Part shown: one piece after another, positions 1-64,000 of the stretch
How positions within the stretch are numbered: position 1 is the first letter of the stretch
Layout: the number at the start of each line of letters is the position of its first letter
NCBI GenBank assembly: GCA_022841375.1
Contig: JALHRQ010000003.1
Coordinates: 228,692 to 292,691 of the forward strand
Length of the DNA: 64,000 nucleotides
Direction: 5' to 3'
Source: Burkholderiales bacterium
GTDB taxonomy: Bacteria; Pseudomonadota; Gammaproteobacteria; Burkholderiales; SG8-41
The notes under the pieces: model-generated
Told to the model about the DNA's origin: nothing
The model's database searches: none
What the model saw: the letters and a program-made list of their open reading frames with translations, nothing else
Translations under genes and position numbers: made by a program

Positions 1-7
1 TGCCGCA

Positions 8-328
8 ATGAAGCATTTGAGTATTGCGTTGTGCGGGGGGTTGTTGCTGGCCATGCCCGCACGAGCAGCGGATGTTGCCCCCGAGTTATGGGATCGCCCG
101 CGTTCGGCGCAGGCGGTGATGGCGCAACCTGCAGTCAGGCAGGCCGTGCTCTCGCTGCAATCCCGCAGCGACGCGCGACTGCAGATCGTGCACGGAACGC
201 GGCCGGAAGCGCAACTGCAGGCGGAGGAGCTGCGCGCGTGGCTGGTGGCGCTGGCGGTGGAGGGCGCGCGGCTGCAGTTGCGCGCCGATCCGGCGGCGGC
301 GACGATACGGCTTGAACTGGTGGACTGA
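8..328 (+). CDS. Small exported protein of unknown function
   Basis: A 106-residue protein with a plausible signal peptide: positive start (MKH), hydrophobic stretch to about residue 18, and cleavage after an ALA-like PARA-A site. The mature part is short, rich in Ala, Arg and Leu, and has no cysteines or motif that I recognise. It begins with ATG 8 and ends 14 bases before the start of the nitrilase-family gene, so the two are probably co-transcribed. No function can be assigned. It could be a periplasmic accessory protein of the gene upstream of the window. Confidence 0.6.
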   Translation: MKHLSIALCGGLLLAMPARAADVAPELWDRPRSAQAVMAQPAVRQAVLSLQSRSDARLQIVHGTRPEAQLQAEELRAWLVALAVEGARLQLRADPAAATIRLELVD

Positions 329-342
329 GGGGGCAGGTAAGC

Positions 343-1209
343 ATGAGTACACGTTTGCGGTCTACAAGATCACAGCGCAAGCCGGTCGATCCGGCGGATG
401 CCGGCGCGACGCGCATCGCCGCGGTGCAAATGGCTTCGGGGCCCCGGGTCGAATCGAATCTGAAGGAAGCGGCGTGGCTGATCGAGATGGCGGTGGAGCA
501 GGGCGCGAAGCTGGTCGCGCTGCCTGAATACTTCGGCATCATGGGCATGAAAGACACGGACAAGGTTGCGGTGCGCGAGACTTTCGGCAAAGGACCGATC
601 CAGGAGTTTCTGGCGCAAACGGCGCGCAAGCACGGCATCTGGATCGTCGGCGGGTCAGTGCCGCTGGTGGCGTCGTCGCCGAAAAAAGTACTCAACACCA
701 GCCTGGTTTATGACGACCAGGGCAAATGCGTTGCCCGCTACGACAAAATCCACCTGTTTGGCTTTGAGTCGGGTGAAGAACGTTATTCGGAAGAAACAAC
801 CATTGAACACGGCAAAAAAGTCGTGGCTTTTGATTCGCCCTTTGGCCGCATCGGCCTGTCGATCTGCTACGACCTGCGTTTTCCTGAGTTATATCGGGCG
901 ATGGGCGAAGTCGACCTGATTCTGTTGCCGTCGGCCTTTACCGAAACCACCGGCAAGGCGCACTGGGAGATATTGATCCGGGCGCGCGCGATTGAAAATC
1001 TCGCCTATGTGCTGGCTCCGGCGCAGGGCGGGTATCATCTCAACGGCCGGGAAACCCACGGCGACTCGATGATCGTTGACCCGTGGGGTGTGATTCTTGA
1101 CCGCCTGCCGCGCGGTTCCGGGGTGGTTGTCGCCGGGATGAATCGTGCCCATATACAACGCTTGCGCCAGAGTTTGCCGGCGTTGCGCCATCGCACACTC
1201 GGATCCTGA
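343..1209 (+). CDS. Carbon-nitrogen hydrolase, nitrilase superfamily (Nit1/Nit2-like)
   Basis: A 288-residue amidase-type enzyme of the nitrilase superfamily. The Glu-Lys-Cys catalytic triad is visible: Glu62 in ALPEYFG, Lys135 in YDKIHLF, and Cys175 in SICYDLRFPELYR. The closest known group, Nit1/NIT2 (omega-amidase or deaminated-glutathione amidase), shares the CYDLRFPE signature, so a metabolite-repair role is likely. The exact substrate is not visible. The first 22 residues are basic and lie outside the domain. Family similarity begins around residue 24 (RIAAVQM), so the true start could be slightly downstream. It sits directly upstream of tldD. Confidence 0.88.
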   Translation: MSTRLRSTRSQRKPVDPADAGATRIAAVQMASGPRVESNLKEAAWLIEMAVEQGAKLVALPEYFGIMGMKDTDKVAVRETFGKGPIQEFLAQTARKHGIWIVGGSVPLVASSPKKVLNTSLVYDDQGKCVARYDKIHLFGFESGEERYSEETTIEHGKKVVAFDSPFGRIGLSICYDLRFPELYRAMGEVDLILLPSAFTETTGKAHWEILIRARAIENLAYVLAPAQGGYHLNGRETHGDSMIVDPWGVILDRLPRGSGVVVAGMNRAHIQRLRQSLPALRHRTLGS

Positions 1210-1230
1210 GGATCCTCCCCGGAATTTTAT

Positions 1231-1243
1231 TAAGTAATTGATT
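1231..1243 (+). repeat. Dispersed AT-rich repeat, copy 1, upstream of tldD
   Basis: TAAGTAATTGATT, followed by TAATTGA, lies in the gap before tldD. The same 13 bases recur at 45047, and close variants occur at 5994, 25477 and 52908. Confidence 0.55.
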
Positions 1244-1257
1244 TAATTGAGATAATT

Positions 1258-2700
1258 ATGAAATCTGCAAGTATTTTCGAAACCGCCAGCGCAACCTTGC
1301 TGGCACCGCATGCGCTGGACGAGAGCCGGCTGCAGTCGGTATTCGGCCAGATCATGGCCCACCGCGTCGACTACGCCGACCTTTATTTCCAGTATTCGCG
1401 CAGCGAGTCGTGGAGCCTGGAAGAGGGCATCGTCAAATCCGGCAGCTTCAATATCGACCAGGGCGTAGGCGTGCGCGCGGTCAGCGGTGAAAAAACGGCG
1501 TTCGCCTATTCGGACGACATCAGTTTCAACGCGCTCCAGTCCGCGGCTCAAGCGACGCGAGCGATTGCGCGCCAGGGTGGTGACGGCCGCACGGCGATTG
1601 CCCGCCAGGGCGGGCTGCGCGCGCTGTACGCACCGCAGGATCCGCTGGTCAGCCTCGGGGCGCCGGAGAAGGTGGCGCTGCTTGAACGACTGGAGCGCAT
1701 CGCGCGCCGCATTGATCCCCGCGTGACGCAGGTGATGGCCTCGCTCGCCGGTGAATATGAGGTGGTGATGGTGGCGCGCAGCGACGGCATGCAGGCTGCT
1801 GACGTGCGGCCGCTGGTGCGCTTGTCTTTGCAGGTGATTGTAGAAGCTGACGGCCGCCGTGAGCAGGGCAGCGCCGGCGGTGGCGGGCGTTTTGATTACG
1901 GTTATTTCACTGAAGACGTGCTCAACGATTACGCGCAAAAAGCGGTGCATCAGGCATTGACCAATCTTGAAGCGCGGCCTGCGCCCGCCGGCACGATGAC
2001 CGTGGTGCTGGGTCCGGGCTGGCCCGGCATCCTGCTGCATGAAGCGGTGGGTCATGGGCTGGAGGGAGATTTCAACCGCAAGGGCACGTCGGCGTTCAGC
2101 GGCCGTGTCGGTGAACGCGTCGCGGCGCCCGGGGTAACCGTAGTCGACGACGGCACGATTGCCCACCGACGGGGCTCGTTGAATGTCGATGACGAAGGCA
2201 ACCCCACCCAACACAACGTGCTGATCGAGGACGGCGTGCTGCGCGGTTATATCCAGGACACGCTGAATGCGCGGCTGATGGGCGTGGCGCCAACCGGCAA
2301 CGGTCGCCGCGAATCGTATGCGCATGTGCCGATGCCGCGCATGACCAATACCTACATGTTGAACGGCGACAAGGACCCGGCAGAAATCATCGCTTCGGTT
2401 GAGCGTGGTTTATATGCAGTCAATTTCGGCGGCGGTCAGGTCGACATCACCAGCGGCAAATTCGTATTTTCGGCATCCGAGGCGTTCATGATCGAAAACG
2501 GCAAGCTGACCTACCCGGTCAAGGGCGCCACGCTGATCGGCAACGGGCCGGATGCGCTGACCCGGGTTTCGATGATCGGCAATGACATGCGCCTCGATCC
2601 CGGGGTCGGCACCTGCGGCAAGGAAGGGCAGAGTGTGCCGGTGGGCGTCGGCCAACCGACGCTGCGCATCGACGGGCTTACCGTCGGCGGCACCCTCTAG
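1258..2700 (+). CDS. tldD: Metalloprotease TldD
   Basis: A 480-residue TldD, the usual family length. The zinc-binding HEAVGH motif is at residues 261-266, and the conserved C-terminal TCGKEGQ segment is near residue 453. TldD pairs with TldE/PmbA to form a heterodimeric protease that degrades unstructured peptides and matures some modified peptides. No pmbA is in this window. A purine-rich stretch (GAGATAAT) stands before ATG 1258. The 48-base gap after the nitrilase gene is AT-rich and carries a copy of the dispersed repeat described separately. Confidence 0.97.
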
Positions 2701-2766
2701 CAACGCTGCAGGGAGCGTCAAGATTCGTTTATAATGCATTGAATTTAATGGAAAGTTAGGATAGTG

Positions 2767-3837
2767 ATGTTGCACCGTACTGATGATCTGCGGATCAAGG
2801 AAATCAAGGAACTCGCGCCGCCCGCGCATTTGTTGCGCGAATTGGCACTCAGCGAAAAAGCCGCCAATACGACTTTTGAAGCGCGTCAGGACATTCACCG
2901 TATCCTTCACGGCGCCGACGACCGCCTGCTGGTGATCATGGGGCCGTGCTCGGTGCACGACGTTAAAGCCGCCAAGGAATTTGCCGTCAAACTGCTCGAA
3001 GCGAAATTGAAGCACGCGGCCGATCTGTTGGTGGTGATGCGGGTCTATTTTGAAAAGCCGCGTACCACGGTGGGCTGGAAAGGCCTGATCAACGATCCCA
3101 ACCTCGACGGCAGCTTCCGCATCAACGAAGGTCTGAAAATTGCCCGCGAACTGCTGCTGGAACTGAACGAGAGCGGCATGCCGGTGGGTTGCGAATACCT
3201 CGACATGATCACACCGCAATACATCGCAGACCTGGTGTCGTGGGGGGCGATCGGCGCGCGCACCACCGAATCACAGATTCACCGTGAACTGGCCTCGGGA
3301 CTGTCGTGCCCGGTCGGGTTCAAAAACGGCACCGACGGCAACATCAAGATCGCCATTGATGCGATCCGCGCCGCGCAAGCGCCGCACCATTTTCTCTCGG
3401 TGACCAAATCCGGGCATTCAGCGATTGTGTCCACCACCGGCAACGAAGACTGCCATGTGATTCTGCGCGGCGGTAAACAGCCCAATTACGATGCTGCCAG
3501 CGTCGATGCGACCGGACGCGGTCTGGCCGAAGCCGGCATCCCGGCGCGCATCATGATCGATTTCAGCCACAGCAACAGCAGCAAAAAACCTGAAAAACAG
3601 GTTGATGTGGCTCATGACGTGGCGCACCAGATTGCCAATGGCGACGACCGCATTTTCGGCGTGATGGTGGAAAGTCACCTCAAGGCCGGCCGCCAGGATC
3701 TGGTTCCGGGCAAACCGCTGGTCTACGGCGTCAGTATTACCGACGGTTGCATCGGCTGGGATGAAAGCCGCGGCGTGCTGGAAGCGCTGGCGGAAGGGGT
3801 GCGCAAACGCCGGCTGAAGGCGGCAGCCAAGGATTAG
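2767..3837 (+). CDS. aroG: 3-deoxy-7-phosphoheptulonate synthase, class I
   Basis: Catalyses the first step of the shikimate pathway, condensing PEP and erythrose-4-phosphate to DAHP in the cytoplasm. The 356-residue length and the motifs GPCSVHD and KPRTTVGWKG identify the AroG/AroF/AroH class I-alpha family, whose members are feedback-inhibited by an aromatic amino acid. Which amino acid applies here is not visible. ATG 2767 lies five bases after an AGGA; a GTG at 2764 in the same frame would be only two bases from it, so ATG is preferred. A TATAAT at 2730-2735 may be its -10 element. Confidence 0.96.
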   Translation: MLHRTDDLRIKEIKELAPPAHLLRELALSEKAANTTFEARQDIHRILHGADDRLLVIMGPCSVHDVKAAKEFAVKLLEAKLKHAADLLVVMRVYFEKPRTTVGWKGLINDPNLDGSFRINEGLKIARELLLELNESGMPVGCEYLDMITPQYIADLVSWGAIGARTTESQIHRELASGLSCPVGFKNGTDGNIKIAIDAIRAAQAPHHFLSVTKSGHSAIVSTTGNEDCHVILRGGKQPNYDAASVDATGRGLAEAGIPARIMIDFSHSNSSKKPEKQVDVAHDVAHQIANGDDRIFGVMVESHLKAGRQDLVPGKPLVYGVSITDGCIGWDESRGVLEALAEGVRKRRLKAAAKD

Positions 3838-3883
3838 GTGGTAACCAAGGTGGCAACTCGGGCGGCATTATTAGCAAGGTGAT

Positions 3884-4423
3884 ATGAGCGACGACAATTT
3901 CCCGGCAACAGACCAGGGCAACCTCGCCAAGCTCGAGCGCGTGGGTGCGGGGACAGCCATTGCCACAGAAATTTTCGGTCTCGTCGGCAAATCGCAGTTT
4001 TTCACCGAATTTTCCAAGGAAGACATTTCCACCCTTGCCGGCTACATGGAAGTGTTTCGTGCGCAACCCGGCGAGATCATCATCCGCGAGAGCGACGAAG
4101 GCGATTTCATGGTGCTGATCGTCGACGGCGAAATCGACATCCTGAAAAAAAGCCAACGCGCGCAACAGCAGCACATGACCAGCGCCGGCCCCGGCATGAC
4201 GCTGGGCGAAATGTCGATGATCGACGGCGAGCCGCGTTTTGCCACCTGCATGGCCTCGCAGCCGACCACCTTCGCTGTGCTGACCCGTGACAACATGGCA
4301 AAAATAATCCTCGATCACCCCAGCCTTGGTTCCAAGATCCTGGTGAAAATGGTCACCATGCTGTCGCTGCGCTTGCGCCAGACCAGCGGTCGCCTGCTGC
4401 GGATGATGGAAGAAGTCCGCTAG
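3884..4423 (+). CDS. Stand-alone cyclic nucleotide-binding domain protein
   Basis: A 179-residue protein that is essentially one cNMP-binding beta-roll (about residues 40-150), with the characteristic GEIIIRESDEGDFMVLIVDGEIDI and GMTLGEMSMIDGEPRFA segments. No helix-turn-helix follows it, so it is not a Crp-type transcription factor. No kinase or channel domain is attached either. It may act as a small ligand-responsive regulator of an unknown partner. It is 46 bases downstream of aroG and 26 bases upstream of the corrinoid-binding protein gene. Confidence 0.85.
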   Translation: MSDDNFPATDQGNLAKLERVGAGTAIATEIFGLVGKSQFFTEFSKEDISTLAGYMEVFRAQPGEIIIRESDEGDFMVLIVDGEIDILKKSQRAQQQHMTSAGPGMTLGEMSMIDGEPRFATCMASQPTTFAVLTRDNMAKIILDHPSLGSKILVKMVTMLSLRLRQTSGRLLRMMEEVR

Positions 4424-4449
4424 TTCTCCCACCGGCTTTTGCGCAGTTC

Positions 4450-5352
4450 ATGAGGTGTCTGGTGATTCCGGTCGTCTGCTGCATCGCCGCCGTTCTGCTG
4501 TTGACGATCCCGCCTGTGGTTTCAGCGCAGGCTGATTCCGTGCAGGCCACCGATGCCCGCGGCACCACTCTGCGGCTGTCCAGGCCCGCGCAACGCATCA
4601 TCACGCTCGCGCCTAATCTGACCGAACTGGCTTTTGCTGCCGGCGCGGGTGATCGCCTGGCCGGCGTCGCCCGCCACAGCGATTACCCGCCGCCGGCACG
4701 CGGGCTGCCGGTTGTCAGCGATGCGGTGCAGTTCGATCTCGAGCGCATGCTCGTGCTGCGCGCCGATCTGGTGCTGGCATGGCAGGGCGGCACCCCCCCG
4801 GATGCCATCGCGCGGATCGAGCGCGCGGGACTGCCGGTATTTGTCGCCGGCGCAGCGGGGTTGGAGGACATTGCGCGCAACATCACTGCGATTGCGCAGT
4901 TGGCCGGAACTGCCGCAGCGGGCGCCAAGGCTAGGGCGGTATTTGACGCCGATCTGCGCAAGCTGCGCAGCCGCCGTCACGAGGGGCCGCCGGTGCGCGT
5001 GTTCTACGAGATCTGGGACCGGCCGCTGATGACGTTGAACAATGCGCACCTGATCAGCGAAATCATCGGCTTGTGCGGTGGCGTCAATATTTTTGGCGGA
5101 TTGCGTCCGCTGACGCCGGAGGTTTCGCGCGAAGCGCTGCTGGCGGCGCGCCCCGACATCGTGCTCGGCGGCAGTTCGGCGGATACGCCGGCAGATTTTG
5201 CCGCGCGCTGGGCGGCGTTGCCGCCCCCGTTTAATACCTGGACCGCGCAGCATTTGCCTGCAGATTTGATGCAGCGACCCACACCGCGCATTCTCGACGG
5301 CGCGCGCCAGTTGTGCGCTCGCCTGGATGAGATTCGCGCCGTGCGGCGCTGA
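4450..5352 (+). CDS. Periplasmic corrinoid/metal-chelate-binding protein (BtuF-like)
   Basis: A 300-residue substrate-binding protein of the helical-backbone receptor class. It has a signal peptide (hydrophobic to about residue 26) followed by the typical ARGTTLRLSRPAQRIITLAPNLTELAFAAG opening of vitamin B12 or siderophore binding proteins. The neighbouring convergent gene encodes a cobalamin adenosyltransferase, which favours a corrinoid ligand and a BtuF role. No BtuC permease or BtuD ATPase is adjacent, so the cognate importer must lie elsewhere. The alternative is a ferric-chelate-binding protein. Confidence 0.82.
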   Translation: MRCLVIPVVCCIAAVLLLTIPPVVSAQADSVQATDARGTTLRLSRPAQRIITLAPNLTELAFAAGAGDRLAGVARHSDYPPPARGLPVVSDAVQFDLERMLVLRADLVLAWQGGTPPDAIARIERAGLPVFVAGAAGLEDIARNITAIAQLAGTAAAGAKARAVFDADLRKLRSRRHEGPPVRVFYEIWDRPLMTLNNAHLISEIIGLCGGVNIFGGLRPLTPEVSREALLAARPDIVLGGSSADTPADFAARWAALPPPFNTWTAQHLPADLMQRPTPRILDGARQLCARLDEIRAVRR

Positions 5353-5376
5353 GCTAGGCGAGAGCGGAGTTTGCGG

Positions 5377-5931
5377 TCAGCCCGGTTTGCGGCCTTGTTG
5401 CCACAATACGTCGTTGCCGCCGTCGGCGCGGTTAAGTACACGCGCCAGCACGAACAGCAGATCAGACAGCCGGTTCAGATATTGCAAAGGTAGTGCATGC
5501 ACATCGCCGTTTTGGCGCATGCTGACCAGGGTGCGCTCCGCGCGGCGACACACCGTGCGCGCGACATGCGCCAGTGCGGCGGCACGGCTGCCACCGGGAA
5601 GTATGAATTCGCGAAGCGGCGGCAGGTCGGCATTGAACTGCCCGATCAGAGCGTCAATGCGGGCAAGTTGGCTTTCGGTCACCAGCGCATGGCCGGGCAG
5701 GCTCAGTTCGCCGCCGAGGTCGAACAGGTCGTGCTGCACCGCGGCCAGGGCTTCGCGAACGGCGGGCGGCAGTTTTTCGCTCAGCAGCAGGCCGAGGTTG
5801 CTGTTCAGTTCATCAACATCGCCCATTGCCGCGATCCGCGGCTGATCCTTGGTGATGCGTTCGCCGGAAGCCAGTCCGGTGCTGCCGTCGTCGCCGGTGC
5901 GGGTGACTATTTTCGAAAGCCGGTTGGCCAT
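5377..5931 (-). CDS. Cob(I)alamin adenosyltransferase, PduO type
   Basis: Transfers the adenosyl group of ATP to cob(I)alamin to make coenzyme B12. The 184-residue length and the N-terminal ATP-binding TRTGDDGSTGLASGERI segment, followed by AMGDVDELNS and the conserved RRAER of the C-terminal helix, define the PduO-type enzyme and exclude the unrelated CobA/BtuR type. It converges with the corrinoid-binding protein gene, with 24 bases between the stops. I saw no cobalamin riboswitch upstream. The 82-base upstream gap is AT-rich. Confidence 0.93.
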   Translation of the reverse strand: MANRLSKIVTRTGDDGSTGLASGERITKDQPRIAAMGDVDELNSNLGLLLSEKLPPAVREALAAVQHDLFDLGGELSLPGHALVTESQLARIDALIGQFNADLPPLREFILPGGSRAAALAHVARTVCRRAERTLVSMRQNGDVHALPLQYLNRLSDLLFVLARVLNRADGGNDVLWQQGRKPG

Positions 5932-5993
5932 GGAGAAAATCCTGAAGGGTGGTAAATTATATGCGGACGTTAAATGATGGAAATATATAATAA

Positions 5994-6006
5994 AAACAAT
6001 TACTTA
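5994..6006 (-). repeat. Dispersed AT-rich intergenic repeat, copy 2
   Basis: Read on the minus strand this is TAAGTAATTGTTT, matching the core TAAGTAATTGATT of copy 1 in 12 of 13 positions. It lies between the SulP operon end and the adenosyltransferase gene, in a stretch far more AT-rich than its surroundings. Confidence 0.5.
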
Positions 6007-6013
6007 AAATATA

Positions 6014-8143
6014 CTAAGTCTCTTCACGCTTGCCGGCAGCAGCGCGTTGCGGGAAATAGATGGCGTCCAAGGCCGGATCCTGCAGCAGCCGGGCGATGGC
6101 TTCCAGCGCCTGGTCCTCGGTGTAATGAAAGTTTGAAGCCCCGATGATGTCGTGCAAGCCGGTGTTTTCCATCACGCGCAACACCTGCCGCTTTAATCCG
6201 CTGAACACCATGGTCACACCGTTATCGTGCAGGCGATGGACAAGATGGCGGATCATTTCTTCACCGGAGGCGTCAAGTTCGTTGATGGCATCCCCGACGA
6301 TCAGGATAAACCGCGCCTGCGGATGCCGCGCTGCCTGTTCGAGGATCACATCTTCAAAATAAGGCACGTTGGCGAAAAACAGCGAACCGTCGTAGCGAAT
6401 GGCGATCAGCTTTTCGCTGGTCGGCAGTTTGAACAACTGCGCATCGCGCAATGTGCCGTCGGCGTGGCGGCCCAGCACGGCGACATGCGGGCGCATCGTG
6501 CGATACAGATACAACACGATCGCCAGCGCGGCGCCAACCAGAATGCCGTTGTCGAGATGCGGTGCAAAGCTCAATGTGGCGATGAAGGTGACGATGGCGG
6601 CGATGCCATCGTGCCGATGCGCAAGCCAGGCGTGTTTGATCGCCTTGAAATTCACCAGGTTCACCACCGCCAGCATGATGATCGCGGCCAGCGCCGACTG
6701 CGGCAGGTGATAGAGCAGCGGTGTGAACAGCAACAGCGTCACCAGCACGATCACGCCGGCCACTACCGAAGACAATCCCGTCACCGCGCCCGTGGCAAGG
6801 TTGACTGCGGAACGCGAGAAGGAACCGCTGACCGGAAACGATTGAAACAGGCTGCCGACAATGTTGGCGAGTCCCTGGCCGATCAATTCCTGGTCGGGGC
6901 TGATGCGCTGCTTGGTGCGTGTCGCCATTGATTTGGCGATGGAGATGGCCTCCATGAAGCCGACCAGCGCGATGATCAACGCCGTGGGCAACAGTTTCAG
7001 CAGCGTGTCCCATTTCAATTGCGGCAGCTCAATATCCGGAATTCCGGCAGGAATGGCGCCGACCACTTCGCCGCCGCCGCTCAGTATCACGCGGCCGTTG
7101 TCGATTCTGGAGATGATCCAGCGCCGGCCGTCGGTCTTGGTGCCGGCGGGGGCCGTACCGGCGAGCTGGAATTCGGGCGTCGCGGTTTCCTGGATACCGG
7201 TAAAACGCAGGCGCCGCACTTCGGCAAAACGCACCCGGCGTTCGGCTTCGACGGCGCGAAGTTCCAGGCGCAGGAACTCAAGGTCGGCGTTGAGCATGAT
7301 CAGGCGCGGATGATCGGCGCCGTCACTTGCGGAGAGCGCCAGGATTTCGGTGGTTTTTTCAGCAGCCTCTGTACGCAGTTCGCTACTGCGCGAAGTCAGT
7401 GCGGTCAGTGAATCGATGACGTTGCGGACCTGGGGGTCGCGGAACACGGTGGAATCGGCGGTGGTGTTGCGTTCGAAATCGGTGGCCCAGCTGAGCGCGG
7501 TGGTGATCGCCACTGCGATCAGCACGCCCGGCCACAGCGGACGGAAACGCCGCACCAGTATCATCAGGGCCAGCGCAAGAAGACCCATCGCCAGCGTCGG
7601 CCAGTGCGTGTCGCCGATGCGCAGCACGACATCCCAGACATCGGCGAGGAAGCGGTCGGAACGCGCGCTGTGCACACCGAGCAGCTTGTTGAACTGCGAC
7701 AGTGCAATGATGATGGCGGCGGCGTTGGTGAAGCCGACAATCACCGGATGCGACAGGAAGTTGACAATGGCGCCGAGCCGGAACAGGCCCATCGCCAACT
7801 CCATCAGCCCGACCATCAGCGCGAGCAGGATGGCCAGGGCGATGAACTGTTCAGTGCCGGGAGCGGCGAACTGCGTCAGCGCGGAACCGGTCAGCAGCGA
7901 TACCATCGCCACCGGGCCGGTGGCGAGCTGGTGTGAGGAGCCCCACATCGCGCCGATGATCACAGGCAGAAAGGCGGCGTACAGTCCGTAATAGGCGGGC
8001 ATACCCGCGAGCTGGGCATACGCCATCGACTGCGGAATCAACACCATCGCCACGGTTATGCCGGCAATAACGTCGGCGCGCAGCGTGTGCCGCTGCAGCG
8101 GCAGCCAGCGCATAAAGGGCAGTAGCCGTTCGCGCAGGCTCAT
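6014..8143 (-). CDS. SulP-family anion transporter with STAS domain and a long soluble insertion
   Basis: A 709-residue SLC26/SulP permease: an N-terminal membrane domain with the signature PQSMAYAQLAGMPAYYGLYAAFLP, and a C-terminal STAS domain (about residues 565-690) that keeps the DASG motif. SulP proteins carry sulfate, bicarbonate or related anions. The substrate cannot be read from sequence. A segment of about 140 residues (about 222-360) interrupts the membrane domain. It is charged and heptad-like (Leu/Glu/Arg-rich around residues 280-310) and then beta-like, which most SulP proteins lack. The start ATG overlaps the stop of the upstream SulP gene by four bases. Confidence 0.9.
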   Translation of the reverse strand: MSLRERLLPFMRWLPLQRHTLRADVIAGITVAMVLIPQSMAYAQLAGMPAYYGLYAAFLPVIIGAMWGSSHQLATGPVAMVSLLTGSALTQFAAPGTEQFIALAILLALMVGLMELAMGLFRLGAIVNFLSHPVIVGFTNAAAIIIALSQFNKLLGVHSARSDRFLADVWDVVLRIGDTHWPTLAMGLLALALMILVRRFRPLWPGVLIAVAITTALSWATDFERNTTADSTVFRDPQVRNVIDSLTALTSRSSELRTEAAEKTTEILALSASDGADHPRLIMLNADLEFLRLELRAVEAERRVRFAEVRRLRFTGIQETATPEFQLAGTAPAGTKTDGRRWIISRIDNGRVILSGGGEVVGAIPAGIPDIELPQLKWDTLLKLLPTALIIALVGFMEAISIAKSMATRTKQRISPDQELIGQGLANIVGSLFQSFPVSGSFSRSAVNLATGAVTGLSSVVAGVIVLVTLLLFTPLLYHLPQSALAAIIMLAVVNLVNFKAIKHAWLAHRHDGIAAIVTFIATLSFAPHLDNGILVGAALAIVLYLYRTMRPHVAVLGRHADGTLRDAQLFKLPTSEKLIAIRYDGSLFFANVPYFEDVILEQAARHPQARFILIVGDAINELDASGEEMIRHLVHRLHDNGVTMVFSGLKRQVLRVMENTGLHDIIGASNFHYTEDQALEAIARLLQDPALDAIYFPQRAAAGKREET

Positions 8144-9948
8144 TGCGTGTCAGTCCGTGGCGTGCCGTCGGGCAGGCGCTCATGGCATTCCCGGAAGATG
8201 CGCAGTTTGCAGTCCCGGCAGATGGCCGTGTCGAGTTTTGGATAAATCGCCGCCAACGCCCGCGTTTTTACCGGGAACAGGTGGTCGCGGCCGATTTCAT
8301 CAATGTATCCGCCACGGTTGAGCAGGCGGATTACTTCGTCCTTCAGGCGGTAAAAAAACAGGCCCCCGCCGAGGCGTTGGCGGCGTTTGGCTTCATGAGC
8401 AAACAGTTCGGCACCGGCGACATCGACGAAGTTGATGCCGCTGGAAATCACCAACACGTGTTTCTGGGGGATCTTTTCGCCGATTTCGTGCAGCATTTGC
8501 TGAATGTGATCGACGGCGCCAAAGAATACCGAGCCGTTGATGCGCAGACATTTGAGCTGGGGGCAATCGGGCAGTCCGGTGTCGGCGGAATAGTGATAGC
8601 TGTCGGGTGCAGGGTCCGGTTTGACGTCGAGGATCACCGGGTGCGATGTGCGTTTCAGGTACAACATCAACGACAGCAGGATCCCGGCGTAGATCGCAAA
8701 TTCCAGTTGCACGAACAGCGTGGCCAGCAGGGTTGTGGCGAGCACTACGCTTTCCGGCACGCTGGTGCGGATGACGCTGCGGATCTGTTTGAGGTCGATC
8801 AGGCCCCACGCCACCATGAACAGCAAGCCCGCCATTGCCGGCACCGGGAGGAATTGCACCAGCGGCGCTACCAGCAACACGATCAGCAGCAGGAATACCG
8901 CGGAGAGTATGGCGGCCAGCGGGGTGCGCGCCCCGGCCTCGTAATTGACGCCGCTGCGGTTGAACGAGCCGCTGGAGGCGTAGGCGGAAAAGAAACTGCC
9001 GAAAAGATTGGACAGCCCTTGACCGATGAACTCCTGGTTGCCGTCAAGGCGTTGCTCCGAACGCACCGCTATGGCGCGCGCGATCGATACCGCCTCGGTC
9101 AGCCCCAGCATGGTGATGGCGACGGCAATGGAGGCGGTCTTGCGCAGCGACTCCAGCGTCAGATCCGGTACCGAGAACTGCGGGAAAATCCCCGACAGGG
9201 CCTTGACGGTTTCAATTTGACCGCTTACTTGAAGATGCGGAATCATGCCGAGGAGTGCAGCGTACAAGCTGCCTGCGATCATCGCAATGATCATGTATGG
9301 CAGTTTGTGATAACGGCGTTTGACAAACAGTCCGACCAGCAGCGTGATCATGCCCACCGAAGTGACATACCAGTTGATGTCGTCAAGCCCGAGCATGGTC
9401 TGGTGCAGTGTTTCCGCAAACGAAATGCCACGCGGCATGGGTATGCCGAAGAAGTGCTGCAACTGGGTGCCGATAATCAGCAGCCCGGCGCCGGCGGTAA
9501 AGCCGAGCACCACAGTATGGGAAATAAAATTCACCAGCGCGCCCATGCGCGCCAGTCCCATCCCCAGCTGGAATACGCCGGTGAGAAAGGTGACCACCAG
9601 CACCAACTGGATATATTCATCTGTTCCCGGCACGGCCACGCCGCTCATCGTCGAGTAGATGACTATGGAAATTGCAGTGGTCGGCCCCGACACCAGATGC
9701 CAGCTCGAACCGAACAGTGCAGCAATGATGGCGGGGATCATCGCCGCATACAGGCCGTATTCGGGCGGCAGGCCGGCGATGGTTGCAAAAGCCACGCCCT
9801 GCGGCAGCACCACCACGGCACCGGTCAATCCCGCCAGCATGTCGGCGCGCACGGTTCCGCGGTCGACACGGGGCCACCATTGCAGGAACGGAAAAATCCG
9901 TCGTGCGAATGCTTTGAGTTCCGGCGCGGAGAGGGATGAAGACTTCAA
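8140..9948 (-). CDS. SulP-family anion transporter with STAS domain and a Cys-containing tail
   Basis: A 602-residue SulP permease with the signature PQGVAFATIAGLPPEYGLYAAM and a C-terminal STAS domain (about residues 450-560). After the STAS domain comes a short tail with four Cys/His positions (CRDCKLRIFRECHE) that could bind a metal or form disulfides. The start at 9948 is TTG; there is no ATG before residue 37, inside the first conserved block. The gene is first in a two-gene unit with the second SulP, which it overlaps by four bases, so the two are translationally coupled and may act as a pair. Confidence 0.88.
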   Translation of the reverse strand: MKSSSLSAPELKAFARRIFPFLQWWPRVDRGTVRADMLAGLTGAVVVLPQGVAFATIAGLPPEYGLYAAMIPAIIAALFGSSWHLVSGPTTAISIVIYSTMSGVAVPGTDEYIQLVLVVTFLTGVFQLGMGLARMGALVNFISHTVVLGFTAGAGLLIIGTQLQHFFGIPMPRGISFAETLHQTMLGLDDINWYVTSVGMITLLVGLFVKRRYHKLPYMIIAMIAGSLYAALLGMIPHLQVSGQIETVKALSGIFPQFSVPDLTLESLRKTASIAVAITMLGLTEAVSIARAIAVRSEQRLDGNQEFIGQGLSNLFGSFFSAYASSGSFNRSGVNYEAGARTPLAAILSAVFLLLIVLLVAPLVQFLPVPAMAGLLFMVAWGLIDLKQIRSVIRTSVPESVVLATTLLATLFVQLEFAIYAGILLSLMLYLKRTSHPVILDVKPDPAPDSYHYSADTGLPDCPQLKCLRINGSVFFGAVDHIQQMLHEIGEKIPQKHVLVISSGINFVDVAGAELFAHEAKRRQRLGGGLFFYRLKDEVIRLLNRGGYIDEIGRDHLFPVKTRALAAIYPKLDTAICRDCKLRIFRECHERLPDGTPRTDTQ

Positions 9949-9997
9949 TGGGATTCCCGATGCGACTTTGCCGATTATCGGCCATCGTTGCGCCGAG

Positions 9998-10048
9998 GGG
10001 CAATCAGCTAATTTTGCTGGGCAATCAGCGAAACTTTTGGGCTATAAT
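9998..10048 (+). promoter_or_regulatory. Promoter with tandem operator-like repeat before the cytochrome pair
   Basis: The 11-base word GGGCAATCAGC occurs twice, at 9998-10008 and 10019-10029, exactly 21 bases (two helical turns) apart. A perfect -10 hexamer TATAAT follows at 10043-10048, with no good -35. The spacing suggests an activator or repressor binding on one face of the DNA where a -35 would be. Confidence 0.5.
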
Positions 10049-10090
10049 CTGCGCCCTGCAAGGTCCAAAATAAAAGGAAAGAGCGCCCTC

Positions 10091-10429
10091 ATGAAACGGT
10101 TATCCGCAATCGCCCTTGGTCTGGCCGTGCTGACGCCCGGTCTGGTGCAGGCGGCTGAAGCCAATCTGGCCCCGGCCAAAGACAAGGTTTCGATGTGCAT
10201 CGGTTGTCACGGCATCCCCGGTTACAAGACCGCCTTTCCGGTGACCTACAACGTGCCGAAACTGGGCGGCCAGCACGCGGCTTATATCGTAAAGGCGCTG
10301 CAGGCCTACAAGAGCGGCGATCGTAAGCATCCCTCGATGCGGGCCATTGCGGCAAGCCTCAGCGAGAAAGACATGGCCGATGTCGCGGCTTACTACTCAG
10401 CGCCTGCGGTGCAGGCTGCGGCGAAATAA
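10091..10429 (+). CDS. Monoheme cytochrome c, class I
   Basis: A 112-residue periplasmic electron carrier with a signal peptide (cleavage after VQA) and one heme c site, CIGCH, with a later Met-containing segment (HPSMRAI) as probable sixth ligand. It belongs to the short cytochrome c553/c4-like group. The reading frame is open for 432 bases upstream, but that part is non-coding: the signal peptide starts at ATG 10091, nine bases after an AAAGGAAAG ribosome site. The next gene encodes a related cytochrome, 10 bases downstream. Confidence 0.92.
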   Translation: MKRLSAIALGLAVLTPGLVQAAEANLAPAKDKVSMCIGCHGIPGYKTAFPVTYNVPKLGGQHAAYIVKALQAYKSGDRKHPSMRAIAASLSEKDMADVAAYYSAPAVQAAAK

Positions 10430-10439
10430 GGGGCGGACG

Positions 10440-10763
10440 ATGATCAAAAAATTGTTCTGGGTTGCCGCTTGTGCCGCTTTGCTGGCCGGTGGTGTTGCGC
10501 AGGCTGCCAATCCGGCGGCCGGCAAGGAAAAATCGAAAACCTGCGCCGCATGCCACGGCCCTGACGGCAACAGTGCCGCACCGGATTTTCCGCGTCTCGC
10601 GGGTCAGCATTACGATTACCTGGTCAAGACACTGGCGGATTACAAGTCGGGTGACCGCAAAAACGCAATCATGGCGCCACAGGCCGCCAATCTGTCCAAG
10701 CGGGACATCGAGGACCTGGCCGCATACTTCTCGCAGCAGTCGGGACTTACGGTCAAATACTGA
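10440..10763 (+). CDS. Monoheme cytochrome c, class I, paralogue of the preceding gene
   Basis: A 107-residue exported cytochrome with a signal peptide (cleavage after AQA) and a single CAACH heme site. It shares the pattern of a Gly-Gln-His sequence (AGQHYDYLVK) and YKSGDRK with its upstream neighbour (GGQHAAYIVK, YKSGDRK), so the pair is a tandem duplication. Together they resemble the two halves of diheme cytochrome c4. ATG 10440 is preceded by GGGGCGG. The gene is followed by a strong terminator. Confidence 0.92.
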   Translation: MIKKLFWVAACAALLAGGVAQAANPAAGKEKSKTCAACHGPDGNSAAPDFPRLAGQHYDYLVKTLADYKSGDRKNAIMAPQAANLSKRDIEDLAAYFSQQSGLTVKY

Positions 10764-10781
10764 CCTCCCGCTGACTGCTAC

Positions 10782-10812
10782 AAAAACCGCGCCCGATTGG
10801 CGCGGTTTTTTT
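10782..10812 (+). terminator. Rho-independent terminator of the cytochrome pair
   Basis: AAAAACCGCGCC pairs with GGCGCGGTTTTT around a short loop and is followed by a T run. It sits between the converging cytochrome and nth genes. The A run on the left side lets it act for nth in the other direction as well. Confidence 0.88.
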
Positions 10813-11476
10813 ACGCCTTTTTTAAACCTGCTTTAGCCGGGTCTTCTGCCGTTTTCCCGCGAAATTCACAGAGATCGCGAATCAGGCACTCGCCGCAGCG
10901 AGGGCTGCGCGCGATGCAGACGTAACGGCCATGGAGGATCAGCCAGTGGTGGGCGTGCAGTTTGAATTCGTCCGGCGTGAATTTCAGCAGTCCCTGCTCG
11001 ACCGCCCGCGGGTCCCTGCCGGGCGCCAGTCCGGTGCGGTTGGCGATGCGGAAAATATGTGTATCCACGGCAATGGTCGGCTCGCCGAAGGCGATGTTCA
11101 ATACCACATTCGCGGTCTTGCGGCCCACCCCCGGCAACGCTTCAAGAGCCTCGCGGTCCCGTGGCACTTCACCGTCATGCTGTTCCAGCAGCAGCTGGCA
11201 GGTGGCAATGATGTTCTTCGCCTTGGTGCGGTAGAGGCCGATGCTTTTGATGAACTGTTCGAGTCCCTTGACGCCCAGCTTGAGCAGCGCCTGCGGCGTG
11301 TTGGCTTTCTGATATAGAGGGCGGGTCGCCCGGTTGACGCTTTTGTCCGTGGCCTGGGCAGACAGGATCACCGCCACCAGCAGTTCAAAGGTTGTTGCGT
11401 ATTCCAGTTCACCGCGCGGTTCGGGACTGGCAGCGCGAAAGCGTTCGTAAATGGCGCGGCGGCGGGCGGGATTCAT
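10811..11476 (-). CDS. nth: Endonuclease III
   Basis: A base-excision repair DNA glycosylase/AP lyase that removes oxidised pyrimidines. The 221-residue protein has the helix-hairpin-helix LPGVGRKTANVVLN with the catalytic Lys, the catalytic Asp in AVDTHIFRIANR, and the C-terminal iron-sulfur pattern C-x6-C-x2-C-x5-C (CIARSPRCGECLIRDLC). The stop codon overlaps the T run of the terminator. The gene is single on its strand, and the gene on the other side is divergent. Confidence 0.97.
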   Translation of the reverse strand: MNPARRRAIYERFRAASPEPRGELEYATTFELLVAVILSAQATDKSVNRATRPLYQKANTPQALLKLGVKGLEQFIKSIGLYRTKAKNIIATCQLLLEQHDGEVPRDREALEALPGVGRKTANVVLNIAFGEPTIAVDTHIFRIANRTGLAPGRDPRAVEQGLLKFTPDEFKLHAHHWLILHGRYVCIARSPRCGECLIRDLCEFRGKTAEDPAKAGLKKA

Positions 11477-11548
11477 GCGGTATCGGATTTCATGGTGGGA
11501 GCGCGGACCGGATGATTATAATGGCCGCTTCAGCAGCGGGAGTTTTGA

Positions 11549-12070
11549 ATGCCAACTTTTGTGACGCGTTGCGGCGGTGTTCTGGCCCTGTGGTGCCTTT
11601 GCGCCGTATTGACGGTTGCCCAGGCCGAACCGGTGACGCTGGAACGTGACAGCGTGCTGCGCAGTGAACCGCGCATCGATGCCGCAACGGTCGCCAATCT
11701 GCCCAACGGCAGCACGGGGGAGGCGCTGGCGCGGCAAGGCGCCTGGGTGCAGATCCGTTCGGGCAGCACTACCGGGTGGCTGTATTCGTTCAACGTGCGT
11801 TTCGGCGCCGCGGCCGGTTCGGGGGACGGCGCGGGTTCGGTGCTCGGCCGGGTGTTCGGACCGCGGCAGCGGGTCAGCGTTACCAGCACCATCGGTATCC
11901 GCGGCCTGGACGAGGAAGACCTGAAACAGGCGCGCTTCGACGACGGCCAGGTGCGGCAGCTTGACGGTTTTGCGGCTTCACGCGATCAGGCGGAATCCCA
12001 TGCCGGCGCCGCCGGTCTGGATGCGGCACGGGTGGATTATTTCGGTGAATCTTCAGGCAACCGGCAATGA
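11549..12070 (+). CDS. Exported bacterial SH3-domain protein
   Basis: A 173-residue protein with a signal peptide (hydrophobic to about residue 26) and one bacterial SH3 domain at about residues 30-85 (SVLRSEPRIDAATVANLPNG, then WVQIRSGSTTGWLYS). Such domains bind cell-wall peptides or other proteins in the periplasm. The C-terminal half is Gly-rich, then charged (GLDEEDLKQA), and not recognised. Its stop overlaps the start of the M48 protease gene by four bases, so the two products probably work together. Confidence 0.82.
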   Translation: MPTFVTRCGGVLALWCLCAVLTVAQAEPVTLERDSVLRSEPRIDAATVANLPNGSTGEALARQGAWVQIRSGSTTGWLYSFNVRFGAAAGSGDGAGSVLGRVFGPRQRVSVTSTIGIRGLDEEDLKQARFDDGQVRQLDGFAASRDQAESHAGAAGLDAARVDYFGESSGNRQ

Positions 12071-13050
12071 GCGCGCTGAACATGACCATCCTGCGTTTAC
12101 TTCTTGCGGCGACACTCGGCTGTGCCGCCGGTTTTGCGCACGCGCAAAACATTGATCTGAATCGCCTGTTCGGCATCGGCCGCGAGGCGCTGACGGCCGT
12201 CGCCGGCGTCAGCGAACAGGACGAGCAGAGCATGGGGCGCGAGATCGCCGGTCGCATGCTCGGCGCCGCGCCCCTGGTCAGCGATGCCGCGTTGCAGGCC
12301 TATGTCAACCGTGTCGGCCGGTGGATTGCGCTGCAAAGTGAGCGGCCGGATCTGCCGTGGCGTTTTGCGGTGATCGACACGGCATCGATCAATGCGTTTG
12401 CCGCCCCCGGCGGCTACGTATTGCTGACCCGCGGCCTCTACGACATCCTCGACACCGAGGCGCAACTGGCCGGCGTGCTCGCTCACGAAATCGGCCATAT
12501 CGTGCGCCGTCATCATGTAACGGTGCTGCAGAAAAGCGCGGCATTGTCTGCGGGTTCGCAGATTGCACAGCGGGATAACCGGTCGGCGATCGTCAATAAC
12601 ATGATCGGTACCGGCGCCGAGGTGTTCGCGCGCGGCCTCGACAAAAGCGCAGAGTATGAGGCGGATGCCATCGGCGTTGTTCTCGCCGCGCGCGCCGGTT
12701 ACAACCCGTTCGGTCTGGTGGATGTTCTGCACAAACTGGCTGCGCGAGGAAGCGGCGACAATTCGATGGCGCTGCTGTTCAAGACTCATCCGCTGCCCGG
12801 TGACCGGCTGACTCAACTGGGTGACCTGCTGACGCCGAATCTGGCGCGGCTGCCTGCCGGACGTGAACCGGACATCCGTCGTGTAGCGGCCGGCGCCGGC
12901 CCGCTTCGCGCGGCGCAGCCCTTGCCGGCGGAGGGCGCACGCGGTCTTGCCGAGCAGCCTGCATCACCGTCACCGCAACCGGCTCAGCAGCCCAAAAGCA
13001 CGCCTGCCATGGATCCGATGCAGTTGCTGCGCGGCATACTCGGTCGCTGA
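12067..13050 (+). CDS. Periplasmic M48-family zinc metalloprotease
   Basis: A 327-residue exported protease (signal peptide to about residue 26) with the zinc motif HEIGH at residues 140-144 and the third-ligand segment EYEADAIG near residue 196. It resembles BepA/LoiP-type proteases that act on misassembled outer membrane proteins, but lacks an obvious TPR domain. The tail is Pro/Gln-rich and low complexity. It is translationally coupled (ATGA overlap) to the SH3-domain gene, which could supply substrate or cell-wall targeting. Confidence 0.9.
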   Translation: MSALNMTILRLLLAATLGCAAGFAHAQNIDLNRLFGIGREALTAVAGVSEQDEQSMGREIAGRMLGAAPLVSDAALQAYVNRVGRWIALQSERPDLPWRFAVIDTASINAFAAPGGYVLLTRGLYDILDTEAQLAGVLAHEIGHIVRRHHVTVLQKSAALSAGSQIAQRDNRSAIVNNMIGTGAEVFARGLDKSAEYEADAIGVVLAARAGYNPFGLVDVLHKLAARGSGDNSMALLFKTHPLPGDRLTQLGDLLTPNLARLPAGREPDIRRVAAGAGPLRAAQPLPAEGARGLAEQPASPSPQPAQQPKSTPAMDPMQLLRGILGR

Positions 13051-13070
13051 TCTGACGGGCTGAGCCGGTT

Positions 13071-13682
13071 TCAGCGTTTGCGACCGGCCAGCCGTTGCTG
13101 CGCGCGCGCCAGCGCTTTTGCTATCACCGTTTTTTTTCGTGCTGCTGCGGCGCTGGCTGCGCGGTCACGGCGCTGCTGTTCACGTCCCGCATGGCGCAGC
13201 TGATGGGCCCGATAACGTTCGCGCAGCCGCGGCGCCGCACTGCGCTGCAAATCACGGTCTCGCGCGGCCCCGGTCGGCTCAAGCACGATGCAATCCACCG
13301 GGCAGGGCGGCAGGCATAAGGTGCAGCCGGTGCATTCCGCGGCGATCACGGTGTGCATCAGTTTGCGCGCGCCGACGATGGCGTCAACAGGGCATGCGGC
13401 GATGCACAGTGTGCAGCCGATACACGCGGCCTCGTCGATGCGTGCGACAACGGGGGGTGTTGCGTGGCCATGTGCGGTGTTCAGCGGCAATGCGGTTTTG
13501 CCGAGCAGGGCGGCAAGTTCCGCGATGACCTCATTCCCCCCGGGCGGGCACCGGTTGATGGGCACTTCGCCGGCGGCGATGGCTTCTGCATAGGGCCGGC
13601 AGCCGCGGTAGCCGCACAGACCGCACTGCGTCTGCGGCAACACCGCGTCAATGGCGTCGACCAGCGCTGTGGAACGGATCAC
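13071..13682 (-). CDS. rsxB: RsxB/RnfB-type electron transport ferredoxin
   Basis: An iron-sulfur protein with an N-terminal 4Fe-4S module ([16 protein letters not shown], then a Cys in INRCPPGG) and two ferredoxin clusters ([16 protein letters not shown] and [16 protein letters not shown]). This is the betaproteobacterial stand-alone RnfB form, ending in a basic tail of about 70 residues. I place the start at GTG 13682, which overlaps the ald stop as GTGA and yields the usual N-terminus ([17 protein letters not shown]). An ATG at 13709 would give a 31-base overlap and nine atypical residues. No other rnf genes are nearby. Confidence 0.88.
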
Positions 13683-14791
13683 GTCAGCGCTTGCGCCGCT
13701 GTGACGCATTCCAGTCCGAGATCGCGTGCCAGTTCCGGGTGAGTCACCCGGCCGTTGCAGGTTTGCAGACCGGCGGCGAGATGGGGGTCGGCAAGCACCG
13801 CGGCGCGCAGACCGAGTGTCGCGATTTGCATCGCGTGCGGCAGCGTCGCCTGGGTCAATGCCAGCGTCGCGGTGCGTGCGACGGCCGATGGCATGTTGGG
13901 CACGCAGTAATGCACGACGCCTTCTTCGACGTATAGCGGTTCGGTATGCGATGTGGGACGAGAAGTTTCGCAGATGCCGCCCTGGTCAATGGCAACATCG
14001 ACAATCACTGAGCCGGGGCGCATGGTTTTGAGGTCGGTACGGGTGATCAGCCGCGGTGCCCGCGCGCCCGGCAACAGCACGGCGCCGATCACCAGATCCT
14101 GCGCCGGCAGCAGTGCGCGCAGCCTTTGCGGTGATGCGATGGCGCCTTTCAGCCGGCCATGGAATGCGATTTCCAGTTGTGCCAGCCGTTCTGCGCTGTA
14201 GTCGAGCAGCGTGACATCCGCGCCCATGCCCAGCGCGATGCGCGCTGCGTTTTCACCGACTACGCCGCCGCCGATGACCAGCACCTTGGCCGGCAATACT
14301 CCGGGCACGCCGCCGAGCAGCACGCCGCTGCCGCCATTGGCCATTTGCAGGGCCCACGCACCGGCCTGGGGCGCGAGGCGTCCGGCAATCTGCGACATCG
14401 GCTTCAATAACGGCAGATGACCAGCGGCGTCAGTAATGGTTTCGTAAGCGACGCAGGCCACACCCGCGGTGAGCATGGCTTGCAGCAGCGGGGGGTCGGG
14501 CGCAAAGTGGTGGTAACCGTAAATAATCTGCCCGCGCTTCAGCAACCCAAACTCGCTGCGCTGGATTTCCTTGACCTTGATGATCAACTGGGCGGCGTAG
14601 ACCCCGGCGGCTGATGGGACTACGCTTGCGCCGGCTTCTTGATAAGCGGCATCGGAAAAACCAACGCGCGCGCCGGCGTTATGTTCCACCAGCACGGTGT
14701 GGCCCGCAGCAACCAGCGCCTGCGCGCCGTCAGGGGTGACGCCGACACGGTATTCGTGGTTTTTGATTTCTGCGGGAATGCCGACCTTCAT
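13679..14791 (-). CDS. ald: Alanine dehydrogenase
   Basis: Catalyses reversible NAD-linked oxidative deamination of L-alanine to pyruvate and ammonia. The 370-residue length matches the family. The N-terminus [20 protein letters not shown] is diagnostic, and the nucleotide-binding glycine motif [17 protein letters not shown] is near residue 173. It lies in a compact minus-strand unit pyrD-ald-rsxB with four-base overlaps at both ends. Confidence 0.96.
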
Positions 14792-15810
14792 GATCGGACT
14801 TTGCGTATTGCATTGACGCAGTCGCCGACCAGAGCCGGTCCGGCATAAACAATTCCGGTGTAGAGCTGCACCAGTGCGGCTCCCGCTGCGATACGCCGCG
14901 CGGCATCGTCACCGTTCATGATGCCGCCGACGCCGATAACCGGGATCGCGTCTGCAAGTTGCGCCGCGAGCTGTGCAGTGACGGCCTGAGCCTGCGTGGT
15001 CAGCGGTGCACCGCTGAGTCCGCCGGCCTCGCTGCCGTGTTGCAGTTGCGCGACGGCGTCCCGCGCCAGCGTGGTGTTGGTGGCGATGACCGCGTCGATG
15101 CCGTGCGTGACCAGCAGGTCGGCAATTTCCGATATCTGTGTTGCATCGAGATCGGGGGCGATTTTCAGCGCCAGCGGCACGCGCCGGCCGTGCCGGTCGG
15201 CAAGCCGCGAGCGTTCTTCTTTTAATGCGTGCAGCAATTGGCCGAGTTCATCCGACTGCTGAAGCTGGCGCAGGTTTTTGGTGTTGGGTGATGAAATATT
15301 CACGGTGATGTAGGTGGCGCTGGAATACACCTTGCGCAGGCAGATCAGGTAGTCATCGGCGGCACGTTCGATCGGCGTATCGAAGTTTTTGCCGATATTG
15401 ATGCCGAGTACGCCGCGGTAACGCGCGCGTTGCACGTTGGCCAGCAGAGCGTCGACGCCGTGATTATTGAAACCCATGCGGTTGATCACGGCGCGTGCCG
15501 CGGGCAGGCGGAACATGCGCGGGCGCGGGTTGCCGGGCTGGGGGCGAGGGGTGATGGTGCCGATTTCGAGAAAACCGAAACCCAGGGCGGCCAGCGCATC
15601 GATATATTCGCCGTTTTTATCCAGGCCGGCGGCGAGTCCCACCGGATTCGTAAAATCAATACCCATGATGCGCCGGGGCAAGGGGGCAACGCGGGGCACG
15701 CAGGGTTGCAACACGCCGGTGCGCGCGGCGATTTGCAGCGACTTCAGTGTCAGGTGATGGGCGGATTCGGCATCCAGCGAGAACAACAGGGGGCGGAGCA
15801 GGGTATACAT
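14788..15810 (-). CDS. pyrD: Dihydroorotate dehydrogenase (quinone)
   Basis: Oxidises dihydroorotate to orotate in pyrimidine synthesis and passes electrons to membrane quinones. The 340-residue class 2 form is shown by the N-terminal helix ([22 protein letters not shown]) and by FMN-site motifs [14 protein letters not shown] and [11 protein letters not shown]. The serine of NISSPNT is the class 2 catalytic base. It is the first gene of the pyrD-ald-rsxB unit, downstream of an AT-rich gap of 127 bases. Confidence 0.97.
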
Positions 15811-15937
15811 TTTTCTATTGTAGCGGGCAACTCAGGCGACCTTGGAAACCCGGTAAATTATTTATAAAAAACATATAGTTAGATGATTCTGTCAGGCATT
15901 CTGCGCTGTAGGCCGATTTTCGCTGAGCCAGGTGAAA
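15811..15937. other. AT-rich intergenic gap with a weak repeat copy
   Basis: A gap between pyrD and the sensor kinase gene. Around 15863-15881 the sequence reads, on the minus strand, TAACTATATGTTTT, a near match to the dispersed repeat at 25477 (12 of 14). I see no hairpin terminator or clear promoter. Confidence 0.35.
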
Positions 15938-17200
15938 TCAGCGCAGAGTCAACTCAAATGCAGTGCCGTTCACCGACGGTGTTGTAATGGCGATGGACCA
16001 ACCGCAATGGTCGCAGGCGCGCTTGACGATCGCCAATCCAAGCCCAAAACCGTCCCCCGCATGGCTGCCGCGGTAATGCCGGTCGAACATCCGCTGACGA
16101 TGCATTTCCGGGATACCCGGGCCGGTATCGGTCACCGTCAAAATTGGCGCCTTCCAGTCGATGCGGATGCTGCCGGCTGCCGTGTATTGCACGGCGTTGC
16201 GTAGCAGGTTGGCGAGCACCAGGTGCAGGGCGTGGCGGTTCACGTGGGCGGTATGGGTCGGCGCAATGGTGTTTTCGAATTGCAGCGCCTTACGCCTGAT
16301 TTCTCCGTGCAATGGTTCAACTGCCGCGTTTACGCAATCTGCAAGGGCCACAGGTTCGCGGTCGTTGACCGCCTGTGCGCGCGCCAGGAACAACAGCATT
16401 TCGATCTGCCCGGTCATGCGTTCGGCAGCCGCACTGATCGCGGCGATCCGCGAGCGCGTTTTCTCCGGCAGTCCGGTTTCTGCTTGCAGCAGTTCACAAC
16501 TGGTACGGATGGCAGTCAGCGGCGTGCGCAGTTCATGGCTGGCATTGCCGGTGAACTCCTGTTCGCGCTCGATCAGCGCGCGGATTCGCGACTGGTATTC
16601 GTCAAAAGCGTTGGCAAGGGCGGCGACCTCAGGATCCTGCCCGGGTTCGGTCAGCGGCTCACGCGGAGTCCCCGGGTCGAGTATGGCCACGCGCGCGGAA
16701 AGATCGGTGATCTGGCGGGTGATCAATCCGGCGATCCAGTAGCCGAGCGCCGCAGCCACGATGGAGACGGCGCCCAGCGCAACCAGCAGCAACCGTTTGA
16801 ACTGCTGTTCGCGGATTTCATGCGGGCCGGCGTCGTAGGCGACAATGAAGCGTGTGCCGTCGACTTCACGCACGGCGACGTGTTGTTCATCGGTGCCGAC
16901 GCCGATTTCGTGGTGCCCCACCTGCAACTGGCGCAGCGCTTCCGGTACGTGCACGAGGTCGCTGCTGTTGCGTGCGATGTAATACTGCAGGTTGGGCCCG
17001 GGCTCCCTGACCACCACGCTGGGATTCTCAAGGTAATGCCGGACCAGGTAAACCATCTCTTCGCTGACAATCTGGTTGACGAGGGTTTCTTCAAGTTCTT
17101 CCGAGGCGGTGTACAGCGTGATCGCGAGCACGCCGACTACAGCGATGCAGGTGATGGCCACCGCTGCGGCTACGCGGACCCTGAGATGAAGTGATTTCAT
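15938..17200 (-). CDS. Two-component sensor histidine kinase
   Basis: A 420-residue inner-membrane kinase: one membrane segment at about residues 10-30, a periplasmic sensor of about 120 residues, a second membrane segment near 137-160, HAMP, then the HisKA box (ASHELRTPLTAIRTSCELLQ) and HATPase motifs NLLRNAVQYT, DTGPGIP and GFGLGLAI. The stimulus is unknown. Its start overlaps the stop of the response regulator gene by four bases. The general plan resembles QseC/PhoQ-like kinases, but the sensor segment is not one I can assign. Confidence 0.9.
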   Translation of the reverse strand: MKSLHLRVRVAAAVAITCIAVVGVLAITLYTASEELEETLVNQIVSEEMVYLVRHYLENPSVVVREPGPNLQYYIARNSSDLVHVPEALRQLQVGHHEIGVGTDEQHVAVREVDGTRFIVAYDAGPHEIREQQFKRLLLVALGAVSIVAAALGYWIAGLITRQITDLSARVAILDPGTPREPLTEPGQDPEVAALANAFDEYQSRIRALIEREQEFTGNASHELRTPLTAIRTSCELLQAETGLPEKTRSRIAAISAAAERMTGQIEMLLFLARAQAVNDREPVALADCVNAAVEPLHGEIRRKALQFENTIAPTHTAHVNRHALHLVLANLLRNAVQYTAAGSIRIDWKAPILTVTDTGPGIPEMHRQRMFDRHYRGSHAGDGFGLGLAIVKRACDHCGWSIAITTPSVNGTAFELTLR

Positions 17201-17877
17201 GCGTCGGTGTTCCGCAGCCGGTAGCCGATGCCGTGAAGCGTTTCCACTGGATCGAAGCCGGCGGCGGCGGTCAGTGCGCGGCGCAGTGTATGCAGATGAC
17301 TACGCAGTGTATCGCTGGTTTCCTGCGCCTCTCCCCACACCAGGCGCTCGATTTCATCGCGACTGATCACCCGTTGCGGTTCGCGCATCAGCAGTTCGAG
17401 TATGCGCAGGCATTTCGGCGGCAATTTGACTTCGTTACCGGCGAACAGCACGGCCATGGTTTTCGGATCCAGCGTCAGTTGTCCGTGCTCGAGCAGGCGT
17501 GAGGTGACGCGGCCGCTGGCTCGCCGGTACATCGCTGTCAGCCTTGCCTCAACCTCTTTCAGGGAAAAAGGCTTGACCAGATAATCATCGGCGCCGCGGG
17601 AAAAACCTTCAAGCCTGTCATCCAGCGTGTCGCGTGCGGTCAGCATCAGGATGGGTGTTTCGACATGCGCTTCCTCGCGCAATTTGCGCGCGAGCGTCAG
17701 GCCGTCCATACCCGGGAGACCAAGGTCGAGCACGATAACGTCAAAGGTTTGAGAGACGGCGAGGTGCAGGCCGGTGATGCCGTCGCCGGCGGCGTCGATG
17801 CTGTGGCCGTGGCCTTCGAGGAAATCATAGAGATTCGCCGCGATGGTTGCGTCGTCTTCGATGATGAGGATGCGCAA
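17197..17877 (-). CDS. OmpR/PhoB-family response regulator
   Basis: A 226-residue regulator with a receiver domain (acidic pair near residues 8-9, phospho-acceptor Asp in VIVLDLGLPG near residue 51, Lys in DDYLVKPF) and a C-terminal winged helix (EVKLPPKCLRILELLM and RSHLHTLRRAL). It forms an operon with the downstream, overlapping histidine kinase gene. Targets cannot be inferred: I see no obvious direct-repeat operator near its own start. Confidence 0.93.
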   Translation of the reverse strand: MRILIIEDDATIAANLYDFLEGHGHSIDAAGDGITGLHLAVSQTFDVIVLDLGLPGMDGLTLARKLREEAHVETPILMLTARDTLDDRLEGFSRGADDYLVKPFSLKEVEARLTAMYRRASGRVTSRLLEHGQLTLDPKTMAVLFAGNEVKLPPKCLRILELLMREPQRVISRDEIERLVWGEAQETSDTLRSHLHTLRRALTAAAGFDPVETLHGIGYRLRNTDA

Positions 17878-17892
17878 GGCGGAACCGAGCCG

Positions 17893-18618
17893 TCATTCTT
17901 CGAGCGGACACCAGCGTCCCTCGATGAGGCCTTCCATCGGCTGGAAGCGGATCTTGTAGGCCATCTTTCGGCTTAGGGCGATCCAGTAACCTAGGTAAAG
18001 ATAGGGCAGGTCCAGTCGCTTGCAGAGTTCAATCTGCCACAGGATGTTGTAGGTGCCGTAACTTGCGCCCGGCACGTCGGGATCAAAGAATGTGTACACC
18101 GACGACAGGCCGTCCTGCAAGCGGTCGACAATGCTTACCATGCGCAAAATGCCGTCTTCGCGGAATTCGACGAGTTGCGAATCGACATTACTCTGCAGCA
18201 GAAAATGACGGTACTGTTCACGGCTGTCCTGGTCCATGCCGCCGCCGGAATGCCGGCGTGACTGATAGCGCAGGTACAGCGCGTAGTGCTCGTGATGATA
18301 CTTCAGATCAAGTTCACGGGATACGAGTCCGGTATGGCGCGACAGCGCGCGGCGCTGGGTGCGTCCGGCGCGAAAAGCCTCGATCACGACACGCACCGGA
18401 ACGCAGGCGCGGCAACGATCGCAGTGCGGGCGGTAGGTGAAGGCGCCGCTGCGGCGGAAACCCGCGCGAACCAGTTCGCTGTAGACCGGACCATCGATCA
18501 GGTGGCTGGGCGTCGCAACCTGCGAGCGCGCCATCCGGTCCGGCAGATAGCTGCACGGATAGGGCGCGGTTGCATAGAACTGCAGAACCGAGAGCGGGAA
18601 ATCCGAGAGAAAAGTCAA
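17893..18618 (-). CDS. bpt: Aspartate/glutamate leucyltransferase
   Basis: Transfers leucine from Leu-tRNA to N-terminal Asp or Glu, marking proteins for ClpS/ClpAP degradation. The 241-residue protein has the typical N-terminus ([17 protein letters not shown]) and the Cys/His elements [18 protein letters not shown]. Translation must begin at TTG 18618 to give the canonical N-terminus, since no ATG or GTG is suitably placed. It is directly downstream of aat, which encodes the companion transferase for Lys/Arg N-termini. Confidence 0.94.
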
Positions 18619-18648
18619 CGGTAGTTACCCACGTAAAAAATTCATGTG

Positions 18649-18668
18649 AACAGTCACGTAACAGTCAC
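18649..18668 (-). promoter_or_regulatory. Tandem 9-base direct repeat upstream of bpt
   Basis: AACAGTCAC occurs at 18649-18657 and again at 18660-18668, a period of 11 bases, about one helical turn. It lies in the 64-base gap between aat and bpt, about 30 bases before the TTG start. It could be an operator or simply a chance duplication. Confidence 0.35.
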
Positions 18669-18682
18669 CGAAACGGCTTTAC

Positions 18683-19378
18683 CTAAAACAAGTCGTTCTC
18701 AAACTGCCATATGGCAGCAGGCGAAGGATAGTTTACCAATTCCGTCAGCCTGCGCGAGAATTCGGTGCGCGGAATCTCACGCGCGCCGAAACGCGCCAGA
18801 TGGGCGGTATTCATCTGACAGTCGATGATGCCGAATTGCCAGCGTGCGAGTTGCTTCACCAGGTGCGCAAAAGCGATTTTCGAAGCGTCGCCGGCTCGGG
18901 CAAACATGGATTCGCCATAAAAAGCGCGGCCCAGGGCGACGCCATAAAGACCGCCGGCGAGTTCGCCCTCAATCCAGGTTTCAACGCAATGGGCATGCCC
19001 AAGCCGGTGCAGCTCGCAGTAGGCAGCAATCATGTCTTCGGTGATCCAGGTGCCGGCGTCGTCGCTGCGCGGCATCGCGCACTCCTGCATGACTTGCGCA
19101 AATGCATGATCGACGCGAATTTCGTAATCACGACGACGCAGGCGTTTGGCGAGTGACCGCGGCATGTGGAATTCCGCGGGAAACAGCACCATGCGCGGAT
19201 CGGGACTCCACCACAGTACCGGCTGGTGATCCGAGTACCAGGGAAAGATGCCATGGCGATAGGCGGCCAGCAGGCGGGCCGGGGCAAGATTTTCGCTGGC
19301 CGCAAGCAGACCGTTGGGTTCGGTCAGCGCCTGCTGGACAGGCGGGAGTTCGTCGTTGTCATTCAGCCAGGGGATCAC
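18683..19378 (-). CDS. aat: Leucyl/phenylalanyl-tRNA-protein transferase
   Basis: Adds Leu or Phe from charged tRNA to proteins with N-terminal Lys or Arg, feeding the ClpS N-degron pathway. Conserved segments PNGLLAASENLAPARLLAAYRHGIFPWYS and VLWWSPDPRMVLFP are present. I set the start at GTG 19378 (IPWLNDND follows), giving 231 residues, the usual size. The open frame continues 19 codons further, but that Cys-rich extension (TCKGCPSK) is not part of the family. Confidence 0.95.
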   Translation of the reverse strand: MIPWLNDNDELPPVQQALTEPNGLLAASENLAPARLLAAYRHGIFPWYSDHQPVLWWSPDPRMVLFPAEFHMPRSLAKRLRRRDYEIRVDHAFAQVMQECAMPRSDDAGTWITEDMIAAYCELHRLGHAHCVETWIEGELAGGLYGVALGRAFYGESMFARAGDASKIAFAHLVKQLARWQFGIIDCQMNTAHLARFGAREIPRTEFSRRLTELVNYPSPAAIWQFENDLF

Positions 19379-19421
19379 GGCTGTTATTTTAGAAGGACAA
19401 CCCTTGCATGTGCAGGGTATT

Positions 19422-19435
19422 TTGATCTGGGTCAA
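19422..19435 (+). promoter_or_regulatory. FNR-type box upstream of ompW
   Basis: TTGATCTGGGTCAA fits TTGAT-N4-ATCAA with one mismatch. It is centred about 69 bases before the ompW start. FNR control of ompW is known in enterobacteria, and the FNR encoded at 49246-50040 has the matching recognition helix. Confidence 0.75.
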
Positions 19436-19497
19436 ATGGCAGATGTTTCATGATGCCTACCATTGCCATGTGAAAATTAACGACAAGAGAGAAGTAG

Positions 19498-20094
19498 ATG
19501 AAACGCTGGACTTGGGTGTCTGTTGCATTTGTGATTGCCGTGGCAAGCAGTGTGGCGAGTGCCGCGCAAGGTGACTGGCTCGGACGTGCCCGGGTCATCA
19601 ATATCAATCCGGACGCAAGTTCTTCCGCGCTGAATCTCGATGCGAGCACCGAGACCACGCTGGAGCTGGATTTTACCTATTTTGTGACCTATAGCCTCGG
19701 TCTTGAATTGATACTGGCGACCAAGAAACACGATATCAAGTCTGGCGTTACACCAGTGGGTGATGTGTCATTGCTGCCGCCGACCCTGACGCTGCAATAT
19801 CACTTTTCTCCGGACAGCCCGTCGTTCCGTCCGTATGTCGGCGCCGGCATCAACTACACCAAGTTCTATGACATCAATCTGGGTGGCGGAACGTTGACGG
19901 TTGACAGCAGCAACTGGGGTGGCGCGTTGCAGATCGGCGCGGATTTTCCGATCAACAAGATTTTCTTTTTCAACGTTGATATCAAGAAGATCTGGATCGA
20001 TACCGATGTTAAAGTTGTAGCCACTGGCGCTACGGCCGCGAACTTTAAAATCAACCCTGTGGTTATCGGCCTTGGTGCAGGGATGAAGTTCTGA
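19498..20094 (+). CDS. ompW: OmpW-family outer membrane protein
   Basis: A 198-residue outer membrane beta-barrel, expected to have eight strands. Signal peptide to about residue 23 (cleavage after ASA), then the family opening GDWLGRARVININPDASS, a central LPPTLTLQYHFSPDS, and the typical end (GLGAGMKF) with C-terminal Phe. OmpW forms a narrow hydrophobic channel often induced by anaerobiosis. An FNR box precedes it. ccoI follows after 19 bases. Confidence 0.93.
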   Translation: MKRWTWVSVAFVIAVASSVASAAQGDWLGRARVININPDASSSALNLDASTETTLELDFTYFVTYSLGLELILATKKHDIKSGVTPVGDVSLLPPTLTLQYHFSPDSPSFRPYVGAGINYTKFYDINLGGGTLTVDSSNWGGALQIGADFPINKIFFFNVDIKKIWIDTDVKVVATGATAANFKINPVVIGLGAGMKF

Positions 20095-20113
20095 TGATGA
20101 CGGTTGTTCCAGG

Positions 20114-22600
20114 ATGACGGCGGTAACGCCGGCGTCTGCAGGCAAGCACCCCGCGGCGGAAAACGACGCGGGGTGTTTTCATTGCGGTCTGCCACTGGAA
20201 GCGACGGTATTTCCGGTCATTATCGAAGGTGCAGAGCACGGCACCTGCTGCCGAGGCTGTCAGGCAGTAGCACAGACCATCGGGGACAACGGCCTGGGCG
20301 CTTATTACCGCAATCGCACGGCCGCGCCGCCGTCTGTGCGCGGGCTTGATCTGGTGCCCCCAGGACTGACGGTCTATGACCTGCCCGAAGTGCAGCGCGG
20401 GTTCGTGCATGCGGATGAGGCGGACGGGGATGTGCGTGAGGCCGCGCTGCTGATCGACGGTGTGACCTGTGCGGCTTGTGTATGGCTGATTGAGCAGCGC
20501 CTGTCCAGGATGCCTGGCGTGCGCGATGCATGGCTTAATTATTCAACCCGTCGTGCCCGTGTACGCTGGGATGCGGACAAGACTACTCTCAGCAGCATTC
20601 TCGGCGCTGTTGCCGCCCTCGGTTATGAGGCCCATCCGTACGACCGCACGCGCGCCGAAGAGCGGATGCGTCGCGAGCGCAGTGTTCTGCTGTGGCGCCT
20701 GTTTATCGCCGGATTCAGCATGATGCAGGTCATGATGTACGCCTTCCCGGTCTATGTCGCAGAAGGTGCGATGACGGCCGATATCGAGCAGCTGATGCGG
20801 ATTGCAAGTCTGGTGCTGACGCTGCCGGTGGCCTTGTGGTCGTCAATGCCGTTTTACACCGGCGCCTGGCGCGATCTGCGTTCCGGGCGAGCCGGAATGG
20901 ATGTGCCGGTTTCGCTGGGAATCATCATCGCGTTTTGGGCCAGCGTGTGGGCCACATGGACGGCCACCGGCGAAGTCTATTTTGATTCGGTGTCGATGTT
21001 CGTGTTCCTGCTGCTGGGGGCGCGATTCCTGGAAATTGAAGCGCGCAGCAAGGCCATGCAGACCCAGGAGCAACTGGTGCGGATGGCGCCGGCCACCGCT
21101 GAGCGGTTGACTGGAGATGCTCAGGGTGCGACCGAGCGTGTTGCCGCTGTGACCTTGAAGGCCGGCGATCTGCTGCGGGTGCGCCCCGGCGATGCCATTC
21201 CGTCCGATGGCGTGGTGGTCGAAGGTTTTTCAGCGGCCGATGAATCCTTGTTGACCGGCGAATCGCGTCCGGTGGTCAAACGTCCCGGCGACCCGCTCAC
21301 CGGCGGAGCGGTAAATCTGGAGGGTGTGCTGACCATGCGGGTGACACGCGTCGGCGAGGATACGGTGCTGGCCGGCATCGTGCGCTTGATGGATCGCGCT
21401 CAAAGCGAGAAGCCGCGCATTGCGCAGGCGGCAGATCGCGTCGCGCAGTGGTTTGTGGCCACGCTGCTGGTGCTGACGGTCGCCGCATTTGCGGCGTGGT
21501 GGTACATCGATCCGTCGCGCGCCATGTGGATTGCGGTGGCCATGCTGGTGGTGACCTGCCCCTGCGCGCTGTCGCTGGCGACGCCGGCTGCGTTGACCGC
21601 GGCCACCGGTGCGGCCTATCGCGCCGGCGTGCTGATCACACGTGGTTCGGCGCTGGAAACGCTGGCTCATGCCACTCATTTTGTATTTGACAAGACCGGA
21701 ACGCTGACCACCGGCCGCATGTCGCTGACCGGGGTTACTTTGCTCTCCGACCAGACCCGCGAGCAATGTCTCGTTTTTGCCGCCGCTCTCGAAGCCTGGT
21801 CCGAACATCCGGTGGGGCGCGCCCTGGCCCAAGCGGCGCATGGCGCCCATCCGGTGGCAACGGGGGTGCGGACGTTTGCCGGCGATGGGGTCGAAGGTAA
21901 TGTCGGCGGGCGCGTGCTGCGCATCGGCCGCCCGCAGTTTGTCGCCGCACTGCACGGGCAGCCGCTGCCACAGCAGATTGATTTTGCGCCGGATGCCGTA
22001 TCGGTGGTGGCGCTGGGCGACGCGCAAGGCTGGATTGCGCTGTTCATGCTCGACGATGTGCTGCGCCATGATGCGCTGGCGATGATCCGCGCGCTGAAAA
22101 TAGACGGCGTTGAGGTTGCGCTGCTGTCGGGCGACCGGCCGCAGCGCGCACGCCATACAGCGGCAGAACTCGGCATTACCCAATTCCGGGGCGGCGCAAC
22201 ACCCGCAGATAAACTGGCCTATGTCCGTGAATTGCAGTCGCGCGGCGCCATCGTCGCGATGGTCGGTGACGGCGTCAATGATGCGCCGGTGCTGGCGCAG
22301 GCGCAGGTTTCCATTGCACCGGGCGGCGGCACCCCGCTGGCACAGATCAACGCCGATGTCATCCTGATGGGTGACCGGCTGGAAGCGGTGTCGCAGACCG
22401 TGCGGGCGTCGCGTCAGGCACTGCGGGTGATCCGCCAGAATCTGGCATGGGCGGTGGCTTATAACGCCATTGCGCTGCCGCTGGCCATTGCCGGGCTGGT
22501 CACGCCACTGGTTGCAGCCCTCGGCATGTCATCCAGCTCGCTGGTGGTGGTGCTGAACGCGTTGCGTCTGACGCGCACCCGCAAAAGCGGCGGCATCTGA
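20114..22600 (+). CDS. ccoI: Copper-translocating P1B ATPase for cbb3 oxidase assembly
   Basis: An 828-residue P-type ATPase that supplies copper for cbb3 oxidase maturation (FixI/CcoI group). Order: N-terminal Cys cluster domain (CFHCGLPL and CCRGCQAVAQ), an HMA domain with GVTCAAC at residues 116-122, membrane helices, the CPC ion-binding motif at 482-484, the phosphorylation site DKTGTLT at 526-532, and the hinge VGDGVNDAPVLAQA. The N-terminal Cys domain plus the downstream ccoS separate it from copper-export CopA. It lies 21 kb from the oxidase genes that it serves. Confidence 0.95.
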   Translation: MTAVTPASAGKHPAAENDAGCFHCGLPLEATVFPVIIEGAEHGTCCRGCQAVAQTIGDNGLGAYYRNRTAAPPSVRGLDLVPPGLTVYDLPEVQRGFVHADEADGDVREAALLIDGVTCAACVWLIEQRLSRMPGVRDAWLNYSTRRARVRWDADKTTLSSILGAVAALGYEAHPYDRTRAEERMRRERSVLLWRLFIAGFSMMQVMMYAFPVYVAEGAMTADIEQLMRIASLVLTLPVALWSSMPFYTGAWRDLRSGRAGMDVPVSLGIIIAFWASVWATWTATGEVYFDSVSMFVFLLLGARFLEIEARSKAMQTQEQLVRMAPATAERLTGDAQGATERVAAVTLKAGDLLRVRPGDAIPSDGVVVEGFSAADESLLTGESRPVVKRPGDPLTGGAVNLEGVLTMRVTRVGEDTVLAGIVRLMDRAQSEKPRIAQAADRVAQWFVATLLVLTVAAFAAWWYIDPSRAMWIAVAMLVVTCPCALSLATPAALTAATGAAYRAGVLITRGSALETLAHATHFVFDKTGTLTTGRMSLTGVTLLSDQTREQCLVFAAALEAWSEHPVGRALAQAAHGAHPVATGVRTFAGDGVEGNVGGRVLRIGRPQFVAALHGQPLPQQIDFAPDAVSVVALGDAQGWIALFMLDDVLRHDALAMIRALKIDGVEVALLSGDRPQRARHTAAELGITQFRGGATPADKLAYVRELQSRGAIVAMVGDGVNDAPVLAQAQVSIAPGGGTPLAQINADVILMGDRLEAVSQTVRASRQALRVIRQNLAWAVAYNAIALPLAIAGLVTPLVAALGMSSSSLVVVLNALRLTRTRKSGGI

Positions 22601-22679
22601 ACGTTCTTTTCCATCAATTCGGCGGGTAAGGACGGAATTGCGGTTTTCAGGGCCCCGCAACGTTTAAGATGACCGTCTC

Positions 22680-22832
22680 ATGGATATTCTCTATCTGCTG
22701 ATTCCCCTGTCGCTTGTGTTGGTGTTCGTAATCGGCGGCATTTTCTGGTGGGCGCTGCGCAGCGGCCAGTTTGAGGATATGGAGGGCCCCGCCCACCGCA
22801 TCCTGATGGATGATGACGATAACCCGCGTTGA
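22680..22832 (+). CDS. ccoS: Cbb3-type oxidase assembly protein CcoS
   Basis: A 50-residue membrane protein: one helix (LLIPLSLVLVFVIGGIFWWAL) followed by the typical cytoplasmic tail SGQFEDMEGPAHRILMDDD. CcoS is required for cofactor insertion into CcoN. It is 79 bases after ccoI on the same strand, the usual partner order. ATG 22680 gives the family N-terminus. Confidence 0.95.
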   Translation: MDILYLLIPLSLVLVFVIGGIFWWALRSGQFEDMEGPAHRILMDDDDNPR

Positions 22833-22877
22833 CATGATCCGGTCTGAATTTCTGCAATCCGTCACCGGAAACCTCGC

Positions 22878-24824
22878 GTGACGGTTACCTTGCCCCAGCC
22901 GCGACTCAGCAGCAAGCTGCTGTGGATGGCCATTGCGTTTCTTGCAGTGGCACTGACGGCTGTCGGACTCACGCTTTATGAATCCTGGAAGCTTGAAGGC
23001 GGCGCTGCAGTCATCAACGACATGGGCAGCGAACGCATGCGGTCCTATCGCATTGCCTATCTGCTGACGGAAAGCCTGCGCGATCCCGCATCCGATGCCG
23101 GCGTGCAGATGCGTGCCGAAATGCGCCGCTTTGAAGAAGTACTGGCAGGGATGAAAGCGGGGGATCCGGTGCGGCCGCTGGTGTTGCCGCGCGATCCCGA
23201 GATTGTCGCGGAACTGGATGCCGTCGAGCGGCACTGGCAGGACACCGTCAAACCGATGCTCTCGGCGGCCGCAGCCGGCCGGGTATCGATGGCTGCGTTA
23301 CGTGCGGAAGTCGATTCGTTTGTCATTCACATTGACCAGATTGTCCGTCTGATCGAGGCCCACAATGCACGCAATATCGCGATCCTTCGTTACATGCAAT
23401 TCGGCCTGATTGCGCTGGCGCTGGTCGGCACCGTGGCGCTGATTTACATGATGTCCCTGCTGGTGGTGCGGCCGGTGGTCAGCCTGGCGGAAAGCATGCA
23501 GCGCATGACCGCAGGTGAGTTTGATGCGCGGCTGCCGGTTGAAACCCGGGACGAGTTCGGTGATCTCGCCGAAGGCTTCAACCGCATGGCCAGCCGTTTG
23601 CAGGACGTTTATGCCACGCTGGAAGAGCGTGTCGCCGACAAGACCCGTGACCTGGGCGCGCGCAACCGTGAACTGGCGGCGCTTTATGAAATGGCGCGCC
23701 TGCTCAATGAACCTGCCGCCACCGAAGAATTGTGCCGCGCATTCCTGCGCCAGCTGATGGTGCTTCACGGTGCTGCCGGCGGCGCGGTGCGACTGATGGA
23801 CGCCGACCGCCGCCTGCACCTTTATGCGCATGAAGGGTTGTCCACCGAGTTCGCAGGAAGCGAGCGCTGCATCGACATGGGCGAGTGCCTGTGCGGCGTC
23901 GCTGCGCAAAACAACCGCAGCGCGGTGGACCAGTTGGACGAAATCGCCCCCGAGGTAGCGGCAGATTGTCGCCGGGCGCGATACCGTACGGTGGCCATAA
24001 TGCCGATCCGCCTCAAGCGCGAGTTGCTGGGGATCTTCAACCTTTATTTCACCACGCCGCATCCGATCAGCCCGGAGGATCGCCAGTTGCTCGAAACGCT
24101 GGGCCAGCATCTCGGCGTAGCGATTGAGAACCAGCGGCTGGTGTCGCGCGACCGCGAGCTGGCTGTATTCGAGGAGCGCAGCCTGCTCGCGCGCGAATTG
24201 CATGATTCGATCGCCCAGTCGCTGGCGTTCCTGAACATCCAGGTGCAGATGCTCGAGGACTCGCTGCGGCGCGAAGCACGCGGTGAAGTGGATGAGGTGC
24301 TCGGCAGCATCCGTGAAGGAGTGCAGGAAAGTTACGATGACGTGCGCGAGCTGCTGACGCATTTCCGTTCCCGCGTGAAGCACGAGGAAGACATCGGGTT
24401 GGCCTTGCGGCAGATGCTGACGCGCTTCGGCGCCCAGTCCGGACTGGCAACGGAATTTTCCGATACGGGCACGGGCGTGCCGCTGCATGCCGAAAACCAG
24501 CTGCAGGTGCTGCATATCCTGCAGGAAGCACTGTCGAATGTGCGCAAGCATGCCGGCGCCACCCGCGTCGTTCTGGCGGTCCATCGCGACGCCGCCTACC
24601 GGTTTACAGTCAGTGATGACGGGCGCGGATTCGATGTCGAAGCGGCTCCGGATGCCGCTGAAGCGCACATCGGCCTGCGCATCATGCGCGAGCGGGCGCA
24701 GCGCATCGGCGGACAAATCGAATTGCGTTCGCGGCCGGGCAACGGAACGCAGGTGATGCTGACATTGCCTGCGGTTCAGCCCTCCGGCCGCGAAGGCCTG
24801 CACGGACATGAGGTGCATGCGTGA
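22878..24824 (+). CDS. narX: Nitrate/nitrite sensor histidine kinase NarX
   Basis: A 648-residue kinase. TM1 at about residues 14-34; a periplasmic ligand domain with the P-box-like stretch GSERMRSYRIAYLL (50-63); TM2 at about 172-194; HAMP (about 197-245); a signalling linker; a GAF-like module with a CIDMGECLCG cysteine cluster (331-340); HisKA_3 with His442 in LARELHDSIAQSLA; and a HATPase C-terminus. The start is GTG 22878. It is translationally coupled to narL (overlap 24821-24824). It senses nitrate for the adjacent nar genes. Confidence 0.94.
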   Translation: MTVTLPQPRLSSKLLWMAIAFLAVALTAVGLTLYESWKLEGGAAVINDMGSERMRSYRIAYLLTESLRDPASDAGVQMRAEMRRFEEVLAGMKAGDPVRPLVLPRDPEIVAELDAVERHWQDTVKPMLSAAAAGRVSMAALRAEVDSFVIHIDQIVRLIEAHNARNIAILRYMQFGLIALALVGTVALIYMMSLLVVRPVVSLAESMQRMTAGEFDARLPVETRDEFGDLAEGFNRMASRLQDVYATLEERVADKTRDLGARNRELAALYEMARLLNEPAATEELCRAFLRQLMVLHGAAGGAVRLMDADRRLHLYAHEGLSTEFAGSERCIDMGECLCGVAAQNNRSAVDQLDEIAPEVAADCRRARYRTVAIMPIRLKRELLGIFNLYFTTPHPISPEDRQLLETLGQHLGVAIENQRLVSRDRELAVFEERSLLARELHDSIAQSLAFLNIQVQMLEDSLRREARGEVDEVLGSIREGVQESYDDVRELLTHFRSRVKHEEDIGLALRQMLTRFGAQSGLATEFSDTGTGVPLHAENQLQVLHILQEALSNVRKHAGATRVVLAVHRDAAYRFTVSDDGRGFDVEAAPDAAEAHIGLRIMRERAQRIGGQIELRSRPGNGTQVMLTLPAVQPSGREGLHGHEVHA

Positions 24825-25486
24825 GTGAAAGATTGCGGGTGTTGCTGGTCGATGACCACAAACTGTTTCGCAGCGGGGTGAAGGCGCTGCTGGCGCGTCA
24901 GGGTGATATCGAAGTCGTCGGCGAGGCGGCAGACGGACTCGACGGCGTGCAGCAGGCCCGGCAGTTGCGGCCGGACATCATTCTGCTCGACCTGCACATG
25001 CCGGGTGTCAGCGGCCGCGAAGCGGTGAAGACCCTGACCGAGGAACTGCCGGAGACACGGGTGCTGATGCTGACGGTGTCCGAGGACGCGGAGGATCTGC
25101 TGGAGACGCTGCATGCCGGTGCGGCCGGTTACCTTTTGAAAAACATCGACGCCGAATATTTTGTCGATGCGATCCGCCGTGCCGCAGCCGGCGATTCGGT
25201 GGTGTCGCCGGAAATGACCGGAAAACTGGTTGCCGGATTAAAGCGCAAGACCGTGGCACCGCTGCCGGACAAGGCGCTGCTCAGTGCGCGTGAGCGCGAG
25301 ATCCTCGCCGCGCTGGCCCGCGGTGCCAGCAACAAGGAACTCGCCCGCGAGTTCGAGTTGGCCGAGAGCACGGTGAAGATCCATGTGCAGAACATCCTGC
25401 GCAAGCTCAAGATGACCAGCCGGGTGCAGGCGGCAGTATATGCCGTCGAACACGGTATTTCAAAAAATAACAATAAAAACAATTAG
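24821..25486 (+). CDS. narL: Nitrate/nitrite response regulator NarL
   Basis: A 221-residue NarL/FixJ-type regulator. The receiver has its phospho-acceptor Asp in DIILLDLHMPG. The C-terminal LuxR-type helix-turn-helix contains LSAREREILAALARGASNKELAREF and ESTVKIHVQNILRKL. The start is GTG 24821 overlapping narX. The last residues (KNNNKNN) are odd: they are encoded by a copy of the AT-rich dispersed repeat that replaces the normal end of the gene. Confidence 0.95.
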   Translation: MSERLRVLLVDDHKLFRSGVKALLARQGDIEVVGEAADGLDGVQQARQLRPDIILLDLHMPGVSGREAVKTLTEELPETRVLMLTVSEDAEDLLETLHAGAAGYLLKNIDAEYFVDAIRRAAAGDSVVSPEMTGKLVAGLKRKTVAPLPDKALLSAREREILAALARGASNKELAREFELAESTVKIHVQNILRKLKMTSRVQAAVYAVEHGISKNNNKNN

Positions 25487-25489
25487 TTA
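25477..25489 (-). repeat. Dispersed AT-rich repeat, copy 3, covering the narL stop
   Basis: Read on the minus strand: TAACTAATTGTTT, close to copies at 1231, 5994 and 45047. It covers the final narL codons and stop. Confidence 0.45.
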
Positions 25490-25578
25490 TAAGTATATTT
25501 CCGACGCCGCTGAGTATCGTGCGTAGCTGTTGCCATCGCTGGAACCGATCATCGATCCATCCCTTCGCGAAGTCGGCA

Positions 25579-25691
25579 CTAGTTCGAAATAACTAGCCCC
25601 ACCCCTGGCACTCGGTCGTTTGCAGTGCACGCGTCCGCCGACAGCCGAATGGTGACTGTGATGCTGTGCCGGTATTTTCGTTTCCATACCG
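25579..25691 (+). promoter_or_regulatory. Two inverted repeats upstream of the first narK
   Basis: CTAGTT-N6-AACTAG at 25579-25596 and CGGTAT-N10-ATACCG at 25670-25691 are the only clear dyads in the 220-base gap before narK. They are candidate operators for NarL or another regulator, but neither matches the enterobacterial NarL 7-2-7 site exactly. I found no FNR box in this gap. Confidence 0.4.
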
Positions 25692-25706
25692 ATAAGGGAG
25701 CGAACG

Positions 25707-26972
25707 ATGGCATCGCAGCAATTCAAACAGTGGTCGGTGGTGACGGCGAGTACCACTGCATTCACGGTCTGTTTCATGGTGTGGATGATGTTCGCCGTGA
25801 TCGGCATCCCCATCAAACAGAATCTCGGACTCAATGAAACGCAGTTCGGCGTGCTGGTCGCTTTACCGGTACTCACCGGCTCGCTGATCCGCCTGCCCTT
25901 GGGCATGTGGACCGACCGCTTCGGCGGGCGCATCGTTTTTTTCATCTTGATGCTGTCGACCATCGTGCCGATCTGGATGATTTCCCGCGCCACCGAATTC
26001 TGGCATTTCCTGGTCACCGGCCTGTTCGTCGGCGTTGCCGGCGGCTCGTTCACCGTCGGCATTTCTTACTGCGCGCGCTGGTTTCCGCGGCACCGTCAGG
26101 GTTTTGCGATGGGCATCTTCGGCATGGGCAACACCGGTGCCGCGGTCACCAAGCTGGTGGCGCCGACCATCGTGGTCGCCTATGGCTGGGCGATGGTGCC
26201 GCAGATTTATGCGGTGCTCATGACAGTGACTGCAATCCTGTTCTGGTTTTTCACTTTTACGGACGAGGAGCATGCCACCGGTGCCGCCACGGTGACGGTG
26301 AGGGAGCAACTGCAGGTGCTGAAGGACCCGACGGTCTGGCGCTACAGCCAGTATTACTCGATTGTTTTCGGCGGCTATGTGGCGCTGTCGCTGTGGATGA
26401 CCAAGTACTACATTTCCGAATACGGTTTTGATATCCAACTGGCGGCATTGCTGGCCGCGGGCTTCAGCATTCCGGGTGGCGTGTTGCGCGCCATCGGCGG
26501 CTGGTTCTCGGACAAATACGGCGCGCATTTCATCACCTGGTGGGTGCTGTGGATATCGCTGGTCTGCCTGTTTTTCCTGTCTTATCCGCAGACCGAATTC
26601 ACCATACTCACGGTGTCCGGCCCCAAAACCTTTCATATCGGCCTGGGCCCGACGCTGTTCACCATCATCATGTTCACCATGGGCATCGCCTTCGCCATCG
26701 GCAAGGCCTCGGTGTTCAAGTACATCTCCGACGACTATCCCCACAACATCGGTGTCGTTTCCGGGGTGGTCGGCCTCGCCGGCGGCATGGGCGGCTTTGT
26801 CCTGCCGATCATGTTCGGCGCGCTGGTGGACCTGACCGGCGTGCGTTCCTCCGCCTTCATGCTGATGTTCGGCGTGGTCTGGGTGTCGCTGATGTGGATG
26901 TACTTCACCGAGGTGCGGCCGCTGAACGTGGCAAAACCCAGCCAGCAACCCGAATCATCACGCTTGATCTGA
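25707..26972 (+). CDS. narK: Nitrate/nitrite transporter, NarK1 type
   Basis: A 421-residue major facilitator protein with about 12 membrane helices. It moves nitrate inward, probably with protons, for the cytoplasm-facing NarG. Visible are the MFS loop GMWTDRFGGR and the nitrate-transporter segment GVAGGSFTVGISYCARWFP with its conserved Gly-rich helix. ATG 25707 follows AAGGGAG at an ideal distance. It is the first of three NarK-type genes. Confidence 0.93.
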   Translation: MASQQFKQWSVVTASTTAFTVCFMVWMMFAVIGIPIKQNLGLNETQFGVLVALPVLTGSLIRLPLGMWTDRFGGRIVFFILMLSTIVPIWMISRATEFWHFLVTGLFVGVAGGSFTVGISYCARWFPRHRQGFAMGIFGMGNTGAAVTKLVAPTIVVAYGWAMVPQIYAVLMTVTAILFWFFTFTDEEHATGAATVTVREQLQVLKDPTVWRYSQYYSIVFGGYVALSLWMTKYYISEYGFDIQLAALLAAGFSIPGGVLRAIGGWFSDKYGAHFITWWVLWISLVCLFFLSYPQTEFTILTVSGPKTFHIGLGPTLFTIIMFTMGIAFAIGKASVFKYISDDYPHNIGVVSGVVGLAGGMGGFVLPIMFGALVDLTGVRSSAFMLMFGVVWVSLMWMYFTEVRPLNVAKPSQQPESSRLI

Positions 26973-27010
26973 GACCCGGCATCCACGGCACCCACGAGAC
27001 TGGAATCATC

Positions 27011-28672
27011 ATGAACACCACGAATCAACAACACCCAGCCGGAGCCCATCAGACCAGCCGCGGTTCCCGCGATGTAGCCGAATGGAACGTTGAAGACGAA
27101 GTGTTCTGGAACTCGACCGGCAAACGCATTGCCTACCGCAATCTCGCGATTTCGGTGCCCGCGCTGCTTTGCGGCTTCGCGGTTTGGGGTATGTGGGGCA
27201 TCATCACGGTGCAAATGCTCAACCTGGGTTTTCCATTTACCCAGGCCGAATTGTTTACTCTGACTGCGATCGCCGGCATCTCCGGCGCGACGATGCGCAT
27301 TCCCGCCTCGTTCCTGATCCGTCTCGCGGGCGGACGCAATACCATTTTTCTGACGACCGCGATGCTGCTCGCTCCGGCGATCGGCACTGGCATTGTCCTG
27401 CAGCACAAGGACTGGCCGCTATGGGCGTTCCAGTTGATGGCGCTGTGGTCCGGCGTGGGCGGCGGCAACTTTGCCAGTTCGATGTCCAATATCAGCACTT
27501 TTTTTCCAAAACGGTTGCAGGGCACGGCCCTGGGCCTCAACGCCGGCATCGGTAATTTCGGCGTGACCACCATGCAGGTGGTGATTCCGTTGGTGATGAC
27601 CGTGGGGCTGTTCGGTGCCTTTGGTGGCGAATCGATGACGCTAATCAAGGACAGTGGCTGGATCATGGGGAAAATCACCGCCGGCACGCAAACCTGGATC
27701 CAGAACGCGGGGTTTGCCTGGGTATTGTCGCTGGTGCCCTTGTCCATTCTGTGCTGGTTCGGCATGAACAACCTGAAGACGGTCTCGCCGAATACCGGCA
27801 ACCCGCTGATCGCCTTCGCCAAGATTACCTATCTCTATACCCTGTCGTTCGTCCCAGCGATTCTTGGTCTTTACCTCTACCTGCCGAAGCCGACCGGCCT
27901 CGGCCTGATCAGTATGTGGGTGGCGATCCCGCTGGACGTGATCAGCGCGCTGCTGGTGATGCGCCTTGCCGCCTTCGGCGAGATGAAGGAGGGGATACGC
28001 AAGCAGTTCGCCATCTTCCGCGACAAGCACACCTGGTCGATGACACTGCTCTACATCGTCACCTTCGGCTCGTTCATCGGTTTTTCGATGGCGCTGCCAC
28101 TGGCGATAACGGTGATTTTCGGTATCAGTCACGTTCCTGACGCGGCTGGTGTGCTCACGCACACCACCAAGAACCCGAACGCGCCCTCTGCCTTTACCTA
28201 TGCGTGGATCGGCCCGTTTATCGGTGCCGCGATCCGGCCGATCGGCGGCTGGATCTCCGACAAGCTGGGCGGATCGATCGTCACCCAGGTGATTTCGGTG
28301 GTCATGGTGATCACGTCGATTGCAGTCGGCTACGTAATGATGCTCGCGTACCAGTCGGCCACGCCGGAACAGTATTTCTTTACCTTCCTCGCGCTGTTCC
28401 TGGTGCTGTTTGCAGCCTCGGGCATCGGCAACGGCTCGACTTTCCGCACCATCGGCGTGATTTTCGACCGCCAGCAGGCCGGCCCGGTACTGGGCTGGAC
28501 CTCGGCGATTGCCGCTTACGGCGCCTTTGTCGCACCGATCGTGATCGGCGAGCAGATCAAGGCCGGCACACCCCAGGTTGCGATGTACGGCTTCGCCGTT
28601 TTCTACGCACTGTGCCTGGTGCTGAACTGGTGGTTTTACCTGCGTAAAAATGCGTACGTCAAAAACCCCTGA
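27011..28672 (+). CDS. narK: Nitrate/nitrite antiporter, NarK2 type
   Basis: A 553-residue MFS transporter with a hydrophilic 45-residue N-terminal extension and the nitrate signature GVGGGNFASSMSNISTFFP. This longer type is usually the nitrate/nitrite exchanger that supplies nitrate and exports nitrite. The open frame reaches back to 26540 inside the first narK, but ATG 27011 begins the only segment with family features. The gap to the preceding gene is 38 bases. Confidence 0.93.
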   Translation: MNTTNQQHPAGAHQTSRGSRDVAEWNVEDEVFWNSTGKRIAYRNLAISVPALLCGFAVWGMWGIITVQMLNLGFPFTQAELFTLTAIAGISGATMRIPASFLIRLAGGRNTIFLTTAMLLAPAIGTGIVLQHKDWPLWAFQLMALWSGVGGGNFASSMSNISTFFPKRLQGTALGLNAGIGNFGVTTMQVVIPLVMTVGLFGAFGGESMTLIKDSGWIMGKITAGTQTWIQNAGFAWVLSLVPLSILCWFGMNNLKTVSPNTGNPLIAFAKITYLYTLSFVPAILGLYLYLPKPTGLGLISMWVAIPLDVISALLVMRLAAFGEMKEGIRKQFAIFRDKHTWSMTLLYIVTFGSFIGFSMALPLAITVIFGISHVPDAAGVLTHTTKNPNAPSAFTYAWIGPFIGAAIRPIGGWISDKLGGSIVTQVISVVMVITSIAVGYVMMLAYQSATPEQYFFTFLALFLVLFAASGIGNGSTFRTIGVIFDRQQAGPVLGWTSAIAAYGAFVAPIVIGEQIKAGTPQVAMYGFAVFYALCLVLNWWFYLRKNAYVKNP

Positions 28673-28710
28673 TCAACGGATGAAATAGAAAAGCGGATGC
28701 GTAATGCGTC

Positions 28711-30096
28711 ATGAATACAGCCCCCCTGACTCACTGGGAGCCCGAGAATCCCGACTTCTGGGCCCGGCAAGGGGCGCGTGTAGCCCGCCGCAACCTGATG
28801 ATTTCGGTGCTGGCGCTGATGCTGTCCTTCGCGGTGTGGATGGTGTGGAGCGTGGTGGTGGTCAATCTGCCGCATGTAGGGTTCCGCTTTTCAACCAATC
28901 AACTGTTCTGGCTGGCGGCGCTTCCCGCCCTGTGCGGGGCGACGCTGCGCATTTTCTACGCCTTCATGGTGCCGATGCTCGGCGGACGGGTTTGGACCAC
29001 CTTGTCCACCGCGTCGCTGCTGCTGCCGGCTCTGGGAATGGGATTTGCGGTACAGGATCCCGACACCACTTATCCCACGCTGCTGCTGCTGGCGCTGCTC
29101 TGCGGACTGGGGGGCGGCAATTTCGCCTCCAGCATGGCCAACATCAGTTTTTTCTTTCCCGCCTCGCAGAAGGGGGCCGCACTGGGATTGAATGGCGGTT
29201 TGGGCAATCTCGGGGTGTCGGTGGCGCAGTTGGTGGTGCCGCTGGTAATCGTCGGCGGCCTGTTTGGCGCCATCACCGGCGCACCGCAAGTGTGGAGCGG
29301 GGCGGGTGCAACAAGGGAAATCTGGTTGCAGAACGCCGGATTCGTCTGGGTACCGGCCATAGCACTGACTACGCTGGCAGCCTGGTTCGGAATGAACGAC
29401 ATCCCCGGCGCTCGGGCGTCATTCGCCGAACAGGCGGTAATTTTCGTGCGCAAGCACAACTGGCTGATGTCCTGGCTGTATCTCGGCACCTTCGGGTCTT
29501 TTATCGGTCATTCGGCCGCATTTCCACTGTTGCTGCAAACGGCGTTTCCGGCGGTCGAGGCTATGCAATACGTATTCATCGGACCGCTGGTGGGTGCGCT
29601 GATGCGCCCGCTGGGTGGCTGGCTGGCCGACCGCATGGGCGGGGCGCGGGTCACCTTCTGGAATTTTCTGCTCATGGCCCTGGCGGTGGCGGCAGTGCTG
29701 TACAGCCTGCCGTCGGCCGATTCCAGCGGGAGCCTGCCCGGTTTTCTGGGGTCATTTCTGTTGCTGTTCTTCACCACGGGGATCGGCAACGGCTCCACGT
29801 TTCGCATGATCCCGGTCATTTTTCTGACCGAGCGCAGGCGTGCCGCCGAGGGCAAGGGGGCGCAAGTGAACGAGCAGGCCGTCAGGGATGCAAACAAGGA
29901 AGCTGCGGCAGCACTCGGCTTCACTTCGGCGATTGGCGCCTATGGCGGATTTTTCATTCCCAAAAGTTACGGCACATCGATAGCAGCCACCGGCGGGCCG
30001 GAAGCCGCGCTCTATGTGTTCATGATTTTTTACTGCAGCTGCATCCTGATGACCTGGTGGTACTACTCGCGCAAAAACGCCGAGATGCCGTGCTGA
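28711..30096 (+). CDS. narK: Third NarK-family nitrate/nitrite transporter
   Basis: A 461-residue MFS protein with the signature GLGGGNFASSMANISFFFP near residue 135. It is closer to the second NarK than to the first (shared NFASSM.NIS.FFP and GIGNGSTFR segments). The N-terminus (NPDFWARQGARVARRNL) also parallels DEVFWNSTGKRIAYRNL of the second. It looks like a duplicate of NarK2 that lost the N-terminal extension. It may have a separate preference, for example nitrite export. ATG 28711; narG follows after 100 bases. Confidence 0.92.
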   Translation: MNTAPLTHWEPENPDFWARQGARVARRNLMISVLALMLSFAVWMVWSVVVVNLPHVGFRFSTNQLFWLAALPALCGATLRIFYAFMVPMLGGRVWTTLSTASLLLPALGMGFAVQDPDTTYPTLLLLALLCGLGGGNFASSMANISFFFPASQKGAALGLNGGLGNLGVSVAQLVVPLVIVGGLFGAITGAPQVWSGAGATREIWLQNAGFVWVPAIALTTLAAWFGMNDIPGARASFAEQAVIFVRKHNWLMSWLYLGTFGSFIGHSAAFPLLLQTAFPAVEAMQYVFIGPLVGALMRPLGGWLADRMGGARVTFWNFLLMALAVAAVLYSLPSADSSGSLPGFLGSFLLLFFTTGIGNGSTFRMIPVIFLTERRRAAEGKGAQVNEQAVRDANKEAAAALGFTSAIGAYGGFFIPKSYGTSIAATGGPEAALYVFMIFYCSCILMTWWYYSRKNAEMPC

Positions 30097-30196
30097 GGGA
30101 GATGCAGAAGGAGGCAGCACGAGTGCAGGGTAATCACGATTCAGTTTCAAGTGGTACCGGTTTCAAATTTGACCATTCACGAATCACGAGGCGCAC

Positions 30197-33100
30197 ATGA
30201 GCCATTTTCTGGATCGACTGACTTATTTTTCACAACCGCGGGAATCGTTTGCCGGTGGTCACGGTGTCACCAACGGCGAAGACCGGACCTGGGAAGACGC
30301 TTACCGCGACCGCTGGGCGCACGACAAGATCGTGCGTTCCACCCACGGTGTGAACTGCACCGGGTCGTGCTCATGGAAAATCTACGTCAAAGGGGGCATC
30401 GTCACCTGGGAAACCCAGCAGACCGATTACCCGCGCACCCGCTGGGACATGCCTAACCATGAGCCGCGCGGCTGTTCGCGCGGCGCCAGTTACAGCTGGT
30501 ACCTGTACAGCGCCAACCGGGTTAAATATCCGCTGGTGCGCGGCCGGCTCTTGAAAAGCTGGCGTGCGGCGCGGCTGGACAAGTCACCGGTCGAGGCCTG
30601 GGCGTCGATCGTCGAATCCGATGACAAACGCCGCGATTACCAGAGCGTGCGCGGCCTCGGCGGTTTCGTGCGTTCGACCTGGGATGAAATCAACGAGATC
30701 GTCGCAGCGGCCAATGTCTACACCATTAAAAAGCACGGCCCGGACCGGGTGATCGGTTTTTCGCCGATTCCGGCGATGTCGATGGTCAGCTATGCCGCGG
30801 GCAGCCGCTACCTCAGCCTGATCGGCGGCGTGTGCATGAGCTTCTACGACTGGTATTGCGACCTGCCGCCGTCCAGCCCGCAGACCTGGGGTGAGCAGAC
30901 CGACGTGCCGGAATCGGCGGACTGGTACAACTCCACCTACATCATCGCCTGGGGCTCCAATGTGCCGCAGACGCGCACGCCCGACGCACATTTCTTTACC
31001 GAGGTTCGCTACAAGGGCACCAAGACCGTTGCGGTCACGCCGGATTATTCCGAAGTGGCCAAACTCGCCGACATCTGGATGCATCCCAAGCAGGGCACCG
31101 ATGCCGCGGTGGCGATGGCCATGGGGCATGTGATCCTCAAGGAGTTCTACTTCGACAAGCGCAGTGAGTATTTCGACAACTACGCCCGTCGCTATACCGA
31201 TCTGCCGATGCTGGTGATGCTCAAGGAGCACACCCTGCCGGGCGGTGACAAGGTGCTGGTGCCCGATCGCTACGTGCGGGCCTCGGATTTTGCCGACAAA
31301 CTGGGCCAGGACAACAATCCCGACTGGAAGACCGTTGCCCTCGACCAGAGCGGCAAGGTGGTACTGCCCAATGGTGCCATCGGTTTCCGCTGGGGGGCTG
31401 ATGGCCGGGCCGATGAGGGCCAGTGGAATCTTCAAGCGAAGGAAGCGCATCACGGCAGTGACGTCAAACTCAAGCTGTCGCTGCTCGAGGGCGACCGCCC
31501 GGGTGCGGATACCGCTAAAGTCGGCTTCCCGTATTTTGGCGGTATTGTCAGCGAGCATTTCCCCAACAGCGTGCAAAAAGGCGAAAACGGCGATGTGCTG
31601 GTGCGCACGGTGCCGGTGCAGCGTGTCGCGATCGGAGAAGCCGGCGAACAGCGCGAGGTGCTGGTCGCCACCGTGTTCGACCTGCAGGCCGCCAACTACG
31701 GTGTAGCGCGCGGCTTGCCGGGTGAACTGGCCGCGACGAGCTACGACGACGACACGCCGTACACGCCGGCATGGCAGGAACGCATCACCGGTACGCCGCG
31801 CGAGCAGTTGATCAGCGTCGCCCGCCAGTTTGCCGACAACGCTGACAAGACCCACGGCAAGTCGATGGTGATTATCGGCGCGGCAATGAACCACTGGTAT
31901 CACAGCGACATGAATTACCGCGGCATCATCAATATGCTGATGATGTGCGGTTGCGTCGGTCAGAGCGGCGGCGGCTGGGCGCATTATGTGGGCCAGGAAA
32001 AGCTGCGCCCGCAGACCGGATGGACTGCGCTGGCCTTCGCGCTCGACTGGATACGCCCGCCGCGCCAGCAGAACAGCACCAGTTTCTTTTATGCACACAC
32101 CGACCAGTGGCGTTACGAAAAACTGGGTGTCGATGAGGTGCTTTCGCCGCTGGCCGACAAAAAACTGTTCGGCGGCAGCATGATCGACTACAACGTGCGC
32201 GCGGAACGCATGGGCTGGCTGCCTTCAGCCCCGCAATTGCAGACCAATCCGCTGCAGGTGGTGCGTGATGCGCAGGCCGCCGGCGTGGATCCGAAGGACT
32301 ACGCGGTCAAGGCGCTGAAGGACGGCTCGCTGAAAATGAGTTGCGAGGATCCGGATCATCCGGCCAACTGGCCGCGCAACCTGTTTGTCTGGCGCTCGAA
32401 CCTGCTGGGCTCCAGCGGCAAGGGTCATGAGTATTTCCTCAAACATCTGCTCGGCACCAGCCACGGCGTACAGGGCAAGGATCTCGGCCCCGGTGACGCC
32501 AAGCCGGAGGAGGTGGTGTGGCATGACCAGGCACCGGAAGGCAAGCTCGACCTGCTGGTGACGCTCGATTTCCGCATGAGCACCACCTGCCTATATTCCG
32601 ACATTGTGCTGCCCACCGCCACCTGGTACGAGAAAAACGATCTCAACACCAGCGACATGCACCCGTTCATCCACCCGCTGTCCACTGCGGTGGATCCGGC
32701 GTGGCAGTCGCGCAGCGACTGGGACATCTACAAGGGCTTTGCGCAGAAATTCAGCGAAGTCTGTGTCGGTCACCTCGGCGTGGAGAAAGAACTGGTGCTG
32801 ACGCCACTGATGCACGACACCCCGGCTGAACTGGCCCAGGCCCTTGACGTCAAGGAATGGAAAAAAGGTGAAGTGGACCTGATCCCGGGCAAGACCGCGC
32901 CGCAAATCGCGGTGGTCGAACGGGATTACCCGAACGTCTACAAACGCTTTACCGCGCTCGGCCCGCTGATGAACAAGGTCGGCAATGGCGGCAAGGGCAT
33001 TGCATGGAATACCCAGGACGAAGTGCGGCAGATCGGTGAACTGAACGGCCTCAATATTGCGGAGGGCGTCACCAAAGGCATGCCGAAAATCGAAACCGAC

Positions 33101-34015
33101 ATCGACGCCTGCGAGGTGGTGCTGATGCTGGCACCGGAAACCAACGGTCATGTCGCGGTAAAGGCGTGGCAGGCGCTGGGCAAACAGACCGGCATTGACC
33201 ACACCCACCTGGCGATCCACCGCGAAGACGAAAAAATCCGTTTCCGCGACATCCAGGCACAGCCGAGGAAGATCATTTCGTCGCCAACCTGGAGCGGCAT
33301 CGAGAGCGAAACGGTTTCCTACAACGCCGGCTATACCAACGTGCACGAGCTGATTCCGTGGCGCACGCTGACCGGCCGTCAGCAGTTTTACCAGGACCAC
33401 CCGTGGATGCGCGCCTTCGGCGAAGGCTGCGTCAGTTACCGCCCGCCGGTGGACCTGAAGACCACTGCCGGCATCCATGGCATCAAGAGCAACGGCAACC
33501 CCGAGATTCTGCTCAACTTCATCACCCCGCACCAGAAGTGGGGCATCCACTCCACCTACACCGACAATCTGCTGATGCTCACCCTGAGCCGCGGCGGACC
33601 CTGTGTCTGGCTGAGCGAGGACGACGCCCAACGCGCCGGCATTGTCGATAACGACTGGATCGAGCTGTTCAACATCAACGGTGCCATCGCAGCGCGTGCG
33701 GTGGTCAGCCAGCGCGTCAATCCCGGCATGGTGATGATGTACCACGCGCAGGAAAAAATCGTGAACACCCCGGGTTCGGAAATTACCGGCGCACGCGGCG
33801 GCATTCACAACTCGGTGACACGCATTGTGTTGAAGCCCACGCACATGATCGGCGGCTATGCCCAGTTGAGCTACGGCTTCAACTACTACGGCACCATCGG
33901 TACCAACCGCGACGAGTTCGTGGTGGTGCGCAAGATGGACAAAATCGACTGGTTGGATACCCCGGTCGCGGATGAATTGATCAGGCCTGTTCAAGCTCAC
34001 GGAGAAGTTTCATGA
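30197..34015 (+). CDS. narG: Respiratory nitrate reductase alpha subunit
   Basis: The 1272-residue catalytic subunit of membrane-bound nitrate reductase. It carries the Mo-bisMGD cofactor and the FS0 cluster in the cytoplasm. The N-terminal HGVNCTGSC (His plus Cys ligands) with a later Cys in EPRGCSRG forms FS0. The Mo-ligand Asp is expected in YDWYCDLPPSSPQTWGEQTD near residue 222. There is no cleavable Tat signal, as usual for NarG. It is translationally coupled to narH (four-base overlap). Confidence 0.98.
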   Translation: MSHFLDRLTYFSQPRESFAGGHGVTNGEDRTWEDAYRDRWAHDKIVRSTHGVNCTGSCSWKIYVKGGIVTWETQQTDYPRTRWDMPNHEPRGCSRGASYSWYLYSANRVKYPLVRGRLLKSWRAARLDKSPVEAWASIVESDDKRRDYQSVRGLGGFVRSTWDEINEIVAAANVYTIKKHGPDRVIGFSPIPAMSMVSYAAGSRYLSLIGGVCMSFYDWYCDLPPSSPQTWGEQTDVPESADWYNSTYIIAWGSNVPQTRTPDAHFFTEVRYKGTKTVAVTPDYSEVAKLADIWMHPKQGTDAAVAMAMGHVILKEFYFDKRSEYFDNYARRYTDLPMLVMLKEHTLPGGDKVLVPDRYVRASDFADKLGQDNNPDWKTVALDQSGKVVLPNGAIGFRWGADGRADEGQWNLQAKEAHHGSDVKLKLSLLEGDRPGADTAKVGFPYFGGIVSEHFPNSVQKGENGDVLVRTVPVQRVAIGEAGEQREVLVATVFDLQAANYGVARGLPGELAATSYDDDTPYTPAWQERITGTPREQLISVARQFADNADKTHGKSMVIIGAAMNHWYHSDMNYRGIINMLMMCGCVGQSGGGWAHYVGQEKLRPQTGWTALAFALDWIRPPRQQNSTSFFYAHTDQWRYEKLGVDEVLSPLADKKLFGGSMIDYNVRAERMGWLPSAPQLQTNPLQVVRDAQAAGVDPKDYAVKALKDGSLKMSCEDPDHPANWPRNLFVWRSNLLGSSGKGHEYFLKHLLGTSHGVQGKDLGPGDAKPEEVVWHDQAPEGKLDLLVTLDFRMSTTCLYSDIVLPTATWYEKNDLNTSDMHPFIHPLSTAVDPAWQSRSDWDIYKGFAQKFSEVCVGHLGVEKELVLTPLMHDTPAELAQALDVKEWKKGEVDLIPGKTAPQIAVVERDYPNVYKRFTALGPLMNKVGNGGKGIAWNTQDEVRQIGELNGLNIAEGVTKGMPKIETDIDACEVVLMLAPETNGHVAVKAWQALGKQTGIDHTHLAIHREDEKIRFRDIQAQPRKIISSPTWSGIESETVSYNAGYTNVHELIPWRTLTGRQQFYQDHPWMRAFGEGCVSYRPPVDLKTTAGIHGIKSNGNPEILLNFITPHQKWGIHSTYTDNLLMLTLSRGGPCVWLSEDDAQRAGIVDNDWIELFNINGAIAARAVVSQRVNPGMVMMYHAQEKIVNTPGSEITGARGGIHNSVTRIVLKPTHMIGGYAQLSYGFNYYGTIGTNRDEFVVVRKMDKIDWLDTPVADELIRPVQAHGEVS

Positions 34016-35535
34016 AGATACGCGCGCAAATCGGCATGGTGCTGAATCTGGACAAGTGCATCGGCTGTCACACCTGTTCCGTCACCTGCAAGAACGTCTG
34101 GACCAGCCGCCCCGGTATGGAATACGCCTGGTTCAACAATGTCGAAACCAAGCCCGGCATCGGTTACCCCAAGGAATGGGAAAACCAGGACAAGTGGAAT
34201 GGCGGCTGGGTTCGCAAGAGCAATGGCGACATCGAGCCAAGGCAGGGCGCGAAATGGAAGTTGCTGATGCGAATCTTCGCCAATCCCAACCTCCCCGAGA
34301 TCGACGACTACTACGAGCCGTTCACCTTCGACTACGGTCACCTGCAGAGTGCACCGGAGATGCGCGCCACGCCGACCGCGCGGCCGCGCAGCCTGATCAC
34401 CGGCAAGCAGATGGACAAGATCGTGTGGGGACCGAACTGGGAGGAAATTCTCGGCGGCGAGTTCAGCAAGCGCAGCGCCGACCGAAATTTCGACGACATC
34501 CAGAAGGACATCTACGGCCAGTTCGAGAACACCTTCATGATGTATTTGCCGCGGTTGTGCGAACACTGCCTTAATCCGACGTGCGTGGCGAGCTGCCCGT
34601 CGGGCTCGATCTACAAGCGCGAGGAAGACGGTATCGTGCTGATCGACCAGGACAAGTGCCGCGGCTGGCGCATGTGTGTCAGCGGCTGTCCGTACAAAAA
34701 GATTTATTACAACTGGAAAAGCGGCAAGGCGGAGAAGTGCATTTTCTGCTACCCGCGCATTGAAGCCGGACAGCCCACCGTGTGTTCGGAGACCTGTGTC
34801 GGCCGCATCCGCTATCTGGGTGTATTGCTTTACGACGCCGATCGCATTCAGGAGGCCGCCAGCGTCGAGCATGACCGTGACCTCTATCACGCCCAACTGG
34901 ACATCTTCCTCGATCCCAACGATCCGCAGGTGATTGCCCAGGCGGCCAGGGACGGCATCCCGGACAAATGGATGGAAGCGGCACGTAAAAGTCCGGTGTA
35001 CAAAATGGCCGTCGAGTGGAAAGTGGCGCTGCCGCTGCATCCGGAATATCGCACGTTGCCGATGGTCTGGTACGTTCCGCCGTTGTCACCGATCAGCGCT
35101 GCCGCCAACGCCGGCCATGTCGGGAGCAACGGCCAGATCCCCGACGTCAATCAGTTGCGGATCCCCGTCAAATACCTGGCCAACCTGCTCACCGCGGGCG
35201 ACACGGTGCCTGTGGTGCGCGCGCTCGAACGCATGCTGGCGATGCGTGCCTATCAGCGTGAGAAACACGTCGATCAGCGTATCAACACCGCGGTGCTGCA
35301 GCAGGTCGGCATCACCCAGGAAATGGTGGAGGAGATGTATCACATCATGGCGATTGCCAACTACGAGGATCGTTTTGTGATCCCCAGCACCCATCGTGAG
35401 TACGCCGAAAACACCTTCAACCTGCGTGGCGGCTGCGGATTTTCTTTCGGCAACGGCTGCTCGGAGGGTACTGGCACCACCAGTCTGTTCGGCAGCGACA
35501 AAAAACGAACCATACCCATCAAGCTGGAGGTGTGA
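34012..35535 (+). CDS. narH: Respiratory nitrate reductase beta subunit
   Basis: The 507-residue iron-sulfur subunit that relays electrons from NarI to NarG. Four Cys groups are seen: CIGCHTCSVTC, CEHCLNPTCVASCP, CRGWRMCVSGCPYKK (Trp in place of one Cys, the 3Fe-4S site) and CIFCYPRIEAGQPTVCSETC. This is the standard pattern of three 4Fe-4S and one 3Fe-4S clusters. The length matches the family. Confidence 0.98.
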   Translation: MKIRAQIGMVLNLDKCIGCHTCSVTCKNVWTSRPGMEYAWFNNVETKPGIGYPKEWENQDKWNGGWVRKSNGDIEPRQGAKWKLLMRIFANPNLPEIDDYYEPFTFDYGHLQSAPEMRATPTARPRSLITGKQMDKIVWGPNWEEILGGEFSKRSADRNFDDIQKDIYGQFENTFMMYLPRLCEHCLNPTCVASCPSGSIYKREEDGIVLIDQDKCRGWRMCVSGCPYKKIYYNWKSGKAEKCIFCYPRIEAGQPTVCSETCVGRIRYLGVLLYDADRIQEAASVEHDRDLYHAQLDIFLDPNDPQVIAQAARDGIPDKWMEAARKSPVYKMAVEWKVALPLHPEYRTLPMVWYVPPLSPISAAANAGHVGSNGQIPDVNQLRIPVKYLANLLTAGDTVPVVRALERMLAMRAYQREKHVDQRINTAVLQQVGITQEMVEEMYHIMAIANYEDRFVIPSTHREYAENTFNLRGGCGFSFGNGCSEGTGTTSLFGSDKKRTIPIKLEV

Positions 35536-35537
35536 TC

Positions 35538-36233
35538 ATGCTCGGATTATCCAAACCCAAACCGGCCTCGGGCACCCTGCGCGTCCTGGCAGCGCTGCTT
35601 GCGTATCCGGACCACGAGATGCGCGGTTTTCTCGGCGAGATGCGCGCCATTCTGCGCAGCGAACAGGTACTTTCCGCGGAACGCCTGCTGGAAATCGACG
35701 CCTTGATCGACGCGCTGATCGCCGCCGATCCTCTGGAGGCCGAAGCCGGCTACGTGGAATTGTTCGATCGCGGCCGCGCCACTTCGCTGCACCTGTTTGA
35801 ACATGTGCATGGCGATTCGCGCGATCGCGGTCCGGCGATGATTGATCTGGCGCAGACCTACGAAAAAGCCGGGCTGTATCTGGCACCGGGCGAACTACCG
35901 GACTACCTGCCTGCCGTGCTCGAGTTTGTTTCTACCCAGCCAGCCCCTGAAGCGCGCGCGTTTCTTTCCGAAATGTCCAATATATTCAACAGCATATTCA
36001 ATGCATTGCAGGGGCGCAGCAGCCCCTATGCGAGCGTGCTCGGCGCCTTGCTGGAACTGGCTGGCGAAAAAGCGCAACCGGTCAAACCCGCGATTGAGCC
36101 GCCTCTGGATGAAAGCTGGATCGAACCGGTGGTGTTTGATGGTTGTTCGACCAAAGGGCAGGCGCGGCCCGGCCAACCGCAACCCATTCATATTGTCCGC
36201 AGCATCAATGTCAGACAAGGAGTCTCCTCATGA
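35538..36233 (+). CDS. narJ: Nitrate reductase molybdenum cofactor assembly chaperone NarJ
   Basis: A 231-residue TorD/NarJ-type chaperone that binds the NarG N-terminus and allows cofactor insertion. Conserved parts include LRVLAALLAYPDHEMRG and the HLFEHVHGDSRDRGPAMIDL segment. ATG 35538 is seven bases from GGAGG. A GTG at 35532 overlapping the narH stop is too close to that ribosome site. The stop overlaps the narI start as ATGA. Confidence 0.96.
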   Translation: MLGLSKPKPASGTLRVLAALLAYPDHEMRGFLGEMRAILRSEQVLSAERLLEIDALIDALIAADPLEAEAGYVELFDRGRATSLHLFEHVHGDSRDRGPAMIDLAQTYEKAGLYLAPGELPDYLPAVLEFVSTQPAPEARAFLSEMSNIFNSIFNALQGRSSPYASVLGALLELAGEKAQPVKPAIEPPLDESWIEPVVFDGCSTKGQARPGQPQPIHIVRSINVRQGVSS

Positions 36234-36958
36234 ACGGCGTATATGGATTTCTTTTCCAGGTGTACCCATACGTCTGCTTCATTGTTTTCATCGTGGGCAG
36301 CCTCATCCGCTTTGACCGTGACCAGTACACCTGGAAGAGCGACTCCTCCCAGATGCTGCGAACCGGAACCCTGCGTTGGGGAAGCAATCTTTTTCACATC
36401 GGTATCCTGTTCCTGTTTTTTGGACATCTCGTGGGCTTGTTTACGCCGCACAGCGTGTACGGGGTGTTCCTGAGTGCGGCAAACAAGCAGTTGCTTGCGG
36501 TGGTGGCGGGCGGGATCGCCGGCCTGCTGTGCTTCGTCGGTTTGTCGCTGCTGCTGTACCGGCGGGTGTTCGACCCGCGCATCCGCCTGACCAGCCATCC
36601 CACTGATATCGCCATCCTTGTCGTGCTGTGGGTTCAACTCGTCGTCGGTCTGATCACGATTCCGTATTCATGGCAGCACGCCGATGGCAGTGTGATGATA
36701 TTGCTCGCTGATTGGGCGCAACGCATTGTTACGCTGAGGCCGGTGGACGCCACTGCGCTGATGGCCCTGCCCTGGCCTTATCTTTTTCACATCGTTTTCG
36801 GCATGACGATTTTTCTGCTGTTCCCGTTCAGCCGGCTGGTGCATGTATGGAGCGGTTTTGCCACAGTGGCCTACCTGTTCCGTTCACCCCAGGTGGTGCG
36901 CAGCCGCCGGCTCAATCTGCCGGACGGTCATAACCAGCCGCGCCAGCCCGGCGTCTGA
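36230..36958 (+). CDS. narI: Respiratory nitrate reductase gamma subunit
   Basis: A 242-residue membrane cytochrome b with five helices. It takes electrons from quinol at the periplasmic side and holds two hemes b through conserved His residues (HIGILFLFFGHLVGLF; HIVFGMTIFLLFPFSRLVH). The open frame extends upstream into narJ, but ATG 36230 (ATGA overlap with narJ) gives the normal N-terminus. Confidence 0.97.
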   Translation: MNGVYGFLFQVYPYVCFIVFIVGSLIRFDRDQYTWKSDSSQMLRTGTLRWGSNLFHIGILFLFFGHLVGLFTPHSVYGVFLSAANKQLLAVVAGGIAGLLCFVGLSLLLYRRVFDPRIRLTSHPTDIAILVVLWVQLVVGLITIPYSWQHADGSVMILLADWAQRIVTLRPVDATALMALPWPYLFHIVFGMTIFLLFPFSRLVHVWSGFATVAYLFRSPQVVRSRRLNLPDGHNQPRQPGV

Positions 36959-36978
36959 ATCATTCAGGAGATAAACCC

Positions 36979-37764
36979 ATGACTGCTGTTACAAACGCCG
37001 CTACCGTCGCCCGTATCAACGGCGTCGCGCTGCATGCGCCCGGTGAAGTCCTGTCGACGGAAGAATTACGCCAGCGTGCCTGCACCGAGCTGTTGCGCCA
37101 GACGGCGCAGGCCGCCGGTTTGCTCGCGGCGGGCGATACCGCTGCTGAGGATGGCGTGATCAGTGACGCGGCATCTTCGGCGATTGAAGCGCTGCTGGAT
37201 CAAGCCCTCGCTGTGCCCGAGCCGTCCGATGAGGATTGCCGGCGTCACTACGCCGCCGATCAAGGCCGTTACCGCACCGGCGAGCGCGTGCGCGTCCGTC
37301 ACATCCTGTTTGCGGTCACCCCGGGCGTGGATGTGGTCGCCCTGCGCAAGCAGGCGGAACCCATTTTTCTAGACGTGCGTTGTCACGATGGCCAGGCCGT
37401 GGATCGTTTTGCCGATGCGGCGCGCCAGTGGTCCAATTGTCCGAGCGGCACTGACGGCGGCGATCTGGGCTGGCTCAGCGCAGAAGACTGCGCGCCGGAG
37501 TTTGCCCGCGAGTTGTTCGGGCGCATTGAAGTGGGGGTTTTGCCGCGACTGGTACACAGCCGTTTCGGGCTGCATGTGGTCGAGGTGCTGGAGCGGGAAG
37601 CCGGTGTGACGCATTCGTTCGAGTCGGTGCACGGCGCGGTGGCGAATTCGCTGCGCCAGCAGGCTTTTGTCACGGCATTAAAACAGTATCTGAGCCTGCT
37701 CGCCGGCCAGGCCGTGGTCGAAGGCGTCGAACTCGATGCCGCCGATACGCCATTGGTGCAGTGA
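36979..37764 (+). CDS. Parvulin-type peptidylprolyl isomerase of the nar operon
   Basis: A 261-residue protein: an N-terminal SurA/NifM-like helical half and a parvulin domain at about residues 110-220 (RVRHILFAVTPG, then CPSGTDGGDLGWLS and GVLPRLVHSRFGLHVVEVLE). It has no signal peptide, so it should act in the cytoplasm, where NarGH is assembled. That parallels NifM in nitrogenase maturation. It follows narI by 20 bases and touches the next gene. Confidence 0.9.
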   Translation: MTAVTNAATVARINGVALHAPGEVLSTEELRQRACTELLRQTAQAAGLLAAGDTAAEDGVISDAASSAIEALLDQALAVPEPSDEDCRRHYAADQGRYRTGERVRVRHILFAVTPGVDVVALRKQAEPIFLDVRCHDGQAVDRFADAARQWSNCPSGTDGGDLGWLSAEDCAPEFARELFGRIEVGVLPRLVHSRFGLHVVEVLEREAGVTHSFESVHGAVANSLRQQAFVTALKQYLSLLAGQAVVEGVELDAADTPLVQ

Positions 37765-37766
37765 CC

Positions 37767-38171
37767 ATGAACATTTCGAGTTTTGAGGACCTGCTGCATG
37801 CAGCGCGACTGCAGCCCGAGCCGCAGCGGCTGCTGTTCGTGTTTGCCGATGTCGAGTTGCCCGATGACAGCACCGCCGAACAGCGCGCCCGTTTTCAGGC
37901 GGGCGAGGGCGGCACGTTTGTGCCTTTGATGTCGGTCGATAAAAAGCCCGATGAACTGAAAACATTTAATGCGCTGGTTGAAGAGTCACACCAGTTCGGA
38001 CGCGACTGGGCCGTGGTGTTCGTGGCCGGCCTGTCCGGCCGCAACGGTTGCGCGCCGACGAGTAACGAAGCCGACCAGTCATTGCAGCAGATGGTTGAGG
38101 CCATCAAGACCGGCGCCTTCGGCGCGTACATGCCGTTTGACCGGCAGGGTAACCCCTTGCAGATTGGTTAA
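37767..38171 (+). CDS. Conserved small cytoplasmic protein of the nar operon
   Basis: A 134-residue soluble protein with the ordered sequence AARLQPEPQRLLFVFADVELPDD, then RNGCAPTSNEADQSLQQMVEAI and FGAYMPFDRQGN. I recall relatives listed as ribonucleotide reductase alpha subunit, but the size and the absence of any reductase motif make that name wrong. It lies between the isomerase and nnrS genes, so a role in nitrate reduction or NO handling is possible. The start is ATG 37767, or GTG 37761 overlapping the preceding stop. Confidence 0.75.
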   Translation: MNISSFEDLLHAARLQPEPQRLLFVFADVELPDDSTAEQRARFQAGEGGTFVPLMSVDKKPDELKTFNALVEESHQFGRDWAVVFVAGLSGRNGCAPTSNEADQSLQQMVEAIKTGAFGAYMPFDRQGNPLQIG

Positions 38172-38180
38172 GGCCGGCTC

Positions 38181-39329
38181 ATGGCAGGCTTTGCATTGTG
38201 GAATCTGGGCTTTCGTCCTTTTTATCTGCTGGCCAGCGTGTTCAGTGCCTGCAGCGTGCTGTTATGGGCGGCGCAATATTCCGGATGGCTTCCTGCCGCC
38301 TACCTGCAGGGGCCGCTCTGGCACGGCCACGAAATGCTGTTTGGCTACACCATGGCGGTGGTCGCCGGATTTTTGCTGACAGCGGTGCGCGCCTGGACGG
38401 GCCAGCCGACGGCGATTGGCGTCCCGTTAATGGCGTTGGCTGCACTGTGGGTCGCCGGCCGTGTGCTGGTGCTGACGCCGTTGAGCCTGCTTGCGGCAAT
38501 GGTCAACGCTGCATTTCCCCTTGCGTTGGCTGTGGCGATCGCCATTCCGCTGTTGCGTGCGCGGAATGTCCGCAATTACTTTTTCGTCGGCCTGCTGATG
38601 GTGATGGGCGTTCTCGTCGCCACACTGCATCTCGGCCTGCAGGGCAGGTTTGAACTCCCGCCGCAGCTGGGCCTTCAGCTGGGTCTGGACGTCATGTTGT
38701 TCATCATGGCGGTGATGGGCGGGCGTGTCATTCCGATGTTCACCAATAACGGCGTGCCCGGCGCGGGCGCTGCGCGCCACCCCTTGGTGGAAAAACTGGC
38801 ACTGGCATCGCTGTTGCTGTTGTTCACCGTCGATCTGCTGCAGTTGTCGTCCGGCATTGTGGCTGCGGTTGCGCTGGCCGCCGCGATGGCTCATGGCCTG
38901 CGCCTGTTGCTGTGGCGTTCCTGGCGCACCCTTGCGGTGCCGCTGGTATGGATACTGCATGCGGCCTACGCGTGGATCGTCGTGTATCTCGCGTTGCGTG
39001 CATTGTCCGGCTTCGGCTGGTTGGGCGGATCGTACGCCGTGCACGCATTGACCGTCGGCGCCATCGGCGGCCTGACCATGGGCATGATGACCCGTACGGC
39101 GCGCGGCCATACCGCGCGGCCGCTGCTGGCCGATGGCTGGGAAATGACCTGCTTCCTGCTGATACAGGCGGCGGCGCTGGTGCGTGTTTTTGGCGGGATG
39201 GTTTCCGCAGCGCTGTATTTGCCAAGCATCCAGATTTCGGGCGTGCTCTGGGCTGTTGCTTTTGGAATTTACGCCGTACGTTACTGGCCGGTGCTGACGC
39301 AGCCGCGGCTGGACGGTAAACCGGGTTGA
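38181..39329 (+). CDS. nnrS: NnrS-family heme/copper membrane protein
   Basis: A 382-residue protein with about 10-12 membrane helices and the NnrS signature FRPFYLLAS, LWHGHEMLFGYTMAVVAGFLLTAV, GRVIPMFTNN and MTRTARGHT. NnrS is tied to denitrification and protects against nitric oxide stress in several bacteria. Its place at the end of the nar operon suggests that NO arises from nitrite made here. No nitrite or NO reductase is in the window. Confidence 0.94.
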   Translation: MAGFALWNLGFRPFYLLASVFSACSVLLWAAQYSGWLPAAYLQGPLWHGHEMLFGYTMAVVAGFLLTAVRAWTGQPTAIGVPLMALAALWVAGRVLVLTPLSLLAAMVNAAFPLALAVAIAIPLLRARNVRNYFFVGLLMVMGVLVATLHLGLQGRFELPPQLGLQLGLDVMLFIMAVMGGRVIPMFTNNGVPGAGAARHPLVEKLALASLLLLFTVDLLQLSSGIVAAVALAAAMAHGLRLLLWRSWRTLAVPLVWILHAAYAWIVVYLALRALSGFGWLGGSYAVHALTVGAIGGLTMGMMTRTARGHTARPLLADGWEMTCFLLIQAAALVRVFGGMVSAALYLPSIQISGVLWAVAFGIYAVRYWPVLTQPRLDGKPG

Positions 39330-39421
39330 GCCTGTTGCAGGCAAAAGCGGCTCGGGCAAGCGCAGTTTTCAATACCAACGGATCGCGACCGCAGGGTTGG
39401 CGATAGGCCGGGATCAACAGC

Positions 39422-40084
39422 ATGTCCGATGACATTTTGCGTCGCCTGCGACGCTTTCACACGCAATACTTTCCCCGGCTGAGGAAGCAGTTCCGCAATC
39501 TGGTTGACGAAGGGCAGCATCCCACGGTGCTGTTTATCGGCTGCTGCGACTCCCGGATAGTGCCTTACCTGTTGATGGACAGCGGTCCGGGCGAATTGTT
39601 TATCGTGCGCAACGTCGGCAGTTTTGTGCCGCCGTTCGATGCTTCTCATGGTTACCACGGTACGGCTGCAGCGATCGAATTCGCCGTGCTCAACCTCGGT
39701 GTGCGCGAGATCATCGTCTGCGGCCACAGCCATTGCGGCGCGATCCGCGCGCTTTATACCGAACCCCCGGCCGAGGCGCTGCACATGATCCAGTGGCTGG
39801 AACTCGGACGGGATGCCGTGCTGCCGGTGACGCTGTCGGAAGAGGCGCTGCGCCGCACCGAGCAGCGCTCGGTGGCTTTGCAGCTTGAGCGGTTGATGGA
39901 CTACCCGATGGTTAGGCGGCGGGTAGAGGCGGGAAATCTTTACCTTCGCGGCTGGCATTACCTGATTGAGGAAGGCAAGGTGCTGGTGCTGGATGTCGAA
40001 AGCGGGCAATTTGAACCATTCGACGCCGCCATCCAGGCGGCGAGGGCGAATGATCCTCTGGACGGCATCAATTTGTTGCCATAA
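39422..40084 (+). CDS. Beta-class carbonic anhydrase
   Basis: A 220-residue zinc enzyme interconverting CO2 and bicarbonate. Zinc ligands are in CCDSRIVP (Cys, Asp-Arg pair) and HSHCGAI (His, Cys). The gene starts 92 bases after nnrS, and the start context (ATCAACAGC ATG) is unremarkable. Link to the nitrate genes is not evident. It could act with a SulP bicarbonate carrier, though none is adjacent. Confidence 0.95.
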   Translation: MSDDILRRLRRFHTQYFPRLRKQFRNLVDEGQHPTVLFIGCCDSRIVPYLLMDSGPGELFIVRNVGSFVPPFDASHGYHGTAAAIEFAVLNLGVREIIVCGHSHCGAIRALYTEPPAEALHMIQWLELGRDAVLPVTLSEEALRRTEQRSVALQLERLMDYPMVRRRVEAGNLYLRGWHYLIEEGKVLVLDVESGQFEPFDAAIQAARANDPLDGINLLP

Positions 40085-40115
40085 GCGGCATGGACTCCAC
40101 CATCGGAGCAGACAC

Positions 40116-40505
40116 ATCGACTACGCAATACTAAAACTGATACACGTGGGCTGTGTGGCCACCAGTTATGCCCTTTTCGTATTGCGCGGCACGTGGATGC
40201 TGGTGGAATCACCCCGGCTCGGGCAACGGTGGGTCAGGATAGCCCCGCATATTGTGGATAGCGCGTTGCTGGCGAGTGCGATCGCGATGGCAGTGACCCT
40301 GCGCCAATATCCTATGGTAGCCGGGTGGCTTACCGCCAAGGTGGTGGCACTGGCGGGTTACATTGCTCTGGGCATGATCGCGTTGCGATTCGGCCGCACC
40401 CGCGGCGTACGCATTACGGCATGGCTGACTGCACAAGCGGTATTTTTCTACATTGTTTGCGTAGCAATCACGCGTGATCCGCTGCCATGGCGCAGCATCC
40501 AGTGA
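40116..40505 (+). CDS. SirB2-like four-helix membrane protein with apparent ATC start
   Basis: About 129 residues with four membrane helices (HVGCVATSYALFVLRGTWML; APHIVDSALLASAIAMAVTL; WLTAKVVALAGYIALGMIALR; AWLTAQAVFFYIVCVAI). It matches the SirB2/invasion-gene-expression up-regulator family of unknown function. The family normally begins M-x-Y-x-x-L-K-L-x-H; here the DNA gives ATC-GAC-TAC at 40116, seven bases after GGAG. No ATG or GTG fits at that point. The first standard start would be GTG 40146, truncating helix 1. Confidence 0.65.
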   Translation: MDYAILKLIHVGCVATSYALFVLRGTWMLVESPRLGQRWVRIAPHIVDSALLASAIAMAVTLRQYPMVAGWLTAKVVALAGYIALGMIALRFGRTRGVRITAWLTAQAVFFYIVCVAITRDPLPWRSIQ

Positions 40506-40675
40506 TTCTTACGCGGTGGCGATCACCAGCCCGAGGGACTGCCGGATTCCAGTTGCACGGCTGCTTCAAATAGCTGATCGCGCCGCCAGTGCTGAATAAA
40601 CGTGGCATCAATAATTGCAGTGTAACCTGCTGCGATTATTGTTGGTGCGCCGGTCCGCTGCGCGTATAACCTGCA
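40506..40675 (-). pseudogene. Relic of an AAA-ATPase/kinase gene
   Basis: A minus-strand frame ending at stop 40525-40523 reads RLYAQRTGAPTIIAAGYTAIIDATFIQ and HWRRDQLFEAA. This closely resembles the P-loop-kinase half of bifunctional aminoglycoside-phosphotransferase/ATP-binding proteins (AGY-x-VIVDATFL...QRDLF). Just downstream the match continues in another frame as LGLVIATA, showing a frameshift, and it ends at a stop. Both ends of the gene are missing. The rest of the 206-base gap holds nothing else that I recognise. Confidence 0.55.
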
Positions 40676-40711
40676 AACGTCCCGGGACTGACGTACTGAA
40701 GTGCGTGCCGC

Positions 40712-41902
40712 TCAGGCGGTGACAGGTGCTGAGCCCGTCAGAAAATATTGCATCAGTTCGGCAACGGGCCGTATGGCCGTGCCAAACGGCAGAGGCTCGG
40801 ACCCGCGGAAGAACAGACCTTTTTTGATGTCTCCCTTCAACGCATAGGCAAGCCGGGTATCAATGCAGAACTGCCCGGCTGAAGCAATACCGTCGCGCAG
40901 CCCGCACATGGTCAGGCAGTTGAGCCCCTGCACGCAGCGGCGCTGGTCAGCCTTGGCATGGGACTGCAGGGCTTTTTCGCGGCCGAGGTAGTTTTTCAGC
41001 CATGGCGTCAACACGGCGCGCGCCGGCAGGCCGGCGACGCTCATGAAGGTGACGATGTTTTCGGGTTTCGCTTCCGCCAGAACACGCTTGAATGCAATAT
41101 CAGCGTCGCCTTCCTCGGTGACGGCGAAAGGCGTGCCGATCTGCACAGCAGCCGCGCCCATTTGCAGCAGGGCGCGTATCTGCCCGTGAGTGTGGATGCC
41201 GCCGCCGGGAATCAGCGGGATCTTTTCGCTTTCCAGTCCCATGCCGCGCAGCAGTTCGAGAATTTCGACCAGGGCCCGTTCGAAGTCGAAGCGCGTGTCG
41301 CTGATTTCCTCAATCTTCGGCGCGCCTAGATGGCCGCCGGCATATCGCGGATGCTCGATGACGATGGCGTCGGGCAGTCGCTGCTTGCGCAACCATTTTT
41401 TGACGATAATGTTGACGCCTCGTGCATCCGACAGGATGGGAATCAGCGCCACGTCGGGGAAATCACGGGTCATTTCCGGCAGATCGATCGGCAGTCCCGC
41501 GCCCATGACAATGGCGTGTGCACCGCTTTCGCAGGACTGCCGCACATAAGTGGCATGCGCCGCCACGGCCTTCATGATGTTGACCGCGATGGCGCCGCGT
41601 CCCGCTGCGATCTCAAGCGCCATTTTGATTTCACGGTCGAGTGCGATCAGGTTGATGCCATCGAGCTCAGCGCGGTCGTGGGTTTTCTGCGATTGCGCCA
41701 GCAGATCGGGGTGATGATGACGCAGATCCACGCTGGAGACGGTTCCCAGCGCGCCCAGCGCCGCAACGTTTCCGGCCAGCCGGTGCGCGGAGATGCCGAC
41801 CCCCATGCCACCCTGGACGACGGGCAGCAGGCCGTGCTCCTTGAGATGCCAGTTCGGCAGCGCTGGCAGAAGGGTTGGATCGGTCTGCGCAGCGCTCGTC
41901 AT
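40712..41902 (-). CDS. NAD(P)H-dependent flavin oxidoreductase, nitronate monooxygenase-like
   Basis: A 396-residue FMN TIM-barrel protein of the 2-nitropropane dioxygenase/FabK family: VVQGGMGVGIS at the start, HAIVMGAGLP, HPRYAGGHLGAP and IPLIPGGGIHTHGQ, then AAAVQIGTPFAVTEE. An extra C-terminal segment holds four Cys (CVQGLNCLTMCGLRDG, QFC). I chose ATG 41902; an ATG at 41989 would overlap the radical SAM gene by 44 bases. A function in nitronate detoxification would fit the nitrogen context, but substrates in this family vary widely. Confidence 0.85.
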   Translation of the reverse strand: MTSAAQTDPTLLPALPNWHLKEHGLLPVVQGGMGVGISAHRLAGNVAALGALGTVSSVDLRHHHPDLLAQSQKTHDRAELDGINLIALDREIKMALEIAAGRGAIAVNIMKAVAAHATYVRQSCESGAHAIVMGAGLPIDLPEMTRDFPDVALIPILSDARGVNIIVKKWLRKQRLPDAIVIEHPRYAGGHLGAPKIEEISDTRFDFERALVEILELLRGMGLESEKIPLIPGGGIHTHGQIRALLQMGAAAVQIGTPFAVTEEGDADIAFKRVLAEAKPENIVTFMSVAGLPARAVLTPWLKNYLGREKALQSHAKADQRRCVQGLNCLTMCGLRDGIASAGQFCIDTRLAYALKGDIKKGLFFRGSEPLPFGTAIRPVAELMQYFLTGSAPVTA

Positions 41903-41945
41903 CTTGGCATCGTTCGATCTGGCATGGATTTCATGCTTGTTGATT

Positions 41946-42899
41946 TCAGCCGTAAGCAATACAGTTCTCGCAGACAGTGCCTCGGACATCGCGTTTGAGG
42001 TGGGCGGCGCGCAGTTTTGTGAAGTTGTCCGAATTCCAGGCTTCCATGAACGAGACTTTGTTGAGGTCGCCCATGGTCCAGTTGGTCGTTGCATCGAAGC
42101 AGCAGGCCGACAGGTTGCCTTCGGCGGTGACGTGGCCTTCGGTAAAAGCCGACCAGCAGGGCAGGGGTTCGCGCAAGGCGCCGATCCGCCCCTGATTGCC
42201 AGCGGTCGGCCGGTAACCGAGCTGTTCCTCGCGCTGGATGGCGAATGCGCCCATTGAATACAACGGCAGCCAGTAGTGCTGGTCGACGTAAGGCAGCACT
42301 TTTTCCTGCAGCAGGGCTTCCATTTTCTGTTGCTGTTCGCCGTCGTAGCGGATTGATGATGCGTAGAGGCCGGTTTTGTAACCGCCTGCGGCGCGTATTT
42401 CCCAGGCGCTGCGGACGTTGGCGAGAGCGCGATGGAACAGGCGACCGGCAACGCCCATGACTACTTCAAATTGTTCTTCGTCGGCGGCATTAACCGACCA
42501 TTTGAGCGAATCCAGACCGGCTTTCATGCAGGCTTCCACCGCTTCTGGAAAAGCCATTGAGGCATTGGAGGTCAGGAAAACGTAGGGGAAGCCCAGTTCC
42601 TTCTTGGTATAGCTGATGCAATCGACCAGCAGTCGCGGATTCATGAACGATTCGCCGAGATAAAACATGCCGACTTCCTCGACCCCGGCCTCACGCATTT
42701 CGCGGGTGATGCGCTTGAACAAGTTGAAATCCATATCCCATTTCGGCTGCACTTCGCGAGTGCGCAGCGCGCAGAAACCGCAACGGTAATTGCAGCGCGG
42801 TGAAATTTCGATTTTCACGCTTTTCGGTGCCGGCGGTTTGGCGTGCAGGAATTCGGCCGGGATGCGGGTGATGTTGTCGATGCGTTCAGTGATGGTCAT
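41946..42899 (-). CDS. Radical SAM protein with SPASM-like C-terminus
   Basis: A 317-residue enzyme with the radical SAM cluster C36-x3-C40-x2-C43 (PRCNYRCGFCALR). A C-terminal Cys group (PCW, SACCFDATTNW, CENC) should hold an auxiliary iron-sulfur cluster. The FYLGESFMNP segment replaces the usual GGE loop. Members of this broad group modify peptides or make cofactors. Substrate is unknown, and no short precursor peptide is seen beside it. It is followed 43 bases later by the flavin oxidoreductase gene. Confidence 0.85.
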   Translation of the reverse strand: MTITERIDNITRIPAEFLHAKPPAPKSVKIEISPRCNYRCGFCALRTREVQPKWDMDFNLFKRITREMREAGVEEVGMFYLGESFMNPRLLVDCISYTKKELGFPYVFLTSNASMAFPEAVEACMKAGLDSLKWSVNAADEEQFEVVMGVAGRLFHRALANVRSAWEIRAAGGYKTGLYASSIRYDGEQQQKMEALLQEKVLPYVDQHYWLPLYSMGAFAIQREEQLGYRPTAGNQGRIGALREPLPCWSAFTEGHVTAEGNLSACCFDATTNWTMGDLNKVSFMEAWNSDNFTKLRAAHLKRDVRGTVCENCIAYG

Positions 42900-43031
42900 T
42901 ACAGCCTCTAGGGTTTCTGCAGTTTGGCGGGTTGAAAAATGGAATTACCCCCGCGGTCGCCACCATGATGCGCGGCGCACTGCAGGGAAGAAAACTCCGG
43001 GCCGGACGGAATGTACCGATCGCGGCCAATT

Positions 43032-43475
43032 TCAGCGCATTACCAGCACTGGCGTTGTGGTATTGGCCAGTACTTTCTGGGTTTCACTGCCGATAATGAG
43101 CTTGGACAAGCCGCTACGTCCATGCGAGGCCATGATGATGAGGTCGCAACCGTGTTTCTTGACGGCCTTAACGATGGCGTCCGCCGGAAAATCGCTGGTG
43201 ACGAAAAAGGATTGCGCTTTGACCCCGGCGTCAGCGGCTTCCTTTTTGACGATTTCAAGATGTTTCTCCGCCACTTTTTTTGCGCGCAACTCAAAGTCCT
43301 TGGGCAACACAAAGTTGGGCGGGATGTAGTCAGCGTAGACATTGAATTTGTAGGCCGGTGCGACGTGAAATCCGGTGATTTTTGCGCCGGTCAGTTTGGC
43401 CAGTGCAACCGCTTTTTTGACTGCTTTGCGGGACAGCGCTGAGCCATCAATTGGAACCATGATATTTCTAAACAT
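43032..43475 (-). CDS. Universal stress protein, UspA family
   Basis: A 147-residue single-domain Usp. The ATP-binding pattern G-x2-G-x9-G-S/T is visible in ASHGRSGLSKLIIGSETQKVL, and the N-terminus NIMVPIDGSALSRKAV is typical. It is divergent from ccoN, and the FNR box in the shared gap could control both, fitting low-oxygen induction of Usp proteins. Confidence 0.95.
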   Translation of the reverse strand: MFRNIMVPIDGSALSRKAVKKAVALAKLTGAKITGFHVAPAYKFNVYADYIPPNFVLPKDFELRAKKVAEKHLEIVKKEAADAGVKAQSFFVTSDFPADAIVKAVKKHGCDLIIMASHGRSGLSKLIIGSETQKVLANTTTPVLVMR

Positions 43476-43542
43476 GATTGATATCCTTCAAGAGATTTTC
43501 TGAAAATACAAGCGCAATTTAGTCGTTTGGGCCGTGAGGAGC

Positions 43543-43556
43543 TTGATGTAGATCAA
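43543..43556 (+). promoter_or_regulatory. Perfect FNR box between uspA and ccoN
   Basis: TTGATGTAGATCAA matches the FNR consensus TTGAT-N4-ATCAA exactly. Its centre is about 67 bases before ccoN and about 74 before the uspA start, so it can drive either gene. Confidence 0.9.
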
Positions 43557-43616
43557 AACCACACTCTGCGTGCCCTGATTATCCTTGCACCGTGACCAAT
43601 CTGGCAGGGAGCCTCC

Positions 43617-45041
43617 ATGCAGTCGCAATCTACGTATAACTACACTGTGGTCCGGCAGTTCGCGATCATGACCGTTGTCTGGGGCATTGTCGGCATGCTT
43701 GTCGGCGTGCTGATCGCCGCGCAACTGATCTGGCCCGAACTGAACCTCGCATCCTGGCTGTCCTATGGCCGCCTGCGGCCGCTGCATACCAATGCGGTCA
43801 TTTTCGCGTTTGGCGGCTCGGCGCTGTTTGCGACCTCGTATTACGTGGTGCAGCGTACCTGCCACGCCCGGCTTTTCGGCGGGTGGTTGCCTGCCCTGAC
43901 ATTCTGGGGCTGGCAACTGGTTATCGTGCTGGCTGCGGTCACGTTGCCGTTGGGGATGACCAGCGGCAAGGAATACGCCGAGCTGGAATGGCCGATTGAC
44001 CTGCTGATCACCGTGGTCTGGGTGTCCTATGCAATCGTGTTTTTCGGCACGGTGTTCAAGCGCAAGACACCGCACATTTATGTCGCCAACTGGTTTTTCG
44101 GTGCATTCATCCTGACTGTGGCAGTGCTGCATCTGGTGAACAGCGCGGCGATCCCGGTTTCGCTGACCAAGTCCTATTCGGCGTACGCCGGGGTGCAGGA
44201 TGCGATGGTGCAGTGGTGGTACGGTCACAACGCGGTCGGCTTTTTCCTGACCGCCGGCTTCCTTGGAATGATGTATTACTTCATTCCGAAGCAGGCCGGA
44301 CGCCCTGTTTATTCCTACCGCTTGTCGGTGGTGCATTTCTGGGCGCTGATATTTACCTACATGTGGGCGGGTCCGCATCACCTGCACTACACTGCGCTGC
44401 CGGACTGGGCGCAGTCGATCGGCATGATCTTCTCTCTGGTGCTGCTGGCACCGTCCTGGGGCGGCATGATCAACGGCATCATGACGTTGTCAGGTGCATG
44501 GCACAAACTGCGTACCGATCCGATTCTCAAGTTCCTGGTGGTATCGCTGTCGTTCTACGGCATGTCGACCTTCGAAGGTCCGATGATGTCGATCAAGACC
44601 GTCAACGCACTGTCGCACTACACCGACTGGACGATCGGCCATGTGCACAGCGGCGCGCTGGGCTGGGTCGGGATGGTCACGGTGGGCAGTCTCTACTATC
44701 TGATCCCGCGCCTGTTCGGCCGTACCGAAATGCACAGCATGAAACTGGTGACCCTGCATTTCTGGGTGGCGACCATCGGCATCGTGCTTTACATCGCTGC
44801 GATGTGGATTGCCGGCGTGATGCAGGGCCTGATGTGGCGTGCGGTGAATCCCGACGGCACGCTGACCTATGCCTTTGTCGAATCGGTCAAAGCCACCTAC
44901 CCCTATTACATGGTGCGGCTGCTCGGTGGAACGTTGTATTTCTCCGGGATGCTGATCATGGCCTACAACGTGTTCAAGACCGTGGCCGGACAGAAACCCG
45001 CGGAGTCGGTCATTCCTGCAGTTTCCGGGGCGCACGCGTGA
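43617..45041 (+). CDS. ccoN: Cbb3-type cytochrome c oxidase subunit I
   Basis: The 474-residue catalytic subunit of the high-affinity terminal oxidase, with about 12 helices and the low-spin heme b, high-spin heme b3 and CuB. Conserved His segments include [48 protein letters not shown] and [12 protein letters not shown]. The family length is normal. It is preceded by a perfect FNR box and is the first gene of ccoNOQPGH. Confidence 0.97.
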
Positions 45042-45046
45042 TTATA

Positions 45047-45059
45047 TAAGTAATTGATT
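45047..45059 (+). repeat. Dispersed AT-rich repeat, copy 4, inside the cco operon
   Basis: TAAGTAATTGATT, identical to the core of copy 1 at 1231-1243. It fills the 50-base gap between ccoN and ccoO. Confidence 0.55.
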
Positions 45060-45091
45060 ATAAACGAAATTTAGAAACATCAGGAGAGTAC

Positions 45092-45709
45092 ATGGACACA
45101 TCGGGCCATGCGGTAATTGAAAAGAACATGGGGCTGATGATCGTGTTGATCATTGTCGCGATCAGCTTTGGCGGCCTGGTGGAAATCGTGCCGCTGTTTT
45201 TCCAGAAATCGACGACCGAACCGGTTGCCGGCCTCAAACCCTATACGGCTATGCAACTCTCGGGCCGCGATGTCTACATCCGTGAGGGTTGCTACAACTG
45301 CCATTCCCAGATGATCCGGCCGTTCCGCGCCGAGACCGAGCGTTATGGTCACTACTCGGTGGCGGGTGAGTTCGTCTATGACCATCCCTTCCAGTGGGGC
45401 AGCAAGCGCACCGGACCGGATCTGGCGCGAGTTGGCGGCCGTTATTCCGATGACTGGCATCGCGTGCATCTGATTAATCCGCGCGATCTGGTGCCGGAGT
45501 CAAACATGCCGGCCTACGCGTGGCTGGCCACGGCGGCGGTGGATGCCGATGGCGTGCCGGGCAAGATGCGTGCGCTGCGCAAGCTTGGCGTTCCCTACAC
45601 CGAGGAAGACATCGCCAAGGCGAGCGAAGCCGTAAAAGGCAAAACCGAACTCGATGCGTTGATTGCGTACCTGCAGGGCATGGGTACCGCGCTGCGCAAT
45701 GTGAGATAA
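45092..45709 (+). CDS. ccoO: Cbb3-type cytochrome c oxidase subunit II
   Basis: A 205-residue membrane-anchored monoheme cytochrome c: one N-terminal helix ([23 protein letters not shown]), then the heme site [12 protein letters not shown] and a Met ligand in [11 protein letters not shown]. It passes electrons from CcoP to CcoN. The ATG follows AGGAGAG. Confidence 0.97.
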
Positions 45710-45712
45710 GTC

Positions 45713-45901
45713 ATGGATATCAATCTGGTGCGTTCGATACTGACCGCGGTGCTGTTTGCGGTGTTCTTGGGCATCGTGCTGTGGGCCTGGAGCAGTCGCC
45801 GCAAGTCGGACTTTGAGGCTGCGGCGCGGTTGCCGCTGGATGATGATTTGGCAGAGCAGGAAATGGCGGGGAATAACGGAAGCAAGGGGAGAGCACAATA
45901 A
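45713..45901 (+). CDS. ccoQ: Cbb3-type oxidase component CcoQ
   Basis: A 62-residue single-helix protein (ILTAVLFAVFLGIVLWAWSSRRKSDFEAAARLPL) with the typical FEAAARLPLDDD tail. It stabilises the assembled oxidase. It lies three bases after ccoO and shares one base with ccoP (TAATG). Confidence 0.95.
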   Translation: MDINLVRSILTAVLFAVFLGIVLWAWSSRRKSDFEAAARLPLDDDLAEQEMAGNNGSKGRAQ

Positions 45902-46815
45902 TGAGTGATTTTGTTCACGACGGCTGGAGTCTCTACATCGCCATCATCACGCTGGCCAGCCTGGTTGCCTGTGCCGTGCTGCTCAAATTGATGTCCACGA
46001 GCAAGATGGCGCCGGGTGAAAAAACGGGTACCACGGGCCATGTCTGGGATGAAGACCTGCAGGAATGGCACAACCCGCTGCCAAGCTGGTGGATGTGGCT
46101 GTTCTACATCACCATCGTGTTTGCGCTGGTCTACCTGATCCTTTATCCGGGACTGGGTTCATACAAGGGTTATCTGGGCTGGACCTCCACGGGCCAGTAT
46201 CAGGACGAGCAGAAACAGGCTGCGGCAACCTATGGTCCGATCATCGACAAGTTCCTCAAGCAGGACGTGCAGACCGTGGCGGCCAATCCGGAAGCCCGGG
46301 AAATCGGGCAGCGTCTGTTCCTCAATTATTGCGCGCAGTGTCATGGTTCGGATGCCGGTGGTTCCAAGGGCTACCCCAACCTGCGCGACAGTGACTGGCT
46401 CTATGGCGGTACGCCCGAAGCGATCAAGGCAACTCTGATCAATGGACGCATTGGCGCGATGCCCCCGATGGGGGCTGCTGTAGGTGGTACCGAGGACGTG
46501 CGTGATGTTGCGCACTTCGTGCTGTCGATTTCCGGCCGCACGCATGACAGCATGCGGGCACAGCGCGGCAAGGCCAAGTTCGCTTCGACCTGTGCGGCCT
46601 GCCACGGACTGGATGGCAAGGGCAACCAGCAAATCGGTGCCCCCAATCTGACGGACGATATCTGGCTGCATGGCGGTACCGAAGCGGTGATTATCGAAAC
46701 CATCGTCAATGGCCGGATGAACCAAATGCCGGCGCACAAGGATTTCCTCGACGAAGGGAAAATTCACCTGCTGACCGCCTACGTTCTCGGATTCTCCAAC
46801 CAGGCGGCAAAATAA
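45901..46815 (+). CDS. ccoP: Cbb3-type cytochrome c oxidase subunit III (diheme)
   Basis: A 304-residue diheme cytochrome c with an N-terminal FixP domain (HVWDEDLQEWHNPLPSWWMWLFYITIVFAL) that includes the membrane anchor, and two heme sites, CAQCHGSDAGG and CAACHGLDGKG. It receives electrons from the bc1 complex through soluble cytochromes. Confidence 0.97.
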   Translation: MSDFVHDGWSLYIAIITLASLVACAVLLKLMSTSKMAPGEKTGTTGHVWDEDLQEWHNPLPSWWMWLFYITIVFALVYLILYPGLGSYKGYLGWTSTGQYQDEQKQAAATYGPIIDKFLKQDVQTVAANPEAREIGQRLFLNYCAQCHGSDAGGSKGYPNLRDSDWLYGGTPEAIKATLINGRIGAMPPMGAAVGGTEDVRDVAHFVLSISGRTHDSMRAQRGKAKFASTCAACHGLDGKGNQQIGAPNLTDDIWLHGGTEAVIIETIVNGRMNQMPAHKDFLDEGKIHLLTAYVLGFSNQAAK

Positions 46816-48231
46816 GTGCGGGCGCCGGACCATGCAGCGGGGCCGGCCACGGAAGATACCGAGACCTCGCTATACGAGGTCCGGAAGAAGATTTACATGC
46901 GCGCCGTCAGCGGTCTTTTCGCCCGCTGGCGGATTGCGCTGGTCATCCTTACCCAGCTGGTCTTCTACTGTTCACCCTGGCTGATCTGGAACGACCGTCA
47001 GGCCGTCCTCTTCGATCTGGTTTCGCGAAAGTTTTTTATCTTCGGTCTGGTGTTCTGGCCGCAGGATTTTATTTTCCTGACGGCGCTGCTGATTATCTCG
47101 GCGTATTCACTCTTCCTGTTTACCGCGGTGGCCGGGCGGCTGTGGTGCGGTTATGCCTGCCCGCAGACGGTCTATACCGAGATGTTCATGTGGATCGAGC
47201 GCAAGATCGAGGGCGACCGCGTGCAGCGCATGCGCCTCGACCAGTCGTCGCTGGATGTCCGCAAGTTTGGTTTGAAAGCGCTCAAGCACGGCGTATGGAT
47301 TGCGGTGGCGCTGTGGACTGGCTTTACCTTTGTCGGTTATTTCACGCCGATCAAGACGCTCGCGGCTTCTTTTTCGCCGTGGACACTGGGGCCGTGGGAA
47401 ACGTTCTGGATTTTCTTCTATGGCTTTGCCACCTACGGCAATGCCGGCTGGATGCGCGAGCAGGTGTGCAAGTACATGTGCCCTTATGCCCGCTTCCAGA
47501 GCGTGATGTTCGACCCCGACACTTTGGTCATCACCTACGATGCCAAACGCGGCGACCCGCGCGGCGCACGCGGACGCAAGGCGGATCCAAAGTCCATGGG
47601 CTTGGGAGACTGTGTGGACTGCAACATCTGCGTCCAGGTGTGTCCTACCGGCATCGATATCCGCAACGGCCTGCAATACGAATGCATAGGCTGTGCCGCT
47701 TGCATTGACGGCTGCGATCAGGTCATGGACAAAATGGGTTACGCCCGCGGGCTGATCCGCTATTCGACCGAGAACGCGATGTCCGGGAAATATGCTGACA
47801 AGGACATTACGCAGCATGTTTTGCGGCCACGAATAATGATTTACAGCGGTCTGCTGGTGCTGGTTGTCATGGCATTTATCGGCGGCCTGCTGTTGCGCAG
47901 CCCGCTCAAAGTCGACGTCATCCGCGACCGTGGCGCGATGGTGCGCGATGCCGGCGGTGGCATGATCGAGAACGTCTATCAGCTGCAGTTCATCAATACC
48001 GATGAGGCGCCGCGCCGCTATAACGTCACGGTCAGCGGTCTCAACGGCATGCAGGTGATCATGCGCCAGCCGGTTGAAGTGCCGCCGGCAACTACCCAGG
48101 TATTTCCGGTTTCAGTGAGGCTGGATCCGGGCGGTATCGAAGCCGGATCCCATGCTATCGTTTTCCATATCGTCGATCTTGACCGGGCGGATGTCCGCGC
48201 CGACGAAAAATCGCGTTTTTTTGTTCGCTGA
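46816..48231 (+). CDS. ccoG: Cbb3 oxidase accessory protein CcoG
   Basis: A 471-residue polyferredoxin-like membrane protein. It has several N-terminal helices with WCGYACPQTVYTEMFMWIER, two 4Fe-4S motifs (CVDCNICVQVCPTGI and CIGCAACIDGCDQ), and a C-terminal periplasmic Ig-like domain. CcoG is linked to Cu(II) reduction during cbb3 assembly. The start is GTG 46816, directly after the ccoP stop. Confidence 0.95.
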   Translation: MRAPDHAAGPATEDTETSLYEVRKKIYMRAVSGLFARWRIALVILTQLVFYCSPWLIWNDRQAVLFDLVSRKFFIFGLVFWPQDFIFLTALLIISAYSLFLFTAVAGRLWCGYACPQTVYTEMFMWIERKIEGDRVQRMRLDQSSLDVRKFGLKALKHGVWIAVALWTGFTFVGYFTPIKTLAASFSPWTLGPWETFWIFFYGFATYGNAGWMREQVCKYMCPYARFQSVMFDPDTLVITYDAKRGDPRGARGRKADPKSMGLGDCVDCNICVQVCPTGIDIRNGLQYECIGCAACIDGCDQVMDKMGYARGLIRYSTENAMSGKYADKDITQHVLRPRIMIYSGLLVLVVMAFIGGLLLRSPLKVDVIRDRGAMVRDAGGGMIENVYQLQFINTDEAPRRYNVTVSGLNGMQVIMRQPVEVPPATTQVFPVSVRLDPGGIEAGSHAIVFHIVDLDRADVRADEKSRFFVR

Positions 48232-48241
48232 GGAGTGTGCC

Positions 48242-48760
48242 GTGAGAATGACGCAGACTGATACGTTGCCGTGGTACCGGGAACCTTGGCCGTGGTTGCT
48301 GATGGCGGGTCCCGCTGCGGTGGTGGTGGCCGGATTTGCCACGCTCTGGCTGGCAGTAAGCAGCAACGACGGACTGGTTGCCGACGATTATTACAAACAG
48401 GGTCTGGCCATCAATCAGACGCTGCAGCGCGAAGCGCTGGCGGCAAAGCAGGGCTTGCAAGCCGCGGCACAGTTTGCCGACGAGGGTCGCCGCATCAGCG
48501 TGCAGTTGGAGGCCGCGTCGGGGACGCCGCTGCCTGACACACTGCAGATGCGCATCGTGCATCCGACCCGTGCGGGGCGGGATGGACTGGTACTGTTGCG
48601 CAAGACCGCCGCGGGCCGTTATGAGGGCGTCGGCCCGGTATTGGCCGATGCACGGTGGATGCTGATCCTCCAGGATCAGCAATCGACCTGGCGGCTTGAT
48701 GGCGCCATGGCCGCATCGCAGCAGGGGATAGTCAGTCTGTCCCCGGCAAGTTCAAGATAG
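48242..48760 (+). CDS. ccoH: FixH/CcoH-family cbb3 assembly protein
   Basis: A 172-residue single-helix protein with a FixH domain (PWYREPWPWLLMAGPAAVVVAG, then SNDGLVADDYYKQGLAINQTL). It associates early with CcoN during oxidase assembly. The open frame begins 90 bases earlier inside ccoG. GTG 48242 is six bases from AGGAG, better than ATG 48248. Confidence 0.92.
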   Translation: MRMTQTDTLPWYREPWPWLLMAGPAAVVVAGFATLWLAVSSNDGLVADDYYKQGLAINQTLQREALAAKQGLQAAAQFADEGRRISVQLEAASGTPLPDTLQMRIVHPTRAGRDGLVLLRKTAAGRYEGVGPVLADARWMLILQDQQSTWRLDGAMAASQQGIVSLSPASSR

Positions 48761-48770
48761 GAGACACCCG

Positions 48771-48914
48771 ATGGCCTGGAAACTTCTGTTTGGTTCGGAT
48801 ATGGGATTGTTCAGTCTGGTCACGATCGCAGTGGTTATCGTCATCGGGGCGGGGTTTTATATATTCGTCCGCCGGAAAATGGCTGAAGAAGAAAACAACC
48901 GGCCCGGCGCCTGA
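48771..48914 (+). CDS. DUF3149-type single-helix small protein
   Basis: A 47-residue membrane protein: MAWKLLFGSDMGLFSLVTIA, then a helix to about residue 33, and a charged RRKMAEEE tail. The WKLLFGSD-x-G-L opening is the mark of the DUF3149 family, whose function is unknown. Placed between ccoH and fnr with a GGAG ribosome site, it may be an accessory small subunit of the oxidase complex. Confidence 0.85.
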   Translation: MAWKLLFGSDMGLFSLVTIAVVIVIGAGFYIFVRRKMAEEENNRPGA

Positions 48915-48953
48915 GGCGCAGTACAACCCGGTCGAGCAATAGGGAGGAAACCG

Positions 48954-49193
48954 ATGGGCAAATGGCTGATGTGGATATTGTGGCCGTCATTTATTGTCGG
49001 CGGCATCGCGGAAGGTGCATTTTTTACGCTGATTAATCCCCGGGAACTCTATCTCTTCGGGGAACCGGTGCAATGGTCGGCAACGGCGGTCTACTCGGTG
49101 GGTTTTTTCGCGTTCTGGGCTGTAGCAGCAGCTTCCAGCGCATTCACCTGTTTTTTGCAGCGCGGCGCGGTCGATGTCAATGCACCGGATTGA
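48954..49193 (+). CDS. Small two-helix membrane protein of the cco operon
   Basis: A 79-residue protein with two membrane helices (about residues 4-28 and 43-67) joined by LINPRELYLFGEPVQWS. It starts behind GGGAGG and is co-directional with the cco genes. I recognise no domain. It converges with fnr. Its position suggests a cbb3-related or low-oxygen role, but that is inference. Confidence 0.75.
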   Translation: MGKWLMWILWPSFIVGGIAEGAFFTLINPRELYLFGEPVQWSATAVYSVGFFAFWAVAAASSAFTCFLQRGAVDVNAPD

Positions 49194-49245
49194 GCGGATT
49201 CCGGAGTTCCGCTTCATCAGTTCTTAGCGGCTGTTATGACCGGGA

Positions 49246-50040
49246 TCAGGAACGGCAGCTGTGGTGGCTGACCAGTTCTTTCAGGTTGTCCAGGCTGAGG
49301 ATGCGCAGGTGCTTGTTCTGCACTGCAATCAGCCCTTGCGCCTGGAAGTGCGACAGCGTGCGGCTGACGGTTTCCAGTTTCAAACCCAGATAACTGCCGA
49401 TTTCCTCGCGCGTCATGCGCAGATGAAACTCAGTGGGCGAGTAGCCGCGCGCGGCAAAACGCTGGGACAGGTTGAGCAGGAAAGCGGCGAGACGCTCCTC
49501 CGCGCGCATGCTGCCCAACAACAGCATGACTCCGTAGTCACGGGCGATTTCGCGGCTCATGATGCGGTGAAAGTGCTGCTGCAACGAAGGAATGTTGCGG
49601 GACAGCCCTTCAAGATCCTTCAGCGGGATTTCGCAGACTTCGCTATCCTCCAGCGCCACCGCATCGCACAAATGCTGATTGGTGCCGATTGCGTCCAGCC
49701 CCATTAGATCGCCCATCATGTGAAAGCCGGCCACCTGCTCACGGCCATCTTCGTGGAGCACGCAGCTTTTCATGAAACCCGAGCGTATCGCGTAGAGTGA
49801 GTGCAGCGCCACGCCGGACCGGAACAGATAGTCCCCCCGTTTGACGGGGCGCCGGCGGGCGATCAGTTCATCCACGGATTTCAGCTCAATGGCAGACAGA
49901 CCGGCCGGCAGGCAAAGCTCCTGCAGGCTGCAGGTGGAACAGGCGGTTTTGAGCTTGTCGACCTCGACAATGCGCAGGGTTGTGGGCATGCTGGGGTGGG
50001 CGAAACCGTGAAATTGGAAATATTGAATGGAGGGCGACAT
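49246..50040 (-). CDS. fnr: FNR-type oxygen-sensing transcription factor
   Basis: A 264-residue FNR. The 4Fe-4S ligands are all present: Cys34, Cys37 and Cys43 (CSTCSLQELC) and Cys136, the last at the same distance as in E. coli FNR. The cNMP-like roll is followed by a helix-turn-helix with EETVSR-type recognition (LETVSRTLSHF), which reads TTGAT half-sites. ATG 50040 follows GAGGGTAAG; the open frame extends over hemN on the other strand, but that part is not coding. An FNR box 13 bases upstream suggests autoregulation. Confidence 0.96.
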   Translation of the reverse strand: MSPSIQYFQFHGFAHPSMPTTLRIVEVDKLKTACSTCSLQELCLPAGLSAIELKSVDELIARRRPVKRGDYLFRSGVALHSLYAIRSGFMKSCVLHEDGREQVAGFHMMGDLMGLDAIGTNQHLCDAVALEDSEVCEIPLKDLEGLSRNIPSLQQHFHRIMSREIARDYGVMLLLGSMRAEERLAAFLLNLSQRFAARGYSPTEFHLRMTREEIGSYLGLKLETVSRTLSHFQAQGLIAVQNKHLRILSLDNLKELVSHHSCRS

Positions 50041-50052
50041 CTTACCCTCGTT

Positions 50053-50066
50053 TTGATCTGCGTCAA
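50053..50066 (+). promoter_or_regulatory. FNR box between fnr and hemN
   Basis: TTGATCTGCGTCAA, one mismatch to consensus, lies between divergent fnr and hemN. It is so close to the fnr start that binding probably represses fnr, while its centre about 62 bases before hemN fits activation there. Confidence 0.8.
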
Positions 50067-50121
50067 AGTCCTGCAGTCTGCTGGTTGTCACAATCACGGC
50101 CAGACTGTGAAATGAATCCAA

Positions 50122-51531
50122 ATGAATAACGCACTGGTTGTCCCCGAAGCGCTGCCTATCGAGGTTGATCTCGACTTGATCCGGCGCATGGATCGTAATG
50201 GTCCGCGCTACACCTCGTACCCCACCGCCGATCGTTTTGTGGAGGCTTTTGACGCCGAAACCTATCAATCCTGGGTCGCGCGTCGCAATATAGGCGGCAT
50301 ACGCCGGGCGCTGTCGATTTATATTCACCTGCCGTTTTGCAGCACGGTCTGCTTCTATTGCGCATGCAATAAGGTGGTGACCAAGGATCGCAGCAAAGGT
50401 GATAAGTACCTGCAGTATCTGTTCCGTGAAATCGACATGCAGGGTCCCCTGTTCAAGGACGATCGCGTCGTCGAACAAATGCACTGGGGCGGCGGCACCC
50501 CGACTTTTTTCAGCATGGAGCAGATGTCTGCGCTTTGCGATCATCTCAAGCACCATTTTCAGATGTCGCCCGATGGCGAATATTCGATCGAACTGGACCC
50601 GCGCACCATTGAGGCCGCGCAGATGCAGGCGCTGCGCGACATGGGTTTCAACCGGGTCAGTCTCGGGGTTCAGGATTTCGATCCTGACGTGCAGCGCGCG
50701 GTCAACCGCATCCAGAGCGAGGAGCAGACGCTGGCAGTGATGGAGGCGGCACGCGTTGCCGGGTTTGCATCGATCAATGTCGATCTCATTTACGGACTGC
50801 CGAAACAAACCCTGCTCAGCTTCAACCGTACGCTGGGGCGGGTGATTTCCTCGTCGCCCGATCGCATTGCCATCTACAACTACGCGCACCTGCCGACGCG
50901 CTTCAAGCCGCAGCGGCGCATTGCAGATGCCGAACTGCCGACGCCGGATATCAAACTGAAGCTGCTCGGGCTGGCTGCGCAGCGGCTGCGTGAGGCGGGT
51001 TATGTTTATATCGGCATGGATCATTTTGCCAAACCCGACGACTCCCTGGCCGTGGCCCAGCGTCATGGCCACCTGCACCGTAATTTCCAGGGATATTCCA
51101 CCCATGCCGAGTGTGACCTGATCGGTCTCGGGGTGTCTGCCATCGGCGCCATCGGGCCGACCTACAACCAGAATCACCGACACCTCGAAACTTACTATGA
51201 TGCGATTGACCGCGGGCTGCTGCCGGTGGCACGCGGCCTTGAGCTTTCAGCCGATGATCTGGTCCGCCGCGCAGTGATTCAGAGCCTGGCCTGCCAGTTC
51301 AAATTGTCAAAACGATCCATCGAAATTGCCTACCTGATCGACTTCGAGCGGTACTTTCACGATGAAGTGATTGATCTGCAGCAGATGGTCGCCGATGGGC
51401 TGGTGCAGCTGGACGACGAGTGGATTGTTGTCACGCCGCGGGGCCGCATGCTGATCCGCAACGTCTGCATGGTGTTTGACAAGTACCTCCGCCGCGAACG
51501 TGAGACCATGCGTTATTCGCGGGTGATCTAG
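50122..51531 (+). CDS. hemN: Oxygen-independent coproporphyrinogen III dehydrogenase
   Basis: A 469-residue radical SAM enzyme that converts coproporphyrinogen III to protoporphyrinogen IX without oxygen. The cluster motif C-x3-C-x2-C is in LPFCSTVCFYCACN, with the extra Cys typical of true HemN. GGGTPTFF, SVELDPR-like SIELDPRTI and the C-terminal HemN domain follow. It provides heme when oxygen is low, in line with the FNR box upstream. Confidence 0.97.
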   Translation: MNNALVVPEALPIEVDLDLIRRMDRNGPRYTSYPTADRFVEAFDAETYQSWVARRNIGGIRRALSIYIHLPFCSTVCFYCACNKVVTKDRSKGDKYLQYLFREIDMQGPLFKDDRVVEQMHWGGGTPTFFSMEQMSALCDHLKHHFQMSPDGEYSIELDPRTIEAAQMQALRDMGFNRVSLGVQDFDPDVQRAVNRIQSEEQTLAVMEAARVAGFASINVDLIYGLPKQTLLSFNRTLGRVISSSPDRIAIYNYAHLPTRFKPQRRIADAELPTPDIKLKLLGLAAQRLREAGYVYIGMDHFAKPDDSLAVAQRHGHLHRNFQGYSTHAECDLIGLGVSAIGAIGPTYNQNHRHLETYYDAIDRGLLPVARGLELSADDLVRRAVIQSLACQFKLSKRSIEIAYLIDFERYFHDEVIDLQQMVADGLVQLDDEWIVVTPRGRMLIRNVCMVFDKYLRRERETMRYSRVI

Positions 51532-51533
51532 GG

Positions 51534-52295
51534 GTGCTGGTGGACGGCTGGCTGCAGACCATGGCGTTCACCGCTTTTATGGCGGGCCTGCTCGGCGGCG
51601 CGCATTGCGCGGCCATGTGCGGAAGCATTGTCGGCATGACCTGCGCCCCCGGCACTGACGGCAAGCCACGCAGTTTTTCCCGCAGTTTTACCTTTCCTCT
51701 GGCCTATAACCTCGGCCGCATCTGCAGCTATATTCTCGCGGGTGCGCTTGCCGGTTCGTTGGGGCAGGCCGGCATGGCGTTGCGCGGCGGCGTGCTTGCC
51801 CAGCATCTGCTGATGTTCCTGATAGGCACAACGCTTATTGTTGTTGCCTTGAATGTCGCCGGCGTGCGTCCGGTCACGCGTGGCATTGAAGCCGCAGGCA
51901 GCATACTGTGGCGCCGGGTGCAGCCGGTTTCACGCCACTTTCTGCCGGTCACCACACCCTGGCAGGCGCTGGGGCTGGGTGCGTTGTGGGGTTGGTTGCC
52001 CTGCGGCATGGTGTATGCAGTATTGCTGACGGCGCTGGCCTCCGGCGATGCTGCTGAAGGCGCTTCCATTCTTGCGGCGTTCGGCCTGGGCACGCTGCCC
52101 AATCTGCTGCTGATCGGTTCGGCTGTTGGCGGTGCGCGGCGCTGGACGCGGATCGGGTGGGTGCGTTATCCGGCAAGTGCGCTGATTGCCGCAGTGGGGA
52201 TTTACGGCATGCTGCATGTGCTGCAACCCGCTGCGCAACAGCCCGACAGCCTGCTTTGCCGGATGGCGCCGGGACTGGCGGAACTGCTGCGCTGA
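51534..52295 (+). CDS. TauE/SafE-like (DUF2/UreH-type) membrane protein
   Basis: A 253-residue protein with about six helices and the motif GLLGGAHCAAMCGSIVGM near the N-terminus, typical of the UreH/CcdA-like sulfite-exporter-TauE/SafE group. Such genes often sit with cbb3 and cop genes and are thought to move copper or sulfur compounds. The start is GTG 51534, two bases after the hemN stop, with a further GTG at 51540. Confidence 0.85.
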   Translation: MLVDGWLQTMAFTAFMAGLLGGAHCAAMCGSIVGMTCAPGTDGKPRSFSRSFTFPLAYNLGRICSYILAGALAGSLGQAGMALRGGVLAQHLLMFLIGTTLIVVALNVAGVRPVTRGIEAAGSILWRRVQPVSRHFLPVTTPWQALGLGALWGWLPCGMVYAVLLTALASGDAAEGASILAAFGLGTLPNLLLIGSAVGGARRWTRIGWVRYPASALIAAVGIYGMLHVLQPAAQQPDSLLCRMAPGLAELLR

Positions 52296-52306
52296 TCAGC
52301 GCGGTC

Positions 52307-52336
52307 AAGGCGACGCAACAGTTGCGTCGCCTTTTT
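52307..52336 (+). terminator. Rho-independent terminator
   Basis: AAGGCGACGCAAC pairs with GTTGCGTCGCCTT and runs into TTTT. It lies between the TauE/SafE-like gene and the converging sodC gene, and the A/T runs on both sides let it serve both. Confidence 0.9.
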
Positions 52337-52346
52337 TCAGTTGACC

Positions 52347-52862
52347 TTAGCGGATTACGCCACAGGCGACACGGCCGCCTGAATTGCCCGTCGGATCGGT
52401 GGCCTGATCGTCGGCAGCGGCGTGGATCACCACCGCACGACCGATGATGCCGTCGGGTGTGCTATTGCTTACCGAAATGCCGCCCACCACAAAACTGAAC
52501 TTGGCGATGCCTTTGTCGTTGAAGGAGATGTTGCCCAGATCGCCGGCATGACGCTCGGGTTCGTACGGTCCGCCGTGTTTGTGATTGCCCGGGTTGAAGT
52601 GCGCACCCGCGTTCATCGCCTGCGCATCGCTGCAATCGCCCTTATCGTGGATGTGGAAACCTTTGGGTCCCTGGCTGTGACCGCTGATTTCACCGCTCAC
52701 ACGCACGATGTCGGCACCGGCCTGGGTGAAGGTCACAGTCCCCCGGACCTGGCTGCCGCTGCGCGGCTCCAGCGTCGCTGTGCCGACGGCGTCCAGTTGG
52801 GGCGTGCTTGCGCAGCCCGAGGCGAGGGCGACGAGGGCTGCGGTGATGACGGTGCGCTTCAT
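52347..52862 (-). CDS. sodC: Cu-Zn superoxide dismutase-family lipoprotein
   Basis: A 171-residue periplasmic enzyme that removes superoxide. The signal ends in a lipobox (ALASGC, Cys17), so it is lipid-anchored. Metal-site segments are GFHIHDKGDC, AGAHFNPGNHKHGG, ERHAGDLGN and VVIHAAADD, and the C-terminal GGRVACGVI holds the conserved Arg and disulfide Cys. Confidence 0.95.
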   Translation of the reverse strand: MKRTVITAALVALASGCASTPQLDAVGTATLEPRSGSQVRGTVTFTQAGADIVRVSGEISGHSQGPKGFHIHDKGDCSDAQAMNAGAHFNPGNHKHGGPYEPERHAGDLGNISFNDKGIAKFSFVVGGISVSNSTPDGIIGRAVVIHAAADDQATDPTGNSGGRVACGVIR

Positions 52863-52907
52863 GGGTGATCTCCTTTGGTGTGCCGCGATGCTGCGGCGAG
52901 TTTATTG

Positions 52908-52920
52908 CAACTTATTGATT
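52908..52920 (+). repeat. Diverged copy of the AT-rich dispersed repeat
   Basis: The gap between sodC and the Rieske gene contains AACTTATTGATT, matching 10 of 12 positions of AAGTAATTGATT, followed by TTATTGAATTT. This is the weakest member of the set. Confidence 0.3.
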
Positions 52921-52930
52921 TTATTGAATT

Positions 52931-53644
52931 TTAACAACGTACCTGCTGCTTGCAGAATTGCGCCAGGGGGCTGACGGTGATTTTCCCGGCCACGCGTTGT
53001 TGCGCGCGGCCACCGCCGTGCTCCAAGGATAAACGCATTTCATACTTGCTGAAAAAGGTATTGAACATTTCGCCACCGAGCGTGCCGGTGGCGAACAGCG
53101 TGTCGCTGGCGGGGTCATGCTCCAGCAGGATCGCGCACAAGGGTTGCGGCGCCGGCCCCGCCATGACTTTGGCGCCGGCTGCGGGATCGTACTCACTGTG
53201 TTCAGAGCAGCAATGGATCATGTTTGGCTGGGCTGCACGGGCAGTGGACTGGGCGCGATAACTGATGAAGCTGATCTGCCGGGTCGGATAAGTCAGTTGA
53301 TGCGAGCAGATCGCCGAATAAGCGACGATCGCACGTTGGGGGCCGACGCCGCCGGGCCACTGGTAGGCCGCACCTTGCACGGTTTTCAGAGCAACGTTCT
53401 GCGTGGTCGGTTTGCCCAGATTGAGCAGGAAGCAGGGCGTGCTTTCAAAGGGATAATGGAAGACGTAGTTCTCGCCGACGACCAGTTGCGCGGCCCGCAG
53501 CGGCTGACCGGCGCTGTCCGTCAACTGCACTTTTCCATACAGCCGGGGCCTGGCATCAGCCGCGGCAAAAGCATCCTGGCCGAAACTGACGGCAGTGGCG
53601 GCGCAGGATGTGGCGCAGAGGCGGATGAAGTCGCGGCGTTCCAT
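52931..53644 (-). CDS. Tat-exported Rieske-type 2Fe-2S protein
   Basis: A 237-residue protein with a twin-arginine-type leader (ERRDFIRLC, then a hydrophobic stretch) and the Rieske ligand pattern Cys113-x-His115 and Cys146-x2-His149 (CSH ... CSEH). A further Cys at 145 and Cys residues near the C-terminus are unusual. It should be a periplasmic electron carrier. It lies just beyond the terminator that ends the mto operon and is transcribed the same way, so an electron-transfer link to MtoAB is possible but not shown. Confidence 0.82.
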   Translation of the reverse strand: MERRDFIRLCATSCAATAVSFGQDAFAAADARPRLYGKVQLTDSAGQPLRAAQLVVGENYVFHYPFESTPCFLLNLGKPTTQNVALKTVQGAAYQWPGGVGPQRAIVAYSAICSHQLTYPTRQISFISYRAQSTARAAQPNMIHCCSEHSEYDPAAGAKVMAGPAPQPLCAILLEHDPASDTLFATGTLGGEMFNTFFSKYEMRLSLEHGGGRAQQRVAGKITVSPLAQFCKQQVRC

Positions 53645-53697
53645 TATGCTGCTTATTCTTTGGGTGAGCCCCTGTCGCTGTCAATCGGTGGGCGCAC

Positions 53698-53730
53698 AAA
53701 AAAACGGCCCGCCGAGGCGGGCCGTTTTTG
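53698..53730 (-). terminator. Rho-independent terminator after mtoB
   Basis: A 14-base stem, AAAAACGGCCCGCC with GGCGGGCCGTTTTT in effect, around a GAG loop. It ends the mtoD-cymA-mtoA-mtoB unit and separates it from the Rieske gene. Confidence 0.92.
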
Positions 53731-53740
53731 CAATATGCAG

Positions 53741-55777
53741 CTATTGCCAACGGTAATAGTAGGATACCCCTACAAAATTGACTTTTTGCACTGGGTCTTG
53801 AAGCATGCGGGTGCCATCGCTGTATGTCCAAGTTGACCAAGTCCAGTCGTTGGTGCTGAAGCGGTCGTAGATATAATCCAGTCGAACCCCAGCATTTTTC
53901 TGCGTTGCAAATTTTGCAAACAGCTGCAAACGGGTCAACTTGGTGGTGACTTCGGGCAGCGAGGCGATGGCGGCGCCGGTGATTGCGCTTTGACCATATT
54001 TGTCGGTGATATCTGAATAGCTGACGTCGCCCCCCATTTCCAGCCAAGCATAAGGTTTGCCACGCAATCCAAGCCCCATGGAATCCCCCGTATTTTGCAG
54101 GGCCGCAGCCCAAAGCTGGCCTCCCGAAGTACGGCTGGACTGGTCTAACTTGGTGTCATTACGTGAAAAGTATGCCGTACCTTGAACCTTGTCGTTAAAG
54201 ATGTAGGAGGCATCAATGGAGTAGTTCTGGGATTCTCCCTTTCTCGGCCCAAGGCCAGATCCGTCGCGATCACCTTCATATTTGTCTTGAGACTGATCCA
54301 GCACGAATTGTAAAGAAAGGGGTTCCGTTGCCTGCCAGTTTGCTGAAAGACGGATCTTGTCGCGATCACGATTGGCCAGGTGGATTGGGGCAACGACATT
54401 GCTCCCCGCGGTTCCATTGTTAAGTGTCGTCTGCAGGAATGGCGAACCATCACGCGAGCTGTGAATGTAGCCAATCGCGCCAGTAAGAGTATCGGAGACA
54501 GAACGCCTTAATTCGGCGCGATATGAGGTTTCATCCGTACGGTCGCGGTGACTGACAATGCGAACTTGCGACAGACTGCGTTTTTTCTCTTCGTAATCGA
54601 GGCCGCCGATCAGTCGAAATGCCATTGGCAGCATATAACTGGCTTCGAAATTACCTGTCGTGGTGCGGTTTGACCGTGGTTCGTTGTCGCCGTTAAAGGT
54701 CGATGTTCCAGTTGCAAGTGTGCTGTAACGCAGGACTGGAGTCTTGTCGTCACGGTCGTCGTAGCGAAGGTTGCCCCGCAATGTCAACTTGGGCATCGGC
54801 CGCGCGGTAATTCCCATCTGCACCAGTGTAGTGTCTATCCGTCCTTGAAGATTGTTACCGATTCCCGGCGCCATAGGAACATTAATGCCGGTGACAAATG
54901 CATCGTTCTGCAAGGCCTTTCCGTAAGCTACTTTAAAGTTGCCCTGTGTGGTCGGAGTGAAAGTGTAAGCTCCGGATAGAAAGAGTTGGTGCGAATGATT
55001 GTCCGGGGGTAATGCGATGGGGTTGAAGGTCGATAATCCCGCATTACCGCCGCTGAAACTAAGTCCGTTATATGCATTGTTGAACATAGTTCCAAAATAG
55101 CCACCGCTCAACTGTAGGTTTTTACCTGTGTAACCCAGAGTTGCTTCAAGCAGACGGGTGGTGCTATCAATCGGTTCAGGGGTGAATTCGAAGGCGGGTG
55201 TTGTGGTGCCGCGACCCCAGAGCCGCGCCCCTTTCTTTTCCTCGTTGCGAAAATCAACTTTGAAATTCCACACTTCGGAGAAATGTTTGCTAAAGCCCAA
55301 GCCGATACGTTCCCGCTTGGTCTCCAGATCGACGAGAGTTGTTCTCGTGGATACCGCGGGAATCGTCAATACGTTACTGCCAATACCCTGGACTCCGGTA
55401 AACGCCTGATAGGGTTCGGAGCGGGGTATTTGGTCAAATTCAACGTAATAGCCCCAGTTGCCCTGCGCTTCATGCTCGAAGCGCAAGTCTTGATTATCCA
55501 GCCCCAAGTTACGTCCGCGAAGCTTGAGCCAAGTGCCGGTGGCATCGTCGCGTTTCACGATATCGACGCCCAGCAGACCGTAGGCACCCTCTTGATTCAG
55601 GCCATTGTATTGCCCGAATCGACGGTTGTCGTTATCAACATAACCGAGCCCGAATTGGACGCTGCTTGTCGGTTTTGTCAGTTCTGCGGCTTCTTCGTTT
55701 GCGGCGAAGGCACTAAAAGCCGCAAAGGTTGCGGCTGCCACCGCGGTAAGTCTGAAGGAACTGGATTGGGGTTTCAT
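53741..55777 (-). CDS. mtoB: MtrB/PioB-family outer membrane porin of an extracellular electron conduit
   Basis: A 678-residue outer membrane beta-barrel. Signal peptide to about residue 25 (AFA), then SVQFGLGYVDNDNRRFGQYNGL, many alternating strands, and the end VGVSYYYRWQ. Such porins sheathe a decaheme cytochrome (MtrA/MtoA/PioA) across the outer membrane. It lacks the N-terminal CXXC of Shewanella MtrB, as do MtoB/PioB-type proteins. It is 22 bases after the decaheme gene and last in the operon. Confidence 0.93.
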   Translation of the reverse strand: MKPQSSSFRLTAVAAATFAAFSAFAANEEAAELTKPTSSVQFGLGYVDNDNRRFGQYNGLNQEGAYGLLGVDIVKRDDATGTWLKLRGRNLGLDNQDLRFEHEAQGNWGYYVEFDQIPRSEPYQAFTGVQGIGSNVLTIPAVSTRTTLVDLETKRERIGLGFSKHFSEVWNFKVDFRNEEKKGARLWGRGTTTPAFEFTPEPIDSTTRLLEATLGYTGKNLQLSGGYFGTMFNNAYNGLSFSGGNAGLSTFNPIALPPDNHSHQLFLSGAYTFTPTTQGNFKVAYGKALQNDAFVTGINVPMAPGIGNNLQGRIDTTLVQMGITARPMPKLTLRGNLRYDDRDDKTPVLRYSTLATGTSTFNGDNEPRSNRTTTGNFEASYMLPMAFRLIGGLDYEEKKRSLSQVRIVSHRDRTDETSYRAELRRSVSDTLTGAIGYIHSSRDGSPFLQTTLNNGTAGSNVVAPIHLANRDRDKIRLSANWQATEPLSLQFVLDQSQDKYEGDRDGSGLGPRKGESQNYSIDASYIFNDKVQGTAYFSRNDTKLDQSSRTSGGQLWAAALQNTGDSMGLGLRGKPYAWLEMGGDVSYSDITDKYGQSAITGAAIASLPEVTTKLTRLQLFAKFATQKNAGVRLDYIYDRFSTNDWTWSTWTYSDGTRMLQDPVQKVNFVGVSYYYRWQ

Positions 55778-55799
55778 CGTCGTCTCCTGTCAGCGAGCG

Positions 55800-56747
55800 C
55801 TAGCGCCTAAACGTCCGCTCGTTAGATATATTGGCTGGATTATTAGTACCGTGAATCTGGGTATGGCAGTTGAGGCAGCCACGCGCAGCGGCATTGGCAC
55901 TGGTGCTATTTCCGGTTAGTGACCCGAAGTTGCCGCGGTGACTGGTGGGTTCATGGCATTGCTGACACAGGAAGGGAGAGCGTGTTTTCAACAGATTAGG
56001 CGTGGTTGTGCCGTGGGGGTTGTGGCAAATCGAACAGTCTTCCTGAACCGGCTGGTGGGTACGCACAAATGGGCCGCGTTTTTCCATGTGGCAGGTGTAA
56101 CAGGTGTCATTGACATTATCGCGGACCAAGTTCTTCGGGCCTGCCGATCCGTGCGGATTGTGGCAATCCGAGCATGTCATCTTGCCTTCAGGAATCGGGT
56201 GGCGAGAGGGCCGCTGGCTCTGGGCGCGTTGTTCCTTGTGGCAGGTGTAGCAGACCTGGGCCTGGTCGCGCTTGTCACGCACTTTGTCATGCGCAGCGTG
56301 GACTTGGTGGCATGCCACGCAGGTGGTATCCCGGGTGGCATGCAGGCTGGTCTGCCAGTGGGTGCGCTTGCCGCCCTGGTGGCAGGTCAGGCAGGTCTGA
56401 TTCTGTTCCTCGGGCTGGGTACCGCCCTTTTTGTTGAAAGAAATCGTGGGTTTGGGACGTTCGCTGACGCCGGCCGGCCGGTTGATGTGGGTTTCGCTGG
56501 CGCCGTGGCAACTGATGCAGGTGGGCGTGCGCTTGTCGGCAACCGTGCCGTGTTTGGTCTGGCCGATGGCCAGCACCGGATATTCCTCATCGACGCCATG
56601 GCAACGGGTGCAGACGGCGTCGCCTTTAAGAGCCAGATCCTTGCGCGGAGCTTTGGCGGCGTCCTGCGCCAGCGCCGACTGTGCCATGGCAAACAGGCAC
56701 AACGCGGCAGTCACGCTGCGCATCAGTATCAGAAATGTTTTATTCAT
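55800..56747 (-). CDS. mtoA: Periplasmic decaheme cytochrome c, MtrA/MtoA/DmsE family
   Basis: A 315-residue protein with a signal peptide and exactly ten CxxCH heme sites (for example CTRCH, CISCH, CYTCH, CSICH, CQQCH, CLNCH), evenly spread over two pentaheme-like halves. It forms the wire through the porin encoded next. The family works both ways: Fe(III) reduction in Shewanella (MtrA), Fe(II) oxidation in Sideroxydans (MtoA) and Rhodopseudomonas (PioA). No outer-surface MtrC gene is in the window, which favours the Mto/Pio type. Confidence 0.95.
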   Translation of the reverse strand: MNKTFLILMRSVTAALCLFAMAQSALAQDAAKAPRKDLALKGDAVCTRCHGVDEEYPVLAIGQTKHGTVADKRTPTCISCHGASETHINRPAGVSERPKPTISFNKKGGTQPEEQNQTCLTCHQGGKRTHWQTSLHATRDTTCVACHQVHAAHDKVRDKRDQAQVCYTCHKEQRAQSQRPSRHPIPEGKMTCSDCHNPHGSAGPKNLVRDNVNDTCYTCHMEKRGPFVRTHQPVQEDCSICHNPHGTTTPNLLKTRSPFLCQQCHEPTSHRGNFGSLTGNSTSANAAARGCLNCHTQIHGTNNPANISNERTFRR

Positions 56748-56786
56748 CTGCTGTTCTCCCGTGGTTCTATGGTGCAGCTTTTCGCG

Positions 56787-57401
56787 TTATTTCTTCTTTT
56801 CGAGCTTTGCAGCTTTCATTTCCTGCGGCGTAATACCCTCAGGTTCCTTATGCGCGATGCCGAAGTGGCATTCGATACAGGTCATCTTTTCTTTGTCCGC
56901 CTTGGCGTGGCGGTTTCGCGCTTTTTCGGATTGCAGTTCGCTGTTCATGGATTCGCGCTTGTGGCAATTGCGGCACTCGAGCGAGTCGGTTTCGAGCATG
57001 CGATCCCAGACGCGGTGCGCCAGCGGAGCGCGATGCGCTTCAAACTTTTCCTTGGTGTCGATGACGCCGCGGAAATGGCCCCATAACTCCAGGGATGCCC
57101 GCATTTTGCGGGCGATCAGCGGGATCGGCTCGCGCGGTACATGGCAGTCGGAGCAGAGGACATGAACGCCGGTGCGGTTGACGTCGTGGATCGTGCCCTT
57201 GAACTCGGCATAGACGTTGTCTTTCATTTCATGACAACCAATGCAGAATTCCTGGGTGTTGGTATAAGCCATCGCCGCGACACCAACAGTCATCAGTATG
57301 CCGGCGCCGGCCAGCGCGATCACCAACACCCCTGCAGTCAAAGTGACCCGGGAACATGTCCGGCAGCGGTTCTGCAGATTTGTCCACCATTTGGCGAACA
57401 T
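56787..57401 (-). CDS. cymA: NapC/NirT-family tetraheme cytochrome c (CymA-like)
   Basis: A 204-residue inner-membrane quinol/quinone-linked cytochrome: an N-terminal helix (about residues 20-45) and four heme sites CIGCHE, CSDCHV, CRNCHK and CIECHF. It would exchange electrons between the quinone pool and MtoA or the monoheme cytochrome next to it. The Lys-rich tail (KAAKLEKKK) is cytochrome-docking-like. The operon context separates it from NapC: there are no nap genes. Confidence 0.93.
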   Translation of the reverse strand: MFAKWWTNLQNRCRTCSRVTLTAGVLVIALAGAGILMTVGVAAMAYTNTQEFCIGCHEMKDNVYAEFKGTIHDVNRTGVHVLCSDCHVPREPIPLIARKMRASLELWGHFRGVIDTKEKFEAHRAPLAHRVWDRMLETDSLECRNCHKRESMNSELQSEKARNRHAKADKEKMTCIECHFGIAHKEPEGITPQEMKAAKLEKKK

Positions 57402-57433
57402 GTTTTTCTCTCCCCGGGTTTTTGTTGTTGTGG

Positions 57434-57766
57434 TTAGCGGCTGAGGATCCAGTCGACGACGTTGCGGATTTCCTTGGCATCCTTGGATTTCAGCGCATCG
57501 TGGGTTTCTTCAACGCCATCAACCTTGATTTTGGGATTGGTGGTGATCTGTTTGGTGACTTTGTCCACGCCGTCGGACTTGCCCTTGTATTTTGCGGCTG
57601 TTTCCTTGAAGGCGGGGCCGTCTCTTTTCTTGTCGATAGCGTGACATTTCAGGCAGCCGCTTTTTTTGGCCAAGGCTTCCGCAGCGCTTGCATCGACATC
57701 GGCGGCGTGCGCGGCGCCGGCGGAGAGCATCACGCTGGCGGCGAGGAGCAGAATTCGGGTGAACAT
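57434..57766 (-). CDS. mtoD: Monoheme cytochrome c, MtoD-like
   Basis: A 110-residue exported class I cytochrome c: signal peptide to AHA, heme site SGCLKCHAIDKKRDGPAF, and an ending KEIRNVVDWILSR. The small size, Lys-rich surface and position beside cymA/mtoA match MtoD of Sideroxydans, a soluble electron shuttle in Fe(II) oxidation. It is the first gene of the four-gene unit, with 32 bases before cymA. Confidence 0.9.
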   Translation of the reverse strand: MFTRILLLAASVMLSAGAAHAADVDASAAEALAKKSGCLKCHAIDKKRDGPAFKETAAKYKGKSDGVDKVTKQITTNPKIKVDGVEETHDALKSKDAKEIRNVVDWILSR

Positions 57767-57997
57767 TTAGTAGTACTCCGGGTGGTTAAACAAGCAGAAG
57801 CCACAGTTTATACTTGAAGAACCCGCAGCGGTCCCCTTTGAGGCAGGCTGGGAACATAATTGTTTGCAATGAAAAAAGTAACCGTCCGGCGCTGAATCTG
57901 ACTTTATGCTGTTCAGGCACATCCCGGAAGTCATTGTTGTCGCCCATTATCGCAGTTTTGGCTTAATCAGCTTAACAGCCGCAGTTACCCGAATTCA

Positions 57998-58011
57998 TTG
58001 ATATAGATCAA
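57998..58011 (+). promoter_or_regulatory. Perfect FNR box in the mto/dnr gap
   Basis: TTGATATAGATCAA fits the FNR/DNR consensus exactly. It lies 231 bases upstream of mtoD and 154 upstream of the regulator start at 58166. Confidence 0.88.
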
Positions 58012-58091
58012 ACCGCCATGGGCAATGGCGGCGGCCGGTTTGGAATTGAAACGGGCGCTGTTGCGTTTCAAATTGCAGGCCGCACTGGTGT

Positions 58092-58105
58092 TTGATCCTG
58101 GTCAA
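58092..58105 (+). promoter_or_regulatory. Second FNR-type box before the Dnr-like gene
   Basis: TTGATCCTGGTCAA, one mismatch, is centred 67 bases before GTG 58166. A class II position (-41.5) would put transcription start near 58140, leaving a short leader. Confidence 0.8.
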
Positions 58106-58165
58106 GTTGCAGAGTGCGTGCGGGGGGATACTCAAAACCGGATCATTTCCCAGGAGATTCCCCGC

Positions 58166-58861
58166 GTGTGTGCCGCCGCAGTTCAGGTTTTTCAGGCTCT
58201 TTCCTCATCCAGTCTCTTCGCGGGGCTGGAACCCGCCGCTTTTGGACGCCTGGCCGAGGGTGCCGAACTTCGGGATTTTTCCGGCGGCGAGGTGATCTGC
58301 CGTGAGGGCGAGCCCGGCACCGGGCTGCACCTGGTGACCCAGGGCCAGGTCAAATTGCTGCTACAGGCCGGTAATGGGCACGAAAAAGTCTTCGACCTGA
58401 TTGGTCGGGGGGGCTGTTTCGGGGAGCCTTCGCTGTATACCGACCAGCCGCACCTGGTTACCGCGGCGGCGATTGTGCCGACGCAGTTGTTACATGTCCC
58501 GCGCGCCAATCTGCTGTGTGCCTTGCAGGAAGCGCCCGAACTGGCATTGCGGGTGATCAAAGGGCTGGCGTCAAGGATTTACCGCCGTACCCACGACCTT
58601 AAGAGCTATATGTTGATGTCGGGTAAGCAGCGCGTGATCTGCTATCTGCTGCATGAGGTGCCGCTGGAGCAGGATGGGCCGGAGGAAGTTGCGGTCACGC
58701 TGCCGGTGCGCAAGGGCCTTATTGCCTCACGGCTGAACCTGACCCAGGAGCACTTTTCGCGCATCCTGCACGAGCTGGCCGCCACCGCCCTGATCAAGGT
58801 CGAGGGGCAGCGGGTTCATATCCGTGATCTGTCGCGGCTGCGCGCCGCCGCGATGTCGTGA
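58166..58861 (+). CDS. Crp/Fnr-family regulator, Dnr-like
   Basis: A 231-residue regulator with a cNMP-like sensory roll and a helix-turn-helix (SRLNLTQEHFSRILHELA). The E-x2-S-R recognition residues predict binding to TTGAT half-sites. It has no Cys cluster, so it does not sense oxygen as FNR does; Dnr proteins respond to NO through heme. I set the start at GTG 58166, ten bases after AGGAG. This restores the normal length and places an FNR box upstream instead of inside the gene. Probably controls, or is co-regulated with, the divergent mto genes. Confidence 0.88.
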   Translation: MCAAAVQVFQALSSSSLFAGLEPAAFGRLAEGAELRDFSGGEVICREGEPGTGLHLVTQGQVKLLLQAGNGHEKVFDLIGRGGCFGEPSLYTDQPHLVTAAAIVPTQLLHVPRANLLCALQEAPELALRVIKGLASRIYRRTHDLKSYMLMSGKQRVICYLLHEVPLEQDGPEEVAVTLPVRKGLIASRLNLTQEHFSRILHELAATALIKVEGQRVHIRDLSRLRAAAMS

Positions 58862-58877
58862 CGGACTGATTCTGGCG

Positions 58878-59038
58878 TTACTTGAAACGCCAGGTCACGC
58901 CCATCGTGATCTGGGTCGTTTGGGTATCGCCATCGCGGTTGTTGCGAATGATGCCCAGCGCGAAGTCGAGATCCTTGCCTGGAAGGCAGGTTGTAGTTTG
59001 ACGGCCGAAGGATTTTGGGGGAGTAGCGGGCAATTTAT
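58878..59038 (-). pseudogene. C-terminal relic of an outer membrane barrel protein
   Basis: On the minus strand, up to stop TAA 58880-58878, one frame reads GKDLDFALGIIRNNRDGDTQ followed by TTQITMGVTWRFK. This has alternating residues and an aromatic-basic end like the last two strands of a barrel protein. No start or upstream domain exists: the frame runs into the OprB-like gene end within about 50 codons. It is probably what remains of a deleted porin gene. Confidence 0.5.
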
Positions 59039-60328
59039 TCACAGAACTGTTTCAACTTTGATGCCAACCAGATTGGCCTTGGGAACTGTATTAAGGGCTC
59101 CAGGGGACTTGATTTGCTGGAACAGCGGCTGGATGGCCAACCACTTCGTGGCTTGAATGCGATAAGTGACTTCAATGGCTGATTCGGAGTCACCCCTGAT
59201 TGATCCTGTGGCGGCTTGGGACGCTTTCCATTTTTCACTGATTCTGCTGCGGGTAAAAGCAATACCAAAAAAATCTTCTTCACGACCGGGGATAAGTCCT
59301 CGTGCACGTGCGCCTAGGCTGGTGACGTGCCGAATTGCGGTTGAATTGCCATCAGTAGCGCTAAAACGGGCGAATGTGGCCAAATCGCCAGTGTTCCAGC
59401 TCAGCATGGTCCGCTCGGCCTGTGCATACCATCCATCACTGACGCGTTGCGCCGGATTGCCGGCTGCATCCACATCAACCAGATCATTCACTTTTGAGGT
59501 GTATCGCCAGTAACCCAAAGCATATTTTTCCAAGCCGGTATTTTCACTGGCCTGACTATCTTTCGGAGAGTCATTGCCGGAACCGTTGGCTCTCGGAGTG
59601 AGACCAACTTCAATGATTTGCATCGTGCCATCGCCATTATTGAATTTAATGTGTGTTCCTTTCGGCTTGTTGGGATCGCCGGGAATGCCGTCGAGGACGG
59701 CCATCATGACGTAGTTTTTTTGATTCTCTGATTGCCATTTGCCGCGAAAGCCGAATGCGGATTGATTAAAAACCGAGGGGCCTCTGGTCAGCGCAAGATC
59801 AGCGGTCGGCCCATAGGGCGGGAGTACGAAAAGTCCTGCGCTTTCAATAACCTGGAATTCGGAGTCGATGGGGTATAGACCCACGAGCAAAGACCATTGT
59901 TTGTTTCCGAACGACTGGTCAACCCATGCATGAAAGATACGATGTGTTGAGACGGCCACTTCGGTATTGGAGACGCCCATGAGACTTCCGACGTAGTCGC
60001 GGTTTACTTTGCCGCCGGTGTCATAGATAAAATTTAAATAGGCGGTTGCATTTTCCCAGCCGACCAGTTTTTCCAGGTCACCTCGCAATTTCACATCAAA
60101 TTGGTTGATGGGGCGTCCACCTTGCCGAATTCCTCCATGAACGTTGCGAAGAATATCCGACTTGAATCCGAGGTCCAGATTGAGCCCTTTTTCGCTCCAA
60201 GTAGAGCGTAATCCACCCCAATCCCCGGTCAACGTTTCTTGGGCGTAGTCGGGAGCATCATCCTCTTGAGCTTGTACGCAGGTGGCCCCAATAAGGCATC
60301 CAATAACAAATAAACATTGTTTGAGCAT
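59039..60328 (-). CDS. OprB-like carbohydrate-selective porin
   Basis: A 429-residue outer membrane protein with signal peptide (to VQAQ) and the OprB opening ETLTGDWGGLRSTWSEKGLNLDLGF. Later segments HAWVDQSFGNKQWSLLVGLYPIDSEF and AFGFRGKW are typical. OprB proteins take up sugars. The end (VGIKVETVL) lacks the usual terminal Phe, while a stray Phe-containing barrel end (TWRFK) is left just beyond its stop. It may therefore have a recombined C-terminus. Confidence 0.88.
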   Translation of the reverse strand: MLKQCLFVIGCLIGATCVQAQEDDAPDYAQETLTGDWGGLRSTWSEKGLNLDLGFKSDILRNVHGGIRQGGRPINQFDVKLRGDLEKLVGWENATAYLNFIYDTGGKVNRDYVGSLMGVSNTEVAVSTHRIFHAWVDQSFGNKQWSLLVGLYPIDSEFQVIESAGLFVLPPYGPTADLALTRGPSVFNQSAFGFRGKWQSENQKNYVMMAVLDGIPGDPNKPKGTHIKFNNGDGTMQIIEVGLTPRANGSGNDSPKDSQASENTGLEKYALGYWRYTSKVNDLVDVDAAGNPAQRVSDGWYAQAERTMLSWNTGDLATFARFSATDGNSTAIRHVTSLGARARGLIPGREEDFFGIAFTRSRISEKWKASQAATGSIRGDSESAIEVTYRIQATKWLAIQPLFQQIKSPGALNTVPKANLVGIKVETVL

Positions 60329-60633
60329 TTTTTCTCAATACATTTTTGATTTTGGAAATAAAATCTTTATACACCTGATTCCGTGTCGACTATTAATCCT
60401 TAAATGAATTTGTTTTCTTCGGGGGCATCGGATTTTTTGCTTTGGTCCAAGCCACGGCAGGTTGCTGTTGTCAATAAGAACTAAAAAATAAAGTTCAACT
60501 TGAAGCGAGTTTTATAAACTTCGTTTTGCCCGGAAGAATCAATGCCGGATTTCTGAAGTTAAAGGTGCGCATTTATTTGAATTTCCAAGAAAAATCTGAA
60601 TTTTGAACTTTGGAAATGTATATAATCGGTGCC
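60329..60633. other. AT-rich gap between the OprB-like porin and czcI
   Basis: About 305 bases of low GC between divergent genes, where both promoters should lie. A TATAAT at 60621-60626 is too close to czcI ATG 60634 to be its -10 unless translation starts elsewhere. No gene, terminator or FNR box is seen. Confidence 0.5.
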
Positions 60634-60984
60634 ATGTTGCAAAAATTAACGGTAACTTTGCTGATACTTGTCATGGGAATCCATTCCATGGCAGTTACCT
60701 TGTTTGCAACTTCGTCAAACGGTTTTGCTGATCTGACTCATACGGTAATGCATTGGGATCAGGAAGCGCACCATCACCATGATTCCGGCGAATACCATCC
60801 CGAAGATTCCGACGAATCCGCGCAACACCTGATGGCTGATTATTCCAATGCCGCGGCAGTTCTATCGGTTGCCGGTTCGTATTATTTCCGGCCTGGTGTA
60901 ATGTCATCAGCAGCGTTGCCGGAGCATCCCGGCCCCAATCCTTTTCTCGAAGGCCTGCTCAGGCCGCCGCGCCCGATCGTCTGA
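60634..60984 (+). CDS. czcI: CzcI-like His-rich exported protein
   Basis: A 116-residue protein with a hydrophobic leader (LTVTLLILVMGIHSMAVTLF) and a metal-binding stretch (HWDQEAHHHHDSGEYH). It resembles the small CzcI proteins that precede czcCBA and tune heavy-metal resistance. ATG 60634 gives the best signal peptide; a TTG at 60610 in frame is possible. It is 141 bases upstream of the efflux genes. Confidence 0.7.
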   Translation: MLQKLTVTLLILVMGIHSMAVTLFATSSNGFADLTHTVMHWDQEAHHHHDSGEYHPEDSDESAQHLMADYSNAAAVLSVAGSYYFRPGVMSSAALPEHPGPNPFLEGLLRPPRPIV

Positions 60985-60999
60985 CGCGCCGGGTCATAT

Positions 61000-61016
61000 C
61001 ACGTCCCTTGGACGTG
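61000..61016 (+). promoter_or_regulatory. Perfect 7-base hairpin between czcI and czcC
   Basis: CACGTCC-CTT-GGACGTG. There is no T run after it, so it is not a simple terminator. It may be an operator or an mRNA-stability element. Confidence 0.35.
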
Positions 61017-61125
61017 CATGACCGATGTCACCATGGATTTTGCAATCCGCCGCGATTGTCGCCTCTGGTAACGATTGCGTGCGTTGCATGCCGTTGTGCA
61101 ATCACACATTCGGTTAGGAAATATC

Positions 61126-62379
61126 GTGAATACTGTAATCAGGCTGGCCTGCTATGCAGTCGCAGGCAGCATATGGAGTGTGTCCGCCTGGGCTCAACTG
61201 TCGGCATCGCCCAAGGCGGCTCCCGACCTTCTGCAGGCGGCACCGGCCACCCTTGCCGCCGCCGTCGATGCAGCCTGGCAGCGCGCTGTTGCCGCTCGGG
61301 AAGTCCGGGGCCAGCAGCAGCGAGCTGAGGCAGATCGTGTGGCAGCCTCGAGCCTCTGGGCTGCGCCACCTACGCTGGAACTTAATCATCGCAGCGACCG
61401 CTGGCAGACCGATGCCGGGAGGCGTGAAACGGAAATCGGACTGGCCTGGCCGCTGTGGTTGCCAGGGCAGCGGGATGCTCGTGGTGCTCTTGCCGAGTCT
61501 GGCGTAAGCCTGGCTGATCAGGCGGAAGGCACAGCGCGTCTGCGCATTGCCGGTGAAGTGCGTGAGGCTGCTTGGGCGCTGGTTGGGCAACAATCGGAAT
61601 TGGCGCTGGCAGAGGTTGGTGTACGGTCACTCACCTCGCTGGCTGACGATGTTGATCGGCGAGTCAATGCCGGCGATCTCGCGCGAGCAGATGCTCTGGC
61701 AGCGCGTGCTGAATTGTCGGGTGCGACTGCCCAGCTGATCGACGCGCGCCATCGCGTGCAGGCTGCGCGCAGCCGCTGGACGCTTTTGACCGGGCATCAG
61801 GGCGTACCACGGGCTGAGGAGCCGGTAATGGCTTCGCACCCAGCGGTCACGGAACATCCGGAAATGCGCTACGCCGCAACGACCGCCGAACACGTCCGTA
61901 AACGGGCTGCACTGGTTAGAACGTCGCGCAGCGAACCACCTGAGATCATCGTCGGCATCCGTCAGGACATTCCCGGTCGCATCGACTCGTCGCAGAACAG
62001 TCTCTCGGTTGGAGTTCGTCTGCCTTTAGGCACGGCGGATCGCAATCGGCCCCTGCAGGCGGCGGCACAAGCGGAACTGGATATCGCGGAGGCTGCAGAA
62101 CTCCGGGTGCGCGATCGCTTGCAGGCCGAACGAGCCACCGCCAACGCGGCTCTTGAAGCCAGTGCGCAGCAAGTGCAAGCCGAAAAGAACCGTGCGAGTT
62201 TGCTCCGAGAGCGCGCCACTCTCCTCGAGAAGTCTTTTCGGGCCGGAGAAAGCGCTTTGCCGGAATTGCTCCGCACCATAGCCGCTGCGGCACAAGCCGA
62301 GGCGGCACTGGTTCGGCAGCAGGCTGCGCTCGGTCTGGCCCTGGCTCGACTCCACCAAACTTTGGGATTACTGCCATGA
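61126..62379 (+). CDS. czcC: TolC-family outer membrane efflux protein, CzcC-like
   Basis: A 417-residue outer membrane factor with a signal peptide (cleavage after AWA) and the OEP repeats: long helices such as LAEVGVRSLTSLADDVDRRVNAGDLARADALAAR and the mirror segment RERATLLEKSFRAGESALPELLRT. It is the exit duct of a tripartite RND pump. The start is GTG 61126 after TAGGAA. It overlaps the next gene by four bases. Confidence 0.92.
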   Translation: MNTVIRLACYAVAGSIWSVSAWAQLSASPKAAPDLLQAAPATLAAAVDAAWQRAVAAREVRGQQQRAEADRVAASSLWAAPPTLELNHRSDRWQTDAGRRETEIGLAWPLWLPGQRDARGALAESGVSLADQAEGTARLRIAGEVREAAWALVGQQSELALAEVGVRSLTSLADDVDRRVNAGDLARADALAARAELSGATAQLIDARHRVQAARSRWTLLTGHQGVPRAEEPVMASHPAVTEHPEMRYAATTAEHVRKRAALVRTSRSEPPEIIVGIRQDIPGRIDSSQNSLSVGVRLPLGTADRNRPLQAAAQAELDIAEAAELRVRDRLQAERATANAALEASAQQVQAEKNRASLLRERATLLEKSFRAGESALPELLRTIAAAAQAEAALVRQQAALGLALARLHQTLGLLP

Positions 62380-62978
62380 ATGTCAGCACACCAACCCGAT
62401 CCAAGCTCATTGCGTCTATTTTCGGCCTGTTGTTGGCTGCAACCCTGTCCATTGTTTATGCCTCGCCAGGTGCACATGGTCCTGATGGCGAGCATCTGGA
62501 CGCCAAGTCCGGTGCGGCCGCAAGTTCAAGTCAACCGCGGATGGAAGCGAATTCCGATATGTTCGAATTGGTCGCCACCCTTTATGAAGGTGAGCTGTCA
62601 ATCCTGATTGACCGTTACCAGACCAACGAGCCGTTGTTGAACGCAGAACTGGAGGTGGAAAGCGGCGGCATCAAAGCGAAAGCCAAGTTCCATGCCGACC
62701 ACGGAGATTACGCTATCGATGATCAGGCATTGCTGAAATTGTTGTTGACCCCGGGCGAACACGCACTCGTATTCACCATCGTTGCCGGCGAGGAAACCGA
62801 TCTATTGGACGGCAAACTGGTGAAAACCGCATTGACGGCGGACGGCCATGGCCGCGATGACCATGGCCACACAGGCGAGATCTCCGCATGGACGGGCCTC
62901 GCAGTCTTGGGCCTCGGTGTTGTTGTATTTCTGATCCGTCGCCGGAATCGCGGTCTCACGGCGAGCAAAGGAGCTTGA
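62376..62978 (+). CDS. Periplasmic accessory protein of the metal RND pump
   Basis: A 200-residue protein: signal peptide (to VYA), a His-containing mature start SPGAHGPDGEHLD, a beta-rich domain (about residues 60-150, MFELVATLYEGELSILIDRY ... GEHALVFTIVAGEE), a His/Asp-rich HGRDDHGHTGE linker, and a C-terminal helix. In some pumps this domain is fused to the adaptor; here it is a separate gene between czcC and czcB. Function is inferred only from context. Confidence 0.72.
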   Translation: MNVSTPTRSKLIASIFGLLLAATLSIVYASPGAHGPDGEHLDAKSGAAASSSQPRMEANSDMFELVATLYEGELSILIDRYQTNEPLLNAELEVESGGIKAKAKFHADHGDYAIDDQALLKLLLTPGEHALVFTIVAGEETDLLDGKLVKTALTADGHGRDDHGHTGEISAWTGLAVLGLGVVVFLIRRRNRGLTASKGA

Positions 62979-62980
62979 TA

Positions 62981-64000
62981 ATGATGTCGATTTGCATGTC
63001 ATTAAGCCGTCACACAGCCAGGGCAACTCTAATGCTGTTTGCGGTAGCGCTGTTCCATTCTTCGCTTGTTCACGCAGCCCCTGGTGCGCATGGCCCGGGC
63101 GGCGAACATCTGGATTCCCCAGGAACGGCGTCCAATCCGAACGGACTTGCCCGCTTGCCCGACGGCGGCGTTAACGTGCCGAAGTCAGCGCAGCGGCGCA
63201 TGGGCATCCGTACCTTGCTCGCGCCGGAGTCGGAGGCTGCCGCAACCGTGGAGTTGTCCGGGCGGGTCATTATGGATCCCAATTTCGGAGGGCGCGTGCA
63301 GACGGCGCACGGCGGGAGGGTCGAGGCTGGTCCCAAGGGACTGCCGGTAGCAGGCCAGGCTGTCAAGCGCGGTGAAGTGTTGGCCTATATCCGCCACCAT
63401 GCCGAACCGTACGCCGCGGGCAACCAGGAGTCCCTGCTCGCGGACTTGCGCAGCCAGCGGCAGATCGCCGAGCAGCGGGTCCAGCGCCTTGAGACACTCG
63501 AAGGCACTGTGCCCCGCAAGGAGATTGAAGCCGCGCGCGCGGAAGCGCAGAGTCTTCAACAGCGTGAACGCAGCATCAATGCGAGTCTCGTTGCCCGCGA
63601 GACACTCGTTGCACCTGTCTCGGGGGTCATCGCGACGGCCAACGCAGTCACCGGCCAAGTCGTAGAGTCACGGGACATGTTGTTTGAAGTAGTGGACACC
63701 GCACGCATGCTGGTGGAGGCCGCCACGGCCGATTTCGCTCTGCCGGGGCGCATCGCTGGCGCGCAGTTGCAGGGCGTGACGGGTGTACAGCTTAAATTGA
63801 TTGGGTCAGCTCTTGGGCTGCGCGACGGGTTGCTGCCATTGACCTTCTCGGTCCGCACTGAAAAGGCTGGACCTACGCTGCCTTTGGCGATTGGCCAGCC
63901 GGTGACCGTCATCGCCGCGCTCAACGAGAAGATCAAGGGCGTCGTGTTGCCGGCTCAAGCTATTGTCCGCAATGCAACCAATGAGCCCGTGGTCTGGATC
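62981..64000 (+). CDS. czcB: RND efflux periplasmic adaptor, CzcB-like (partial, runs off the window)
   Basis: The first 340 codons of a membrane fusion protein, open to the last base. Signal peptide, His-containing start APGAHGPGGEHLD, then barrel-sandwich and hairpin (SLLADLRSQRQIAEQRVQRLETLEG; VAPVSGVIATANAVTGQVV) and the beginning of the beta-barrel domain. It links the inner membrane RND pump, expected next, with CzcC. ATG 62981 and ATG 62984 are both possible. Confidence 0.9.
   Translation, partial: MMSICMSLSRHTARATLMLFAVALFHSSLVHAAPGAHGPGGEHLDSPGTASNPNGLARLPDGGVNVPKSAQRRMGIRTLLAPESEAAATVELSGRVIMDPNFGGRVQTAHGGRVEAGPKGLPVAGQAVKRGEVLAYIRHHAEPYAAGNQESLLADLRSQRQIAEQRVQRLETLEGTVPRKEIEAARAEAQSLQQRERSINASLVARETLVAPVSGVIATANAVTGQVVESRDMLFEVVDTARMLVEAATADFALPGRIAGAQLQGVTGVQLKLIGSALGLRDGLLPLTFSVRTEKAGPTLPLAIGQPVTVIAALNEKIKGVVLPAQAIVRNATNEPVVWI

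Follow-up and report, generated by a model that had tools for sequence, protein, structure and literature searches.

The 64,000-nucleotide stretch of DNA analysed here (the window) contains four genes of an Mto-type electron conduit, a divergently oriented Dnr-type Crp/Fnr regulator gene and, in the intergenic gap shared by the two, a pair of FNR boxes (Table 1). This trans-outer-membrane conduit is probably under low-oxygen-type control in which the Dnr-type regulator is involved. The regulator-plus-boxes layout is found again in other species, and the regulator-mto neighbourhood occurs in several genera. The retention in related species of an arrangement with a low-oxygen-type switch gene suggests that a lack of oxygen or a nitrogen-oxide signal, and not iron itself, activates the conduit.

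Table 1. Features of the mto unit, the shared gap and the two regulator genes
Feature	Position	Strand	Remarks
Fnr/Anr-type regulator with cysteine cluster CSTCSLQELC	49246..50010	-	other candidate binder of the boxes; start approximate
Rieske-type protein, possible fifth gene	52931..53644	-	96 bp after mtoB; Tat-like start (RRDF), C-x-H / C-x-x-H motif
mtoB, MtrB/PioB-family outer-membrane porin	53741..55777	-	678 aa, no cysteine; PF11854 E 4.5e-152
mtoA, decaheme periplasmic cytochrome	55800..56747	-	315 aa, 10 CXXCH
cymA-like NapC/NirT tetraheme quinol dehydrogenase	56787..57401	-	204 aa, 4 CXXCH; PF03264 E 5e-61
mtoD-like monoheme cytochrome c	57434..57766	-	110 aa, 1 CXXCH; PF00034 E 8.4e-06, 27.5 bits vs 21.3
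Shared intergenic gap, mto unit / divergent regulator	57767..58165		399 bp, contains both FNR boxes
FNR box 1 TTGATATAGATCAA	57998..58011		perfect; mto-proximal
FNR box 2 TTGATCCTGGTCAA	58092..58105		one mismatch; regulator-proximal; centre 67.5 bp before GTG 58166
Predicted -10 hexamer GATACT of regulator	58128..58133	+	identical in window, G026 and G027; box 2 then at -41.5
Dnr-type Crp/Fnr regulator gene	58166..58861	+	GTG 58166 is the probable start; the longest frame begins at ATG 58025

Gene content and direction of electron flow

The genes mtoB, mtoA, cymA and mtoD form one minus-strand unit, and domain matches and heme counts agree with the four-gene Mto unit of the preliminary description. 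The mtoB product matches TIGR03509 with 412.5 bits (cut-off 240), and MtoA matches TIGR03508 with 285.8 bits (cut-off 192.2) and the solved structure 6r2q_A with E 8.1e-66. The position of mtoD inside the unit is found again in related loci. MtoA, together with the MtoB barrel, would move electrons across the outer membrane, MtoD would ferry them through the periplasm, and CymA would trade them with the quinone pool.

The unit had been assigned to the Fe(II)-oxidising type on the absence of MtrC and of the porin CXXC. This does not follow, because the trees in the available part of PMC8805035 place MtoAB and PioAB alongside MtrAB from complete MtrCAB modules, the CXXC marks lineage and not the direction of electron flow, and no RuBisCO match was found in the bacterium's own genome or in six congeners searched. 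The missing RuBisCO match speaks against a CBB autotroph. Together with the NapC/NirT-type quinol dehydrogenase in the unit and the lack of a function-specific MtoAB/PioAB clade in the same trees (PMC8805035, available part), it favours an outward conduit, reducing Fe(III), an electrode or humics as a low-oxygen electron sink, a direction that is possible but doubtful. Inward flow is more likely: the same four protein kinds lie together in the Mto cluster (mtoD, mtoA, mtoB, cymA/imoA) described for electron uptake in Sideroxydans lithotrophicus ES-1 (PMC4412085, in the text available), and the nitrate reductase (Nar) and cbb3 oxidase genes, present in the window as described earlier, could serve as electron sinks. 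An outer-surface cytochrome of the MtrC/OmcA kind also found no match. The earlier claim that MtrC is absent is in line with zero matches of TIGR03507 and PF22113 in the own 99%-complete genome; since the control genomes were without known MtrC and the PF22113 genome search missed MtoA, although hmmscan matched it, the sensitivity of this search may be low. With hmmscan, TIGR03507 does pick out an MtrC.

FNR boxes in the shared gap

The two FNR boxes described for the gap are both intergenic once the regulator start is corrected to GTG 58166; a start at ATG 58025 would place box 2 inside the gene. The GTG is the more likely start, because it is preceded by AGGAG at 58152-58156 and because in the G026 orthologue no start codon of the open frame comes before the matching GTG. 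In an alignment of three congeners the gap has a mean identity of 74%, with both boxes and GATACT kept. The distance from the centre of box 2 to the regulator start, taken from coordinates as the cross-genus alignment of regulator promoters failed to line up G055 and G051, is 67.5 bp in the window, 68.5 bp in G026 and G027, 70.5 bp in G055 and 71.5 bp in G051. This is class II spacing in five loci of two genera. On the conduit side, a class II reading of box 1 would put the mto transcription start near 57963, with a leader of about 197 nt. The -10 element of the mto promoter at class II distance is weak, the promoter scan of the gap gave one weak match away from the predicted place, and the leader upstream of mto shows little conservation and is gapped in G027.

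Chance occurrence of such a pair is rare: 5000 dinucleotide shuffles of the gap gave a mean of 0.0018 boxes, with at least one box in nine shuffles and two boxes in none. In the whole genome, TTGAYN4RTCAA has 46 sites, compared with three for the reversed pattern. Within 480 bp upstream of the 92 mto/PCC heads analysed (94 loci given, two left out with too short upstream sequence) there are 38 boxes in 43.8 kb (0.87/kb), and in the rest of the same loci 57 boxes in 1272 kb (0.045/kb); the loci are related, and the counts thus come from kin and not from independent loci. The reversed pattern is absent upstream of these 92 heads. When only intergenic DNA is counted, 31 boxes lie in 29.0 kb before cytochrome-type heads versus 19 in the other gaps, which total 94.7 kb. 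A box is found at each of the ten heads that have a Crp/Fnr gene no more than 1.5 kb away, versus 18 of the 82 heads that lack such a gene. The remaining 64 of the 92 heads, including 20/20 from Nitrosomonas and 15/15 from Aromatoleum/Azoarcus, have no box, and FNR-type control is therefore not inherent in the conduit. Within the bacterium's own family, Dnr-type regulators lie no more than 1 kb from mto-like operons in eight genomes.

The pioABC operon of Rhodopseudomonas palustris TIE-1 likewise encodes an MtrAB-family conduit under a Crp/Fnr regulator, FixK (PMC3050613, available part). Its FixK boxes at -44.5 and -137.5 (93 bp apart) and its 177-bp leader, as given there, make up nearly the same layout as in the window: two boxes, a class II position and a long leader. 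According to the same text, FixK bound the proximal box only, and without fixK the expression of pioABC was much lower in photoferrotrophic growth and rose in the non-photoferrotrophic conditions tested. FixK, however, acts globally within the FixLJ cascade, whereas the Dnr-type gene of the window adjoins the conduit and has a control region in common with it.

The regulator and its proposed role

The regulator comprises PF00027 and PF13545 domains, and its best solved match is DNR of Pseudomonas aeruginosa (3dkw, E 7.5e-29), with which it shares the domain family and an E-x-x-S-R recognition helix. This helix is present in all 42 Crp/Fnr proteins of the regulator tree. As described earlier, the protein is divergent from the conduit and lacks an N-terminal Fe-S cysteine cluster, its cysteines being only at positions 2, 45, 84, 118 and 159 from the GTG start. 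Assignment to cAMP-type Crp was rejected: the phosphate-binding region of CRP has an Arg-Ser/Thr-Ala pattern, which is absent from the corresponding FGEPSLYTDQPHLVTAAA.

The designation "Dnr-like" holds for the domains and the recognition helix, but not for the sensory residues or the tree position. Unlike DNR, the regulator adjoins a cytochrome conduit and has His14, His15, His167 and His187, the residues studied as haem ligands in DNR, replaced by S, S, D or L (depending on the aligner) and R. NO sensing is therefore not transferable to it. The histidines at positions 14 and 15 are missing in the family's other Dnr genes too. At the alignment column of DNR position 139, 22 of 23 ordinary Dnr-clade rows and none of the 12 mto-linked rows have a histidine, so that the sensory half of the mto-linked regulators appears to differ from ordinary Dnr at this position. 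The tree was built from 42 of 49 listed proteins; the seven left out, all from Nitrosomonas, scored under 90 bits. All 12 mto-linked rows fall outside the clade (98/85) of the 23 other Dnr rows. They do not form one clade, L090 and L120 carrying remote types, and two further regulators, that of L241 (not near mto) and that of L038 (3.3 kb away), also lie outside.

We propose that the mto operon and the divergent regulator are controlled from one shared region. Box 2, at -41.5 of the regulator promoter, would be bound by the Dnr-type regulator, with or without the Fe-S-cluster Fnr/Anr, which would amount to autoactivation or to an Anr-to-Dnr relay; box 1 would be bound likewise at about -41.5 of the mto promoter. 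With both promoters bound in this way, low oxygen would lead to expression of the conduit, perhaps with a second signal, perceived by the regulator next to it, as an additional gate.

The boxes could also be ordinary Fnr/Anr sites, the regulator gene being merely another target with no part in mto control. The gene of a cysteine-cluster Fnr lies about 8 kb away, further perfect or near-perfect boxes of the window are placed ahead of ccoN (43543) and in the interval from fnr to hemN (50053), and the 18 boxed heads without a nearby Crp/Fnr gene fit this explanation. It is nonetheless rather unlikely in view of the regulator-mto neighbourhood in several genera, the boxes in every such head and the position of the mto-linked regulators outside the clade of other Dnr genes. 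Even with the Dnr-type regulator involved, the main reader of the boxes may be the cysteine-cluster Fnr.

More speculatively, Dnr-type regulators could have been captured by extracellular conduits in these betaproteobacteria with a change of signal, now sensing an iron-nitrogen product (for example NO from Fe(II) and nitrite) or the redox state of the conduit and feedback-activating it. This is improbable, and the genome fits it in part: it encodes nitrate reductase, NnrS and two quinol NO reductases, has no NirS match and a NirK match only far below cut-off, and contains no second Dnr-type gene at E 1e-25. The 764-aa NorB was recognised through solved structures and Pfam; NCBIfam gave nothing at E 1e-20. 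Against capture count the NirS matches in G026 and G055, which have the same layout.

For the preferred reading, low-oxygen-type control with the Dnr-type regulator involved, the layout leads one to expect that extracellular electron transfer in these betaproteobacteria is induced by low oxygen or nitrogen oxides, in parallel with FixK control of pioABC. The recurring, neighbouring Crp/Fnr regulator and the class II boxes offer a testable handle on conduit control. If the prediction is true, mto transcripts in field studies may at times be a sign of limiting oxygen and not of iron oxidation.

Placement among related conduits

In an MtoA tree of 61 rows, the window MtoA is one of 46 rows separated by a 100/99 split from ten rows labelled mtrCAB and five labelled dmsEFAB. 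The position inside the DmsE clade that the preliminary description named as refuting it is not seen for MtoA. Of the 80 named loci, themselves the best of 233, the tree covers 26, picked by architecture (27 asked, L090 giving no row), plus unnamed loci; its label "alpha?" is a guess. The ten mtrCAB rows are gammaproteobacterial and MtrC-linked, where the label stands for a neighbouring 10-heme ORF checked with the family model in one of ten (L317). The plasmid search yielded one Photobacterium record, entered as a row with a 10-heme neighbour. Two of the 46 rows, L133 and L158, are followed by 8-heme ORFs (663 and 691 aa), possibly surface cytochromes. For the dmsEFAB rows, a DmsA-like neighbour was checked on the same strand in three and on the other strand in one, the neighbour of L313_3769 being cut and unchecked, and two of the four neighbour proteins score under their cut-off.

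The lack of an MtrB-type CXXC noted earlier was borne out: the motif is present in none of 32 Mto/beta-type porins, in 9/9 MtrC-linked and in 5/5 Dms-type porins (porins found in 32/37 Mto/beta-type and 9/10 mtrCAB loci given). The MtrAB of Shewanella-type MtrCAB (6r2q) has, as here, a decaheme cytochrome beside an MtrB-family porin; the window differs from it in the missing porin CXXC, the separate MtoA/MtrA branch and the missing MtrC match, and an MtrCAB reading is not supported by the latter two. A reading of the unit as DmsEF-type, serving an extracellular DMSO-like reductase and suggested by the NCBIfam label "DmsE family" of MtoA, was rejected as highly improbable, with no DmsA-type gene or DmsAB reductase alongside (49-60 kb neighbours scanned; the window's identified molybdoenzyme is NarG, 20 kb away), supported branches parting MtoA from the five DmsE-type rows, and a porin without the Dms-type CXXC.

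The conduit is of the known Sideroxydans Mto kind, and the new part of the locus is the regulator. By locus numbers, cymA of ES-1 is at the other end of the cluster (PMC4412085, available part), while here it lies between mtoD and mtoA. Compared with the published description of the ES-1 cluster, the window adds the divergent Crp/Fnr gene and the FNR boxes. The switching of Mto conduits appears to be little studied: the terms "FNR" and "regulator" have no occurrence in the 2026 ES-1 Mto paper (PMC13390432), nor does "FNR" occur in a further ES-1 paper.

Searches of the window found no tRNA genes and no Rfam match at gathering score. The Rieske-type protein had no match in the Pfam scan and matches TIGR03171 with E 1.5e-31, below the cut-off of the model. 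Its gene is also placed behind mtoB-like genes in G026 and G001.

The mto unit and the type of its conduit

The four mto genes, separated by gaps of 32, 39 and 22 bp in the order of transcription, were previously described as one unit encoding a decaheme cytochrome, a porin, and CymA-like and MtoD-like cytochromes, and these names agree with family models, heme counts and the structure 6r2q (see table). The Rieske-type protein encoded behind mtoB may add a fifth electron carrier to the unit. A Rieske-type gene also follows mtoB-like genes in the congener G026 and in G001, where the porin is very different. In three family genomes, genes next to mto operons encode cytochromes with three or two repeats of a heme stretch, which may be additional periplasmic carriers (L034:11935-12879, L037:3783-4760 and L036:8245-8925).

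Features of the mto locus (window positions)
Feature	Position	Strand	Basis and remarks
mtoD-like monoheme cytochrome	57766-57434	minus	family models, heme count; first transcribed
cymA-like tetraheme NapC/NirT protein	57401-56787	minus	family models, heme count; second transcribed
mtoA decaheme cytochrome	56747-55800	minus	family models, heme count, solved MtrAB complex 6r2q; third transcribed
mtoB MtrB/PioB-family porin	55777-53741	minus	family models, solved MtrAB complex 6r2q; fourth transcribed
Rieske-type protein	52931-53644		Tat-like start; directly behind mtoB
FNR box 1 (mto-proximal)	57998-58011		
FNR box 2 (regulator-proximal)	58092-58105		
Crp/Fnr regulator	ends 58861; longest frame from ATG 58025, probable start GTG 58166	plus	closest solved structure DNR of P. 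aeruginosa, E 7.5e-29

In the MtoA tree, the window protein and those of its congeners form a group (branch support 100/99) among betaproteobacterial rows. They belong to 46 rows that are parted at 100/99 from ten mtrCAB-labelled and five dmsEFAB-labelled rows, so MtoA lies outside the DmsE-type branch, in line with its earlier assignment to the Mto type. The porin CXXC motif divides the same sets without exception among the porins found, being present in 9/9 MtrC-linked, 5/5 Dms-type and 0/32 Mto or other beta-type porins (window excluded). Inside the mto group the tree is poorly resolved, and the mtoD-cymA-mtoA-mtoB rows do not form one clade. Since two of the 46 rows have large 8-heme ORFs downstream, the MtoA branch marks a lineage rather than the absence of surface cytochromes.

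The divergent regulator and its FNR boxes

A start at ATG 58025 would place box 2 within the regulator gene. In G026 the orthologous frame has its first start codon at the GTG equivalent to window position 58166, which is preceded in the window by AGGAG at 58152-58156. From this GTG both boxes fall inside a 399-bp gap, and with this start the divergent Crp/Fnr regulator with two FNR boxes in the shared gap, as given in the preliminary description, holds. Two boxes are far beyond chance, occurring in 0 of 5000 shuffles of the gap sequence. The window contains seven sites with at most one mismatch (1.44 expected), including one ahead of ccoN and another between hemN and an fnr gene of the Cys-cluster kind. 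The motif therefore seems to be the usual low-oxygen operator of this genome; genome-wide there are 46 sites versus three for the reversed pattern.

A GATACT hexamer, the same in the congeners G026 and G027, stands 22 bp beyond box 2, which would therefore be centred at -41.5 of a predicted promoter. Calculated from coordinates, the centre of box 2 is 67.5 bp from the regulator start in the window, 68.5 bp in both congeners, and 70.5 and 71.5 bp in G055 and G051. These last two genomes belong to another genus, and the conduit of G051 is MtoA-like but more distant (34%). Box 1 precedes mtoD by about 238 bp in the window, by 218 bp in G027 and by 236 bp in G026; in G055, G051 and G034 a box 1-type site precedes the first gene by about 80 to 90 bp. 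A class II start at box 1 would give an mto leader of about 197 nt, with a weak -10 element.

The conduit type itself is known, as is Crp/Fnr control of such a conduit, for pioABC. In Rhodopseudomonas palustris, FixK boxes are centred at -44.5 and -137.5 of the pioABC transcription start, which is 177 bp ahead of the ATG. Loss of fixK strongly decreased expression in photoferrotrophic growth but increased it under the remaining conditions tested, and only the proximal box was bound by purified FixK (PMC3050613). The spacing between the boxes, 94 bp in the window and 93 bp in pioABC, is strikingly alike, a likeness of layout and not of descent. The best explanation, which we consider probable, is that the mto conduit is under low-oxygen-type Crp/Fnr control, with box 1 acting at the mto promoter and box 2 at that of the regulator; counter-evidence in the pio precedent slightly lowers our confidence in it. 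In the literature searched, where subscription journals are thinly represented, no description of linkage between mto and a Dnr- or Fnr-type regulator was found. Downstream of the regulator (59039-62978) are an OprB-type porin gene and genes that appear efflux-like, as judged by eye only.

Recurrence and lineage of the regulator

MtoB-like matches were found in 23 of the 74 genomes of the family. Close regulator orthologues (87 and 81%) adjoin mto in G026 and G027. In G055, a 46%-identical regulator is divergent from mtoD-cymA at a contig end, with two boxes between, while mtoA-mtoB are located on a separate contig. Further Dnr-type genes occur close to the first genes (heads) of mto-like operons in G034, G063, G011 and G051, and 3.3 kb off in G054. 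In G034 a tandem pair of Dnr-type regulator genes is divergent from mtoD-cymA-mtoA-mtoB (L032:1931-3472).

At least one box is present in 28 of 92 usable upstream regions of heads: in 10/10 that have a Crp/Fnr gene no more than 1.5 kb away versus 18/82 that do not. Intergenic box density is about fivefold higher ahead of cytochrome-type heads, recognised by heme number rather than homology, than in the remaining gaps of these loci (1.07 versus 0.20 per kb). No box lies within 450 bp of the heads in 20/20 Nitrosomonas and 15/15 Aromatoleum/Azoarcus cases; two Nitrosomonas loci have one box some 630 bp ahead of mtoA. Four Nitrosomonas records each hold two MtoAB-like loci (L097/L101, L104/L116, L094/L103 and L110/L117), with no mtoD or cymA match near these pairs. 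CAMAYE010000013.1 (L081), labelled Bordetella parapertussis, carries an mto locus from a close relative of the window; it matches contig C13 of G027 in length (32026), so its organism name looks wrong.

The E-x-x-S-R recognition helix, which fits TTGAT half-sites, is present in all 42 Crp/Fnr proteins of the regulator tree. Twenty-three regulators not adjoining mto form one supported Dnr clade (98/85); ten genes next to regulators were scanned, nine at mto-unlinked ones, and five of the ten are nitronate-monooxygenase-like. All 12 mto-linked rows fall outside this clade without forming one themselves, as do L241, unlinked to mto, and L038, 3.3 kb from mto. The window, G026 and G027 regulators group weakly (87/86) with those of G011, G055 and L241; those of L090 and L120 are remote types. 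His14, 15, 167 and 187 of P. aeruginosa DNR are not kept in the window regulator. His14 and His15 are absent from all other Dnr rows of the family and His187 from most, which speaks against applying the DNR haem model to the family as a whole and not to the mto-linked rows only. One column separates the two groups, with a His aligned to DNR 139 in 22/23 clade rows and 0/12 mto-linked rows.

Respiratory and carbon metabolism

Nitrate reductase and cbb3 oxidase genes, noted earlier in the same window, were identified as NarGHI and cbb3, together with a NarK-like transporter, NnrS and a histidine kinase/response regulator pair; another COX1-family oxidase is encoded elsewhere in the genome. RuBisCO gave zero matches in this genome and in the six congeners searched, which makes a CBB-autotrophic iron oxidiser unlikely here; G054 and G055 have a match, the latter sharing the regulator-mto layout of the window. 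Fe(II) or another outside donor may be an auxiliary electron source, and electrons may also flow outward through the conduit. The genome encodes two quinol NO reductases of 764 aa that are nearly identical (L330:2168-4462 on C7 and L331:2666-4960 on C32), with zero matches to NirS and a single NirK match far below the cut-off (51.7 versus 296.3 bits). NirS is present in G026, and both NirS and NirK in G055. The one NO reductase tested of the two scored 1431 bits against a solved NO reductase.
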